Below are positions 1 to 64,000 of a stretch of 64,000 nt of DNA, one piece after another; the stretch's first letter is position 1, and each line of letters opens with the position of its first letter. The DNA comes from Thecaphora thlaspeos (taxonomy: Eukaryota; Basidiomycota; Ustilaginomycetes; Urocystidales; Glomosporiaceae). The notes under the pieces were generated by a model. The model worked only from the letters and a program-made list of their open reading frames with translations, was not told where the DNA came from and searched no databases. Position numbers and translations under genes: made by a program. The stretch spans positions 124,001-188,000 of the forward strand of contig UWYS01000019.1 of NCBI GenBank assembly GCA_900291925.1, given 5' to 3'.

Positions 1-3000
1 GCGAGGTTGACGATGTCGAGACCGTGATGGCCGGGCGGGACGGGGCCGTGGGCGTTGAAGGAGACGATGCGAGGATCTGTTGCTGGCTCGACGCGTCGTC
101 ATTGTATTCCCGGTCCGTCGCTGCAAGGCTGGAGAGGGCAGAGGGCGGGGATGCCTCGCTGTTGACGACGATTTTGGGCAGCATGGGCGGGACACGAGAA
201 GTCTCGGGGTCGGAGAACAACGCTTGGCCGGTGCGCCTGAGCGCCAGGTATCTGCGCCGGACGTAGACCATCATCATGCAGTTGCGGACGCGTTCGAGGC
301 TGATGCGGTCGTCGACGAGTTCCATCAACTCTCTCCGCTGGATGAGCTCCTCGACGCTGAGGGCTTCTGCGTCGTCGACGAGCTTGTGATGCGCCAGGAT
401 GGTCAGCATTGCCGTAAATGAGATGCCCTTGGCCTTGCGCTGGGAGAGCAGCGCTTCGTGATAAACGCGATTGAACCGCACCCGTCGCAAGCGGAGCTCT
501 GCGGCATCGATTCCTTCGAGCGCTTTGCAGAGCCGCTGCGCCTCGCTGCCAAGCTCGAAGCGCGTCGGAGACTGCGGCCACATGAAGTGGCCCCTCTCGC
601 CAATCTTGCCGTCCTTGAAGGGTGACCTCAGCGGCGAGGCTTCCCTGATACGTTCCAGCGGGCCCTTGCTGCTTGAGTTGGTCGGGCTGATCGGGCTGGC
701 CAGCGGCGTGTTTGACTCGAGCGCTCCGACCAGCGATGCGACGGAGCAGCTCGCCGGATAGAGGTCGACCTCGAGAGCACCGCTCAAGCTGCGGAGGAAT
801 GGGACGATATCCTTGGGCGCAATGTAGCCGTCGCGGTCGGTGTCGAACCTCGCCCACGCCTCCTTGTAGGCGCGCACCTCCTCCCTCGACAGGCGCGGCT
901 TGCCGCCGAGCTCGAACAAGTACGAAAAGTTCTCGACAACGGTACCTGGCACGGTACGGCGGAGGGGGTCAGAGAAGGCGGGAGGAAGGAGGCCAAAGGT
1001 TAGCATCCGGATATCACCTGTGTCAAATAAGCCGGAGTGACCGCAGAGGCATGCCGCCCGACAAGGTCAAGGCATCGCGGCCGCTGCTCAGGAACTCACC
1101 GGTAAACATGTTGAGGAAGATGTACATCGAGATGACGTTCCAAGTAATGAAGAGGAAGAAGGCCCACGCCTCGCTGCCGCAGTCCGTCTCGAGGTAACTC
1201 GCCGCCGGCGTGCATTGCGGTGGTGAGACGGTGTAGTCGTGCATATACGTGTTCCAGCCTTCGCCAGTCGACATCATGCTGAGGAAGACGAGCGAATTGA
1301 GCAGGCTGGAAAAGTTCTTGTTGTACGTCTCGTTCTCGCCCCACTTTGTCAGGCCAAATACCTCGAGCAGCATGATGGCCCACACCAGGAACATCGTCAG
1401 CCAGAGGAGGAAGAGGCTGAGGATGGCCGGCAGGCTGGCCCGCGCCGTCTTGAAGAGCTGATTGAAAGAGGTTAACTTCTGAACCAGCTTGAATGCAACG
1501 CAGGTGAGAAAGATCTTCTGAAACTGGATGTTGAACTGGTCCTCAGCGTCATGGCGGAGCAGGGGAATCGTGGTGCCGAGCGTGCCGCTGACCACCACGA
1601 GGTCATAGATATTCCAAGGGTTTGCCTTAAAGCTCGTCCAGCCGAGCCCGGCCAGCCGGACGCCGATGTCGGCGACGTAGATCATCGTGAAGACGAGGTA
1701 GATAATGTCGCGGACCCGGTCGACCCAGGCGGCGTCGCCGTAGCGCTGGGTCATCAGGACGGCGATGTTGGCGACGTACATGAACGTCATGCTCCGGCTC
1801 CACCAGCCGTGCTTGTCGACTGCGCGCTGGTAGCACCACGCGCGGACCGAGCCGCTGGGCTTGACCTTGGGCCGCTTCGACGGTGTCTGCCGCATGATGA
1901 GCTTCTTTAGGTCGATCCATTGCCGCTGCTCGGTGGTCTGGAAGGCTGCGCCGCTGAACTGCTGGAAGTTCTCGATGATGACAGCGACAAAGAGGGTCAG
2001 GACCGTGGTGCTGCCAATGAGATTGTAGACCAGGAAGAAGAGGGCGTTGACCTGGCGATTGTCGTTCTGCAGCTGCCGGTCTCGCCCGACGACGCTCATG
2101 GCGGTGCTCATGACATCAATCCATCCTTCGAGCGAGATAATTTCGAAGAGGATCAGGAGCGAGCTCTTGAAGTCGTTGAACGACCATATACTGCCGGACG
2201 TCGGGTTGGCCCAGGCTCGTGGCGCCAGGAAGCTCCAGTCGCCGGCCCCGGGCGAGTTGGTGTACTCGCCGAAGCAGTCGAATTTGGTCAGGATCGCGTC
2301 GTCCGAGTCGTTGCACGAGTAAAGGACGCCCGCGAAGAGGTTCTGGCCCCAAACCGCATACGGGATGATGTAGAGGATCGCCAGGATCGATGCGTCCAGG
2401 ATACGGCCGGCGCCTGCGATCATCACGGCGTGAAAACTGCGGAAGGAGGTCGGAAAGAGAAAAAGAAGGGCGAGGGCCAGGGCGCCGGGGAGCGGAGCGT
2501 AAGGCAAGCATGCGTGGGTCAGCCATGGGGTTCGAGGACCAACAATTTGAAGATGAAGGCGGGTAGAGAGGTGGGCTCACGTGTTTCGCATCAGCGACGA
2601 CAAGCTGCCGTTGCACGTAGGCGGGACAGGCCCAGGGAGGAGCAAAGGGAGGGAGGTGGGAATATTGGGCAAGGAGGGCGGGGGGGAAGAGTGTTCAGCG
2701 GTGGCGCAGTGAAGGAAGACTTTCACTGGAACGCAAAGGAGGACAATGTCTCCACTCACTTAATCAGACGAAGCGCCCGGAAAGCCTTGAGTGCTCGGGT
2801 GAAGCGAGAGACACCACCGATTACGGCCAGCTCTGTGCCGACATTGACGAGCAGCGTGACCAGAACAAAGAGGTCCAGTGTGTTCCACATGTTTAGAATG
2901 TAGGCGTTGGGGGTGAAGGCGAGGCCGTCGGCGATGGTCTTGACCAGAAACTCGGCCACGAAGAGGCTTGACAGGCTCATCTCCAGGATCGAGAACCACG

Positions 3001-6000
3001 AGGCCCTGATCAGCCCGAACTGGGCGTAGTAGTCGCGGCGGTAGGCGGGGGTCGCGATGCCCGCCGAGACGACGGAGCCCGCGATACCGACAAAGACGAT
3101 CGCCTGGAAGACCTTGTAGCGGATCGGCGAGCACGCTCGCCCAAAGAGGCGGTCACCGTAAGCGGACGGCACCAGGCTCTGGCAGAAGCGACGGAAGCTG
3201 CTGTGGTTCGAAAAGAGGAAGTAGGACTTGTCGTAAGATGGGTGGTTGGCGATGAAGCGCGCCTGCTGCAGGCGAGACCCGTCGGCGTCCGTCGTCGGAT
3301 ACGAGCCGTAGTGGTGGTCACCGGGCTGCTTCTCGACCGGCAGGCCAAGGTCGGTGCGCATCCGCTTCAGCATCCGCTCGCTGGCAAACAGCTTGGCTAC
3401 CGTGTCGTCGGCGTCGCTGTCGAAGAAGGCCGTCTGCCGGTTGACCGCTGCCTGGAAGACCTCCTCACCGGACAGGCTCTGGCGCACGCGGCGGCTCCGC
3501 AGAGTGTCGAGGGGAACCGCCTCCTCCGGCGTGTCGAGACGCAGCACCTTTTTGACGGTGTCTATGGTCCACATGGTTTTTCCGCCGTTCGAGCCCATCG
3601 TCATGCCCATCGACTGCTTCTTCTGCGCTTTTTCGTCGTCAGAGACGGCGGCGGCGGCGGTTGCTCCGCCTGGGCCTCCAACGATGGCGTTGGAGCGCTG
3701 CTGGTCGCCCGAGCTCCCCGTCACGGACGCGGTCGGCGCCGATCCAGTCTTGGCGGCGTTTCTGTCCCGGAGGTACCTGTACGGGCTCAGCTTGTGGAGG
3801 AGTTTCGCCGTACCGGATGCCTCTAGCGGCTCGTTGCGGCGGAGATAGTGCGCCAGCTGCTGCTGACGCTTCTCGCCTTCGGCGATGCTGAAGTTCTCAC
3901 TGATAACCGCGATAAACATCTGCAAGACGATGACTGCGGGGGGGGGTGGCCCGACGGGGTCCGGAGCGAGAGCGGTTCAGCGGCAGTGTCAGCATGTCCC
4001 TGCAGTTTCGACGCTCAGCCGGACCCCCTTTTTTTTTTTCCATCGGAAGGAGAGTCTCACTCACAGTTGGCGAGCATGAACCAGCCGCTTAGGAAGACGG
4101 CGCCGATGATAACCTGCTTGAACTGCGTCTCGTTGGAGAGAACGCTATAGAGCACGATGACCCAGTCCTCGGAGGTGAAGATCTGTCCGAGTAGAGCCGC
4201 CAGAAGTGGGTCGGACATCACGTAGGGGATCAGCATTCGGCCAGCTAAGCTATCAAGAGAGCTAGGCGGCTTGCTTCCGCCGCGGGGCCGTGCTCACCTG
4301 GTACATCGCCAGGAAGGCGTTGAAGAGGTGCTTGAACGTCATCTCGGTCCACTCGCCATCATCCTCTTGGGGAATGTCGCCGCGGAACAGCTGGACTGCG
4401 ATCAGCGCCGCGAATCCGACCATCATCAGCAGGAAGAGCACCATGTTGAGCAGGCCAACCATGGAGCCAAACACGCGCACCAGCAGCGCCCGCATCCGCG
4501 GCACGGCGGCGATTACGCGGTAGAAGCGCGCGAGCTGAAAGAAGGTGAGCCAGGCGTAGACGCTCGAGTCCCTAATGGCGGGTATCTGGATGATCGACGT
4601 GACGACGGCGAGGACAAGATCACCGATGTTTTGCTTTGAGCGCAGGAACGACCTCCAGTCTCCGTCGAGGACGAACGAGAGGAAGCGCATCAGGATCTCG
4701 ACGTCGAAGGCGACGGTGAAGTAGAGCTCGCCATCGTCTCGCGCCTGGAGCTGTGCCGGTTCCATCCACGTAGCCCTAGACGCCTGCAGTCCCACGTCCG
4801 CGATGATCGCCATGATCCAGATATACCTGGTGCAGCCCCAGACCCGCTTGTAGACGTTGGCGACCCGCTGCATGCGCCTCGCCATCGGGCCGGTACCCTG
4901 CTCTTGGGAGCGCGGCGTCTGAATTCTAGAGGCAGAACGGCGGCGGGCAGGCAGATGCGCAAAAGAAGGGCGAGGGCGGGCGAGGCAAAAAGCGTCAGCG
5001 TCGATCCGCCCCCTTTCGAGGCGCGCGGGAGAAGAGAGAAAGATGGAAGCCTGATCGACTCACTTCCGGTCGGCAAAGGCGCTGTGGTTGGTCTGGGCGG
5101 TCAACGTGGCGAAGCTGTTTGTGATGACGGCGACAAAGAGGTTTGCCAGCCAGAAGTTCATAATGATCAAGCCGGCGATGAAAAAGAGGCAGGAGGCGTA
5201 GTAGTCGGCGTCCATCATGTCGTACATCACGTTCGACCAGTTGTTGGCTGCGTAGAGCGAGCGGAAGAGTGAACGATTGGGTATCAACAAGGTTTGTCAG
5301 CGAAAAAGCTTGAGCACGCAGTAGACGACGCAGCGAACAGGCGCGGTGCGGCGTTAGTTTTTCACGCCTCGTTTGCCCGTCCATGTGCCCGCCCGTTCGC
5401 TAGCCGGCGTCGCGATCGATTCGCGCGCGGCCGGCAGTCGGCAGACACACTCACAGGAGATGATGATGACATTCTGCAGCAGCGAGGAGAGGACGTTGTC
5501 AAAGTTGGCGGTGCCGCCCTCGGGATTGGTGTCGGTCTCCTGGCAGATCTGGCCGGCGGGGCAGATGAAGCCCTTGGCCGTCGTGTCGGCAGGGATCCCG
5601 TCGATCTGGATGTAGGGCAGGTGCCGCCGGGAGGCTGCGTCGACGTAGCCGCCGCAGTAGCCCGGCAGCGTGTAGTTGGTGCCGGGCTCGCCCATCAGCT
5701 CGCCTGTCCAGATGCATTTGCGGCGGTACGAGCCCTTGAAGCTCTGGACGCCAATGATGCTGAAGAGCAGCATGGCAAAGGCGGTGAAGAAGGCGACCGT
5801 GGTGAGGATGGGGGCGGCCATCTTGAGCGACTCTAGGATCGTCGTGGTGCCGTTGGTGGCGGTCAGCAGCCGCGCGCAGCGCAGCACGCTGAGGGCGCGG
5901 AAGACGTAGATGTGGCGGTCGGGCGTCGCTTCCTGGTGCGCGCTGGCGAGCCCAAAGGCGACCCAGAAGCCGATGACGGCGAACAGATCGACGCGGTTCC

Positions 6001-7882
6001 AGCTGTGCCGGAGGAAAGCATGGTTGACTGCCTGCATGCGCTGCGTCACGAATGCGCCGGCGAACGGGCTCTTTCTGTTCTGCCAGAACTGGGCCGGATC
6101 GGACGAAGGCAGCATCATCGCCGCGCTGGCCTGCGTCTGCGACCTTACCGGGTGCGGCCGTGGAGGTAGTGTCGCGGTGCCCCGGGGCGGCGACCGCGCG
6201 CCGTCGCCGTCGCCGCTTCCCTGCCTCGCCATGGCATAGGCAGAGCCGGAGGAGCTCTTGGATGCCGAATGTTGCGACGCCTTTGCCGCGCGTGAACCGT
6301 GGATCACGCGCTGAGCCTGGCCTTTGAGCGCTCCGCCGAAGTCGGAAAAGGCGTCGAGCGTGTTGGAGCGCGACATCTGCCTCCGATGCTCGGTCTGCCC
6401 ATGGCCCTCGCCGTCGGCGCCGGCCTCGTGGCCGATGGGTGCGGCCATCAAAGCGGGCGGCGGGTTAATGATGAGCCCAGAGACGATGATGCGGATCAGG
6501 ATCTCGAGGGTGTAGATGCAAAATATGCCAAACAGGACGTAGTCCTCGTTGTAGTCGAAGAGGCCGCCCTTGCGCGGGTGGTTGTAGACGTTGCGGCTGG
6601 ACTGGATCACGAGGACCACGGTGTTGGCGACGATGAGCAGCAGGATCAGCGGCTCGACCCACCAGTGGGCGAGGAGAGAGGCCAGCAGGCGCCGGAAGCT
6701 GCTCTCGGGACCCCAGATGCCAAGGCTCTTGCCACGGAGCGTCTGGAGCGCCGCTGGCGGATGCGTGTCGGCCTCGGGCTGATGCGTGGGCGCGGCGGTG
6801 CGCGTGGCGGTGTAGCGAGCCTCGTTGGACGAGTCGCTGTCCGAGCCTCCCTCGTCGGTCTCTTGGAGGCGGACGTGGCTGTGCCGGCTGTCGAGGTGGA
6901 CGACGCGCTTGCTGAGGCGCTTCATGCTCTTGCCCATGCGCGAAAGACCGGACCTGGCGCCATGCAGCGAAGGGCCCCGGGCCAGGCCGGCGGCGGCGTA
7001 GATGTCGGCTCTCGACTTGTGCCTGGGACCGAGGTGGCCCTCTTCGAGCTGGTCGGGCGAGTCGACGCGGGCAAAGCCTGGGGGCGCGCCGTCTGCGGCG
7101 AAGTGGGCGCGAGGCTGGTGCCGCTGTGGATGCTGATCCGAGGTGAGGACGATGCGATCCGAGTCGTCGACGTCGTCGACGTCGTCTAGATTGTCGGCAT
7201 CGTCGCCCAGCATCGCTAGTGCACCTATGGCGCAGCGCTGGCTCGGCGATGAGGAGGCATCGAGCGGCAGCTGGTAGAGGGCGTCTTGGACGCGGGCGGT
7301 GCGGTCGAGGGCGATGCTGGAGAGCTGGTGGTGGAGCGACCAATGCAAGGGCCCACGTACGAGGCCTGCGTCGGCTGAGCTGCCGCTGCGCTGGTGGACG
7401 TGGAGCGCGTCGGCGGCGCTGGCTTGGCGTGGTATTGTCGGGGCGATTGCGGCGGTTGGCACCGACGCGGCTGGCGAGGCGGAGGGGGGGTGGTGATGAG
7501 CGGGCGGATGGGGGTGAGTGCCCCAGCTGAGGCGTCTGAGGAGGGAGTCGTCTAGCGTGTGGCTAAGCGATGCGGCGGGGCTGGCGGAGCGGCTGGTGGG
7601 AAGCCAGGAGCGATGGCGCTGGAAGCCCGATGCGGCCGAGGCCGAAGCCGAGGCGGAGAAGCCAAGGTCTGGCATCTCTTCGTTGCCATAGTAGTAGCTG
7701 TTGATGTAGCTGGTCGAGCTGTGGTCTGGGATGCTGTAGACGCTCGACGAGTCGGCTGTGTGGGTGGCGGAGGCCGAGGCTGATGGCGGCGGCGGCGGTG
7801 GGGACGAGGAGCGGGGCAGAGAGGCGTGGAGACTGAGGGCGGGGGCGTCGCGTTGCTGCGACTCTCTTCTCGAGGCCGACAT
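1..7882 (-). CDS. CCH1: Cch1-type voltage-gated calcium channel alpha subunit (3' end outside window)
   Basis: Four-repeat plasma-membrane calcium channel of the Cch1/Mid1 high-affinity uptake system. Seven exons fit without frame breaks: 7882-5455, 5247-5064, 4925-4298, 4182-4065, 3933-2760, 2436-1100 and 945 to the left edge, giving about 2,270 residues with the C-terminus missing. The start is the methionine of [10 protein letters not shown]; the frame is open further upstream but reads as low-complexity leader. Residues 1 to about 400 are Ser/His/Pro-rich and presumably cytosolic. Repeat I starts near residue 405, with S4 around [13 protein letters not shown]. Selectivity-filter motifs are SSNNWS (about 811), TSEDWV (1085), SLEGWI (1614) and TGEGWN (1903), so the EEEE locus reads N-E-E-E. 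Repeat III S4 is [13 protein letters not shown]; repeat IV S4 is poorly charged. The last exon has [14 protein letters not shown] after IVS6 and an EF-hand-like FDTDRDGYI. The family call is firm. Confidence 0.95.
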
Positions 7883-8180
7883 GGCTGACGCTGTGCTTGC
7901 CGAAGCCGGCTGCTGCAGCGTCCAGAGGGGGGCAGGCGGGGAGAGGGTGGTGGTGCTGTCTAGCAGGGTGTCATGGCAGAGATATAATGAAGCTTGAGGG
8001 TTGAAGCAACGAGTGCGTCCGGCGGCTGGTTGGTAGCGAGATGCTCGAGGCGAGACGAAGGGCAACCAACGTCAAACAAGGCGAAGCGGAAGCGCGTGTC
8101 GGGCGGCGAGGTCGAGTCGAGGTGATGATGGTGGGAGGGATGATGGTGGGTTGGCGAGAGCGAAAGCCAACGGGGTCAGC

Positions 8181-8345
8181 CGACAACGGGGCCAGCCGAC
8201 AACGGGCCAGCCGACAACGGGGCCAGCCGACAACGGGCCAGCCGACAACGGGGCCAGCCGACAACGGGGCCAGCCGACAACGGGCCAGCCGACAACGGGC
8301 CAGCCGACAACGGGCCAGCCGACAACGGGGCCAGCCGACAACGGG
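8181..8345. repeat. Minisatellite, 11 copies of a 15/16-bp unit
   Basis: Eleven copies of core CGACAACGGG are separated by CCAGC or GCCAGC, so the period is 15 or 16 bp. Going left to right the steps are 16,15,16,15,16,16,15,15,15,16. Copies are otherwise identical, which suggests recent expansion. It begins about 300 bp upstream of the CCH1 start codon. Confidence 0.95.
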
Positions 8346-8663
8346 GCCAGCCAGGGCAAGGTTGTAATCATTTCTTATTTGTTGCATGAATCAGCCGAGT
8401 AGCAACCAAGGACTCAGCTTCCATCCTTTCCACGCCACGCTACGCCACGCCACGCCATGGCGCAGCGCAGGGTAACCTAGTTAGTGCGTTGCGATTTAAA
8501 AATAAAATAAAAAATGACTTCTTGGATGGCCTCGAGATACTGTACATGTACGTCCTCCACCGTCTCGTCCGAAAGTACCTCTTCTTCCCCCTTGCTACCG
8601 TCCAACGCCAGCAGAGGAGGGGAAGCTGGCAGTGGCTCCTCTTCTTCCTCCTTCTCGCCATCG

Positions 8664-8888
8664 TCAACGTGCTGGTATCTTTTCGCGCCGACGCCGCTCG
8701 ATCAGGCTGTGCGCTGCGCGGCGCTTCGAGTCGCGTCCCGCCTTCTTGGGGCTGCCATCGGCCGCACCGTCGTGCCGTGCGTCCTCGGCGGCAGCTTGCG
8801 TTGTAACGGCGAGGACAGTGTTGAGGAAGCCTTTGCTCGGCGCCGCGATGGCCATGGCTGCGTTAGCGGCGCCTTTTTCCGTCAGCAT
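8664..8888 (-). pseudogene. Possible truncated bHLH transcription factor (basic region only)
   Basis: A 74-codon minus-strand frame ends with KRRAAHSLIERRRREKI, which has the H-x-x-x-E-R-x-R-R-x-K-I pattern of a bHLH DNA-binding basic region. Four codons later it stops (TGA), with no helix-loop-helix. A splice-acceptor-like CAG lies just upstream of the first ATG; a two-codon exon ending before GTGTGAGC near 8999 could join in frame. The next frame after the basic region encodes an acidic tail (DDGEKEEEE, then VEDVHVQYLEAIQ) ending near 8480, so a one-base shift or an unseen intron may separate two pieces. It may be a decayed gene, a mis-sequenced gene, or chance. Confidence 0.3.
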
Positions 8889-9368
8889 TCTCGCCAGCCT
8901 GTGTTTGGGAAGGGGGACGAGATGGAGAGTGCGCTAATCAGTCGCGCGCTAGCAAGCGGTAGGCGGAGGCCTACCCAAGAGAATGCTCACACTGCGCCAT
9001 TCTGCCCCCTCGGGATGGAATGGACAAAGACGAGCTCCGCCTTGAGCTGCTTGGACGCTGGCTGTAGAGGTCGACGCCGGCCGTGGAAGATGCAGCGCTG
9101 TCATCAGCTGCCGCTCGGCCGACCGAGGTCACGTCGTCTTACACTCGGGCTACTCAAGTCGGCTCTCAAACAGCTAGCACACCAGCTGGCTGGGCTTGCC
9201 TTGATCTCGAATCAACGTCGCTTCCACATACGAGCCAAAGTGTGCGTCCGTTTCCCTCCGTGGCGCAAGCATCACACCAAGCCTGCCCGTGACTTGCCGC
9301 ACGACAAAGCTGCCCTCCGCCACCCCCTTAGCACAGGCGAAGCCACTCTCTTTTCGACCCTTGCCTCG

Positions 9369-11724
9369 TCATGCTACCCTGATACGCAGAGCCCTGTGCA
9401 CCGCCTCTCTGGTAGGCCCCAGCGCCTGTCATCACATAGTTTACCAAAGGAAAGGAAAGGACAAGGCCAGGCCGTCGTAAAGTCTCGGCGTCAGCTACAA
9501 CCTTGTCACTCCGGGCCTGATGGGGACACAATCCGAGCGACGCAGCACTCACCACTCCAATCTTCCGCCTCGCATCCTCCCCATACTCTTCCTCGGCCTC
9601 CCTCTCGACGCTTTTTATCTTCTCCAGCGCCTTTTCAAGGCTCTGCATCATCTTGGCCGCTCGTTCTCGACGTTCGCCGTCCTCCTTCTCCCTATCTGTA
9701 TCCGCGTCGTCGCTCGACGAGCTCAGTGCCGAAGCCTGCAGATCTTTCCAATTTGACGGCTTCAGGGCAGAAGAGGAAGATGATGATGACGGCGAGAGGC
9801 ACGACCATAGCTGGCGGAGGAACTCCGTCGTCGAGGCCTGGACCGAGACGGTGCTCTTCTGCAGCGGGTCCGGTAGCGTCTCTACGGCCAGAAGAGAGAG
9901 AGAGAGAGGGGAGGGAAGAAGGGGGGTAGGAACAAGAGTTGAGGACAGCCCTGCAAATAACTTTTTCGCCAGCGGCTGACGGCACCTACTGAGATCGTTG
10001 ACTCCTCGCCCCGTCGTCCTCGCGCGGACGTTTGTAAGCATCACCTTCATGGCTACCTCGCTCTCGCCTTTGCCCGGCCTGTACTCGCCCAGCCTCGGCG
10101 TCCACCCCTTGATCCCTTCGTCGAAGCGTGCGACAGTCTGACGCACCTCTTCCATCGTCTTGGGCACGCTTCCGTCGTCGTCCGGCTGCCGCTTCCTTTT
10201 CCGTCGCAACGCTTCGTCGTCCTTCCCCTCGTCCAGAGGCTCGCCGCCATTGCTGCGATCGTGAGTCTGGCTCTGCAGGTAGCCTTCGACCTCGCCAACG
10301 TTGAGCTTCACCCGCTCCGTCTTGTCGCTCTCGTTGAGGTCGTCGATCTCAATCTCGCGGTAATACCGCGCCTTGACCGTCTCGGCGTCCTCGCGAGGCG
10401 TTGTCCCGATGGCGTTCGGGTCGTACTCCTCCCCTACGCCGCCCACCACACGGCGTGACCTCCGCTCCGCCTCCTCCTGCTCGCCCAACGCCGAGTCGAG
10501 CAACGACTGCGAGTGATCGTTGAAGCGGCGCATTAGCGGAAGCGTCTTCCTTTCTGCACCGGCGCGCATCGTCCAATCTTTGGTGTTGCCTGTCTCCTGG
10601 TGGTCCTCCTCGATCGACGCCAGGTCGAGCAGCCGGTCGTGCGGATGGTGTAGGCGCCGTGACTCGAGCTGGTCGTCTTCGTCCTCAAGGTACCTATCAA
10701 AGACGGGGTCGTCTTGGACGATGTGCTCGTTGGCCGCCGACCGGGCCGAGGTTCGAAGGCGGTGATAGAGCTTCGATTGAAAGTACCGCGTCCAGAAGGC
10801 ACTCTCGTCGAGCTTGGAGGGGACATTCTCCTCGTACGCGCGCGCCACAATGGGAAACTGCTCAAATAGGTCGCGGATCAGCTCGACGGTGATGCTCAGC
10901 TTGAGCTCGCCCGCCTCATTGGGTGTGGGCTTGGGGTCCGCGAGGCGAGCATTGCGGCCCTGCCGCTGCTCGAGCATCGCCCGCTCGGCGCGAATAAGCG
11001 CCTGGCGCTGCGGATGCGACCAAAACTCCGAGTCCTGCATCGCACCGCTGAGGACGACGTCCTTGTGCAGCGAGCGAAGGTGCGGGTTGGAGCGCAGGAC
11101 GCTGATGCGCAGCTCCATCTCGGTCTTGGGCGGCGGCCTGTTCTCGGCCGCGGAGCGTTTGCTAGGCTGCTGCTGCTGCTGCTGCTGCTGTTGTTGTGCC
11201 TGTGCCTGTGCGGGCGATAAGGAGGATAAAGGCTTGGCGGACGAAGATGTGACGTCGGGTGTGGCGCCTCGGGTTGCAGCGGCAGCGGACGACGAGGGCA
11301 TCGATGCCTGTGCGGGGCTGCCGGGTGCCAAGGGCGTGGACGATCCACTCGCGAGCTGCTGGCCCTGCTGCTGGGCCCTGTTCCTAGCGACGGCAGTGGC
11401 GAGATCAACCTTGAACTTCTCACGATCCTCGAGCGCCGTCTGCTGAGCCGCATTAAAAACGAGAAGGACCTTTGACTTGGCGGCCACCTGTGCGCCGTTT
11501 GCGAGGGCGATCATCAGGGCTGTCTGTGCGGCGCCCGCCTTGGAGGTCTGGAGGCCGGCGATGTCGACGAATTTTATGGCGAATGGTGTGACGCTCGTCG
11601 AGGCGATAGAAGGTGTCCAGGTGAGGGTCTGGTTGTGGTGGGCGGCCAGCGTCCCGGCCATCTTGCTGAACGCGACGGCGGCGTGAAGGTAGGCGGTCGA
11701 GGAGACGGAGGTCGAGGAGGCCAT
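9369..11724 (-). CDS. TFB1: TFIIH core subunit Tfb1/p62
   Basis: Structural subunit of transcription/repair factor TFIIH, acting in the nucleus in promoter opening and nucleotide excision repair. Three exons: 11724-9990, 9881-9553 and 9425-9369, giving 706 aa; the first donor is GTAGGT and the last exon is only 57 nt. The N-terminal 150 residues match the p62 PH-like domain. A Gln/Ala-rich linker containing CAG repeats (11166-11200) precedes two BSD domains: about 205-245 (ISVLRSNPHL then DSEFW) and about 281-325 (LFEQFPIVARAYEENVP then ESAFWTRYFQSKLYHRL). The C-terminal helical part holds TEFLRQLWSCL and an acidic coiled coil (MMQSLEKALEKIKSVEREAEEE). The start is the ATG of MASSTS; upstream codons in the open frame look like leader. 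All splice phases agree and the gene looks intact. Confidence 0.93.
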
Positions 11725-12337
11725 GATGACGTGGATCGTGGACAATGCTAGGGCCAGCAGGGCTGATGCCGAGCAGCAGAAGGCAGGCGGGACAGGGCGA
11801 CGTCGGGAGGCGATGGGATGGTGGTCGTGGACGAAGAGGAACGGCAGCGCTCGTCCGGCTGGCAGAGGTGGGGCGGATGGCCGACAGGCGTGCCGAGCTC
11901 TCGGGGCAGCTTTCGCGGCCAACAAAAAGTGGAGACCTTCGGCTCCGTCGAGCGCACCCCCCCCCCGCCAGTGAGCCAGCGGGGCCGCTCAGCCTCAGCC
12001 TGCCTGGTCAATTTCCTACAGTACAACAACACCGACGTCGCCTCGCCATGCGTTACCCCTTCCTGCCCCTGTCACAGACCGCGTGCGGGAAGGAGGGCAG
12101 GGTGGGGGTGGGGAGGGGGGAGGGGGAGGGGGAGGTAAGCTAGACGTGTGCGAGGGGAGGAGACTAGCGAGCAGTGTATTTCGAATCTTTGGTCTAGCTC
12201 TGGCAGGCGATTCTATGACAGACGGCGCCGACAGTCAGAGGTGCCAGGTGTGCAGAAAGTCTGGGTATCGATAATCCCAGAATGCAATTACAACCAGAGC
12301 AGCGCCATCCTTATCATGGAAGGGCGAGTCGAAACCA
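11725..12337. other. Spacer between GET2-like 3' end and TFB1 5' end
   Basis: About 610 bp containing the TFB1 promoter and the 3' flank of the upstream minus-strand gene. A C-tract (11958-11966) and a G-rich run (12098-12134) stand out. No gene is supported. Confidence 0.6.
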
Positions 12338-13648
12338 CTACAGCTCGTCTTTGACCCGCCGACCCGCCATTGGCGCGACCCCATCGATGCCGACCTGCCA
12401 CCCGGCCCAAAGCACCGCCAGCCCAAAGACAAAGACCACCACCGCCAGGTCGTTGACAAAGGCATTGGCGAGCGCCGCGTACTTGCCCAGCAGCCGGACG
12501 TAGATGGCGAAATTGGGGATGGGTACAAAGTTGACCAGCATGCCCAGCATCGAGGGCGGCGGCGGCGGCTGCTTGTTGGAGAACAAAACGATGCGCATCG
12601 CCTGCAGCGCCGTCTCAAGCGCGATAAAGATCCAGAAGAGCGGGTACGACGAGCCCGCCCCGCCTCCAGAGAGACCGGTAGGCGCAAACGAGGGCGTCCA
12701 GTCGGCCCAGAGGGGCTGCTCGTATCCCAGCCGTGCCCAGCGCTGGAGGGTGGAGGACGATGCCGAGGTCGAGAGGGACGAGGCAGCGGCGACGTCTTGG
12801 GCGAACGACGAGCTGTGGTCCTGGTTGAAGAGCGACGAGCGCGCAAAGTAGAGGGCTAGAAGGACGACGAGCCCCGCCTGCAGCACGTCAAACAGGCGCT
12901 CCGGCAGCGTCTTTGTGCGCAAGACAGTGGGCGGGGCCTGTTGCGAGGCGCCGCCGCTGCCGTCGCCACCACGGCCACTGCCCTGCATGCCCTGGAGCAT
13001 GGCCGCTAGCTGCGGCGGAAGGCCTTCCATACCAGGGAACCCCTGGGCGCCGTCGCCGCCCGCTCCGCCCATGTCGCCCGCTCCGCCAAAGGGGCCGCCC
13101 TGACCCTGCATCATGGCCATCAAGGCCTCCATGGGGTTACCCTGACCACCCATTCCTCCTCCCACTCCGCCTCCGCCGCCGCCCATGCGGAAGAGGTTGT
13201 CCATGGCAGCTGCCTCGCGTCGCGTCGCCTGATCGGAGCCGATGGTGGGGAGCGTTGAGACGTCGACCTCGACAGGATCACCGTCGCCGGCTGCGGGAGA
13301 AGGGGCGGAGAGGGCGCTCGAGGGCCGCGAAAGGCCGAGTGGGGTGGATGGGTCGAGGTAGGCCGATGCGCCCTGGCCGCGCCCTGTGCTCGTGATGCGA
13401 GCGAGGCGATCCGATCCCTTTGAGAGGATGCGTGCCTTGCGTGCTTCGCGCTTCTGGCGTGCCAGTGTCTCTACATCGACACTCGAGGGAGAGGCTGAGT
13501 CGGCGTGCGTGGGAGTGGAGGAGGAGGTGGCAGCGGCACTGGGGCCATTGACGACGGATGGTTGTGTGTCGGACGAGGAGAACGTCTCTGAGCCTGCAGT
13601 CGAGGAGGTGGAGGCGGATGGTGCTTGTGGCGATGTGTTGTCGCCCAT
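12338..13648 (-). CDS. GET2: GET complex subunit Get2-like, tail-anchored protein receptor at the ER
   Basis: A single-exon 436-aa protein. The N-terminal region has a basic motif followed by a short hydrophobic basic patch (RQKREARKARILSKGSDRLARI), the arrangement by which Get2 captures the Get3 ATPase. A long Ser/Gly/Met-rich linker (MGGGGGGVGGGMGG) follows, then three hydrophobic segments near the C-terminus: ERLFDVLQAGLVVLLALYF, PLFWIFIALETALQAM and NDLAVVVFVFGLAVLWAGW. This fits Get2/CAML topology with a cytosolic N-terminus and luminal C-terminus. The last four residues are exactly KDEL. The start MGDNTS was chosen because the longer open frame upstream lacks conserved character. Identification rests on architecture and short motifs, as Get2 proteins diverge strongly. 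Confidence 0.75.
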   Translation of the reverse strand: MGDNTSPQAPSASTSSTAGSETFSSSDTQPSVVNGPSAAATSSSTPTHADSASPSSVDVETLARQKREARKARILSKGSDRLARITSTGRGQGASAYLDPSTPLGLSRPSSALSAPSPAAGDGDPVEVDVSTLPTIGSDQATRREAAAMDNLFRMGGGGGGVGGGMGGQGNPMEALMAMMQGQGGPFGGAGDMGGAGGDGAQGFPGMEGLPPQLAAMLQGMQGSGRGGDGSGGASQQAPPTVLRTKTLPERLFDVLQAGLVVLLALYFARSSLFNQDHSSSFAQDVAAASSLSTSASSSTLQRWARLGYEQPLWADWTPSFAPTGLSGGGAGSSYPLFWIFIALETALQAMRIVLFSNKQPPPPPSMLGMLVNFVPIPNFAIYVRLLGKYAALANAFVNDLAVVVFVFGLAVLWAGWQVGIDGVAPMAGRRVKDEL

Positions 13649-13840
13649 CTTGTCTGTTTGATCCAGGAGAGGTGAAATGAGGGTAAGGAATGGCTGTGAG
13701 GGGTCGGACGACGTGACGATGGCGGAGGCTTGCCGTCCCAAGGCGCAAGGGTGGGCCTTTACTCGCGGAGCTGGCCAGCGCATCAGCGACGCCGGTCCCT
13801 CCAGCGCCGCTTGGCAGGGAAAAGTGGAGCAGCCGCTGCC

Positions 13841-13882
13841 GTCCAGCCACCGGCGTCCAGCCACCGGCGTCCAGCCACCGGG
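13841..13882. repeat. 14-bp tandem repeat, 3 copies
   Basis: The unit GTCCAGCCACCGGC occurs three times head to tail at 13841, 13855 and 13869, about 190 bp upstream of the GET2-like start codon. Confidence 0.9.
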
Positions 13883-14194
13883 CGCTTTTCCATTCGGATC
13901 CGACCGACACTCTCAACTGCACCATGGGAGCGACACATCATCGTCCACGACGCCACCGCGTCCCAGCACGACTGATTTGGAGGTCTGAGTGGCCTCTGGT
14001 CAGCCTTGGTCTCTGCTAAAAGAAGCAACGGCCTGCGAAGTAACTCCAACCAAGCTGATGGACTCAAGCAGAGCGGGCCAATTGCTCGCCTGCCCGCTAG
14101 CCTCTTGACCGCCCGCCAAGGGGCGTGTGCACCCAGGTGCTGGCACCCTCTTCGCATCGACATGGCCTTTGTCGCCGGGCAAGGGGCAGGGCGA

Positions 14195-14210
14195 GTATAT
14201 ATATATATAT
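14195..14210. repeat. TA dinucleotide run
   Basis: A run of about eight TA units in otherwise GC-rich promoter DNA between the two divergent genes. It could act as a TATA-like or flexible element. Confidence 0.8.
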
Positions 14211-14396
14211 GGTGCAAAAGACGGCGCAGCGTGCGGCGTCGGAGCGGGCCAGCCATCGGCTGCCCCCTTTCCCCCGGAGGCCGCGAGGACCCTGAGCGGG
14301 CAGGCTTGTGCACGGGCGCGAGAGCCTGTGCCAAGGTAGGGTACGGGGCGATTTTTATTTATTATTTTTCCATCTCCCCGTGGTCTCGTTACACGC

Positions 14397-14398
<2 letters not shown>

Positions 14399-14427
<29 letters not shown>
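14399..14427. repeat. GA dinucleotide run
   Basis: About fourteen GA units lie upstream of the PMT2-type gene, a GAGA-like polypurine tract of the kind often found in fungal promoters. Confidence 0.85.
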
Positions 14428-14883
14428 GGCGGCGGCAGCGAGCCCGGCCAAGCAGCCTGCCGAGGCGGCTGGGCTGTGCGCATGCACCAGACGAGCGAGC
14501 GTGGCGGAGCGTGTGTGCGCTTCTCAAGTTGGCCAAGGCGGCAAGGCCGAGACAAGGCCTTCTCGGCTCATCCGCACCAACGACCAGGACGACGACGACG
14601 ACGACGACGACGACCAACTGGCCCTCCTCACTCGATCCATGTCACCCGCTCTGCTACTACCACCACCGCCACCACCGCCACTACCGCCACCACCGCTGTG
14701 CAACGGTCATCCCCCAATCAACGCCCCTGCCAGACGCACACGCGGGAGGCACGCCCGCCCCACCCCTCTCTACTCTCAGCAACACCACCAATTAACGCCC
14801 GCCTTCATCAGGCTTTCCTCCCTGCCGCCGACCCGCTCTCAACAAACACCGGGCAGACGCACAAAAGAGACAAGGAGCCAGGA

Positions 14884-17811
14884 ATGCAGCCGTCTCCCTC
14901 CCCTCTCACACCGCCTATCATCACACCCACCCAGCGCAACCGACCGTCGACCTTCCCTTGCCTCCAGCACCAGCAAAAGCTTCACCACCACAACCACGGC
15001 TTTGCCGTTGTCGACCTGGGCCACCACGTCGACCCGCAGGCATCCAGCACCGCATCCTCCCCAGCCTCATCTGTATCCTCCCACTTCACGGCAAGCGCCG
15101 CACCGCATCGCCGCTTAGGCCATAACCAGCAGCTCCACTCCCGTCAGAGCAGCACCGCCTTCACCTCCGACACCGCGGCCACCGACACCTTTGACCGCAC
15201 CACCACCGTCACCGCTAGCGGCGACTACGACGCGCCCCAGCCCTGGCGCAAGCGCTACATCGACCACGACGACAACCAGAGCCTCCTCCCAACGCACTCG
15301 CTCCCGACAGCACAGCACGCCTACATGGACGCATCAGCAGCAGCAACAGCCAGGAACGCAGCAGCCGCGGGCGGTAGGCGCTTCGCCGCAGGCGGCTTCG
15401 ACCCGTGCGGCGCGAGCCAGCCGGGCTCCAGCCCCTCGTCCGCCGCCGTCTCGCGCACCGGATCTACCGCCGATCTCGCCTCGTACACCAAGGCAAAGGA
15501 GGCTGGCTTCGTCGCTTCGGCCTACACCGGCGCAGATGGCGCAACGTGGGCATCGGCAAAGTCGAGCAAGTACGCCAACATGATTCCCGTCCACAAGCCG
15601 CCCGTGTCGCCGTTCGAGGTGGTCGGCTGGCTGATGCGGCAGGAGGAGTTTGTCGGTCTCGTCTACACACTCCTCGCCCTCGTCACGCGCCTCTGGGGCA
15701 TCGGGCGCAGCAACACTGTCATCTGGGATGAGGCCCACTTCGGCAAGTTTGGCTCCCACTACCTCAAGCAGGAGTTCTACTTTGACGTCCACCCGCCGCT
15801 CGGCAAGATGCTCGTCGGCCTTGCCGGCCTCCTCAGCGGCTACCGCGGCCAGTTTGACTTCAAGTCAGGCGAGGTTTACCCGCACCACGTCAACTACGTC
15901 GGGATGCGCGTCATCCTCGCCATGTTCGGTGTCGCCATGGTCCCCCTCGCCTGGTTCACCAGCGGCGGCCTCGGCTGGAACTGGCGCGCCCGGCACCTGG
16001 TCGCCCTAATGGTCCTCTTTGACAATGGCTGGCTCGTCATTTCGCGCTTCATCCTGCTCGATTCGATGCTCCTCTGTTTCACCTTCACCACGGTGCACGG
16101 CCTCGTCAAGTTTCAGCAGCACCGCCACGCCCCCTTTTCGCGCATCTGGTGGTTCTGGCTGACATTTACCGGCCTTTCGATCGGCTGCGTCTCTAGCGTC
16201 AAGTGGATCGGCCTCTTTGTCACGGCTCTCGTCGGCGTCTTTACCGTCGAGGACCTCTGGGACAAGCTGGGCGACCTCCGCCTGCCGGCGCGCACCTACG
16301 CCCGCCACTGGTGCGCCCGGATCCTCTGCCTCATCGTGCTCCCCGTCACCGTCTACATGATCTCGTTCAAGCTCCACTTCCTCATCCTCAGCGGCTCGGG
16401 CCCGGGCGATGCCCAGATGAGCAGCCTCTTCCAGTCGCACCTGCGCGGCAACGATTTTGCCAAGTCACCGCTCGAGGCCGCTTACGGGAGCCGGATCACG
16501 CTCAAGAACATGGGCTACGGCGGCGGGCTGCTCCATTCGCACGTCCAGACCTACCCGACTGGCTCCGAGCAGCAGCAGGTGACGTGCTACCATTACAAGG
16601 ACGAAAATAACGAATTCATCATCACGCCGCCGTGGGACCAGCCGCAGCTCCCCGCGGCCAACGACACCGAGGCGATCGCGGCCAACGAGCGCGAGCCGCC
16701 GCGCATGCTCAAGGCTGGCGACACCATCCGGCTCCAACACAACATGACGCGGCGCAACATCCACTCGCACGCCATCGCTGCACCCGTGACCAAAAAGAAC
16801 TACGAGATCTCGGGCTACGGAGACGACAAGGTGGGCGACGAAAAGGACCACTGGGTGGTCGAGGTGGTCGACGACATGGTCCACGGCAAGATCGCAGTGG
16901 GGATGCCGGTCCGCTCGCTGACGACGCGGATCCGGCTGCGCCACCGCGCCCTGGGCTGCTACATGCGCGCGGCCAATGCGATCCTACCGCAGTGGGGTTG
17001 GAAGCAGGTCGAGGTATCGTGCGACAAGGAAAACAACCCGCGCGACGAGCACACATGGTGGAATATCGAGAATCACTGGAATCCGCGGCTGCCTGAAGGC
17101 AGCCCTCAGCTCTACCGCTCGCCGTTCCTGCGCGATTTTATCCACCTCAACGTCGCGATGATGATGTCTAACAATGCGCTTATCCCGGACGTGGACAAGG
17201 AGGACATCCTGGCGTCGAAGCCGTTCGACTGGCCGTTCCTGTACAACGGGCTGCGGATGAACTCGTGGGCCGACAACAGCACCAAGTACTACCTAATCGG
17301 GAACCCGGCCATCTGGTGGAGCTCGAGCCTGTCGCTCGGGGCGTTTGTCGCGACGCTGCTGTGGTACCTGATGCGGCAGCAGCGGCGGATCCAGGATCTC
17401 AGCCCGCGCGACTGGGAGCACTTTGTCTACGTCGGCAAGCTGGCCGGGTTCGGGTGGGTGCTGCACTATGCTCCGATGCTCTCGCTGGGTCGGGTGTGCT
17501 ACCTGCACCACCATCTACCCATCCTCTACTTCCAGGTGCTCATGCTGGTCCATATGCTCGACCACTTCCTCTGGAACGACTCGACGGCCTGGTACCGGTT
17601 CGCCCAGACGGATCGCGAGGGATTGAGGAAACGCGGTGGCGGCAGCGTGAGGAGGCCGGTTAGTGACGCAGTCAAGAACGTCATCTTTGCAGTGGTGACG
17701 GTGACGGTGGTGGGGGTGTTTTGGTGGTTCAAAGAGAACAGCTATGGCTTTGACGGAGACATCCACAAGATCAAGGGCTTGAAGTGGAGGAAGAGTTGGA
17801 ACATCTACTAA
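14884..17811 (+). CDS. PMT2: Dolichyl-phosphate-mannose protein O-mannosyltransferase, PMT2 family
   Basis: ER-membrane enzyme transferring mannose from dolichol-phosphate-mannose to Ser/Thr of secretory proteins; PMT2-family members normally pair with PMT1-family members. A single exon of 975 aa from MQPSPSPL. Residues 1 to about 190 are a low-complexity Ser/His/Thr extension. The first luminal loop has the essential Asp-Glu pair in VIWDEAHFGKFGSHYLKQE (about residue 281) and DVHPPLGKMLVGL. Several membrane segments follow. A MIR region spans about 543-732 (GYGGGLLHSHVQTYP, QQVTCYHYKDENNEF). C-terminal transmembrane helices end at residue 975. The GYGGGLLHSHVQTYP and FKSGEVYP signatures favour PMT2 over PMT1 or PMT4. 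No lesion was seen. Confidence 0.93.
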   Translation: MQPSPSPLTPPIITPTQRNRPSTFPCLQHQQKLHHHNHGFAVVDLGHHVDPQASSTASSPASSVSSHFTASAAPHRRLGHNQQLHSRQSSTAFTSDTAATDTFDRTTTVTASGDYDAPQPWRKRYIDHDDNQSLLPTHSLPTAQHAYMDASAAATARNAAAAGGRRFAAGGFDPCGASQPGSSPSSAAVSRTGSTADLASYTKAKEAGFVASAYTGADGATWASAKSSKYANMIPVHKPPVSPFEVVGWLMRQEEFVGLVYTLLALVTRLWGIGRSNTVIWDEAHFGKFGSHYLKQEFYFDVHPPLGKMLVGLAGLLSGYRGQFDFKSGEVYPHHVNYVGMRVILAMFGVAMVPLAWFTSGGLGWNWRARHLVALMVLFDNGWLVISRFILLDSMLLCFTFTTVHGLVKFQQHRHAPFSRIWWFWLTFTGLSIGCVSSVKWIGLFVTALVGVFTVEDLWDKLGDLRLPARTYARHWCARILCLIVLPVTVYMISFKLHFLILSGSGPGDAQMSSLFQSHLRGNDFAKSPLEAAYGSRITLKNMGYGGGLLHSHVQTYPTGSEQQQVTCYHYKDENNEFIITPPWDQPQLPAANDTEAIAANEREPPRMLKAGDTIRLQHNMTRRNIHSHAIAAPVTKKNYEISGYGDDKVGDEKDHWVVEVVDDMVHGKIAVGMPVRSLTTRIRLRHRALGCYMRAANAILPQWGWKQVEVSCDKENNPRDEHTWWNIENHWNPRLPEGSPQLYRSPFLRDFIHLNVAMMMSNNALIPDVDKEDILASKPFDWPFLYNGLRMNSWADNSTKYYLIGNPAIWWSSSLSLGAFVATLLWYLMRQQRRIQDLSPRDWEHFVYVGKLAGFGWVLHYAPMLSLGRVCYLHHHLPILYFQVLMLVHMLDHFLWNDSTAWYRFAQTDREGLRKRGGGSVRRPVSDAVKNVIFAVVTVTVVGVFWWFKENSYGFDGDIHKIKGLKWRKSWNIY

Positions 17812-18518
17812 GAGGCGGCACAGGGAGGAGGGCTGAGAGGAGGATGTGAGGGTTGAGAGGAGCAAAAAGAGCACGAGAAGCACGAGGAGCGTAGAGGAAG
17901 ACGAGGAAGAAGAAACACACATACACACGCGCACACGCGCGCGCACTCACACACCTTTACAACACACAGTCCTTTGGAAATTTGGGTCGTAGCGAGAGAA
18001 CGACATTGTACCCTACCCTTGAATACATGTTCACACAAGGTGGCATATGGACGGATAGAAGCAGACCTTGATGCATTTTTCTCTGTTCTTTCTTTTCCTG
18101 CTGTCTTGGAGTTGAGACCCCGTCGTCACTGATTGGCCAAACTCGCGCGAGTTGGGGTAGGACATGTCGTTCGGTTCTTGTTGTGGCAGTGTGAAACGGA
18201 GTGGATGGAGGTGGAAGACCAGAGAGTGTTGGAGACGGGCGGTCAAGTGGAACGGAACGTCGATAAGGGTGAGTCGGTGAAGACATCTCAGACGGTATGT
18301 AGCGCATCTCAAAACTCGTACTTCGTTCTTCTCTGAACTAGAGGTTGAACCGTGATGGCAGTTTACAGACTGGATCGACCTCATCTTTGCTTATCTGTTC
18401 AGCTCCTCACTCAACATCCTTCCATGCCATTCCTGTACTCGTCAGTCGATCGTTACGGCCACTCTTTCTGCCAAGAAGAATGATCTGGACGTCTATTGCC
18501 ATATGGATCTGGGAAAGG
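17812..18518. other. Convergent spacer downstream of PMT2-type gene and SLC35F-like gene
   Basis: About 700 bp between two converging genes, with a CA/CG-rich alternating tract near 17917-17952. No coding feature is supported, so it should mainly hold the two 3' UTRs. Confidence 0.6.
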
Positions 18519-20393
18519 TCATCTACTGAACCGTCTCCTTCCTCTCCCGACCTCCATGTCTTTGTCTCCATCTTCTTTGTCCATCAACATCGTCGCTGGC
18601 TCGACATCACCCTCCTCCTCCTCCTCCTCCGTCGTGCCATCGTAAAATTGCCCCTCCTCATCCTCCTCTTGCTCATCTTCATCGTCCTTAAGGATTCCCT
18701 CCCCCCTCATCGCGACATTATCAGCCACTCCTATCGCGACAAAACTAGCAAGCACCAGTATACTTCCAAACGCCGCTTGTTTGCCGCCTGAGTGTGAGCC
18801 GCGGTAGACGTCTCCTGCCACTGCTAGCGGTATCGTCAGTGACAGACCGAGAGTCGATGCCAGTGGTGAGGATTTGAGCATGGCCTGTCGGCGTGCGCAC
18901 CGTCGTGGTCGGGGTAAAATAGAGGCGGAAGAAAAAGCGTTTAGTTCATCTTTCCGCTGCACAAACCAGGAGTGACTCCATCTCGAACTTACCATCAGGT
19001 AGACCAGATCCGACACCAGCGTAATCATCATGTTGACGACGACGCCCAACCACGTCATCCTATCCTGGGGCAGCGCGAAAGTTTCAATGCCAGTGACGTG
19101 GAGCAGCACACCGATTGGCCACAGTGCGACAATGTTGAATGCCCCCACCAGCCCGAACATGAGCGGCATCGAGATGCGGTCCTCGCTCCCAATCTTGACC
19201 TTGAGCAGCATCACGTAAATGCTGTACAGGAAGGCAGAGAGGAGCGCTAGCATGTCGCCCAGAGGCGCGTTGAGCGGCGGTGCCGCCGCTGCTAACGCTA
19301 GGCGGGAGACGGTGTTACCGTCTTTGACGGCGCGTTTCATGAGCGAGCTGGCAATGGCGCTGGAGGTACCGCTTCCGCCGCCGTTGGCCCCGCTGCTACC
19401 TGTGTCGGCGGCCGTGACGAGCATGACACCAATGAACGACATCGAGACGGCGCCGATCCGACCCAGAGTGAACTTATCGACGCCGAGCAGCGCGCCCAGG
19501 CCGAGAGTGAAAAAGCCGCTGGCGCTGCCGATTGTCGTCCCGCTGGCGACCGACGTGAGGCCGAGGCCGGCATTGATGCTCCAATTTGCACCGAACCAGA
19601 CCATGGTGAATTGGCACGCCAGCACCGCCGTCTGGCGTAGCGTCAGCGGCGGGAGGCTGTCCGGCGCGACGGCGCTCGTCAGGTCGCCGCTCTCGCCGAG
19701 GATGTCTGTAAAAACGGGGATCTCGGTGCGCGGCCGCCGCCCGTCGATCGACGAGGGCCGCGCCGAATGCGAGAGAAGCGACGCGTTCGAAGCGCGCAGG
19801 GAACGCGGCCGGTCGAGGTTGGGCCGGATCCCGGCAGTGAGCGAGGTGCGGCGGGTAGCACTGTAAGTCGAGGTGGGCCGCGAGAGGAGCGGACTGTTGC
19901 ACCTCGATGCCGCCGGTGCCGCTCCTGCTTCTCGGGTGGTATCGTTGCCGCTAGACGAGGCCAACACGGGCCGGTAGACGCCCCTCTCTGCCTCGTTGTG
20001 GCCGTCGCCCTCGACTCGAAGGGGCGCGGCGAAGGTGGGTGGCAGGTCGAAACCGAGCTTCTTGAGCCAGCCCTCGCTTTCGACGTCGCCATCGTCGGAC
20101 GAGACTCCTTGGAGCCTAAGCGCGGCGCCCGCACCCAGACCATTCCGACGAGCCTCCGCGCAGCCAAATACTCTGCTACGGAGGCGGCTGGATAGTAAGA
20201 AGGGGACGAGGTAGAGAGCAAAGCTTGAGGTATTTGCGTATGTAACCAAGAAGGGTTTGTCGTAACCCGAGGTGAGGACGGTGTTTGTGAGAAAGTTGGA
20301 GCAGGTCCATAGCACAACGACGACCAGAAGGAGGAGGATGCCGGCGAGGTACTCTGAGCGTCTGCGGAGGGCGTCGGCTGAAGGCGGCGACAT
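18519..20393 (-). CDS. SLC35F5/THI74-like DMT-superfamily membrane transporter
   Basis: Multi-pass drug/metabolite transporter related to human SLC35F5 and yeast Thi74/YML018C, proteins associated with the vacuolar or other endomembranes with unproven substrates. Two exons, 20393-18993 and 18884-18519 (GTAAGT donor), give 588 aa. The first membrane segment is YLAGILLLLVVVVLWTCSNFL, followed by the typical GYDKPFLVTYANTSSFALYL. A long hydrophilic Ser/Arg-rich insert covers about residues 75-215. Further helices include QTAVLACQFTMVWFGANW, then LTSVASGTTIGSASGFFTLG, LLSAFLYSIYVMLLK and ASTLGLSLTIPLAVAGDVY, the EamA-like signature. The C-terminus is acidic (DDEDEQEEDEEGQ). The family call is good; the substrate cannot be inferred. 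Confidence 0.85.
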   Translation of the reverse strand: MSPPSADALRRRSEYLAGILLLLVVVVLWTCSNFLTNTVLTSGYDKPFLVTYANTSSFALYLVPFLLSSRLRSRVFGCAEARRNGLGAGAALRLQGVSSDDGDVESEGWLKKLGFDLPPTFAAPLRVEGDGHNEAERGVYRPVLASSSGNDTTREAGAAPAASRCNSPLLSRPTSTYSATRRTSLTAGIRPNLDRPRSLRASNASLLSHSARPSSIDGRRPRTEIPVFTDILGESGDLTSAVAPDSLPPLTLRQTAVLACQFTMVWFGANWSINAGLGLTSVASGTTIGSASGFFTLGLGALLGVDKFTLGRIGAVSMSFIGVMLVTAADTGSSGANGGGSGTSSAIASSLMKRAVKDGNTVSRLALAAAAPPLNAPLGDMLALLSAFLYSIYVMLLKVKIGSEDRISMPLMFGLVGAFNIVALWPIGVLLHVTGIETFALPQDRMTWLGVVVNMMITLVSDLVYLMVSSRWSHSWFVQRKDELNAFSSASILPRPRRCARRQAMLKSSPLASTLGLSLTIPLAVAGDVYRGSHSGGKQAAFGSILVLASFVAIGVADNVAMRGEGILKDDEDEQEEDEEGQFYDGTTEEEEEEGDVEPATMLMDKEDGDKDMEVGRGRRRFSR

Positions 20394-20752
20394 GGTGGCA
20401 ACCCTGGCTCACTGGCCGACTGGCCAGCTAGCACTGTAGCCTAGCGGCTCTGACGGGCTCAGGATGAGTGGTGCTGGCGTCGACGGCCAGGGTATGAAGG
20501 TGAAGCGGGGAAGAGCGGGGAGGCGAGGCAAGGAAAGGGAGCGCTGTGTCGCTTCTTGTAACTTTTCTGACATTGGCACCGGGGCGAGGAGGAGGTGAGG
20601 CGGCCAGAGGACCCTGCTGCTCTGCTGCCGCTGCCGCTGCTGCTGCTATCTCTGACTCTTTGGCTCTCGCCCCTCGCCCCTCGCTCTCGATGTGGGGCTT
20701 GCCTTGCTCAGTCAGCCCGACCAGGTCGCAGCGGCGGCACATCCGAGCCCCC

Positions 20753-20783
<31 letters not shown>

Positions 20784-20890
20784 TCCCGGAGCTGCCGCTT
20801 CTCCTTCCCTCGCCCCTCGCTCTCGATGTGTGGGGCTTGCCTTGCTCAGTCAGCCCGACCAGGTCGCAGCGGCGGCACATCCGAGCCCCC

Positions 20891-20921
<31 letters not shown>

Positions 20922-21028
20922 TCCCGGAGCTGCCGCTTCTCCTTCCCTCGCCCCTCGCTCTCGATGTGTGGGGCTTGCCTTGCTCAGTCAGCCCGACCAG
21001 GTCGCAGCGGCGGCACATCCGAGCCCCC

Positions 21029-21060
<32 letters not shown>

Positions 21061-21821
21061 TCCCGGAGCTGCCGCTTCTCCTTTCCCCTCGCCCCACGTG
21101 ACCTGGAGCAGCAGCAGCAGCGGCAGCAACAGCACGCCATCTGGCCTCTCGCCCCTCTCGTCCCTTTCCAAGAAACACGGACAAGCCTCTTCCGCTGCCG
21201 CTAGCCGCCGTCGTCGTCGTCGTCGTCTGTGCACCGTGACTGCACCACCCTTCCTCTCGAGCCAGCTTCCATCTATGCAGTGCACTGGGCCCTGACTCCT
21301 GATCGTCGTCTGATTCCCCCCTTCCGCGACCACGTTACCACGAGCGGCCCTGTCAGGCAGCTTGGCAGCCGCTGTCGTCGACCCCATCTTCTGCCTCTCG
21401 CCACTCACATCGTCCACAAGGCCAAACCCTAGGCCACTCGTACAGCACAGTCATCCGGCGTACGGTTGCGTCGCAAGCCACGTCGCTCCGACAACGCAGC
21501 TATAACGGGCCCGCTCTTGCTCCCTCCTCTCTCTCTCTCTCTTTTCGATTCGGTAGGCCCTCTCGTTAGCCTTCTGTCCATGATCCTTCTTTCGTCTTTT
21601 CATGGGGATGCGTGAAAACGTTCAACAGACGGCCACGTCGAAAATCAACAGAGTGATGGCGACTTTTGGCCAGGCTAGGAGAGCTCTGGCGATCGAAAGG
21701 GGAACGCGCCATCGGGACGGAGCGCTGGCGGCTCGGCGAGGCTCCGTCTGTGTGCTTTGCTTCGCACACGCGAAGCCGACGACGAGTGCGCCACTCGGGC
21801 AATCGTGCCGTGCCGATGCGT
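20394..21821. other. Spacer between NAC-alpha 3' end and SLC35F-like 5' end
   Basis: About 1.4 kb with a three-copy tandem array (listed separately), short CAG/CTG and TCG runs, and a CT run near 21529-21541. Long frames across the array are low-complexity shadows and no gene is supported. It should include the promoter of the SLC35F-like gene. Confidence 0.6.
20675..21086. repeat. About 138-bp tandem repeat, 3 copies, with long T-rich tract
   Basis: Three near-identical head-to-tail copies with period 138 bp (the first is 2 bp shorter). Each has CTTGCCTTGCTCAGTCAGCC, then GGTCGCAGCGGCGGCACATC, then a T-tract followed by CTTTTT repeats and CCCGGAGCTGCCGCTTCTCC. All pyrimidine tracts lie on the plus strand. 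The array starts about 280 bp upstream of the SLC35F-like start codon. Confidence 0.95.
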
Positions 21822-23136
21822 TTAGCTGGCGCTCATGATGGCGTTGATCAGGTCGCCGTTGCTCTCCTTCAGAGCCTTGACGGCCTTGCGGCGCGAGCAC
21901 GAGACCTGTTGCGCGCCGCGTCGTCACAAGGAGAACAGAAGAGGGTTTGCCAGGGCAAAGTCAGGATGTCAGTTGGACGGTCAAGTGCGGCGACGCCAAC
22001 AGAGGGGCCGCTCCACTGGCCTTCAACCAGTTCCTCCTTCGCCAGTCCCCATCGCCGCCACTTACCTGTTGCATGACGAGGTCGATGTCCTTGGCGTCGA
22101 CGCCCGACTCGTCAATGGGCGAATCATCGACCTCCTCCTCCTCCTCGGCCTTCTTCTCCTCGGAAGCGCCCTGCTGCGCCGCAAAGCCCTCGGAGAGCAT
22201 GCGCTCCTGCGCCTCGGCCTGCGCCATCTGCTGCGCCGCCTGCGCCTGGGCAAACTGGCTCACGTCCTCCGTCTTGGCCTCGCCAAAGACGATGTAGCAG
22301 TCAGAGTGCGCAGACTTGTATACCTCGGGCTGCGAGACAACGTAGAGGTGCTGCAAGCGGAGGCGGAAGAAGTGTCGAGGGGCCGGACAAAGAGGGAAAT
22401 GGAACGGTAAGGTAGAGATGGTCAGCATCTCTGCTAGGGATCGAGGATCGATGAGGTCGAGGTCAGCTCCTTCCTTGCCCCGCCTCGGCGGGTGCCAATG
22501 TCGCCCTCCCCCTCTGCGATGCGCCAATTGACGACGGCCACAATCGTCGAGCCTTATACCGAAAGAGTGACCTCGCGCTATCGCCTAACAAGGCAGCGAC
22601 GGGTAACTTCGCCGTCGATCTGGCTCTGTTCGGCGCGATGCTGTCCTCCTCAACTGGCAGACGACCCGTCTGATTGAAGGACCTGTGAAGGACCTGTGAA
22701 GGGGGTCACCCAAAGCACCGGCCATAGTCGAAGCCCGAGAACCGCTTTCATTCTGCAAGTCGAGCGGTCTCGAGGACCAGCGTCGGTGGGACCTTGTACG
22801 GTGCCAAGCTCGGTGTACTCACGCCACGGGGGCGGCGCATAGTGACGCGGGTGATGCCCGAGACCTTCTTGAGGCCGAGATTCTGGAGGGCCTTGCGGCT
22901 CTTGCGCTCAGCGCGCGACTGGACCTTATCGGTGGCCGAAACGTCGGCTCCCTCGTCGGACTCGACGTTCTCCTGGACGTTGAGCTGCGGCAGTAACAGA
23001 AAGAGCATAGGGGAGGAATAAAGCAACAGCAATGAGATAAGGAAGCCAGTCGAACTCGTCGCCGTAGACTTACGACCGATCGACCACGACTTACGTCCTG
23101 GACGTCCTCGGTAATCTCCTCGACAGTTGCAGACAT
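21822..23136 (-). CDS. EGD2: Nascent polypeptide-associated complex subunit alpha
   Basis: Ribosome-associated chaperone subunit that pairs with NAC-beta and shields nascent chains. Four exons: 23136-23095, 22984-22823, 22350-22066 and 21905-21822, giving 190 aa. The NAC domain runs from about residue 35 ([21 protein letters not shown]) through [13 protein letters not shown] to [17 protein letters not shown] and [13 protein letters not shown] Gln/Ala helix and an acidic segment follow. The C-terminal UBA spans [20 protein letters not shown] and ends [12 protein letters not shown]. All four exons join in phase and length is normal for the family. The third intron is the longest, about 470 nt. 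Confidence 0.96.
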
Positions 23137-23816
23137 AATGGGATACTGTGTGTGAGATTGATTGCATGTCAAGAAACGGGAAGGTAGAAGAGGCGAAAAG
23201 TGACGGTCAGCCGAGCTGTAAGATCGGCCGTCGTGGAGCGGGAGGGGTCGGGTGCGTGCGGGCAGATGGGTGGGATGCGAGAGTCGATCTGCGTGCGGAC
23301 AAGAAAAGCAGCAGTAGCAGCAGGCCAAGCCGTGGTGTTGCTGCGCGGAGTTGCAGTCGGGCGAGTGAGCACTAACCTTGGTGAAGTAGAAGGAGGGCGA
23401 GGCCGAGTGATCCAGCGAGATGCGTGGTGGTGGGTGATGGTTGATGACGACGACGACCAGCGTCGACCAGCTTCGCTCTTTGGCTGAGGGCGCGGCTGGC
23501 AGACGCTGGGCTCTGCCTCTGTCCGTCTCTGCGCTGTCGCTTCTTCTCTTGCTTGCCTCTCTCTTGCCAGGTGTCACGTGGATGGGGCGTGATCGAAGTG
23601 CGGCCAGTAGATATCGGGATCGGGCTGAGGGCCACCTCCACGTGATTTCGAGTGATTATAAAGCGTCCAGCGCCTGTTGTGGCGGGGCAGCCTGGCGTAT
23701 CAAGCAGAGTGCTTTGAGCTCAGCGCCACCGTCCTTGCAACCAGACGGCCACCTCCTCCGGCGTCGCCATCACTACTCGGTTCATCGCGACCTTCGCATC
23801 CACCGTCACCCACGCT
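23137..23816. other. Divergent promoter region between EGD2 and ISA2
   Basis: About 680 bp between divergent start codons. The sequence just upstream of EGD2 contains splice-like GT/AG pairs, so a 5' UTR intron is possible, but no coding feature is supported. Confidence 0.55.
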
Positions 23817-24721
23817 ATGCTGGCAACCCAGCGACTCGTATCTCCGCCACAGGCACAGCGCCTCGCAGCAGGCCGTCTTCCGCGCTGCCCGCTCCGCTCG
23901 CTCGCCACCGCCACCTCGTCTTCTTCAGCCTCCTCTTCTGCAACAGCAACGTGGCTGGCATCGCCACCAACGCCAACCATGGCAGAAACGCCGCAATGCT
24001 TACGGCAGCCGCTATGGCGACCGAAGACAGCCGCATCGCTCCAGTCACGGCTTCTCGGACTGCAGCGCAGGACTGCGACGACGTGTATGCGCAAGCCAGA
24101 GGAACCAGAGGAGCCCGAGGTCTACCGCGACGGCGAGCCAACCATCATCGCAACGGAGCGCGCCGTTAGCGTGAGTAGCTTCCCCGTTTCAATGCCCTCT
24201 GCTACGCTTCTGCGGCATGTGTGAAGAGGGCCGAACGGAAACTCATTGCGCGCCTGCTTTTTCCATCTACTCAACCTCTTGCAACGCCGTCACAGCAAAT
24301 CAAGAAGGTCTCTGAGCGTGAAAACAACCCCAGCCTCGCGCTGCGGGTCGCCGTCGAGCCGGGAGGCTGCCACGGCTACCAGTACAAGATGGAAATGACC
24401 GAAGAGATTGAGGACGACGACTTGTGAGTAGTGCTGCAAGTTCTCGGCCTGCCGGTGCCTCTTCGGCGGGATGCGGTCCCTGACGTTCGCTCCTCGATCC
24501 TCTGACCTGGCCCCTCACACCCGTCATCCCCGCCCTGCAGCCAGTTCGAGGTATCGCCCGGCATCAACATCCTGGTCGACAGCATTTCGCTGGCGCTGGT
24601 GCGCGGGAGCACGATCGACTATGTCACTGAGCTGATAGGCTCGCAATTCGCCATCAAGGAGAACCCGCAGGCCAAGGGCGCCGGCTGCGGCTGCGGCGTC
24701 AGCTGGGAGCCCATCGTCTAG
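23817..24721 (+). CDS. ISA2: Mitochondrial iron-sulfur cluster assembly protein Isa2 (A-type)
   Basis: A-type assembly factor that acts with Isa1 in mitochondria to mature [4Fe-4S] proteins. Three exons: 23817-24170, 24296-24423 and 24541-24721, giving 220 aa. The N-terminal 90 residues are Arg/Ser/Ala-rich with few acids, as expected for a mitochondrial presequence. The conserved domain starts QIKKVSERENNPSLALRVAV. Ligand cysteines are Cys143 in GGCHGYQYKM and Cys210/Cys212 in GAGCGCGVSW. GGCHG favours Isa2 over Isa1. All splice phases agree. Confidence 0.93.
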
Positions 24722-25299
24722 TCAGACGGGCCAGTAAGCCTCATCATGACTTGAACGCAGCATCGACACCAGCACCGACGTCTGCCCACCACCACCACTG
24801 CATGCCGTCTGTTGTACATGACATACCCATCTGGCTTCTGCCCCCTCCCCCCTCCCCCCATCATCACCATTTGCAAGATTCGTGCTGAGCGCGCGGTGCA
24901 TGGTGCGTGGCCGAGAGTTGTCTCTGTGGCAGCTGCGCTGGTTGGTTAGGTCTGTGGTGGGTGTGCGATGTGGGTGGGAAGGTCGTCTGGCCGAAGCTTC
25001 TGGAAAGCAGGTCAGCTAACAACATTCCCAGATTGGAAGCCGAATGAAGCACGGGCCGGTTCGCGTCGAGAAAAAGAAAGGAGAGTGCAGCTAAGCCCCG
25101 AGGGATGGCTCGAGCGCTCCTCTGCTCCAAGGCGAGGCAGGCGCACAGAAGAACCCGCTTCGCCTCCCTCCGATCAACCACCACCTTCACCTCGCTATCC
25201 CGCACCTTTCCTCCGTCCACTGCCCCCTCGTAGCTCGCACATCCCCGGCTCAACACCTCGCCCCCGACATATTCGTCTACCCGCAGCCCCATCGCAACA
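24722..25299. other. Spacer between ISA2 and CDC37
   Basis: About 580 bp between tandem plus-strand genes, with pyrimidine-rich sequence before the CDC37 start. No other feature was seen. Confidence 0.6.
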
Positions 25300-27095
25300 A
25301 TGGTCGGCAAGCTCAACTACTCCAAGTGGGACAACCTCGAGCTCTCCGATGACTCGGACATCGAGGTACATCCAAACATCGACAAAAAGTCCTTTGTCCG
25401 ATGGAAGCAGCAGGACATACACCAAAGGCGCGAGCAGAGGAAAGCCGAGCTGCAGCACCTCAGGGCCGAAAGCGAGACTAATGTCCTGCTCAAGCCCAGG
25501 CTCGAAGAGGTGCGTTCTCATCCTCGTCCGAGCGCGAGCGGGGCCATCGAGGCGAGAATACACCTTGCCTGATGCCAAAAACACCCTCTTGCTTTCCCCC
25601 TGCGGCCGCTCAACAGATCCTTGAGCAGACTAAGTCCGAAGGCTCGGCGTACTACTCGCGCGAAGTCTCGCGCCTCTCTGTCGGCCGCCAGGAGCGGGGC
25701 AATAAGGACGGCGCCAACGGCCCGACGCTCGACGACATGATCCTCTCGCTCCTCCTTCAAATCGATCAGCATCCTTCAGTCAAGTCCAAGGACCCCTCTG
25801 ACTCCACCGCCCTGACCGAAGCGCTGGCTGAGCAGCTGGCATACCACTCTTCGCAGCTCGACGAGCGACAGCAGCAAATAAAGGACGAACTGGCGAAGAT
25901 GGAGGCCGAGGACGCTAAGAAGATCACCAGCGACGGCATCAGGGAAGGCTGGAACAGCGGACACGTCTCCAAGGCGGAACCCGAGCCCGAGGTCAAGCCC
26001 AAGCCGGCCAACAACAAGGTCTCGTCGATCGAGACGCTCAACTCGCCCTCTGCCTCAGCTTCCTCTTCCGCCACTGCCACGAAGCCGGCGACCACGACGA
26101 CGCCGGCAAAGGCCGCCGATTTCGATACCGAAGATAGCGACCACGACGAGGTTCCTGAAGTCTCGACGTCGATGCGCCAGTTTGCCGACCTGCCCTCGAC
26201 GATTCCCTCGTCTCTGGCTCTTTCCGCCTCGTCGCTACCCTCTTCTTTCAACCCGGCCAAGAATCTCAACGAGGGCGCGTTCGAGGTGGCGCTCAAGTTT
26301 CTGGCGGCGCACAAGCATCTGCTGCGCGAGGACAGCGGGGCCACCGATGCGCTGCTCGTCGAGGCGTTCCAGGCCGAGATGCGCGGCGAGAGCGCCTATG
26401 CAAGGAGGTGCACCGAAAAGGCCCTCATGATCCAGTATTGCAACAAGCTTGGCAAGGACGGCGTTGCGCTGTTCTTCAGAAAGTGGGTGGCGGTTCCTTG
26501 TTCCCCTCACCCCCTTCCATCTTTGCTCGGTATTTGCTCGATATGGCTGGCCTAGCGTCGGAGACACGCTGACCACGACGACCTTTTACGGTCCCATCTG
26601 CACCGCTCCCGTACCACACCTTGCGCGAATTACAACAGGATGGCAACAGGCGACGGACGCGCTTCGCTTGTCTACCTCAACGACGTCCTACAGACGTACA
26701 CGCGCATCCGGGAACGCTCGCTCGCCCTCTCGCAATCCTCCTCTTCAGGCGGAGATGGGGAAGAACAGATCCAACTCGTTGCCGAGGACCCGTCTACCGT
26801 CATCTCTTTCGAAGTTCCAGACGGACCGGCACCAGAACACATCGAACTCGAAGGTGAAGGTACAGAGGGCATGGACGTGGAGAGAGTACGCGAGTTCCTC
26901 GACAAGAGATGGGAGATTTTCAGCGGCTTCAGCGAGAAGATGCAGGAAGCGTTGAAGACCAAGGAGCTGGACAGGGTCAATGAGGTCCTGGGCGCCATGA
27001 AGTGCTCAGAGGCGGAAAAGGTCGTGGCTATGTTGGACGAAGCGGGCATCTTGAACTTCAGTTCGAGCGAGGTCAGAGACGAGACGGGCAGATAG
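25300..27095 (+). CDS. CDC37: Hsp90 co-chaperone Cdc37
   Basis: Kinase-specific Hsp90 co-chaperone in the cytosol. Three exons: 25300-25509, 25617-26482 and 26639-27095, giving 510 aa. The N-terminus MVGKLNYSKWDNLELSDDSD carries the client-contact region and a CK2-type serine (Ser16), then HPNIDKKSFVRWKQQDIHQR. A coiled coil and an Ala/Ser/Pro linker follow. The Hsp90-binding region begins ALKFLAAHKHLLRED and continues CNKLGKDGVALFFRK across the second junction. The C-terminal helical domain has REFLDKRWEIFSGFSEKMQE and KCSEAEKVVAMLDEAGIL. The middle intron uses donor GTGGGT. Length is typical. Confidence 0.95.
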
Positions 27096-27240
27096 GCACG
27101 CAGCGCTGCGATGGCGACGGTCGAGATTTGTCTAGTTGTGCCTCGGACACGCACCCAGGACGACGATGGAAGCGACACACGATGAATGCCAGACTTTGGC
27201 TCTTTTTTTTTTTTGGCTTTTCATTCGCACGATAGGTCGA

Positions 27241-29952
27241 CTAAGCGTGCTGCGCTCCTCTCAATCTAGCGAAAATCCTCTTGACCTCCTCTTCGCCCTG
27301 CTCGTCACGCTCTGCGTCCTCGTGGCTATGTACGTCCTCGATGGCCCTCTTCCACCTCCTGACCCTCGCCGCTGCGGCTTCATCATTCAAAGCCGCACAG
27401 ATATTGACGAGATACTCTAGATCCGTGACGAGTTGACGCCTGCCTACCTCGGACAGCGTCGGGAGGCCATACATGGTGTCGTTGCAGAAACGATTGAGGA
27501 AGCGATCAAGGAGAGAGGAGAGGAAGAGTGAGAGTGTCTGTTCCGTCGTTCGTTCAAGCTTGTGATCAAGAAGAGAAGAAGAGGACGAAGAGCCAGAAGG
27601 CAGGCTAGGTTGGGAGGAAGTGGAGAATGCTCCACCGTGACCCTTGCCCGTCCGTATCGATGGTGTTTCCTGGTCGTCGTCGTGGAATGCTACCCACTCC
27701 TCCTCGGCATACACTTCGACCAATCTAGGTAGATTCATCAACCCCTCTCCCACCCTCGCCATCGTCTCGGTTGGAGAAAGACTAAAGGTTGGCATGACAA
27801 GGTTGTACTCGTTCACCGCTCCGGGATGTCTTGTCGCCGTCCAGAGGGATAGTGCTGCGTAAGCGTTGAGAGAAATGCTAAAGGGTGAAAGGAGAAGGTC
27901 GTGCAGATAGGTTTGTACCGTCCGGACTAGGTTGTAGAGCGATGCGCGTGTTGACAAGAGCGGAGAGGGAGAAGTGGGAGAGAGGAGATAGCGGGTTGCC
28001 ACTTCGATCTTCTGTCGAAGGAGAGGGGAGTTGAGCGGTGTCTTGTCCAGCATCGTCGCCGTCGACTCGCCTTCGACGTCGGTGTCGGTGCAGGCGAGAT
28101 CCTCGAAAGTGTGGCGAGGCACACTCTTGCCCGTCTCGACCAGCCCTTTCGCCACTTCCCTCTCCAGCCTCTCCAACAATTGCGACACATCCCGACAGGC
28201 CGCAACGACCTTCGTTCCGCGCTGAAAGTCGTCCCAATCTTGACTTGTCAGATCTTCTTTGCGATCTTCATAGCCACCCGTCGTCGTTGTCGGTGTCGTT
28301 CGACCTCTTACCCTCTCGCCAATGCGCTCAACGACTTGATGACCGTACGACCTCATCTCTCGGCTCTGTCCGTCCAGAAGTGAACAAAACACCGTCTCGA
28401 TCAGATCCATTAGGGGAGCGGTGGCGTACCCCCTCGTGAGAGCGCGAGAACGTCGTAGCGACTCGTACAGCCCGTCGAGGGCGGACGTGACGAGGTCGAG
28501 GAGTCGCGTGGCCGGATCGGCGGAAGGCGAGCGCGAGACGGCGTCGAGACGGTCAGACAGGGCTTGTGCCTCGAGCGTAACGAGGTTGGTCTGCCAGGCG
28601 GAGAAAGGTGAGAGGAGGGCCGAATCCCACCGGGCTGGAGGCGCGACCGAGGGGATCTTGGAGACGTCCGATATCGGCGGGACGGGTGGCACCGACGCTG
28701 GCGACGAAGATGACGGCGATGCAGTGTCGGTCCGGCTGTCATCCTTGTCGGCGAGGGCAGGAGTACTAGTGGTGGGGGGAGGAAGCATCTCTTGAACCGA
28801 CTTGGCCGCCGCCTCTACGCTCTGGTAGGCCTTGACCACCGCTTCCAACTGCTCTTCCACGCCGTCGAGCCGCTCAAAGCGGCGGAGGTATGCGCTCAAG
28901 TTTGGCTGCAGAGCGTCAAAGAGGCTGGAGAGGAGCAGTTCGGCGGCCTGCCTCTTGTCCTGGAAGATACGGTCGGCGTAGATGCGTTCTTCGCCCAACA
29001 GGGCGAGCACGTCGCCAAACAGGGCATCGAGCAGGGAGGTGGGCGCAGTGGCGACATCAGCGTTGCGCATCGACCAGTTGCGCACCGCCTCGGCGCGTCG
29101 TGTTGTGAAGTAGGTTTGGCAGAATGCGCTCTCGCACCTCCCGAGCCGTACGAGCTGGTGCGCGACGGTGATGGTGGTATCGACGTCGCTCGCACGGATC
29201 GAATGCTCGAGGAGGGGCAAGAGGTGCGCCTCTATGGCCGACGTCAGGGTCTGCAAGAGCTCCACGCGGTCCTGGCGCGAGGAGGATGAGGAGGGAGAGG
29301 GAGAGGCGGTAGAGAAGATGGAGAGGGATCCACGCGCCTTGACGATGCGGTCGACGGCTTCGCTGTAGCGCTGGTGGGAGAGGGAGGAGTGCACCTGTGC
29401 TTGGAGCGTGGACCAAGCCTGTGCTTCTCGCAGCGCGTTGCGTGCCGATGTAAGGGAGGAATTTAGGAGGGAGAGGGAGCGGATGCGCGAGAGGGAGTGG
29501 TCGACGTTTGAGGTGGGTGGCGATGGGCGGATGCGGTGGTGGGGTGGTAGAGCAGTGGCGTCTGCGTGTTTGAGCTGCGCCTGGAGGGAGCGTGCGGCCT
29601 GCATGGCGATGTTGATGTCCAGGCCGAGCTTGGGGACCGTTGCGACGAGGTGATTGATGATGCGCTGGATGTCGGTGCGTGCGGCTTCGCGCTCTGCCGA
29701 GACGTAGAGCGAGATGTCGCGAAGAGCCTCGGAGGTGGTCGCGAGGCGGTCGAGCGGGGTGAGGGAAGAGGAGGGAGAGACAGGGAGGGAGGCCATGTGG
29801 TGGTTGAGCCAGGAGGTGAGGTCAGGGCTGGTTGGGTCGAGTCGGTGGAGATTGTCGAGGGCCGAGGGGGAGGATGGCAGGGGTAAGGGCGGCCAGGGCG
29901 GCCTGGGCGTCGCGACGGACGACGAGGCTGAGGCTACGTTGGCACGGTGCAT
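27241..29952 (-). CDS. COG7: Conserved oligomeric Golgi complex subunit 7
   Basis: Subunit of the COG tethering complex that recycles Golgi glycosylation enzymes. A single exon of 903 aa starting MHRANVASAS. Recognition rests on the N-terminal LTSWLNHHM element, the helical block ALREAQAWSTLQAQVHSSL followed by YSEAVDRIVKARGSL, the AFCQTYFTTRRAEAVRNW segment, and LLDALFGDVLALLGEERIYA through ELLLSSLFDALQPNLSAYL, which follow the order found in Cog7. The rest is helical with Ser/Pro-rich loops; the end is RVRRWKRAIEDVHSHEDAE. It converges with CDC37 with only 145 bp between stop codons, so the 3' UTRs probably overlap. Confidence 0.85.
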   Translation of the reverse strand: MHRANVASASSSVATPRPPWPPLPLPSSPSALDNLHRLDPTSPDLTSWLNHHMASLPVSPSSSLTPLDRLATTSEALRDISLYVSAEREAARTDIQRIINHLVATVPKLGLDINIAMQAARSLQAQLKHADATALPPHHRIRPSPPTSNVDHSLSRIRSLSLLNSSLTSARNALREAQAWSTLQAQVHSSLSHQRYSEAVDRIVKARGSLSIFSTASPSPSSSSSRQDRVELLQTLTSAIEAHLLPLLEHSIRASDVDTTITVAHQLVRLGRCESAFCQTYFTTRRAEAVRNWSMRNADVATAPTSLLDALFGDVLALLGEERIYADRIFQDKRQAAELLLSSLFDALQPNLSAYLRRFERLDGVEEQLEAVVKAYQSVEAAAKSVQEMLPPPTTSTPALADKDDSRTDTASPSSSSPASVPPVPPISDVSKIPSVAPPARWDSALLSPFSAWQTNLVTLEAQALSDRLDAVSRSPSADPATRLLDLVTSALDGLYESLRRSRALTRGYATAPLMDLIETVFCSLLDGQSREMRSYGHQVVERIGERVRGRTTPTTTTGGYEDRKEDLTSQDWDDFQRGTKVVAACRDVSQLLERLEREVAKGLVETGKSVPRHTFEDLACTDTDVEGESTATMLDKTPLNSPLLRQKIEVATRYLLSPTSPSPLLSTRASLYNLVRTVQTYLHDLLLSPFSISLNAYAALSLWTATRHPGAVNEYNLVMPTFSLSPTETMARVGEGLMNLPRLVEVYAEEEWVAFHDDDQETPSIRTGKGHGGAFSTSSQPSLPSGSSSSSSLLDHKLERTTEQTLSLFLSSLLDRFLNRFCNDTMYGLPTLSEVGRRQLVTDLEYLVNICAALNDEAAAARVRRWKRAIEDVHSHEDAERDEQGEEEVKRIFARLRGAQHA

Positions 29953-30323
29953 GTTGAAGCAGCGACGACGGGCAAAGAAGGTGGTGGTTGGGGGCAAAGC
30001 GCGAGGCGCGAGGCGCGGAAGAGAGAGCGCGCGCCAACGACGCAACGGGTGGTCCGAGCGTAGAGTAGTGTGGGTCTGTGCGCCAACGACGCTGCATTCA
30101 TTCACTCTTTGGCAACGGTTGAGCGCCGCCTGCGCGCCGCACTGACCTCTTTGCTTTGCGGCCGGTTTAATTTGCAGTTTGCTCCATTTTCTTCTGACAT
30201 TTCTGTGCGCACCTTTGCTTCCCGACCTCGATCACCTTCCCCTTTATCCCTCCCCTCCATCCCGCTGCTCCCGTCCCCCATTGCTCCGTACCACACCCGC
30301 CCGCGCCACACCGAGCGACCACA
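29953..30323. other. Divergent promoter between COG7 and RRP43
   Basis: Only 371 bp separate the two divergent start codons, so both promoters share this DNA. A CT-rich tract precedes the RRP43 ATG. No further feature was seen. Confidence 0.6.
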
Positions 30324-31485
30324 ATGTCCACCCTCGCCTCGTCCCCTCCCTCTTCCTCTTCCACCTCCTACACAGACCAAGTCGCAGCCACCACCTTCAA
30401 GCGTCTCCACCCGGCTGCCTACCTCCGTCGCTTTCTCGACGCCGGCATCCGCGAAGATGCTCGCCGTCTCTCCCGGTCTCGCCCCCTCGCTCTCTCCCTC
30501 GGTCCCATATCCACCGCACACGGCAGCGCCTTTGTCAAGCTCCAGAATAGCGTGTGCATCGCCGCCGTCAAGGCAGAAGTAGCCGTCCCATCCCTCCAGA
30601 GGCCCGACGAGGGTTACCTTGGTCAGTCCTCATCGTCCTCCTCCTCCTCCTCCAACCGCACCTCAACGACAGTGCAAACGCTGACCCATCTAATCCTCTC
30701 CCGCTTTGCTCACCCGCAGTGCCAAACATCGAACTCCCCGCCCTCTCCTCTTCTCGCTTCAAGCCAGGACCACCGGGCGACGACTCGCAAGTCCTCACCT
30801 CTCGTCTCTTCACCTTCCTCACCAGCTCTTCTCTCTTGGACCCAACGTCCCTCTGCATCCACACGGGCTCGAGCGCATGGTGTCTCCACCTCGACATCAC
30901 CTTCCTCTCCTACGACGGCAACCCACTCGACGCCGCCGTCCTTGCCGCCGTAGCCGCTCTCAGAGACGTCACACTGCCCGCGGCGCAGTACAGCGCCGAG
31001 ACGCGCGAGACCAGAGAGCTTCAAGGCGGTGAGAGCGAGCGACTGAAGCTGAACCGTCTTCCGCTCTGTGCGAGCTTTGGCGTGTTTGAAGGGTAAGTCG
31101 TCATTTGCCCCATTGCCCCCCTCCACTTCGCTTCAGGAGGCCATCCCCACACTTCCCTTCCCCTCGCCACTGACCCAGCCCGCCTTTCCCATCCCGCCCT
31201 CTCTTCAGCACACACCTACTAGCCGACCCCTCAGCCTTCGAGTCTTCACTCGTCACATCGCACCTTACCATCGGCTTCCTCTCCTCTCCCTCCTCCCCTT
31301 CTCTTCCTGCGTCCGCCGACATCTGCTACCTCTACCAATCTGGCGGCCTTCGCGCGGGCGCACAAAGCCATCGCCAGACGCTCCATACCTGCGTCCAGCT
31401 CGCTAGGGAGCGCTGCACAGAGCTCGCCACCGTCCTCGACCAAGCAGAGAAAGAGACAGCAGAGGCGCGACAACCTCAGCCCTAG
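30324..31485 (+). CDS. RRP43: Exosome complex core subunit Rrp43 (EXOSC8-like)
   Basis: RNase PH-fold, catalytically inactive ring subunit of the RNA exosome. Three exons: 30324-30621 (donor GTCAGT), 30720-31092 and 31209-31485, giving 315 aa. Landmarks in order are TTFKRLHPAAYLRRFLDAGI, RPLALSLGPISTAHGSAFVK, VKAEVAVPSLQRPDEGYL, and the Rrp43-specific VPNIELPALSSSRFKPGPPG, followed by CLHLDITFLSYDGNPLDAA. The third exon ends with a C-terminal helix LHTCVQLARERCTELATVL. The phosphate-binding and catalytic residues of true RNase PH are absent, as expected for this subunit. Phases agree and length is normal. Confidence 0.93.
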
Positions 31486-32026
31486 ACGTGTCATCGCCTC
31501 GCCCCAATCCTGCTCCCCTGCCTTTCCCATCCATCGGCTTTTGTATTTCTTATCCCACTCCGCCCTCGCTTTCGACCCCATGCAATCATCGACCCATCAA
31601 ACCCTCGCCTTTCTCCCCGACTCCAGTCTCTCTCTCGGCGTCCCTCGCTTTCGTCTTCCTGGACGATACTCTACCATCTCATTTTCCCGCCTAAGACTAA
31701 TCTGATGCCGTCGGCTGCGCTACGATTTTGCTACACGTGGCCCTAAGGCCGTGGGTGACACGAAAAAGCAGCGACTTGACGCAGATCCAAAGTAGAGTGG
31801 TGGTGTGCTTGCGGGCGCCCTTTTGCTGAGGTGCGTAGCCAACAAGCAAATGACAAAAAGCCGACTCCGCCAAATTAGATGGTGAAGCGGGAGAGATGGC
31901 GAAGCGCGAGATATGAAGACAACCTCAGAGCGGATGGCCGGGAAAAGTGGCCGTTTTGGAGGTATCAAAGAAGACAAAGGGCGAGGCGAGGCGCTCGCTG
32001 GCCGTGGGGGTCCACTGTCTACGGCC
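31486..32026. other. Convergent spacer between RRP43 and PUF gene
   Basis: About 540 bp between two stop codons, pyrimidine-rich on the left. No coding feature is supported. Confidence 0.6.
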
Positions 32027-35000
32027 TCAATAGCCGGAAAAGGCGCGGGCGCGCTCGCAGAGCTGGTGGACCTTGAGGCCCGTCTTGCTGCCCTTGAGAA
32101 AGACGGAATTCTTGCGCACCGTCGCGATGACCTTCTCCCGCACCTCGGGCGTGACCGACGTCAGCAGCTGCAAGCGATGCGGCGGCGACGGCGGCGGGGT
32201 CAGCGTTCAAAAAATGTGAAAGAGAAAGCCTTCGCGTCAGCGCTCATCGAAGGGTGGCGCTCCCTAGGGAACGAGCGATTGCATGCATGGAGGGCGGCTG
32301 CTGGCCGGCGCCGTGTCGCTCTCACCTGCGTGACGATCTGCAAGCCCTGAGGCGCCAGCGCAATGTCGACCAGTGCCGAGCGACGGCTCCCTGTGCCCGC
32401 GACGCTGGCGGGCTGCGCCTTGCACAGCGTGTCGGCGTACCTATCGATAAAGGCTCGGTCGTCCGACTTTAGGCCGCTCATGATGGCCTTTTGGCCTGTG
32501 AGCGCGAGAAAGAAACAAGATAGGAGAAGAGTCGAAACCCAAATGCGGAACAAGGACGGCAGTGAAGGGGGTGAGTCGCCCGTCCGCTTTCCCCAACATG
32601 CGAGCAGGCAGTCTGCAGCCTCGACTCACCGTACTGGGAAAGCGTCAGCTTGACGGCGGAGCGTAGCAAGCCGTCGAGCGCTGCCCTTCGCTCCTGACTG
32701 TAGTGTCGCGCAAGGCCGCAAGCGTTAGAGAGATGAAATTGAGAAGATATAAGCAACATCGAGACATCAGTGATGCTCTATGACCTGCTCAGGCGGCCAG
32801 CGGCCCTTTGCACGATCGCAGCGACACTTACTCGGAACCGTGCTCGATGATGTGCTTTTATGGCGCGACCGACAAAGTTGGGCAATGGAAAAGATGGACG
32901 GGTCAGTGGACCAGGCGTCGACACGCGTCGGTGAGCCCGCCGTGCCGTCGCCGCTGCCGCCGCTGGGAATCTTACCTGGACCACCCAAACTCCCCATTGG
33001 TTCGAGGCGCAATCTTCTGCTTCGGCCAGCACCTCTTGCAGGCAGTCGCTCTGGCGGACAGAGAGATGAGGAACGCAGCGACAAGGGATGGCTCAGCTCG
33101 TCAGCGAGAGGTGTGTGATTTCGCCCAAAGCAGGAGCTCGTATGACCGCCTCCCGCCCACGTCGTTTTCGCGCACTCACCTTCTCATCGGCGTCGGCCGA
33201 TTCAAATATATTCTGGCAGATGATGCTGCCCGTCTCCTGGCGCGCCGTCTGGGCCCACTTGCCCTTCATCTGTCGGTTCATGACGGCAAAGATTGTCGAT
33301 CGGAAGTCCTGGCGGGCCCAATTGATTTCGAGCACTTTCTGCCAGACGTGGACCGAGTGGCGCGAGGTGAGCGACTTTTCGAGGCGCGACGTCAGCAGCT
33401 CCTCGACGACCGCAGCCTTGACGCGCTCCTCGCCGTCCAACACCTGTCGTCGGGGCAAGGACGAGGCGAAGCAATAGCAGAATAGCAGAGAAAACCGTCG
33501 TCAGATGAGGGGTGGACGTTACGGGCGCTACCAGGGCAGGCGAGGCCTGACTCACTCTCTGCACCACGTGGCAGCCAAACTGCGACATGGCCAGCTCGAC
33601 GAAGTGGCCCTTGAGTTTCCATGCCAGCTCCGAAACGACGCCGACTGTGGGGCCAGGGGTCAGGAGAGGACGAGATAGGTAGAGAAGGGAAGCATAGTGC
33701 GGGTCGGAGGAGTCATAGGACTTCAGCATCTTCTCGAGGCAGGTTAGGATCGCTCTACTAGCGAAAGTGGCCCTGCCGCACTCACGAGCACGCTGGACCA
33801 AAAAGTTGCCGTGTCGGTCACGCGAGAGGGCAAGGATGCAGGACTCGACGAGGCCGAGCACGCTCCGCTTGGCGTCGGCCGACCCGAGCTTGAGCTGCTG
33901 CTGGAGGACAATGCTGGCCTCCTGGCCGCGTCCGTCCAAGATCTGGCGCACTAGATCGTTCTGACTGGCGGGCGAGAGAGCGCCGCCGTCGTTGCTCGGG
34001 CCGCCATGGCCGCCGCCGGGACCTTCCTGGCCCCTCTGGGGCGTACGCGGCTCGGGCGGCGTCGTCCCGATTTTGGCCTTCGACACGTGCCTCTGCGCCT
34101 CGGCCAGCGAGGGCCAGCTCGGCTTACTACTGAGCTGTGCCGTCGACGCCTCGCCGACCGATGCGTCTGATCGCCCCTCGTCGTCGCGCGGCGTGCCGGT
34201 GTAGGAGCTGCCGCCGCGCAGGGGCGATCCCGCCGCACGGCCGTGCTCCTGGCCCTCAGCACCAACGCCGACGCCGCCTCCCACGAACGGCTGCCCTCGG
34301 TTGGAAAACTCGGCGATACGCTGCTGCTGTTGCTGCTGCTGTTGCTGCGGTTCGAGCGACGCAGGCGCCTCTGTTCGAAGGCCGCCACCGGCCTTGAGCA
34401 TCGAGCGGCGATCGAGGCTGGTGATGGTGGCGGCGGCGGAGGCGGGTGCCGGCCGAAAGAGGTCGGCTGGCAATCCGAAGTTGGGACTCTGCTGCATCGC
34501 GGGACCGACGACGCCGGGCAGGCCCCCGGGCACGTTGCGGAAGGAGGCGGCGGTGGCGGCGGTGGCGTCGGCGAGCGTCGGCAGCTGACCCTGGTACGAT
34601 GACGAGGACGGGTCCATCCGTCCGAGGTCGACGCCTCCACCTCGGCCTGTCTGAGACCCTGCGCCCGTGGCCATCCCCCAAGACAGCCCGGAGCCGTGCT
34701 GCGGACGCATAGATCGGACCTGGGCCAGCATGTCGTAGAGCTGGCGTCGTAGGCCGCGATTCTCTGCAAAGAGCTGAGCGTGAGGAGGAGTGATTTGAGT
34801 GGCGAAAAAGACGGGATGGGTTCAGCGCGGGCACACCTGCGCAAAGGCCGGGTCTGCTCCGGGGGGCTGCCACTGTCGTCGCCCCTGCCGGCATTCCTGA
34901 CTCACCAGCTGCATGTCACTTCGAGCCTGGCGAAGCTCGAGGATATCGCGGATGCAACCAGCATTTTCGGCGGTGGCGCACTCCTCCGTCTGCACCTGGA

Positions 35001-36275
35001 AGAGCGGGTCAGGTTGCATCGCGAGCGAGGAATGGACGAGGGTCAGGCACGGCCAGCGTCAGGCTGCAAATTTCAGCGGAGCTCTAGCCACGTCTCGAGC
35101 TGCAATCATATTCGAGGCGGAGCGCAGGGATGACTCGCCTGCTTGTCGGCAAATGTCGGACGATAGATGGGGTTCTGCGGCGGCAGGAAGGTGGGCGAAC
35201 TGGGACCAAAGCTGCCCAGGCTATCCGAGAAGCCCGTGTCGCGCCGGCTGCGGCCACCGCCGCCTCGTACCGCTTCATACGAATCGATCAGGCTGCTGCT
35301 CTCCGACGACGAGAGCGGATCGAGAGCGTGGTGGTGGACCGAGGGAACCATGCCAAGATAGCCGATGCTGGCTTGGAACTGCTGCTGCTGCTGCTGCTGC
35401 TGATTCAGTTTTTGCTCTAGGTTGTGCGTCGTACCGCGCATTGACATTAGCCGTGCCACTTCCGCGGCGTACTGCGCGTCCCTGACGCCCGGCGGGTGCG
35501 TCTGAAGCGCGTGGCGGTCGTAGTGACGCCAGCTCATGGGGTCGGCCAACGCCTCCGAGAAGCCGCGGCCTGCCGGCGAAAAAAGGCGGCGAAGGTCTTC
35601 GGACGTTTCGATGCTCAGGCCGGAAGCGCCGTCCTTGGCGGGACGGGTCATGGTGTTGTTGCCAGCCGCAGCATCCCTGGCGGATGGAGGGAAACTCGGC
35701 GGGAGGGGTACCGTGTTGCGCTGCTGCTGCTGCTGCTGCTGACCGTTGTTGCCGATGCGCAGATCGACTCCTCCGTGCAGGCCGCCGATGAAGCGTTCGG
35801 ACAGCCCTCTGTGCTGGAACACCGCAGAATTGCCCACCGGGTCGCTTCCCGAGCCTGTGGACGCGGAAAAGGGGTCACCGCCGGCGGCGGAGGCGGCGTC
35901 CAGGGGACCTGATGAGCGCATCGTGATGGTATCACCGCCGGCGGTGTCCGTCGCCTGGTGGATTAGTGGCGAAAAGAAGCCGTCGGTGTTGCTGCGAGAG
36001 CGTCGAGAGAGGGCGTGTATCGGGTCCCACACAGTGTCGGGATACGCGGGGGTACTCTGGCCTGCCCTCGAGGGTGCTCGACGCTGAGGGGGCGGCAACT
36101 GCGCCGGCGTCGGCGAGGCGGAACGCCTCTCGCCTTCCTCTGACTCGAGGCGACCGTGCTCGTGCTCGCGCTCGCCGGCAACCTTGGTTCCCGGCGTTTT
36201 TCTAGCGTTGGGGTGGCGATAGACCTGGTCTTGTCGACCGCCAGATTCAGCCGATCCGTTGCTGGCCGCGTCCAT
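32027..36275 (-). CDS. PUF (Pumilio) family RNA-binding protein, ten exons
   Basis: Predicted 1,014-aa post-transcriptional regulator. Exons: 36275-35139, 34995-34906, 34773-33786, 33644-33556, 33443-33180, 33050-32976, 32854-32832, 32697-32630, 32495-32326 and 32167-32027. The N-terminal 670 residues are low-complexity with several Gln runs and a short coiled coil spanning exons 2-3 (DILELRQARSDMQL, LFAENRGLRRQLYDMLAQ). PUF-type repeats follow from about residue 679: DRHGNFLVQRA, QFGCHVVQR, RHSVHVWQKVLEI, ETGSIICQNIF, NQWGVWVVQHIIEHG, PQGLQIVTQLL and KTGLKVHQLCE. Exon 7 is only 23 nt and exon 1 ends at a GC donor (AG/GCGAGT); both are needed to keep frame and motif. The ortholog among yeast PUFs is not clear; Puf1/Jsn1-like is possible. 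Confidence 0.85.
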
Positions 36276-38939
36276 CCTCAGAGTCGAGGCGCCAGGCTCT
36301 ATCGATCGATCGAGCGAGAAAGCGTGTCGTACGGCTGGCGACGTCTTCTAGAGCCACGTCGACGGGCAGGAGGAGGAAAAACTTTTGAACAGCGGGAAAG
36401 AGAGAGGGGGCGGTGGACCGAGACAGAAGGCTGGATGACGGGATGCGCTTCGAGATGCGAAACGAGCGCTGCTGCCAGCCGGTCGTACTGCGGCTGATGC
36501 GGGAATTTTGACGAGAGCCTTCACAGCGGACGAAAAAGACAGCTGGACGCTCTCGGAGACGTCGATAAGAGGAATGTGTGAGAGGGAGCAGAGGATGGTT
36601 CGTCCGGGGAGAGGGCAAGAAAGCGTAAGAGAAGATGGAACGCAGGGAAAGGAAAGGGGAAAAGGTGGAGCGGTCGGGTCGCTACGTCAAGAGCGGCGAA
36701 GGTGGCGACGGTTGGGGCGGATCCTGCGACCGGGCCACCTTATAAAGGTCTGCAGTCCAGGACGGCTGGTCGGCAACGGCTTCGAGCTCCTTGAAGATCG
36801 ACGGGTGACGTCGCCGAGAGACGTCGCTGCCGACGACCACGCTCTGACGCCCGCCCTGACGGGCAGCGACAGCTGGGTGGGGTCGCTCGCTATCTCGATT
36901 TCCAGCGTGGCAGCAAGCAGGCAAGCTAGCTATGCTCCGCAGAGTCGAGACCAGGGCAGGCGAAAGCTAAGGCTTGCCGCTCGCACGCAAAGTTGCCGCT
37001 CTACTGGTCGAGCGTCGTTTGAGGGCACGCGCGGGAGAGTGTGCTGCCACGGGGTCGATGGATCTGGGACGAGCCCTCGTTCGTCGTCAGAGAGGGTCAG
37101 GCGCGTTTGAGCGATGGAAAGACCCGGTCATCGAAGAGGAGCGCTGAGGAGAAGGGCCAGGGAGAACGGGCGAGCGAGCGAGGCAGAGACTCAAAGCCGT
37201 CTCCGTTGCGAAGGCAAGAAGGCCGACGATACGGACGACGACGAGGTCGAGCCTGCCAGACGCTCGCTCCCCTGGAAGTCGCACGGCTCAGCGAGCGCGC
37301 CTATGACCTGGATCGTTGCAGGGTCTACAGGGCTTCGGCCCTCGTAGCCTTTCCCGGTCCTAGCCCTGCGAGCGACCAGCCCTGCTTGTCAGGCGAGAGT
37401 TCAAGGAAGAGCGAAGGGCGGGCGAGCGAGTCACGAACAGCAGGCAGGCGGGCGGGGGCATGCGCGACAAGGTCGTCATCGATAGCGCGAGCGCGGAGGT
37501 GCCGGGCAGCGATGCCGAGACCGCAGAAAAGGTTGAGAGGCACTCCGTGCCAGGATCGAGCGGTGCGTCGATGAGCGTGTCCAAGCCTACCGGGCTAGCG
37601 GCCGCCGTGCTGTGGCGTCGGCTTCTCGTGGCGGCGGTAGCCCAGCGATCGAGGGTGGGCTAGCTGCAGCTTCCGGCCCGGGAGGGCGTCGTGTGAAATG
37701 CCCGCCGATGGGGGACCCGGCCCAGTCGAAGCGGTGGTCGGCGTGGAGTCGCTGAGAAGGAGGTAGGCCGTCTGGTTGGCTCGTTGGCTGTCTGGCCCGT
37801 TGACTTGTGACCTCCGTCCAGAATGGCCGTCTGGCAGAGCAACGACGAGGTTTCAGATCAGGCCGGGCCGGGCCGGATCGTAGAACGCACCAGGTAGGGC
37901 CGCGGCGATGAGCCCCGCTTGTTCTTGGCGCAGCGTCCTCTGATGGCCGAAGGGTGGCGGATGGGCCGGCCAGAAGTGAGTCAGCGAGCGCCGCTGGGGG
38001 CCTTTGGACTGAGGCGGCAGGCTCGTCCGCTATCCAGACGACGGATGGCGCGCTGGAGGAGAGGCGAGCCAACGACGATGTTGAGGGCGGCTGGATGTAT
38101 GCCTGCCAGGTTGTGCCGGGCAGGGCCTCGAAGAAGGCTCAGTCGCGGCGAAAAGCGCCTGAATGCGCTCTTCACGTCGGCTCCCTGCTTTGGCCGCTCC
38201 CTCGCTCGCCTGCTCGTCCAGGCTGGCCATTCGGGCCAAAGCGGCGCCGCGCCGGCGTCTTCTCTCATCAGACCTCTTTTCTCACGCAGCTCGCCTCGTT
38301 TCCGTCTCGTTCTGATCCCTTCGGCCCTGCCTTCGGGCTCGGTCCGTGCTCCAGGTTACCTTTGTCGTCGGCTTCTTCCGACGAGGCGGTGCTGAAGGGC
38401 TGGCGACGGGCAGACGGACGATGCCACCGTGCGAGTTGAGTGAGCGAGCGGTCAAGTGGCTCGTCTGGCTATACCGTTGCGACGACGCCCACCGCGAATC
38501 GAGTGTGGCCGGAGCCGCGCTGTTTCCGTGAATTAGACTCTTGCTCGCGCCTCGTCTCCTTTTGAATCGACATCCGATCATTTCGCCAGCCATACAGGCC
38601 TTCGAAGGTAGCACGCGTGGCGATCACTCGAACGGCGACGAGCCGGGCCATCTATTGCTCCGTTCTTGATCTTGCCACAACGTTCGATCTCTCTTCCACC
38701 TTCCTCTGCCATCGGTCTTGCCACGTGACGTCTGATGTCACTCCACAATTGACTTTGACCGCGTTCCGTTACTACTTTTTGCCTTGCACCTTCTAATCGT
38801 CTTTTCGGCACGAGCTTTTGTGGTGATACAGCCTACTAACAGGGCAGAGGCCCGAAGGTGAGCTTGTAGAAGCCTTCATTAAATAGTTTTGAGGGCCTAC
38901 GCGGGGCCGTCGCGGAGCCGTCTTGCCTAGCGGGGCACT
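36276..38939. other. 2.7-kb region with no recognisable gene
   Basis: This CpG-rich DNA lies between the start of the PUF gene and the end of the GH31 pseudogene. Short frames exist on both strands but none has a domain, a plausible splice pattern or neighbour-like codon use. A TATA-like TTTATAAGG reads on the minus strand at about 36739-36747, roughly 465 bp upstream of the PUF start. Part may be PUF promoter or long leader. Confidence 0.5.
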
Positions 38940-41016
38940 TTACAACCTCTCGAACACGGGCATATCGTCGATTGGCGCGTCGACCTCGGCCGTTTTTCCG
39001 CCCTCCAGTGCCTCGCCAGCGCCTTTGGCAGCGTCCTGTCCTCCTTGACCGCCTCGGAAGCGCCTCCACTTGGCGCCAGTGGGGAGGTAGACGCTGCGCT
39101 TGACCTGTCCCGGCTCGAGCATGGGCGCGACGAGGTAACGGTCGCCGTACATGTACTGGTCCTCTACCCTCCACGCCTGCTCGTCCTGCGGGAACTCGTA
39201 GAAGCAGGTGCGCATGACGGGCGATCCCTTCTCGTGCGCCTGCTTCATCAGCTCCCTGGTGTAGTCTCGCAGTGCTTCGCGGATCAAGAGGTACTTTTTG
39301 AGGATGACGAAGTTGGCCTCGCCGTAGCTCCAAACTTCGTTCTCGGCGCCGCTGCAGCACTCTGCGCCGCCCGTGGTGCCGTACTGCGGCTGTCGCGGCT
39401 CGCGGTCACCGTGGAGGCGCATCACGGGGCAAAAGGCGCCCCACTGGAACCAGCGGACCAGCAGCTCGCGGAAGGCCTCGTCGTTGGGATCGCCGCCGTG
39501 GAAGCCGCCAATGTCGGTCGTCCACCAGGGGATGCCCGCCAGACCCATATTGAGTCCGGCGGCGAGCTGGTTGCGGAAGCTTTCTCACGACGACGCAATG
39601 TCGCCGCTCCACACCAGCGCGCCGTATCGCTGCGAGCCTGCCCAGGCACAGCGGACGAGGTTGACGATGTTGTTCTGCCCCTCTTTCTCCTGCCCCTCGT
39701 AGAAGGTCTGCGAGTAGGTCACGGGGTATTCGTTGCCCACCGCCAGCAGCGAGCCCTTGTGGTAGCGGTAGTTGTCAAAGTCGTACCGGCTGTACTCGGG
39801 CTCCGTCTCGTCGAGCCAGAACACTCAGACGCCCGGGTCGAAGTAGTTGCGCTTGCAGATGTCCCAGATGTGGCTGCGTGCCTTGGGCGAGGTGAAGTCG
39901 GCGAGAAGACTGTTGCCGCAGAAGTCGAACTGTATAGGAGCTCCGCGCTCTGTGCGTACGAGGTGGCCCTTCTCGAGCAGCTCCTTGTAGTTCTCGGAAC
40001 GAACGTCGACGGTGGGCCAGATGCTGACCATGAGCTCGATACCCATCTGCTTGAGCTCGTCGACCATGGCCTTGGGGTCGGGGAAGTAGGTGGTGTCGCA
40101 GCGCCAGTCTCCCTGCTTGGGCCAGTGGAAGAAGTCGACGACGATGACGTCGATGGGGAGTCCAAGGCCGTAGTGCTTGCGCGCGACGGCGAGCAGCTCC
40201 TCTTGCGTCTGGTAGCGCAGCTTGCACTGCCAGAAGCCAAGCCCGTACTCTGGCATCATGGGCACGGCGTCGGTGGCGGAGGCGTAGGCCTCTTGGATCT
40301 CGCGGGGATAGTCGCCGGCGACGACCCAGTAGTCGAGCACCTTGAAGCTGCGCGACTCGAAGGACATGATGTTGCGCCGGAACATGGCGCGGCCGACCGA
40401 AGGGCTGTTCCACAGGATGCCGTAGCCGCGGCTGGGAGTGGGCAAAGGGTATGCTGGCCTGCGAGTTGCGGTGGGCCATCTCGAGGTCGCAACCCTTGAG
40501 ATCAAGGTAGGGCTGCTGGTACTGGCCCATGCCGTAGATGCGCTCGTCGACGTCCTGCGACTCGAAGCGCGCCGTGATGTGGAAGTCTCCGCCGGCGATG
40601 GGGACAAAGTCGCGCGCCTCGACGAGGATGGCGCTGCACTTTGGATCTGTCGGGTCGTCGCGGTTGCGCTGGTACTCTTCGAGCAGCACCTTGCCGTGCG
40701 AGTTGGTGATGACGAGCTTGCCGCGCTCCGAGATGGTGGCGGTGATGTTGCCGTTGATGCTGGAGCCGCCTTTACCGCCGGGGGCCGTGTCGATGTTGAC
40801 GGCGGCCGTGGAAGGTGAAGGAGGAGGCTGGCTCAGCGCCCAGTTCTCTGCGGGCAGCTCGGGGTATTGTGTGCAGCGGACACGGAGGGCGTTGTTGTGC
40901 CATGCCTCGACGACAAGCGTCTCGCCGCCGAAGCTGTGGCTGAGCTATGAATCTTGTTGGTCGAGCATCGTGTATGTAGTGGATGGGGAGGGTGGTTGTC
41001 ACTCTTGCACCAACAT
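38940..41016 (-). pseudogene. Glycoside hydrolase family 31 (alpha-xylosidase/glucosidase-like), disrupted
   Basis: Conserved GH31 sequence covers about 2 kb. It runs from FGGETLVVEAWHNNALRVRC through DVDERIYGMGQYQQPYLDL, MPEYGLGFWQCKLRYQTQEE, LPIDVIVVDFFHWP, nucleophile region VFWLDETEPEYS and acid/base region LVWSGDIASS, then GLNMGLAGIPWWTTDIGGF and MRTCFYEFPQDEQAWRVEDQ. Three lesions: a one-base excess near 40436-40446 between ASIPFA and GYGILWN, a TGA at 39827-39825 just before VFWLDE, and a TGA at 39587-39585 directly after IASS, where relatives have Trp. A possible short first exon (MLVQ) starts at 41016 with donor GTGACA. No signal peptide was seen. DNA here is normally CpG-rich, so decay looks recent; sequencing error at three sites is the alternative. 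Confidence 0.8.
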
Positions 41017-43248
41017 CGGGAGGCGTTACGGGTTGGGTGCTGCGGGCAGAAGGGAGGAGGGTGGGCGAGATACGACAGCGCTTATAAGGGGATGCAAAGG
41101 CGGCTCTTCGAAGGAGAAAGGGCGGAGAGTGATGTCGAAGGTTGCCGGGCAGAAGCTGCTCGCCGTCGCAGCCCTGATGGTTGAGAGGAGCCAAGAGAGG
41201 GACGGAACGAGAGCAGATTGCCGGGGCGCAAGAGAGGGACGCAGCCGGCTATGCAGCGAGCACAGCGGTCGGCGATCTGCTGCTCTGAGTGGATAAATGC
41301 CGAGGGGCGACCGGCGAACAAGGTGGAGACGGCCGAGAGAGCAACGGATGAGAGCGGTGCTGGACCTTGTGCGCGGGCAAAGGGGCGCGGGGGGGAGAGG
41401 GGTCGTTGAGAGCGAGATCTGGCGGTGCTCGAGCCATGTGCAGAAGATGTGGAGGCGGGTGGAGCGCGCAACACGCGCGGATGGCCAGCTTTACCCAGCC
41501 TAGCCTTTTTGTTTGGCGAGAGCGGCGAATGACAGGCGCTCGCCTTGACGCACGCACCCCCCCGCCAGCATGCCCTCACCCATGTTTCTCTGCGTCCCCA
41601 GCCAGCAACGCACCACCCTACCCAGATCCCCATAGACGCGCCCGGCCGCGCCTCTTTTCGCCTTCCGAGCCACCTCCTGGCAGCTTCATGCCTCCCTCTT
41701 CCACACTGCAACTCTGCACACCCATGGCCACTCACTACCAAGTGCTTGCAGAGTACTGTAGTGGAGTGTGATCCATTGCTGTCCCCTGTTGCCAGTCACC
41801 AGTGGTCTCTTGCCATGACCCTTGTTGCAGAAGCTGGACATGTGCATCCAAGCACTCAAGAAAGGAAGCAGTCCTTGCACTGGCATCTCTCCTTGTGCTT
41901 TGTCCATCAACCTCGTTGTGGTCAGATTTGCTGGGTGGATATCTTGTTGTCTGATGTTAGAGATGTCCAGTCTCTCATGTCTAGCCTTTTGTGCTCAGCA
42001 TGGGCTGCTCCCTGCTGATGTAGACATTGCAACAACAGTATGCTCCCTTCCGCAATTAGTGTGCCAGCCAAGCACAATGGAACAGCTGGATTTTGTGATT
42101 GCACAGCCAGGGTGTCAAAGGCAGGTCAAGCTCCTGCAGGGCAAGCCACCCTGTTGAGGGCATGAGAGGGCAAGAACAAACACCGAGACACTCCCTTTTC
42201 ACAACCCTTTTTGATGCCATTAAATTATTTTACCATGTTTCCCTTGTTTTCCCTGTTTGCACATCATCACCATGGCAGGCTAGGGTCAATGCAGGAGCGC
42301 TGCTGTTTGTTTGCATCTTTGAATTTGACCACATTGGCTGCTTCAACTTCACATGCAACAAACACCCTTTCCACCTGGTGTCATGGCAAGTTGAAAGGTC
42401 TTGACCAACCTAACAGACTTGCCTCCTCCCAGACATGAGCAGCGCAGTTTTGACCAGCACCTTGCAGAGGGACAAATCAGGGAAAAGACAAAAGATGTCC
42501 GGTCAAGCAACAGAGCACAGACATTTCAGCCACACCAGTCAAAGTGGACTCTTGAAGCGGAGCTCAATGGTGGCAGCATTAGCAGCAAGCATGCAACATG
42601 TCTTTGCTCTGCCACCTCCACTGTGTTTAGCTTCATGAGAAAGGTTGTGAGACTGCCTTGATTGCAAGGGCTGCAGCTCTACAAGACATGTCTATTGAGC
42701 TTTGCATGCTGCATCAAAATGCTGACCAGGTTGGTAATCATCCTGGACACAACACACTGACCCTCCTCTTCTCTTCCTCAGCTGGATTTCCATCTTCTTT
42801 TGACCCTGGGTCTGTTAGGTGCTTGGTCACATATGTGTCGGATGCCAGTTGGTTGACATGGCTCCCCTTTTTCCTGTTGCTGCCCTTGTCAGCCTCCTGC
42901 TCTTCTTCCACCATCACCCCCATCTCTGCCATCATCATCCATGCACTGGCAGTTGCTTCTTTTGCCTGCCCTCCTCCCCTTTGCCATGTTCCTTTGTTGT
43001 CGCATGTACTTGCTACTCTTGTTCCCATGCACCTTGCGCTCTTGCCTTGCTACCATACAGCACTTGACCAGCCGACCTTACAACCCAGGCTGGGAGCTTG
43101 CAGCAACTTCTTCCGGAGTTTGGCAACCCTTCTAGAATCTATGCTTGTTTCTCCTTCCCTCCCTTCTGGTGTGCTGCATCAACGAGTTGATGTCTGCCAG
43201 CATTTTCCCACTGATGTTCAAAAACCTAATCTCCTCTCTATACCCCAC
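41017..43248. other. Spacer crossing the left edge of the CpG-depleted island
   Basis: Up to about 41,690 the DNA is CpG-rich like the rest of the window and has no gene. From there it is CpG-poor and T/CA-rich, with no frame that I can tie to a protein family. A 264-codon plus-strand frame at 42658-43452 is compositionally odd and partly antisense to the GH39-like pseudogene, so it is not called. Confidence 0.5.
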
Positions 43249-44904
43249 TCACTCCTTGGCAAACTGAAGGCTTTGGCCAACCATGGTGGGAGAAACAGAG
43301 ATGTTGATGGTGTAGGCACTGTCGAGGTTCATGTTGAGGTTAATGGTGAGCTTATCATTGACAACAGCAACATTGGCATTGGAGAGGGTGATGGGGTTGT
43401 TGATGTGGCCTCCCTTGTAGAGGATCTCCTTGACCAGCACATGCAGCAATGACTTGCCCTGGTACATGGCAATGGAGCCAATAGAGCTGACCACAATGGG
43501 GTAGGAGCCCATCTGGCCACAGGTGCTAGAAAGGATGTGGACCAGGCCCTTGTCTGCCTCCTGCGTCATGTACAGGTTGTAGCAGTTTGACACCATGGCT
43601 CCAGCAAGCATGATGAGGCCCTTTTGCACCTGCATGTAGTATTTGTAGACATGCCAGTCTCCCAGTTTGTAGAACATTCCCAAGTCCGCATTTCCAACAA
43701 GCTTGGCCATGTTGTTGTGCAGGCCTTGCCACATGCCTCAGTTGGTGCACTGGCCATAGGCACCTGTACGCTTGAAGCGCTCCAGGAACCATATGCTGTA
43801 GGCAGGCATCTGCTTGTCAATGTAAGCATACTTGTTGATCTGCACAGGCCTATCCAGAAGTCCATAGATGGACTTGAAGTTCTGCAGCTCTCGAACAGAG
43901 ACAAATAGGTCATTGCTGCATTTGGCTGCATTCCGACCCAGGAGCTGGTGGAAGGCGTAGATATCTGGCTGGACATCTGTGTTGGCCTTGATGTTGTTGC
44001 CAAACTTCTGCCACCACATGTTGCTGCTGCTGGGTGGTGCCGTTGTTGTCAGGCCCTGGAGGGGCACCTGCATTTTGAACACAGCACATTACTTGCAGAA
44101 GGCATAATTGTATAACCAGATCCACTGGTCCTGGCTATGCAGCCAGAAGCTTTGGACATCCGGCTTGTTCCAGATGTCAATGTGCATGCCATGAAGCATG
44201 TTGTTGGCCTTGAGGTCCGAGATCAGTCCATCGAGGAACTGGCTGTACAGGTTGCAGTTTCTGTTGTCACAGGGGAACATGTTGGCAGCATTGTTGAAGC
44301 TATCTGCACCCCACAGGTCATGGGGCAGCAGAACAAACTCGGAGCTGTGAGCGTGGGCAAAGCAGTAGTTCTCCAGCGTAGAGTTGAAGCGGTCCTCATA
44401 TCCTTGGATGCTTGACACATAGCCAGGGAAGGTTTGGATCTGTGCACTGCTGGCATGAATGAAGTTGATGATGGACTCGTTGTACAGGCTGTCAGGCAGC
44501 ATGGAAGCTTTGTTGGGCATGTAGGCAGTATTGTTAGGACTGATGATTGCGGCAGGTGTCGCAGTGAGTGGCATGAAGGTAGTGGCTCAGGTCAGCTTCT
44601 GATGCACAAGGAGCAGAACAGTTGCATTGGGACAAAAACATACATCCCATAAATGATGCCAGCGTCTCTATCAGTCCACATAGGATCAGAGCGGGGAAGC
44701 AGCACAGGTGGTCAGTCTACTGCCGTTTTTCATCTGCAACCAAGATCTGATTTTGCCAAGTTCTGCTCACAGGTGCTTGGGGATGCCGCCTTTGATAGAG
44801 AGGTTGACATATCCTTGACCACCCAGGTTACTCTGAGCAAGGACCTGCATGGCAGGAACCACAGCAAGGAGGGCTGCAAGGGCATAGAGGAAGGTGGATG
44901 GCAT
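43249..44904 (-). pseudogene. Secreted GH39-like glycoside hydrolase, decayed
   Basis: Begins with a signal peptide (MPSTFLYALAALLAVVPAMQ then VLAQ) followed by YVNLSIKGGIPKHL. A GTGAGC donor leads to a tiny exon DAGIIYGM, after which the next acceptor is unclear. The main body matches a fungal clan-A family resembling GH39: YEDRFNSTLENY, EFVLLPHDLWGAD, LISDLKANNMLHGMHIDIWN, NMWWQKFGNNIKANTDVQPD and MPAYSIWFLERFKRTGAYG. Lesions are TAA at 44091-44089 and TGA at 43740-43738, the latter where relatives have Trp. The presumed acid/base motif reads WNKPD and the presumed nucleophile motif reads INKYA, with Lys for Glu in both. The family name is inferred from memory of motif order; non-function is well supported. 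Confidence 0.75.
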
Positions 44905-47411
44905 GGTATGATGTTGTGCGTCAGATGCGAGGAGAAAGGAATGATCTGGGAAGGGTGATTGGTCTGGTGAGGAGGAGCAGTCTTGTGCGGATTGGAATGT
45001 GTGGAACAGATGGTGGTAATGGCAATATGAGATGACTGGATGAAAGCCCTGTATTTGTATCAAGAAGACCAAGTTATGGCAGTTGGCGTTGTCTTGTGGC
45101 TCAATGTCTATCATTGAGCCACAGTGAAGTAGCCAAAATGCCCCCTTCTGGAGTCTGGAAGACAAGAGCAGCATGGAGGAGCTCTGAGACTCTGGCAACA
45201 AGCATTAGGAAGCCTGTGTGATACCGCACTACCCTACAGCATGACAATAATGCCATACAAGATCAGGGCCAAGATCCAGCTGAGCCTTCCTTGGACCAGC
45301 AACCCTTTTGCTTGACTCTAGCAGTACTCTTTTCTGCTGATGTGCCGGACCTGGCAGTGGGTTGCCGGTGCTGGAGCCATGTTGTTGCCTGAGCTGAGGC
45401 CCCGCTTTGCCTGACCTGTGACAAGAATGGAGCTGTACATGTCTGTTATGACCCTGCCAGCCATGCAGGGACCAATTGGGCCTGGCCAACCTATTGACCC
45501 CTGTCGAGTACCAACCAGGCTTGGGGCGCTCCCCCTCTGGCTCCAAAGGCAAGCTGGCTGCGGCTGTGGGAATACCGGGGGAGGCCTGTTTGGCCGACAT
45601 GCAAGGTAGGGCTCGACCCAGAGAGGGAGGCCAGGCAGCCCCCCCGCGGGAGCCCCTTTGTCCATAAGTAGTAGAGACAAAGCTGTGGGCCCTACGGCTT
45701 CCCTTGTCAAATGTACTATACTGTCTTCTAGATAGCAAGGTATGCTGTTGACACCTGATTGCCCTTGGCCTCTCCTGCGAGCCCCTACCTAGCCTGTGGC
45801 TGCTTCTACGGTATCCTCAAGTCCCTGTGGGCCATGCCTAACAACATTGGCAAGTCATCTGTTACCATTGGGCGAGATTGTCGAACCCAATGCTGCCCCT
45901 GCAGCCTATTGCTGTACAATGAGGTCAATAAATTGCCCCTTGGTAAATCTTTCTCTTGTCTACATAACACCTTTGAGAACTTTCTTTGATGGAATGCTTG
46001 CTGGTTACTGTATGTGGGAAGTCAGGTGGTTTTGCGGATAGACAAAGCAGCCCAGGGAAGGGGTTGAGTTACAGCACATGCTCAAAAGTGCCCCAGAAAC
46101 ACACAAGGATGCAGGCAGAGCGGCGAGCAAATAAGTGTCGACACCCGCAGCTCTGGCCAATGCGCTCAGCTGACCCCACCATGCCTGCCAAGCTTGTTCT
46201 TAGATCAAAGCTACTGTACGCTGCCATTTGCTGCTGCAACAACGGCTCCTCTGTCATCTACACAGCTGAATAAGGATCCCATTGATGCATCTGCGAGACC
46301 TTCACTCACACTTGCTCTACCAGGGCCAAAGCTCCCAAAGCAACTGCACAGCAGTGCTCAAAATGCTGCAGCAAAGTCCCACATCAGCCGCATCTGACTC
46401 AACTCTAGCCATTCCTTGTGAGCAAATGCAAAGTAGAGCTTGATTCCCATGCCCTCAACAGCCTAAAAGCATGTGCTGAAAGGAAGGCTACATAATTAAT
46501 GCCGCCCCATGCCATCAACAACAGCCACAAGATTCCCAGCATCACCATTTACTGTAATGTCGTACACTTGTCAACTGCCAAGTCACCTTCCCCTACCTTT
46601 TGACTTGTGTCTCTTGACCCTTAACCCTTGAGCCTCACTTCTGTACACCTTGCTCAGCATTGGGCAGTGACCGGGCACCTCCAGCTCCCCTCACACTGCA
46701 CAAGTGCATACTGTAAAACAGTCTTTGTTGTCTCAATCTGCCCCATTTGCCTTGCTTGTCATCCGCTTCACAGAGCACTATGAGCAATGCCAAGTACCCT
46801 GTGGGCACCGACACTGACCCCAGTCGCTTCTCCAGGGACTCAGGACCAAGGAGCAGCAGCTATCAAGTTGCCAGTTGGGCCCCTTCTCCACATTTTGCTT
46901 GAGACAGACTGCAGCAGCATGATAGATGGCCAATAGAGATGTCCACCAGCATTCGGTGCCCTTCATACTGTATGCTCAAGCCAACCAGTGACCTTTGCTC
47001 CCTGCTTCAATCAAGTGACTATCTGTACTAGCAGAGGCTCACCAGTCCACAGCGTCAAGGCCCTACAGTGCTGGCTGCAGGGCCCCTTGGACATCTGTTA
47101 TGTAACAGGCTTGAGAACATTGGAATTGTCCTATAGTATTACCACAGTAGATGTGACCTTTGACTGTTTTGTGGTACCTTGCATATGCAAAAGGACCGCA
47201 CCTTGTTCATAGCTAAATAACTAAAGAGAAAGATGAGATGGTATAGGACCTATATCTGAGTTGAAGCATGCCCCATCATCCCAACCCACTCACCATCTCA
47301 ACCCATCCACCACCAGCTCTTTCATACAGCGCTGTCCCCACACCATCTTTTAAAGCCTCTCTGCCCAACAGTCATCTTCTAAGTCCACCAACCTTTCTAT
47401 GACTCAGATCA
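44905..47411. other. Island interior without recognisable gene, with a CpG-richer patch
   Basis: 2.5 kb of low-CpG DNA upstream of the GH39-like and alpha-glucoside permease relics. About 45,440-45,660 is GC-richer with more CpG and could be a younger insertion. I found no protein motif, tRNA or clear repeat in this stretch. Confidence 0.5.
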
Positions 47412-49107
47412 ATGGAGCACATATTGGCACTCGAGTTGAACAGCCCTGCAGCCATCATCACCTCCAAGAAGCGAGAAGTTGTTGCTAGGCTCAATCAAGA
47501 TCATGACTACATCATGCAGTTTGTCACCAAGGCCAACCAGGATGCGCACAGCCTCACCGTCTGACAGGCCCTCCGCAGGCACAGCAAGGCTGCTGCATGG
47601 TTCACGGTAGGTAGCAGCCACCTCAGGCCAGCCCTAAGGAAGAAAACCAGGAAGGGAGAGGCTGACTGAGGCTTCTATTTCATGTGTGCTTCCATCGATT
47701 TCAGGTGCTTTCTGCTGCCCTCATCATGAAGGGATACAACCTGGTTGTGATCAACTCCTTCTTTGGACAGGTAAGTCTTGCTCCAACCACTTGAACAGCT
47801 GCAACATTGGCTGGCAGAATGCTAATAATAGACCCCTGCTCTTTCCGTGCCCTCTCACGCTGTCTCTACAGTTGAAATTCCTCAAGAACTTTGGACAGCC
47901 CAATGGCAACAGCAGCTACATGCTGTCCTCAGCATGGCAGATGGGCTTGTCCAACTTGGCCCTCTGTGGAGAGCTAATTGGTCTTGCTATCAATGGCTGG
48001 GCTTCAGACTGCTTCCGCTACTGCCATACATACATGGCGGCAATGGTGGCCATGGCTGCCTGTGTCTTCACCACATTCTTTGCCAAGAGCCTGCCCATCC
48101 TCTTGCTTGGCAAGGTGCTGTGCGGTATTCTGTGGGGTATCTTCCAGATGCTCACAACTGCCTATGCCACCGAGATCTGCCAAATGGCACTTTGGCGCTT
48201 CCTCACAACCTGGCTTACAAGCTTCCCTTTGCGCTGCAGTGTGTCTGGCCTGTACTGCTCTTCCTCTGCGCCTACTTTGCCCCCAAATTGCCCTGGTGGC
48301 TGGTGCAAAAGGGTAGGGACAAAGAGGCCAAGATGCAGATCCGACACCTCATCAATGCTGACCAGCTCTTGGAAGTCAAGGTCCAGGAGGAGCTGGCACT
48401 GATCAAGCACACCAACGCAATTGAGGAGGCCAAGACGGCTGGAGCCACCTTCAACTGCTTCCAAGGCACCAACCAGTGCTGCACCAAAATTTCTTGCATC
48501 ATCTGGGCAATCCAGTGGCTCAGAGGCGACCCCGCTCATTGGATTTGCCGTTGTCTTCCTCCAGAAGGCCAGACTGAGCGAGAAGAACTCCTTCAATTTT
48601 AACCTCAGCATGAACTGCATGTACATTGTTGGCACCATGGTGTTGTAGTTCCTCATGACGTGGTTCAGATGCAGGTTGCTCTATCTCTTTGGTCTAGTGA
48701 TCATGGGTGTCACCTGCCTCATCATTGGTGCACTTGGCATCAAGGAGACCTAGTCAACCTTGCTTGCTATCAGTGTCATGATCCTGCTCAACCTGTTGTA
48801 CAAAATCAGCATTGGACCGGTCTGTTACACCCTGGTCTTGGAACTCTCTTTGAACAGCTTGCAAACCAAGACAGTTGTGCTGACTTGCACCACATACAAC
48901 CTCACCAGACTTGTCACCAACACCATCCAGCTGCGCATGATTGCCTCCAACCAGTGGGACTGGGGTGCCAAGTCTGGCTTCTTCTGGCTGTGCAGCTGCT
49001 TCATCATGTTCCTCTATTGCTACCTCCGCCTCCCCAAGACCCGCAACCAAAACACTGGTGAGCTCGACCTTCACTTTGAGAACAGCATCGCTGCAAGGAA
49101 GTTTTAG
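47412..49107 (+). pseudogene. MFS alpha-glucoside (maltose-type) permease, decayed
   Basis: Remains of a 12-helix sugar:H+ symporter of the MAL11/AGT1 type. Likely original exons start at 47412 (MEHILALELNSPAA), 47705 and 47872 with intact splice sites (GTAGGT/CAG, GTAAGT/CAG). Recognisable blocks are QALRRHSKAAAWF, IMKGYNLVVINSFFGQ, SSAWQMGLSNLALCGELIGL, INGWASDCFRY, KLPFALQCVWP, APKLPWWLVQKGRDKEAKMQ, GATFNCFQGTN and GPVCYTLVLELS. Lesions: TGA 47562-47564 before QALRRH, a frame-breaking internal deletion near 48205-48220 removing roughly 30 codons of a membrane segment, a frameshift near 48520-48535, TAG 48646-48648 (Trp position) and TAG 48751-48753. It is clearly non-functional. Confidence 0.85.
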
Positions 49108-50914
49108 TTGATGCTCATCAACCAATTCCACCTTGGCTTTTTGCACACAGCAATAGCCTTGGGTGCAAGGACCTTGGACAGCCCTTTGCCCAACAACAAG
49201 GTCGCATCTGAGAAGCAGCAGTGTGATTGAGGGTAGCTTTTGTTGCAATTTGCCTCATGTCCCCTTTTTGCTCTGGTCTACCTTGACACAGTCTCCAGGG
49301 ATAGGGGGCTGTGTTGACCCATTTGGCATCAGGATGTACTCCGCTTCCATTCAGGCTTGCAAGTTGCTTGGTCTGTTCCAACAAGAATGCCTTTACTCTT
49401 TCCTATTGCTTGGTTTCATCTCTTGGAATGTCACAATGGTTTTGGCAGCGCCTTTCATTTGCAGAACGTGAATCTCATTCTTGGCTGAGCTCTTTTGTTT
49501 GTCTGTTGCTCTTTCTATCTGCAGCGGTCTTGACAACTTCTTTGATCAACAGCTTCAACATGATACCGAGATGTTGGCTTGCACATTGTGCTTGTTGACA
49601 TCTGCTTGGCCACTAAGTGTGAGATGGTAGACTACTTTTAAGTCAAGGACACCTAGAATGCCACTGGTGCGGGAACACTGGATAGGTAGCAGGCAAGACC
49701 TCGTCGATCCGCTATAGTATGTTCAGGCCCTGATTAAGTTTCAGGGTAAAGAAGGAGTCCCAAAGCCGACAGAAAACTTTCTCGACAATGAAATTGAAGC
49801 ACTCTGCCCCCACAATGTGGGCCAGATCACGATGCTGATTTGTATGTACTAAATTTTCAAACTGCTCTAAAGCATGAGCAGAAGGAACAGAAATAGCTGA
49901 CCGCTGACGCAAAAGTTGGGTGTGTTAGGAAGTAGCAAAGGGCTGGGTGTGTCAGAGCAGGGCTCTGTTCCTTGCACCCAGTAGTCACCATTGGAATGCC
50001 TGGAATCAACAAATGACGCCCAAGAAAGGGCCTTGGCAATGATGGTTGGCGGTTCCCCAAGGTCTAGACCTATGCCGCATTGATGTGTGTCAACATGCTT
50101 GCACAGCCAAAGTTGGAAGTTGCACTTCACCATGACCTGGAATAAGATTGCCAAAGGAGAGTTGTGTATGGCTCACACTTGATTTGCTAGCCTGGTGTTG
50201 TAATGGCAGTAAGCTTCTGCATGTCCATGCTCTGGCAACCTATGGGGACCGGTCTTACTGCCTAAAATAATCCTAGATGGGTGTCACAGCTGGGCAGTGC
50301 AGGCAGCAACTTGGTCCCTGGCAAGCAAGTCTCTTGTCAGGGTACAGAGACTTGCTTGCTGCAGGACCAAGTTGCTGGGGAACAGCAGGTCCAGGATAAC
50401 AGTAAAGATAATCACACATGGTGGACAAACAACATGGCCAGAGAGCTGGATGGTGGACAGGAATTGGGAAGGACCATTGAGGCAAGGTACATCAAGCTTG
50501 TGCGCACCAGGTGTTGCCTGGACAAGTGGGGCAAGGGCTATTGTTACTGGGTGCAACCTTTGGGCAACAGGATATTAAGGCAAGGTGGCCGCTTGTATGT
50601 ATAACTAAGCCACTCTATGGACAAGGACTGGATCTGGCATCCAGTCTAGTCAATACAGTCATAACAAGCTTGCCACATCACCTGTGGAGAGCCTGACAAC
50701 GCATTGCTAGCATTGCCAGCATTGCCATAACTGTTGACATACATTGCAACATTGACACAAACCCCACCATCGGTGCCTGCAAGCATTGCCAACCAAATCC
50801 GACCACCACCAAGTGTCGCTCTGTCCTCTGATGTGGGCACCAAAGAAGTAATGGCCCTCAAGTGAGAGCACCTTCCTCAGCAGGGAGCAAGTAGGCCTGT
50901 AGACTTTCTCCCAG
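49108..50914. other. Island interior between two transporter relics
   Basis: 1.8 kb of CpG-poor DNA. Short frames only, none with a recognisable motif. The missing N-terminal half of the downstream permease relic was looked for here and not found. Confidence 0.5.
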
Positions 50915-52123
50915 CCAGGCAAGTTGCTGCACCTGATGACTGCTGCTGTTACACCTACCTACTTGGGCATTTGCAACACAGATGGTTGGCTTGAATCCAA
51001 GGTCCAAGCCTATGGAACCACCCACCTACTGGCTGGGTCCAACAGCATTGCAGCACTCTACTGTGGCAACGCACTGTCCAATGCATTTGGTGGCCTCCTT
51101 GCCATTGGCATTGTCAAGGGCCTCAATGGCATGCACAGCATTGACAGCTGGAAATGGATCTTCATCTGCAAGGAAGCAGCAACAATTGGCATTGCGGTCA
51201 TTGCAATGTTACTGCTCCCTGACTGGCCCAAGACAACAAGTTGGCTGTTAGAGGAGAAGAAGGCTCTGGCACAGCACCGGCTCACTGTTGATACAGGTGC
51301 CAAGAATGTGCCAAAGGAGAATATCTGGGAGGGCTTCACTCTGTGCATCAAGGATGCTTTGGTGTGGATCTGCATAGTCTTGCAGCACTGCAATATGGTT
51401 GGCACATTGTTCATGTGAGTTGTCACACATTGTTGTCTGCCAGCATGGAGGAGGGCAAGGGGAAAGGATGCTAGAGCCTCTGCTGCCCTTGGTCACCTGG
51501 TCTAACAATATTTCGCCTCTTTGCTTTTCCATTGGCTTCCTCAGACTGTGCCCAACAGCTACTTTTTCCCATCAATTGTGTAGATGCTGGGCTACAGACT
51601 GATCAAGATGCTGCTCCTTACTTTGCCTCCCTTTGTGCTGGTATTTGTGCTGTTGATCCTCAATGCCTGACACTCTGGTTACACCAATGAGCAAATGCTA
51701 CACATTGCCTTGCTGCTTGTCATCTCAATTGTTGGTAACATCCTGACCATGATGCTGCACACAACTGCAGGTTGGTACATGGTCATGTTCCTGCAGGTCA
51801 TTGGACTGTACTCAGTCTACAGCATCATCCTATCCTGGATCAGTGCCATCCTCCCTTGTCCATGGAACAAGAGGGTGGTTGCACTGGCACTGTGTACAAT
51901 GCTTGCCAATGCTTCCCACTTCTACACCAGTTACCTCTACTCTGACAGTGACAAGCCCTACTACATAGTGGGTGGCAGTGTGTTGGTCAGCTTCATCTTG
52001 TTTGCTATCCTCACTGCCCTTGCACTTGGCTGGGTGCTCAAGAGGAAGAACAGGGAGCTGACAAAGATGGAGAACAAGACTGGTGTGAATCTGATTGGCT
52101 TCAACTTTTACTATGTCTACTAA
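50915..52123 (+). pseudogene. Dal5/allantoate-type anion:cation symporter (MFS), 5'-truncated and decayed
   Basis: The C-terminal two thirds of an allantoate/nicotinate-type permease. Blocks: LSNAFGGLLAIGIVKGLNG, SWKWIFICKEAATIGIAV, LLLPDWPKTTSWLLEEKKAL, EGFTLCIKDALVWICIVLQH, NSYFFPSIV, LGYRLIKMLLLTLPPFVLVF, IILSWISAILPCPWNKRVVA, ASHFYTSYLYSDSDKPYY and LGWVLKRKNRELTKME. The N-terminal helices are missing or unrecognisable. Lesions: TAG 51581-51583 after FFPSIV and TGA 51668-51670 in LNA-stop-HSGYTNE, where the family has Trp. A GTGAGT donor at 51415 and an AG at 51544 do not join in phase, so an indel or splice-site loss is likely there. Confidence 0.8.
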
Positions 52124-52745
52124 AGGAGAGAAGAAGGCACATAAGACTTGCCAGCTTCCTTGCCTGCTGCCACCTCTGCCAATGTTGGCTCTACAGGCAT
52201 ATCCATAGTGCAGTCCCCTTCCTCTAGTCCCTTTTATGTCACCCATGCCAACAATCCAATATTGCTAATGTGCTTCCCAAACATTCCATTTCTATCCCCT
52301 TTCCCAGCTGACCCTATTGTATACAAGACAAGATCTGACTTTCACGCTGCCTGGTCCTCTGCCACTTCTGATTGGGAAGTTGAATGAAATTATGACGATC
52401 AATGGAAGGCACGAATCCCGCCCGATTCAGGCCACCCGATGTTCAATCCGATTGAGCGTCTTGCGGCGTATCTGAAAAGCTGGCGTCGTCCCGTGCGCAG
52501 TTCCGCACCGGCTCGCCCTCGGCCCGCGCCCGGACCGCCATTCACCACTGAGCCGGACGCACGCATCCCCGGCCGGACAAGCTTCAATCAGTCTTCTCCC
52601 CACCACCCCTCTCTCTCTCTTCCTTACACCTCACTGCGCCCTCTTTCAGCCCCATCGAGCCCTGCCTCACCTGCACCGCCATAATATACGCCCAGGCCCG
52701 GCCTCGCCTTGCCACGCCAAGCAAGCCGCCCCTTCGCGCCCCTTG
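52124..52745. other. Right edge of the CpG-depleted island and VWA8-like 5' flank
   Basis: CpG is almost absent to about 52,390, then returns abruptly within a few bases. No gene is seen. The edge shows no obvious repeat or duplicated target site by eye. Confidence 0.55.
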
Positions 52746-55700
52746 ATGCTGGCTGTCCTGCGTCGCCATCGACCGCACCCGCACCTAAGCCGCCTCGCTC
52801 TTCCTGCCGTTTCTTCGTCTTCGTCTTCGTCTTCGTCTTCGTCTTCGTCTTCGTCTTCGTCTTCGTCTTCGTCTTTGTCTTCGTCGCCCTCGCCCTCGTC
52901 CTCGGCCTCCACCTTCTCCTCCTTTTTATCGCCGCCGCCGCCGCCGCCGCCGCCGCATCGCCTCAATCGGGCGCCATGTCCAGACTCCCCCACCCTTCAC
53001 CACCACCTCGACACACTCTCCCGACGCTGCCTCCTCGATCGATTACACCGCGCCTGACGCACCTGAAAAGCCCCTCGGCACGCTCAAGCTCGGGCCCAAC
53101 GTCAAGATCCCGGTCTTTGAGGCCCGCACGCCGTCGCGCCTCCCCTCGGAACGCCTCCTGCTCAACCTCGACGACCCGCTGGTGCTCTAGCACCTCGAGT
53201 TCCTCTGGAAAAAGTGGCAGCTCCGCCAAGACGTCATCCTCTTGGCTCCGCCTGGTCCCTACGCCCGACGCCTCAGCCTCACCTTTGCCGCCTTGCTCCA
53301 GCTGCCCTACGAGTAGATCTCCTTCCACCGTGACATCGGCGAGGCAGAGATGCTCCAGGCCCGCTCCCTCACCGCCAACGGCAGCCTCGTCTTTGTCGAC
53401 GGACCCGTCGTCCGTGCCATGAAGCATGGCCACCTCTTTATCCTCGAGGGCGTGGAGCGCGCTGAGCGTGGCGTCACGCCCATCATCAACAACATCCTCG
53501 AAAACCGCGAGCAGAACCTCGCGGACGGCACCCACCTCCCCGCCGACAAGGTAGAGGCCGCCCGCCGCCACGCCGCGATGGGCAAACTAGGCGCAGATCG
53601 CTTCATTCCCGTCCACCCAAACTTCCGCGTCATCACCATCGGCACGCCCATCCCGCCCTACAAAGGCCACCCCTTAGATCCGCCGTTCCGCTCGCGCTTC
53701 CAGGCGCGCTGGGTTGAAGGGTCGATCGATCACATCGTCCCGCTCGAGCCCACACCGCTCGCCAAAGACCTCTCCCGCCGCTGGTATAACCTGGCTGCCC
53801 TACTGCGCTTCCACACCACGCTGGCACAGGGCAACGAGGTGGTTCAGCCCACGCTGCGCCTTCCCAACCTCCCGACGACGGCGACGCCGCTGCTGGTGAG
53901 CTCGATGATGTCCTTGGATGCAGTCTGCTAGGTCTTTACGATATTGACGTATCAATCACTTCCTTCATCGAAGCACGACCTCACGCTCGCCTTTCCGCCA
54001 ACGCAAGAGCTTTTGCCGATCGTCGATGAGGACGCCTCCGCCGCTGTGGCAGACGGCGAGGGCGGAAAGGCAGGCGGGATCGCCGTTTTCGCGCCGAAGC
54101 GTCAGCAGAAGGAGGCGGATGCGCCGGCGGCGTCGTCATCTCAGAATGTCGCCACCTCGACGCTGTCTGCGCTCAGCGCAGCCTACCCGCAGATCTGCAC
54201 TCTCGACAAGGACAAGCACCAGACGCTGAGCGATCCTTTGGCCCAGCTGCGCCTCGACCAAGGCCTGGGCGTCGCCGACGATTCGTTGCGCGAGACGGGC
54301 GCAGGGTACATGGGTTATGTCGTCTCCGCTATCGAGCGCCTTGATGCCGGCCGGGCCAAGGTGACGTTCGCCAGCGGCGCAGGCGCTGCCTCGACCGTCA
54401 CCCTCGAGGTGCCCTGCGGTCCTCTGCCGCTTGCACCCCTACCTCAACTTGGCGCCACGGCCGGTAGGGATGTGGTGGTCACGCCGCGCGTTCTCTCCAC
54501 CTTCAGCCGCCTGGTCCAGCTCCACGCCATTGGCCGCGACATGTGCCTGTTACCTGGCTCCTTTGACGCTGCCGCGTCGTCGTCGTCGTCCGGCGATTCG
54601 TCCTCTGCCGCTGGCGCCGCCGCCCACAAGCCGTCGTCGTCGACGACGACTTGCATCTCGCTGATGGCTTCGGCGCTCGGGTACGCGTACGAGTCCGTCT
54701 GGCTGTGGAAGGACCTAGGCGGTGGCGAGCTGCTGATGCGCAGATCGACCGGCGCCGACGGCCCGACCGGCTGGGAGCCCGCGCCGCGAACGAGCGGCGC
54801 GATGCAGGACAAGCTGATCCATTTCGCCGGCGTCGAGGTGCTGGGCCCGACGCTGAACTCGCTCTCGAGACTGCTGCAGGATCGCGAGAGCGAGCTCTGG
54901 AACGGACAGAGGCTCAGCCTTGGAGGCAACGACGTTGCCAAGGGCGCCGATGCCTCGCCGTCCATCTCTGACAGCTTTCGAGTCGTCCTGACCGCGACCA
55001 AGTCGGCTGGATGGCTGAGCGAGGAGTCGGCGACGCTGTTTGCCACGTGCATCACTGCGCCAATGGACGCGGCCGAGGAGCGCGAAATCGTGCTGCGCCG
55101 CACGGGCGTGTCGCCGGAATCTCCTTCGCTGAAACGCCTGCTCGCGTTTGTCCAGCGCTACCGCGACCTCAGCGCCGACCCGATGCTGGCCAAGTCGTGC
55201 AAGCTGGGCACGCGCCAGGTGATCCGGATGGCCGCGCGTCTGGCGCTGGAGCGCGACGTCGACGGGCCCGAAGGCGACGATGGCGACTGCGACCTCTACG
55301 GCCTCGTCTGGTGGTCGCTGCTGGTCGACTTCATGCCGAGCACGGTGCGCGAGGTGATTAGCAACCTGCTTCAGGAGTGCAAGATCCACCCGCCGGGGGC
55401 GGAGGGCGCGTTCCGCTACGTCCCCAAGCTCCGTCTCGGCGATCCGGAGGTCGTTGCCGGCGGCAAGACGCTGCTGGACGGGAGGAGGATCCGGCCGGCA
55501 TCCAGCCAAGGCGACGAGGGTGACGTGGTGGTCCACCCGTCGTTCCGGCTGGTGCTGCTCTCGAACCGGCCCGGCTGGCCATTCCAGGGCAACAGCATGG
55601 TCGAGGTGGTCGGCGAGGGCTTCTCGTGCTACGCCGTCTCGAACCCGGACATCGAGTCCGAGGTGCGCCTGCTGCACGCGGCCGCGCCCTCGGTCGACAT

Positions 55701-57293
55701 GGATTTGCTGCGCAATCTCGACGTGGCCTTCCACGACCTGCGCGACGGCTTCGAGGTCGGACTGATCAACCACCCGTACTCGCTGCGCGAGTTGCTGCAC
55801 CTCGTCGCGCACGTGGAACAGTTCCCCGACGAAAGCCTGACGAGCGTGCTGCTCAACACGCTCACTTTTGACCTGCACCGCCCCGAGGCGATACGGTGGG
55901 TGGTCGAGACGCTGCGAAAGCGCGGATTGCCCGTTGACGACCTCGACCTCGAAGCGCTGCGCAACCGGCTGGAACCGGCGAAGCCGCTCAAGGTCACGTT
56001 CGAAGGACAGGTCGACTACGATCCCAAAAAGGCCGGGCGAGCGACGGACCTCGACAAGCCCAAGGACGGGAAGGAGGATCCCGACAACGAGCCCCATGTC
56101 GGAGGAAACCAGTGGCGAGGCGGTGTAGGTGGACGAGATACGGATGGTCTTGGCGGGAGAGGAGGAAAGGGGCGGCTGTACAAGGGCCACAAGATCCACC
56201 AGGTCTCGCAGAAGCTCAAGGTCGACGTTCCCGACCACATCAAAAAGCAGGCGCGCGCCGCGCTCGAGAAGCAGCTCAAGGAGAACGGCCTGGCGCCGCA
56301 CGAAGCGGTCAACATGCACGAGATCACGCAAAAGGTGGCGCCATACGTTCAGCACCTGTCGAACGTGCTGCAGGACCTCAAGGCCAACGAGGAGGAGCGC
56401 GCGTGGGTCTCGAGGCAGCAGGACGGGGAACTCGATGAACGACGTCTGAGCGAAGGCCTGATGGGCGAGCGGACGATCTTCAAGAGGCGGAGCGAGAGAC
56501 CGCCCGAGGTGGGCGCGCCGATGTTCAAGCCCAAGAGGATCAGACTGGTGCTGGACGCGAGTGCGAGAATGTATCACATGCAGTTTGACGGACGGCTGCA
56601 GAGGGAGCTCGAGGTCTGTTTGGTAAGTGCTCGTCGTTGTTGGGGACCGCGTCTTGTTGGAGACCTCGCTGGCCGTTTCTTCGTTAAGCTGTACCACTGA
56701 TTTGTTCCTTCGTCCTTCCCCTTGGCACGGCTGCAGATGGTCATGCAAGCCTTTGCGCGCGTCGACTCGTCGCGCACTCTGGCGACTCGCCGGTGATTCC
56801 GCTGGTCTCGATCGGCCGTCTGCCGCGGTCAGAGGGGGACCAATATCGCATCCTACGCTCGATTGTCTCGCACACGCAATACTGCGATTCGGGCGACCAC
56901 ACGTTGAAGTGCATCGAACAGTCGATCTGAGACGTCAAGAAACGCCTACCTCCCGACTGGTCGGACCCTCACTCTGCCGTCGCGCCTTCCGACGAGATGG
57001 ACGAGAATGTCGGGATGTACGCGGAAGGAGAGGGGGACGAAGGTACGGCGGATGATTATTTCGTCATTGCACTGAGCGATGCCAACCTGGCGAGGTACGG
57101 TATCAACCCGCAGACGTTGTCGAGAGTGTTGAAGGTGGACGGAAAGGTAAAGACGTCGGTGATCTTTATAGACAAGGGCAACGAGGCGGTGTACACGGCT
57201 AAAGAGTTGCCCGGGAAGGCGTATGTAGCGAGGGAGATGAGCGATGTCCCGAGGATCTCGAGTACGATCCTGACGGCGGGCTTGTCGGCGTAG
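52746..57293 (+). pseudogene. VWA8-like mitochondrial AAA+/von Willebrand factor A protein, disrupted
   Basis: VWA8-type giant AAA+ ATPase with C-terminal vWA domain. An ATG at 52746 begins an Arg-rich, presequence-like stretch that is out of frame with the conserved part, so the start is uncertain. Conserved blocks: HLEFLWKKWQLRQDVILLAP, HLFILEGVERAERGVTPIIN, HPNFRVITIGTPIPPY, PLDPPFRSRFQARW, SFRLVLLSNRPGWPFQGN, EVGLINHPYSLREL, KRIRLVLDASARMYHMQFDG, DYFVIALSDANLARYGI. Lesions: TAG 53188-53190, TAG 53314-53316, a deletion or frameshift near 56760-56775 before HSGDSPVIP, and TGA 56928-56930. A further TAG (53929-53931) could be the end of a 36-nt in-frame intron starting GTGAGC at 53896. An intron 56623-56736 remains perfect. 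The vWA metal motif reads DASAR rather than DxSxS. A 918-codon stretch is still open. Confidence 0.82.
52812..52875. repeat. TCTTCG hexanucleotide repeat
   Basis: About ten copies of TCTTCG run from 52812, the last ones imperfect (TCTTTG). They lie in the presumed N-terminal region of the VWA8-like pseudogene and read poly-Ser in that frame. Confidence 0.9.
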
Positions 57294-58203
57294 GTGAGTG
57301 GAGAGGCTGTAGAAACAAAGAGTAATGCCACAGACGTTCGATATCAGCTTGTGCTCGTGGTGCGAGACGACACGGGACACTCCATGCCATGGTAAATGCT
57401 GTTTGATGGGGAGGAAGAGGTGGACAAGGATGCTGTGAGCCGTCTATTCAACTGGGGCGTCGCCATGAGACGGAATGGAAAAGGGTCCCTTGTCGCTTAG
57501 CGGGGGGGCCCCCTTGGTCGTGTGAGCATGTCGTAAGCTGTGGCGTTGCTTGTCTCGGCTTGCGGAAGAAGCGAAGAGACGGAATGGAAAAGGGCCCCTT
57601 GTCGCTTAGCGGGGGGGCCCCCTTGGTCGTGTGAGCATGTCGTAAGCTGTGGCGTTGCTTGTCTCGGCTTGCGGAAGAAGCGAAGAGACGGAATGGAAAA
57701 GGGCCCCTTGTCGCTTAGCGGGGGGGCCCCCTTGGTCGTGTGAGCATGTCTAAAGCTGTGGCGTTGCTTGTCTCGGCTTGCGGAAGAAGCGAAGTAGTGG
57801 TAGAGTCTCCTCGTCTGCCTCTGCATGGTGGAATCTTAATCCGGCTCTACACTTGCTTCGAGTTGAGTAGTGGAGCCGAGTCGGCGTAGACGCTGCGCTG
57901 GAACAAGGGGGCGACTCGGCGTAGACCCTTGCAGGCCAGGCAGCAATGGCGAGACATGAAAAAAATCGCTGGTGGGCGCGCACGGCGCTGGGCCGTACAG
58001 TAACTACGTGTTTGCGGTGGGTCGGTGTTGGTATCGGCAGCGGCAGCAGCGCGAGGTACGTCAGCAGCCAGCATCATCATCTCTTCGGACAGCCGCCGCC
58101 GCCACAGCAGCAGCAGCCCTCCCCTCTGGCAGAGGGCGAGCTCGACCCCCATCACCACCGCCGCCCAGGTCGGGATCGCGCCGCCACTTCTTCGCCGCTC
58201 GCC
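57294..58203. other. Spacer between VWA8-like pseudogene and coiled-coil gene
   Basis: Contains the 109-bp tandem array (listed separately) and the likely promoter/leader of the downstream plus-strand gene. The frame of that gene is open back to 57946, but the extra 86 codons look like leader rather than protein. Confidence 0.55.
57467..57797. repeat. 109-bp tandem repeat, 3 copies, each with GC-rich palindromes
   Basis: Copies start with GAGACGGAATGGAAAAGGG at 57467, 57576 and 57685. Each carries AAGGGCCCCTTGTCGCTTAG and then GCGGGGGGGCCCCCTTGG, two GGGCCC-centred palindromes able to form strong hairpins, and ends TCTCGGCTTGCGGAAGAAGC. The first copy has AAGGGTCCC. Copies are almost identical. 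Confidence 0.95.
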
Positions 58204-61200
58204 ATGCAAAACGGCTCGCCGCGCGGGGCCGGACTCGGCCTTGGACTCGAGGAACAAGTACTGCAGGAGGAAGAGCACGGAGGGGGAGGTCAAGGCGCTA
58301 CTGTCCACAGTCCTTCTACACGCTCCACTTTTCCTCTTCCATCCGACAGCGCCCACCAGCACCAGACAAACTATAGCCCGGCGCGCCGCCGCCAAGGCGA
58401 CGGAGGTACCGCCTCGATGGCGTCGTCGTCCTTCCTCTCTCCGCTCAAGTCGCGGGCCGGCTCGCTGATCAACGGCCACGGCGCCAATGACGGAGGGTCT
58501 GACTATGCCGACTCGATCGTTGACGCTGCCGACCGATCAATGTCGATGCTCTCCACCACCGATCCGGCCGAGATTGACGAGCTCGAGGAGGGCGTCCGCC
58601 AGTCGCGCACTATAGAGGACTTTACAAAGATCATCACCGAGTTCCGCCTCAACCGCAAGTCGGCCTACGCCGAGTTTCTAGGCGTCAACACCGAGACGGG
58701 TTCGCAGTGGGGCGGGAGGAGCGATGCGGGCAGTGACGCAGGCAGTATCGCACCGAGCAGGCGGAGGCGCAGCGTGTCCGGCGACAGCGAGTACAGAGGA
58801 GGAGGAGGAGGAGGAGGAGGCGGTGGCGGGGCCGGGGCACGCACAAGGTGTACGTGCTGCTGCTCGCGCGAAGACTGCCCCAACGCAATCCGGGCGAGGC
58901 AGGAGTGGCGAGACCTCGAGGCTGATCTGAGGCTCAGCGCAGGTGAGTGCTGCCGGCGCAGGGACGAAGGAAAAGAAGGCAGGCGAGGTAGTTGGTCGGC
59001 CGCCTTGAGTAAGCTGACGTTACCACTTTCACTCTCGTCTTCCTCCTCTCCTGTCTCACCTACAGAGATCGGACAGGCGCTGCTGAAGCGGCACGATGCG
59101 ATGCACGCCAAATCGCAGAAGCAGGCGTGGGAGTACATCCAGCAGCGGGACGGCCTGATGAGCCGGCTGACCAAGAGCTACAAGGAAACGTCCGGGCTCG
59201 AGCGCCAGCTGGCCCAAGCCAACCTCAACCTCGAGGCGGCCGATAGCAGCAACCGCACGCTGCTCCACGAGCTCGACGAAGTCCGAAGCCAGCTGGCCAA
59301 GCTCAGGGCGAGCCAGACCAAGCTCGCTGGCGCCGACGAGAAGGCGAGGCGGCTGGCAAGCCAGCTCGACGACGCCAAGCAGGAGCTGACGGTGGAGCGG
59401 AAGCGGGCCGGCGCGGCCGAGCTCAAGGTCAAGAAGCTGGTGGAACGCGGCACCCAGCTGTCCGACTCGCTCCAGCAGGCCAGGATGGAGGTCGAGATCG
59501 CCTCGATCCACCGCGATGCCAAGGTCAGCGTCAGCGAAGAAGCGCTCCAAGCGGCGCGCCAGAGGCTTACCATCGGGATGCGACCGCCGCGAAGCAGCGA
59601 AAGTGGCAAGGACGGCAGAGGTGGCGGCGGCGAGGGCGACGACGATGACGAAGACGACAAGGTGGCGGGCGTTGTCGACTCCCTCGTCCGGGACAACGAG
59701 ATGCTGCGCCAGCACAACGCGCAGCTGCAAGAGCTGCTCGAGGCGCGTACCGAAGCGCTGGCGGCCACTAGGGATGAAGACGTCGGAAGCGTCCATGGCG
59801 CGGCCACTGCATCTTCGCCCCAGCCTTCGGCTCACTCGCGCCCGCCGAGCAGCCTTGGCTTCAACAACAGCTACCGGGTACCGTCATCGTCGGCCCGCTC
59901 CATCGACGCCGGTACTGCCGAAGGCGAGGCGAACGAGCACGACGAAGACGACGCGGACGCTTTTCAGGCACGGCTGGTGGCTCTATCGGACGAGGTGGTC
60001 GTCGTGTCGGAAGGCACCGCTACCACCACCACCACCACCACCACCCACCCCGGTCTACCGCCGGTGACGCTGACGCGGACGCCATCGCTGGCGCGCAGGA
60101 CGCAGCCTACGCAGTCGACGTCGCGCTCGTCTGCGGCCAGCAGCTGCAACACCACGGCGGCCCTCGATGGTCTGCAGGATAGCCCGCGCTCGGTGGCCAC
60201 CGGCCTACTCTCGCCCACCACGATCTCGGCGACGACGGCGCACCAGAGCGACACGATGCCCTCGCGCCGTCTCGCCCGGACAGAGACCAGCGAGTCGACC
60301 GACGGCTCGGCGGCGGCCGCGCGGTCGGCATCGGCAAGCGGTGGCGCTGGCGTTGGCGCGGGAGGCGGCGGCGGCAGCGCGGGCGGTGAGTACGATACCT
60401 ACCTCGCTGAGTCGGCCAAAAAGAAGCGCGACAACCGCACTGGCCAGCTTTCGACGCTGCTCGACTACATCCAGCGGCTCTTCGCGCGTCTCTCGAGCGC
60501 CGATGTCGACACGCTGACCCGGCGCCTGCAGCGCCAGCACCTCGCGGGCGACGTCGGCCACCTGGCGCGCACCATGGTCAACTCGATCCTGCGCGACGTC
60601 GACGGTCTGCGCGACCACTTCCGCCGGATCATCGAGCAAGAGAGCCGGCAGAACGCGCGCGACGACTCAAGCATGGGGTCGCGCGACCTGAGCAGCGAGA
60701 GCATGGTCTCGCGCAAGGAGTTCTTTGCGCTGCTCAAGGCGTTCCGCGACGTGCTCTGCGAGGTGGCGAGGCTCCGGCTGTGCATCAACGAGATCCACAT
60801 GAACCCGGGCGGGGCGGCCAAGCTGCTCCAGGAGCACCTCGGTGCGACCGCAGCAGAGGACAAGTCGCTCCTTCCCATCCCGTCGGCGGTCGGGTGGCTG
60901 GGCAAGATGCTGCTCGGCGGGCCATCGTTGACGGCCTCGTCGTCTGGACCTGGCGGCGGTGGCGGCGCGTCGGGCAACGGCGGGTTTTCAACCACTGCGT
61001 CGACAGGCGGGAGCGGCGGCAGCGGTAGCGGCAATGGCGCGGGAGGAGATGCAGCCAAGCTCGGCAAGGGTGGTCCCTCCTCGCGACCGTCCGGCGGCGC
61101 TTCGACGTCCACCGGCAGCGGCAGCGGCAACTTGGGCAGCCGCTTGCAACCGACGCGCGCCATCTCTGGCGGGTCGGCTTTCGCCTCGCACCACCTTGCA

Positions 61201-61914
61201 CCGCGCGCCTCTGCCGCCGTCGTCTCCTCTTCCGTCGCGGTCGAGGTCAAGGGCCTCCATGCCTCTGTGGCCGAGACGTTCAGCTCTACGACGGCGTCCA
61301 TGTCGACGTCGCCGCCCAGCGCTGGAAGCAGCGGCGTTGGCGGCGGCGGCGGAGGAGGAGGAGGACGAGACGGATGGTCCGGGGGACTCCAGGCGGGTCC
61401 ACGCCCGAAGCGCGGCCGCGCGCCGGGCTCACTCAGCCGCGTGCAGTCTCGCAACCTCTCCGGTCTCTTTGCCGGGACGCTGAACAACGCCGACGGTTTC
61501 GGTACGTCGCCATCTCCACGCAACATGGGCGCATCCTACACGCCGAACCGTCGCGACGCCTCGGGACTCGGCAACAGCCTCCTGAGCGGACCGAGAGGGA
61601 ACGCAGAAAGGTCCACGCCCGTCCACGGTCCCCTAAGTCGGATCGTAGACGACGACGAAGTTAGTCTACACCACGGTCGATCTCGACACAACGGTGGGAG
61701 CGCCCTACTGGATGGAGACGACGAAGAAGCGGAAAACTACCCTGGTGCGCTCTTACAGCGTACACTGAGACCGAGAGGGTTAAGCGATAGCTCAATCCGT
61801 AGCACGTTCCTTGACTCTGCACCTGCGGGAGTATCGGGAGGCGGAGGAGGCGGAGGATCGGTAGTATCTCGCATCATCACACCTGCGACGCTAGCGTTAC
61901 AGTACCAAGCGTAA
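58204..61914 (+). CDS. Large coiled-coil protein, conserved fungal family of unknown role
   Basis: Predicted 1,195 aa in two exons, 58204-58942 and 59066-61914. The 123-nt intron has a GTGAGT donor and a CTACAG acceptor but is a multiple of three without stop, so retention would also give an open frame. The start at MQNGSPRG is a choice; ATGs at 57946 and 58417 are alternatives. A conserved N-terminal block is DPAEIDELEEGVRQSRTIED then ITEFRLNRKSAYAEFLGVNT. A Cys cluster (CTCCCSREDC) follows, then a long coiled coil over about residues 285-440 (LERQLAQANLNLEAADSSNR, ASQLDDAKQELTVERKRAGA). A second conserved helical domain near residues 780-920 reads YIQRLFARLSSADVDTLTRR, GDVGHLARTMVNSILRDVDG and FRDVLCEVARLRLCINEIHM. 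Gly/Ser tails end the protein. It may be a septation or microtubule-organising factor; that is only a guess. Confidence 0.75.
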   Translation: MQNGSPRGAGLGLGLEEQVLQEEEHGGGGQGATVHSPSTRSTFPLPSDSAHQHQTNYSPARRRQGDGGTASMASSSFLSPLKSRAGSLINGHGANDGGSDYADSIVDAADRSMSMLSTTDPAEIDELEEGVRQSRTIEDFTKIITEFRLNRKSAYAEFLGVNTETGSQWGGRSDAGSDAGSIAPSRRRRSVSGDSEYRGGGGGGGGGGGAGARTRCTCCCSREDCPNAIRARQEWRDLEADLRLSAGECCRRRDEGKEGRRGSWSAALSKLTLPLSLSSSSSPVSPTEIGQALLKRHDAMHAKSQKQAWEYIQQRDGLMSRLTKSYKETSGLERQLAQANLNLEAADSSNRTLLHELDEVRSQLAKLRASQTKLAGADEKARRLASQLDDAKQELTVERKRAGAAELKVKKLVERGTQLSDSLQQARMEVEIASIHRDAKVSVSEEALQAARQRLTIGMRPPRSSESGKDGRGGGGEGDDDDEDDKVAGVVDSLVRDNEMLRQHNAQLQELLEARTEALAATRDEDVGSVHGAATASSPQPSAHSRPPSSLGFNNSYRVPSSSARSIDAGTAEGEANEHDEDDADAFQARLVALSDEVVVVSEGTATTTTTTTTHPGLPPVTLTRTPSLARRTQPTQSTSRSSAASSCNTTAALDGLQDSPRSVATGLLSPTTISATTAHQSDTMPSRRLARTETSESTDGSAAAARSASASGGAGVGAGGGGGSAGGEYDTYLAESAKKKRDNRTGQLSTLLDYIQRLFARLSSADVDTLTRRLQRQHLAGDVGHLARTMVNSILRDVDGLRDHFRRIIEQESRQNARDDSSMGSRDLSSESMVSRKEFFALLKAFRDVLCEVARLRLCINEIHMNPGGAAKLLQEHLGATAAEDKSLLPIPSAVGWLGKMLLGGPSLTASSSGPGGGGGASGNGGFSTTASTGGSGGSGSGNGAGGDAAKLGKGGPSSRPSGGASTSTGSGSGNLGSRLQPTRAISGGSAFASHHLAPRASAAVVSSSVAVEVKGLHASVAETFSSTTASMSTSPPSAGSSGVGGGGGGGGGRDGWSGGLQAGPRPKRGRAPGSLSRVQSRNLSGLFAGTLNNADGFGTSPSPRNMGASYTPNRRDASGLGNSLLSGPRGNAERSTPVHGPLSRIVDDDEVSLHHGRSRHNGGSALLDGDDEEAENYPGALLQRTLRPRGLSDSSIRSTFLDSAPAGVSGGGGGGGSVVSRIITPATLALQYQA

Positions 61915-62523
61915 CCTATCGAAGACGGAAAGACTACACCCGTCCCACCTTCGACGACGACGACGACGACGGGTGGAGTAGCGGGATTGTGGAAGACGGT
62001 AAGACAAACTCCTAGCGTCGCTGCATTGAGCAAAGCCGCGGCGGCCGTCAGGACGGAAGAACCATCCACATCCACCGTCACCTCGTCTGTACCTAGAGGC
62101 GCAACGGCGACGTCTAGGGGCGTTTTTTGAGCTTCTCATCGTATGGTAGAGAGTCGTCGTCGTCACGGACGTATCGGACCTTTTGTGGTCTCCTCGATGG
62201 CAATATTCAGGGATGAATGGATCGAATATGGTTTCATCTCATCCGGAATACACTGAGAGGAACATGGAGGAACACGAAATCATCACGACACAGTACTCGG
62301 CGATAGGAGCGGGAGCGGGAGAGCTTGAAAAGGACGGGACGCGCGAACCGAGCAGCTAGAAAGAAATAACATCGTCGTACCATCGTTGAGGCGGATGCGT
62401 TGAGCGGTGATGATCAGAGCAGGGGAACTGCCGGGGGGTGGGGAAGGGGGACGGGGGGTGCGCTTGTGTGTGTGATTGCGCCACTCACTTTCTTCCTCTC
62501 CGCCGGCCCAGCCAGACCCTCTC
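61915..62523. other. Convergent spacer between coiled-coil gene and eIF5
   Basis: About 600 bp between two stop codons, with a G-rich run near 62432-62459. No coding feature is supported. Confidence 0.6.
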
Positions 62524-63789
62524 TCAGAGGTCGTCGAGGTCACTGTCATCCTCCTCTTCGGCCTTCTTTCCCTTTCCGTTGGCGCCAGCCTCGCCCTCGG
62601 TTTCCTCGTCATCCTCATCATCGTCATCGCTTTCGGCCTGGTCGAGCCACTCGAGGAAGGGTGCGGCGGCGCGGCGCACCTTCTTGGAGGTCTCCTTGTC
62701 GACGTACTTCTTGCTGACGTGCGTTCCCCAGCTCTTGATAAAGTCCTCCTCGATCACGTCGATCTGGTAGAGCTGCATCAGCATCTTGGGCACATCGTTG
62801 GGTACCAGCGAAGGGTACTGGACGCCCGCCAGACGCTCGATGCCGCCCATTAGCGACTTCTGGTGTTTTTCGCTCGTCACCATCTTGACGAGCACGGCGG
62901 CGTACTTGTCAATCTCCTGCGCCGCGTCCTCGGTCAGCAGGCCCTGGACCAGCACCTGAACCGCCTTGTGCTTCTTCTCGATCCCGAGCTCCTGCGCCTT
63001 CTTGTACACCTCGGCGGGCGTCGCCTCGCGTCCCTCTTCGCCGCCCTTGCGGTTGGCCAGCAGCCACTGGCCGTAGATGCCATAGGGGCTCTCCTCGTCC
63101 TCTTCGTCGTCATCGTCGCCGAGCACGAGCGACGCCTTCATGTTGCCCTCGAGCGCCTTGACACGCGCGGCGACCGCCTCCTCGCTCGTGTCGACCGACC
63201 AGTCGTCGTCGCCATCAGCGGCACGCTGCTCGGCTGTCGGGATATCGGCCGCCTCGGCCTGGATGCGCTTGGTCAGCTCGTCGTCGCTGCCATCGCCAGC
63301 GTCCTGGCCGCCGGCCTTTCCGGCGCCCTTTGTGCCCTTGGCCTTCTTGGGGGGCGGGTGCTTGATGATGAAGGTGGTGAGCTTGTGCTTCATGTCGACG
63401 CCGGTGCGCTTGCCGCAGGCCTTGCAGTCGCGCAGGACGTCGCGCGTCTTTGTGATCTTGAGGGCCGTCTCGGGGTTCTTGCAGCTACCGCAGAGGACAA
63501 ACTTGTCGATGAAGCCGTCCAGCAGCTCGCGGAGGCGCGGGGCCTCGTGTGCGCCGTTGACAATGTAGCGGTCGGTCTTGTCGTCGAAGCTGGTCTGGGC
63601 GCCTAGCTCGAAGCCGAAGAACTTGGTTGGATAGGTGGGCGGACGGCTGAGCGAGCGGGCAATCTCAGACATGTTTGGAATGACGGTCTTGATGCCGTTG
63701 CCGCGGCCCTCGATCTTTGTCTGGAGGAGCGGCATGCGGTAGCGGTAGAACTTGTCCTGGACATCGCGTCGAATGTTGACGACGGCCAT
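62524..63789 (-). CDS. TIF5: Translation initiation factor eIF5
   Basis: GTPase-activating protein for eIF2 that also scaffolds the multifactor complex in start-codon selection. A single exon of 421 aa. The N-terminal domain begins MAVVNIRRDVQDKFYRYRMP; Arg16 matches the catalytic arginine of the family (human Arg15). The zinc-binding cysteines are Cys100, Cys103, Cys122 and Cys125 (LCGSCKNPET, DCKACGKRTG). A Lys/acidic linker follows (KHPPPKKAKGTKGAG). The C-terminal HEAT-like W2 domain covers roughly residues 230-400, and the tail is acidic with aromatic/acidic boxes (FLEWLDQAESDDDDEDDEE). No lesion was seen and length is typical. Confidence 0.96.
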   Translation of the reverse strand: MAVVNIRRDVQDKFYRYRMPLLQTKIEGRGNGIKTVIPNMSEIARSLSRPPTYPTKFFGFELGAQTSFDDKTDRYIVNGAHEAPRLRELLDGFIDKFVLCGSCKNPETALKITKTRDVLRDCKACGKRTGVDMKHKLTTFIIKHPPPKKAKGTKGAGKAGGQDAGDGSDDELTKRIQAEAADIPTAEQRAADGDDDWSVDTSEEAVAARVKALEGNMKASLVLGDDDDEEDEESPYGIYGQWLLANRKGGEEGREATPAEVYKKAQELGIEKKHKAVQVLVQGLLTEDAAQEIDKYAAVLVKMVTSEKHQKSLMGGIERLAGVQYPSLVPNDVPKMLMQLYQIDVIEEDFIKSWGTHVSKKYVDKETSKKVRRAAAPFLEWLDQAESDDDDEDDEETEGEAGANGKGKKAEEEDDSDLDDL

Positions 63790-64000
63790 GGCTGCAGCTA
63801 GGGAGAGAGATCGCCGAATAGCTATATGGGCTTGCCGGCGGTGGATGACTTGATGGTAGCGAAGGAGGAGGGCGGAAGGCGCTGTGCTGTTACGGCAAGC
63901 TGCTCGAGTGTTGGACCGAGAAGCCTGTTGCGCCTGTATCGACGATATCGTAGATGATGGCAGCGGTGGTGGCGGCAGGAGTGGTCGCGTGTAGGTTGAA
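63790..64000. promoter_or_regulatory. Upstream region of TIF5 (partial)
   Basis: The last 210 bp lie upstream of the eIF5 start codon on the minus strand and should contain its promoter and leader. No specific element is claimed. Confidence 0.4.

Follow-up and report, generated by a model that had tools for sequence, protein, structure and literature searches.

In the Ascomycota, RIP causes a C-to-T decay of repeats and leaks into the DNA beside them. The locus considered here, a CpG-depleted island in Thecaphora thlaspeos, shows the same decay of repeats and adjacent DNA, but CpG alone is hit, not CpA, and the effect is domain-wide instead of repeat-centred. Among basidiomycetes, a CpG-type RIP-like decay of transposons is described for Microbotryum (at TpCpG), Puccinia and Melampsora, with a DNMT1/Masc2-type enzyme and without RID (PMC4352252). 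As that source presents it, our case shares the restriction of C-to-T change to CpG; it differs in that entire sharp-edged domains are affected, apparently single-copy genes included, and in having no TpCpG-only preference, since the island ratio CpG/(CpG+TpG) is low for all preceding bases (A 0.068, T 0.084, C 0.119, G 0.203; outside the island, 0.55-0.69). Rhizoctonia solani AG8 also shows CpG to TpG change in coding DNA, more commonly near repeats (PMC4014442), but there, by the account given, as heterozygous SNPs genome-wide, whereas here the changes are fixed, near-complete and confined to domains, with normal CpG outside them. The DNMT5-maintained heterochromatin of Cryptococcus neoformans, as outlined in PMC13297926, is matched here by a DNMT5 homologue and by islands with transposon remains; T. 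thlaspeos differs in also having a DNMT1-like enzyme, and its methylation is inferred from sequence. In Ustilago hordei, raised substitution is reported beside LTR retrotransposons, with methylation considered by the authors as one cause, and the main text contains the terms CpG and RIP 0 times (PMC9603552). The unusual substitution regime in retrotransposon-flanking DNA is common to both fungi, but the U. hordei elements are said to be unaffected, while in T. thlaspeos the loss of CpG strikes the elements and their neighbours equally. Ustilago maydis is reported to be without DNA methyltransferase genes (PMC7862722, PMC13297926). Among the open-licence papers listed, none describes such islands in the Ustilaginomycotina.

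The window is the whole 64,000-nucleotide stretch of T. thlaspeos DNA that was analysed, and its main features are collected in Table 1. A maximal-scoring segment search and a two-state HMM agree on a single island, which starts at 41667 where the initial annotation had 41690 and has the same right end. Its score is 749.6, the runner-up segment in the window scores 12.0, and none of 1000 permutations of 200-bp blocks reaches it (permuted maximum 100.5). The island holds 137 CpG in 10,729 bp, an observed/expected ratio (o/e) of 0.20 compared with 1.08 outside; TpG (1.63 vs 1.04) and CpA (1.57 vs 1.00) are in excess, and GC is 0.506 vs 0.628. Both strands are affected equally (1096 TpG and 1042 CpA). 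An excess of TpG and CpA over the entire island had been set beforehand as a test: their combined per-base gain of 0.0808 amounts to 86% of the per-base CpG loss of 0.0935.

Table 1. Features of the CpG-depleted island and its flanks (positions in the window)
Feature	Position	Strand	Remarks
GH31 (alpha-xylosidase/alpha-glucosidase type) gene	38943..40968	-	left flank, CpG-normal
Left edge	41617..41716		7 CpG in last 50 bp outside; 0 in first 200 bp inside
CpG-depleted island	41667..52395		maximal-scoring segment, HMM, permutation
Repeat fragment	42818..43161		matches at two places, on contigs C9 and C8
Dead GH39-like (beta-xylosidase type) gene	43273..44850	-	two in-frame stops
Repeat of about 400 bp	45444..45843		11 CpG; copy L020 elsewhere keeps CpGs
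Dead sugar-transporter (Sugar_tr) gene	47412..49107	+	frame changes, missing stretch, stops
Repeat of about 675 bp with 90-bp extension	50282..51047		copies L007 and L024 keep CpGs
MFS-type transporter relic, two ORFs	50903..52123	+	5' part overlaps repeat sequence
Right edge	52346..52445		1 CpG in last 100 bp inside; 5 in first 50 bp outside
VWA8-like AAA ATPase gene	52885..57287	+	right flank, CpG-normal

The CpG step at either end is less than about 50 bp wide. Recounting the 300-base steps on which the island had been noticed gives the same picture: CpG falls from 27 (41401-41700) to 1 (41701-42000), where TpG and CpA together number 70, and rises from 1 (52096-52395) to 30 (52396-52695), a figure entered before as 29. 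The depletion had been said to cover coding relics and spacers alike, and it does, with an o/e of 0.22, 0.26 and 0.06 in the three relic genes and 0.20 in the spacers. It is also flat across 46001-50000, where no repeat is recognised and every 500-bp row has an o/e of 0.19-0.40. No Rfam family or tRNA passes the thresholds applied to the window, and neither the repeats within 40000-54000 nor tandem repeats delimit the island.

We turn to the repeats inside the island; because copies that hold their CpGs exist elsewhere in the genome, the CpG loss can be seen directly as mutation. Against such copies, 45 of 53 CpGs (L007), 32 of 41 (L024), 24 of 32 (L020) and 21 of 27 (L010) have become TpG or CpA. 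Non-CpG transitions in the same alignments are 18/285 with 18/267 in reverse for L007, 33/287 with 21/259 for L024, 7/188 with 8/136 for L020, and 28/297 with 26/281 for L010. The ratio of the CpG rate to the other C-to-T rate is 40, 16 and 40 for L007, L024 and L020, respectively. These alignments and the dinucleotide counts together confine the C-to-T change to CpG, with both strands hit. Copies of the longest repeat in Table 1 often lie near Copia reverse-transcriptase remains, and transposon families are matched by 6 of the 20 island ORFs scanned, two of the six below the Pfam cut-off.

The island is not alone. Fifteen further places carry sharp-edged islands, most of them around the remains of retrotransposons; an island stretch is present in 18 of the 20 loci excised around repeat copies and in none of the eight 10-kb tiles picked by position. 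Transposon remains are thus associated with CpG-depleted islands, and other islands cover a pectate lyase gene and an amidase gene. Eight edges could be assigned to a gene, the two of the window included, the remaining edges having no confident gene and one (L042) being set aside, since the gene next to it, with a GCR1_C domain, might belong to a transposon; six of the eight face a 5' end and two a 3' end, a preference for gene 5' ends that is no better than weak.

The GH39-like glycosidase and the sugar transporter are apparently single-copy host genes that are now dead. Apart from its stops, the GH39-like relic has a 445-codon stretch in a single frame, and its two conserved Glu residues (in the NEP and NEY motifs) are now Lys; a search of the genome with the GH39 piece returns the self-match alone. 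Compared with its best relative, from Pseudozyma flocculosa (64% identity over 95%), 60 of its amino-acid changes are of the CpG-loss type and 5 of the reverse, and Arg has become His or Cys at 10 of 17 positions, as compared with 1 of 49 in the neighbouring GH31; neither of its two stops is of the CpG type. The sugar-transporter relic, aligned to a paralogue with one short, low-scoring exon piece left out, has 49 changes of the CpG-loss type and 8 of the reverse, and at one Arg position it has TGA. In the MFS-type relic, the first ORF matches Sugar_tr just under the Pfam cut-off, its intact relatives being at 25-39% identity, and the second has no Pfam match.

The start codon of GH31 lies about 0.7 kb from the left edge. 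The VWA8 start, about 0.5 kb beyond the right edge, is projected back from residue 25, which lies at 52957. GH31 carries three in-frame stops and one frame change and looks broken. VWA8 is interrupted by three in-frame stops where the P. flocculosa protein has residues, and by two more in intron-like insertions. The initial annotation does not mention that the flanking genes are damaged. Assembly errors could account for the stops of both genes; long open frames are numerous elsewhere in the window. Since GH31 and VWA8 have stops and yet normal CpG, gene death by itself does not strip CpG. GH31 also leans towards CpG loss (22 changes vs 8 reverse, p 0.016, with about 80 codons between two pieces omitted and about 20 bp of overlap between two pieces), so that part of the 60:5 of the GH39-like relic is lineage background. 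The P. flocculosa relatives of the two genes have consecutive tags, PFL1_03995 (GH39-like) and PFL1_03996 (GH31), which suggests that the genes adjoined in an ancestor and that the GH39-like gene decayed in place; this adjacency is read from tag numbers, and two database entries for the fungus differ (longest contig 855,747 vs 1,245,094). The comparison covers the left side, the tag of the VWA8 relative coming from a different P. flocculosa annotation.

A search for cytosine DNA methyltransferases, proposed in the initial annotation, yields two loci (PF00145) in the 20.6-Mb genome. One matches DNMT5 (E 6.9e-210); the other, split by introns, is DNMT1-like, scoring 110 bits for DNMT1 vs 53 bits for the entries 9bap/9baq, which we take to be DIM-2. 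Within these comparisons, with DNMT5, DNMT1 and 9bap/9baq, no RID was identified. The genome also matches Argonaute, Pre-SET and chromo-shadow.

Combining this information, we read the island as a probable fossil domain of heritable CpG methylation (heterochromatin), seeded by transposable elements and eroded by deamination, and give this a probability of roughly 0.8. Retrotransposon insertions between resident genes would have seeded methylation, which would then have spread across the interval, single-copy genes included, perhaps silencing them before they died, and stopped at two stable borders. Methylated CpGs would have deaminated to TpG and CpA on both strands at 16-40 times the other C-to-T rate, and this bias may have had a large share in the ruin of the genes inside. 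The discrete, methylated and deaminated domain proposed from the composition step alone is thereby supported by the CpG-specific transitions, the strand symmetry, the methyltransferases, the other sharp islands and the apparent decay in place, the methylation itself being what we infer. Against this reading, the stops of GH31 and VWA8 show that local genes also broke without losing CpG, so that functioning flank genes cannot explain the borders at this locus. The lineage background in the 60:5, the non-CpG stops of the GH39-like relic, the tag-number basis of the adjacency and the weak preference for 5' ends count on the same side.

The initial annotation had offered a RIP-like process beside methylation, and an active mutator of this kind, detecting repeats before meiosis, leaking into adjacent single-copy DNA and preferring CpG to CpA, is now less favoured; we think it improbable. 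Repeats do sit inside the island, the rate ratio, which reaches about 40, is high, and the accounts of a CpG-type bias in basidiomycetes (PMC4352252) and of hypermutation commoner near repeats in R. solani AG8 (PMC4014442) give it precedents. Set against these are a depletion that stays flat over the apparently single-copy 46001-50000 and ends as steps, not gradients, and a 400-bp repeat that retains more CpG than the island mean. Nor does the methyltransferase pair, a DNMT5 and an enzyme nearer DNMT1 than 9bap/9baq, favour it. The island shows neither of two marks of RID-dependent RIP, a CpA preference and a centring on repeats: CpA is over-represented and CpG is lost, relics are as depleted as spacers, and the GH39 piece searched is single-copy.

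That the block was foreign or already depleted when inserted whole, by introgression, segmental duplication or an assembly join, would explain its sharp edges, and at L014, L015 and L017 a depleted segment and its edge have indeed been duplicated as one unit, with about 98% identity. We nevertheless hold it very unlikely: the best relatives of the GH39-like relic and of GH31 are in the same fungus with consecutive tags, the island repeats are native to the genome, and sharp edges recur at the 15 other places. Selection or a compositional force without methylation (AT-biased drift, gene conversion, centromere-specific composition) would account for the drop in GC and is scarcely credible, because non-CpG transitions are about balanced against the CpG-holding copies and CpG alone moves. 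Centromeres occur once per chromosome and carry CENP-A, whereas the island repeats recur at several sites on single contigs (e.g., C3, C9 and C15).

Returning to the fossil methylation domain, the borders deserve a separate, tentative word. They may have held their position to within about 50 bp over a time that sufficed for most CpGs to disappear, and there may be an epigenetic route to gene loss in which a transposon lands, methylation reaches a fixed border, and deamination ruins single-copy genes faster than ordinary mutation does outside; we consider this possible but doubtful. The idea that active promoters of working flank genes set the borders was dropped, given the stops in GH31 and VWA8. 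On the fixed-border reading, the damaged genes with normal CpG that flank the island would point to a border-fixing factor other than present gene activity.

CpG decay of this kind serves as a fossil record of past methylation. Sharp edges at an apparently old gene pair, with both genes broken and CpG lost only in the inner one, would let sequence alone show how far silencing reaches from transposons, what halts it and any role that it has in gene loss. The island would also document the outcome of CpG decay in the Ustilaginomycotina, the group to which the reportedly methyltransferase-less model Ustilago maydis belongs.

Within the 64-kb window, a maximal-scoring segment search and an HMM agree on a single CpG-poor segment, 41667-52395, which scores 749.6 against 12.0 for the runner-up; none of 1000 block permutations reaches this score. 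The observed/expected (o/e) ratio of CpG is 0.20 in this island versus 1.08 outside. Both edges are steps. On the left, the 50 bp just outside hold 7 CpGs and the initial 200 bp of the island 0; on the right, the island's last 100 bp hold 1 and the next 50 bp beyond it 5. The sharp-edged, CpG-depleted island claimed in the initial annotation is thus recovered, and the excess of TpG and CpA claimed with it holds over the whole island (o/e 1.63 and 1.57), their gain matching 86% of the CpG loss. The counts of TpG (1096) and CpA (1042) are nearly equal, so both strands are affected.

Features of the island and its surroundings (window positions)
Feature	Position	Strand	Remarks
Tandem array	20671-21095		138-bp unit, 3.1 copies, 98% matches; CpG-rich flank
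GH31 gene	38943-40968		left of island; 3 in-frame stops and a frame change
CpG-poor island	41667-52395		
Repeat part	42818-43161		further copies in genome
GH39-like gene, beta-xylosidase type	43273-44850	-	relic; P. flocculosa PF-1 relative
Repeat part	45444-45843		further copies in genome
Sugar transporter	47412-49107	+	relic; single paralogue (44%) recovered with the piece searched
Repeat part	50282-50956		further copies in genome
MFS-type gene	50903-52123	+	relic; weak match
VWA8-like ATPase gene	about 52885-57287		right of island; 3 in-frame stops at residues present in relative
Tandem array	57467-57794		109-bp unit, 3.0 copies, 98%; CpG-rich flank

The genome searched (20,591,595 bases, 32 contigs) includes the window as C19:124001-188000, C19 being its contig. 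We compare the repeat parts with their copies richest in CpG, at the loci L007, L024, L020 and L010; the remaining aligned copies carry 0-16 CpGs each and are little informative. The island has TpG or CpA at 45 of the 53 CpGs of L007, 32 of 41 of L024, 24 of 32 of L020 and 21 of 27 of L010. Changes at C/G sites outside CpG amount to 18/285, 33/287, 7/188 and 28/297 respectively, near balance with the reverse direction in all four copies (18/267, 21/259, 8/136 and 26/281). The rate of CpG loss exceeds that of non-CpG transitions 40-fold for L007, 16-fold for L024 and 40-fold for L020. Judged from these alignments, the decay of the island is CpG-specific deamination and not a general drift in base composition. 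The copies at L007 and L020 have normal CpG in CpG-rich surroundings, and are possibly young or unmethylated insertions. The repeat at 45444-45843 is richer in CpG than the island on average and looks as if it was inserted after much of the depletion.

Two of the genes inside the island lean toward changes of the CpG-loss type. For the GH39-like relic, of which the ORF piece searched matches only itself in the genome, the best relative is PFL1_03995 (P. flocculosa PF-1; 64% identity over 95%). It keeps a single frame over 445 codons with 2 stops, at positions where the relative has Tyr and Trp, neither of the CpG type. Changes of this type number 60 against 5 in reverse, and 10 of the relative's 17 arginines have become His or Cys, with 5 retained. 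In the NEP and NEY motifs the glutamates, which are catalytic in the clan of this enzyme, are now Lys following an AAC codon, which fits a change from CpG to CpA. The sugar transporter relic shows 49 changes of the CpG-loss type against 8 in reverse relative to its paralogue, and carries TGA at one arginine position.

The flanking genes look broken as well, and the borders are not attributable to working genes. GH31 is closest to PFL1_03996 (72% over 68%), and the VWA8-like frame to Pseudozyma flocculosa (69% identity over 58%), then to other Ustilaginomycotina, which places the host fungus among them; 2 further VWA8 stops fall in intron-like insertions. CpG o/e is near 1 in both genes (500-bp rows). 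GH31 retains 34 of the 49 arginines of its relative, with 1 changed to His. At least one stop in each gene is a TGA preceded by C, as CGA codons would give if these were the ancestral ones. The stops reflect either recent breakage or assembly error; elsewhere in the window, many frames stay open over long stretches. Because GH31 also leans toward CpG loss (22 against 8 in reverse, p 0.016), part of the lean in the GH39 relic (difference between the two genes p 0.022) is lineage background. GH31, broken but lying beyond the edge, has retained its CpGs, and the GH39 gene inside has lost them, so the death of a gene is not by itself enough to strip CpG; the loss of function inside the island may have reasons shared with the flanking genes.

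The consecutive tag numbers suggest that PFL1_03995 and PFL1_03996 are neighbours in P. flocculosa, with the caveat that the contig sizes given for the two entries disagree. On this basis, the most likely history of the GH39 relic is decay in place of a gene already resident at the locus, and the left edge would separate two old neighbours.

Cytosine DNA methyltransferases, for which the initial annotation suggested a genome search, are present. An open frame of 2575 codons holds a DNMT5 homologue; the portion read matches PDB entries 7r76/7r77/7r78/7t02 (E 6.9e-210), which are labelled Rad8 and correspond to Cryptococcus DNMT5. A DNMT1-like enzyme is encoded on contig C21, and Argonaute, Pre-SET and chromo-shadow have one match each. 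CpG is normal at those machinery loci that were cut out.

The substitution pattern, the enzymes, the repeats and the broken genes are seen directly; 5mC, its spreading, its stop and the order of silencing and gene death we infer. Most likely, retrotransposon insertions between resident genes seeded CpG methylation, which DNMT5 and DNMT1 would have maintained across the interval. Its limits would have been about 0.7 kb upstream of where GH31 starts and about 0.5 kb upstream of where VWA8 starts, deamination subsequently stripping the CpGs. The main rival is a RIP-like mutator leaking from repeats into neighbouring DNA, against which stand the stepped edges, the flat depletion over 46001-50000, where no repeat is recognised, and the 45444-45843 repeat, whose 11 CpGs in 400 bp are above the mean of the island.

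The CpG decay of basidiomycete transposons is already known, since it is described in the cited papers. These report three basidiomycetes with CpG-only signatures and enzymes of the Masc2 type (PMC4352252), genes of R. solani AG8 that are CpG-hypermutated, more so near repeats (PMC4014442), and raised substitution beside LTR elements in U. hordei, with methylation considered (PMC9603552); DNMT reviews (PMC13297926, PMC7862722) and further work (PMC5381629, PMC12543289) belong to the same literature. In the open-licence literature searched, we find no description of discrete sharp-edged domains that include single-copy genes.

We turn to the rest of the genome, where the pattern is widespread yet not ubiquitous. 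An island stretch is present in 18 of the 20 loci taken around copies of the repeats, some of these loci overlapping each other, and absent from L007 and L020; at L024 it adjoins the repeat copy. None of eight 10-kb tiles, chosen beforehand by position, contains one. Of nine Sugar_tr gene loci none is island-covered, and in two of them an edge lies no more than about 1.1 kb from the match. By our tally, 7 of the 14 RVT_2 loci have a repeat match no more than 3 kb away. Beyond the window, island edges occur at 15 places. Three of these are near-identical copies: L014 (C15:135834), L015 (C9:346815) and L017 (C24:1779) are segments of about 3.7 kb with about 98% identity, the edge copied along. 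One of these sits 1.8 kb from a contig end, and they are perhaps subtelomeric duplicates. At L041 (6220-6612), as at L010, a CpG-rich gap of about 0.4 kb separates two depleted stretches.

Eight of 20 ORFs scanned from islands have a Pfam match, six of transposon type (reverse transcriptase, RNase H, integrase, chromo, Tc5; two of the six below cut-off) and two of host type. CpG-depleted remains of a pectate lyase (L011:1-621) match only themselves in the genome, and those of an amidase (L021:2959-3690) have one distant relative there. Host genes thus seem to have been buried in such islands repeatedly.
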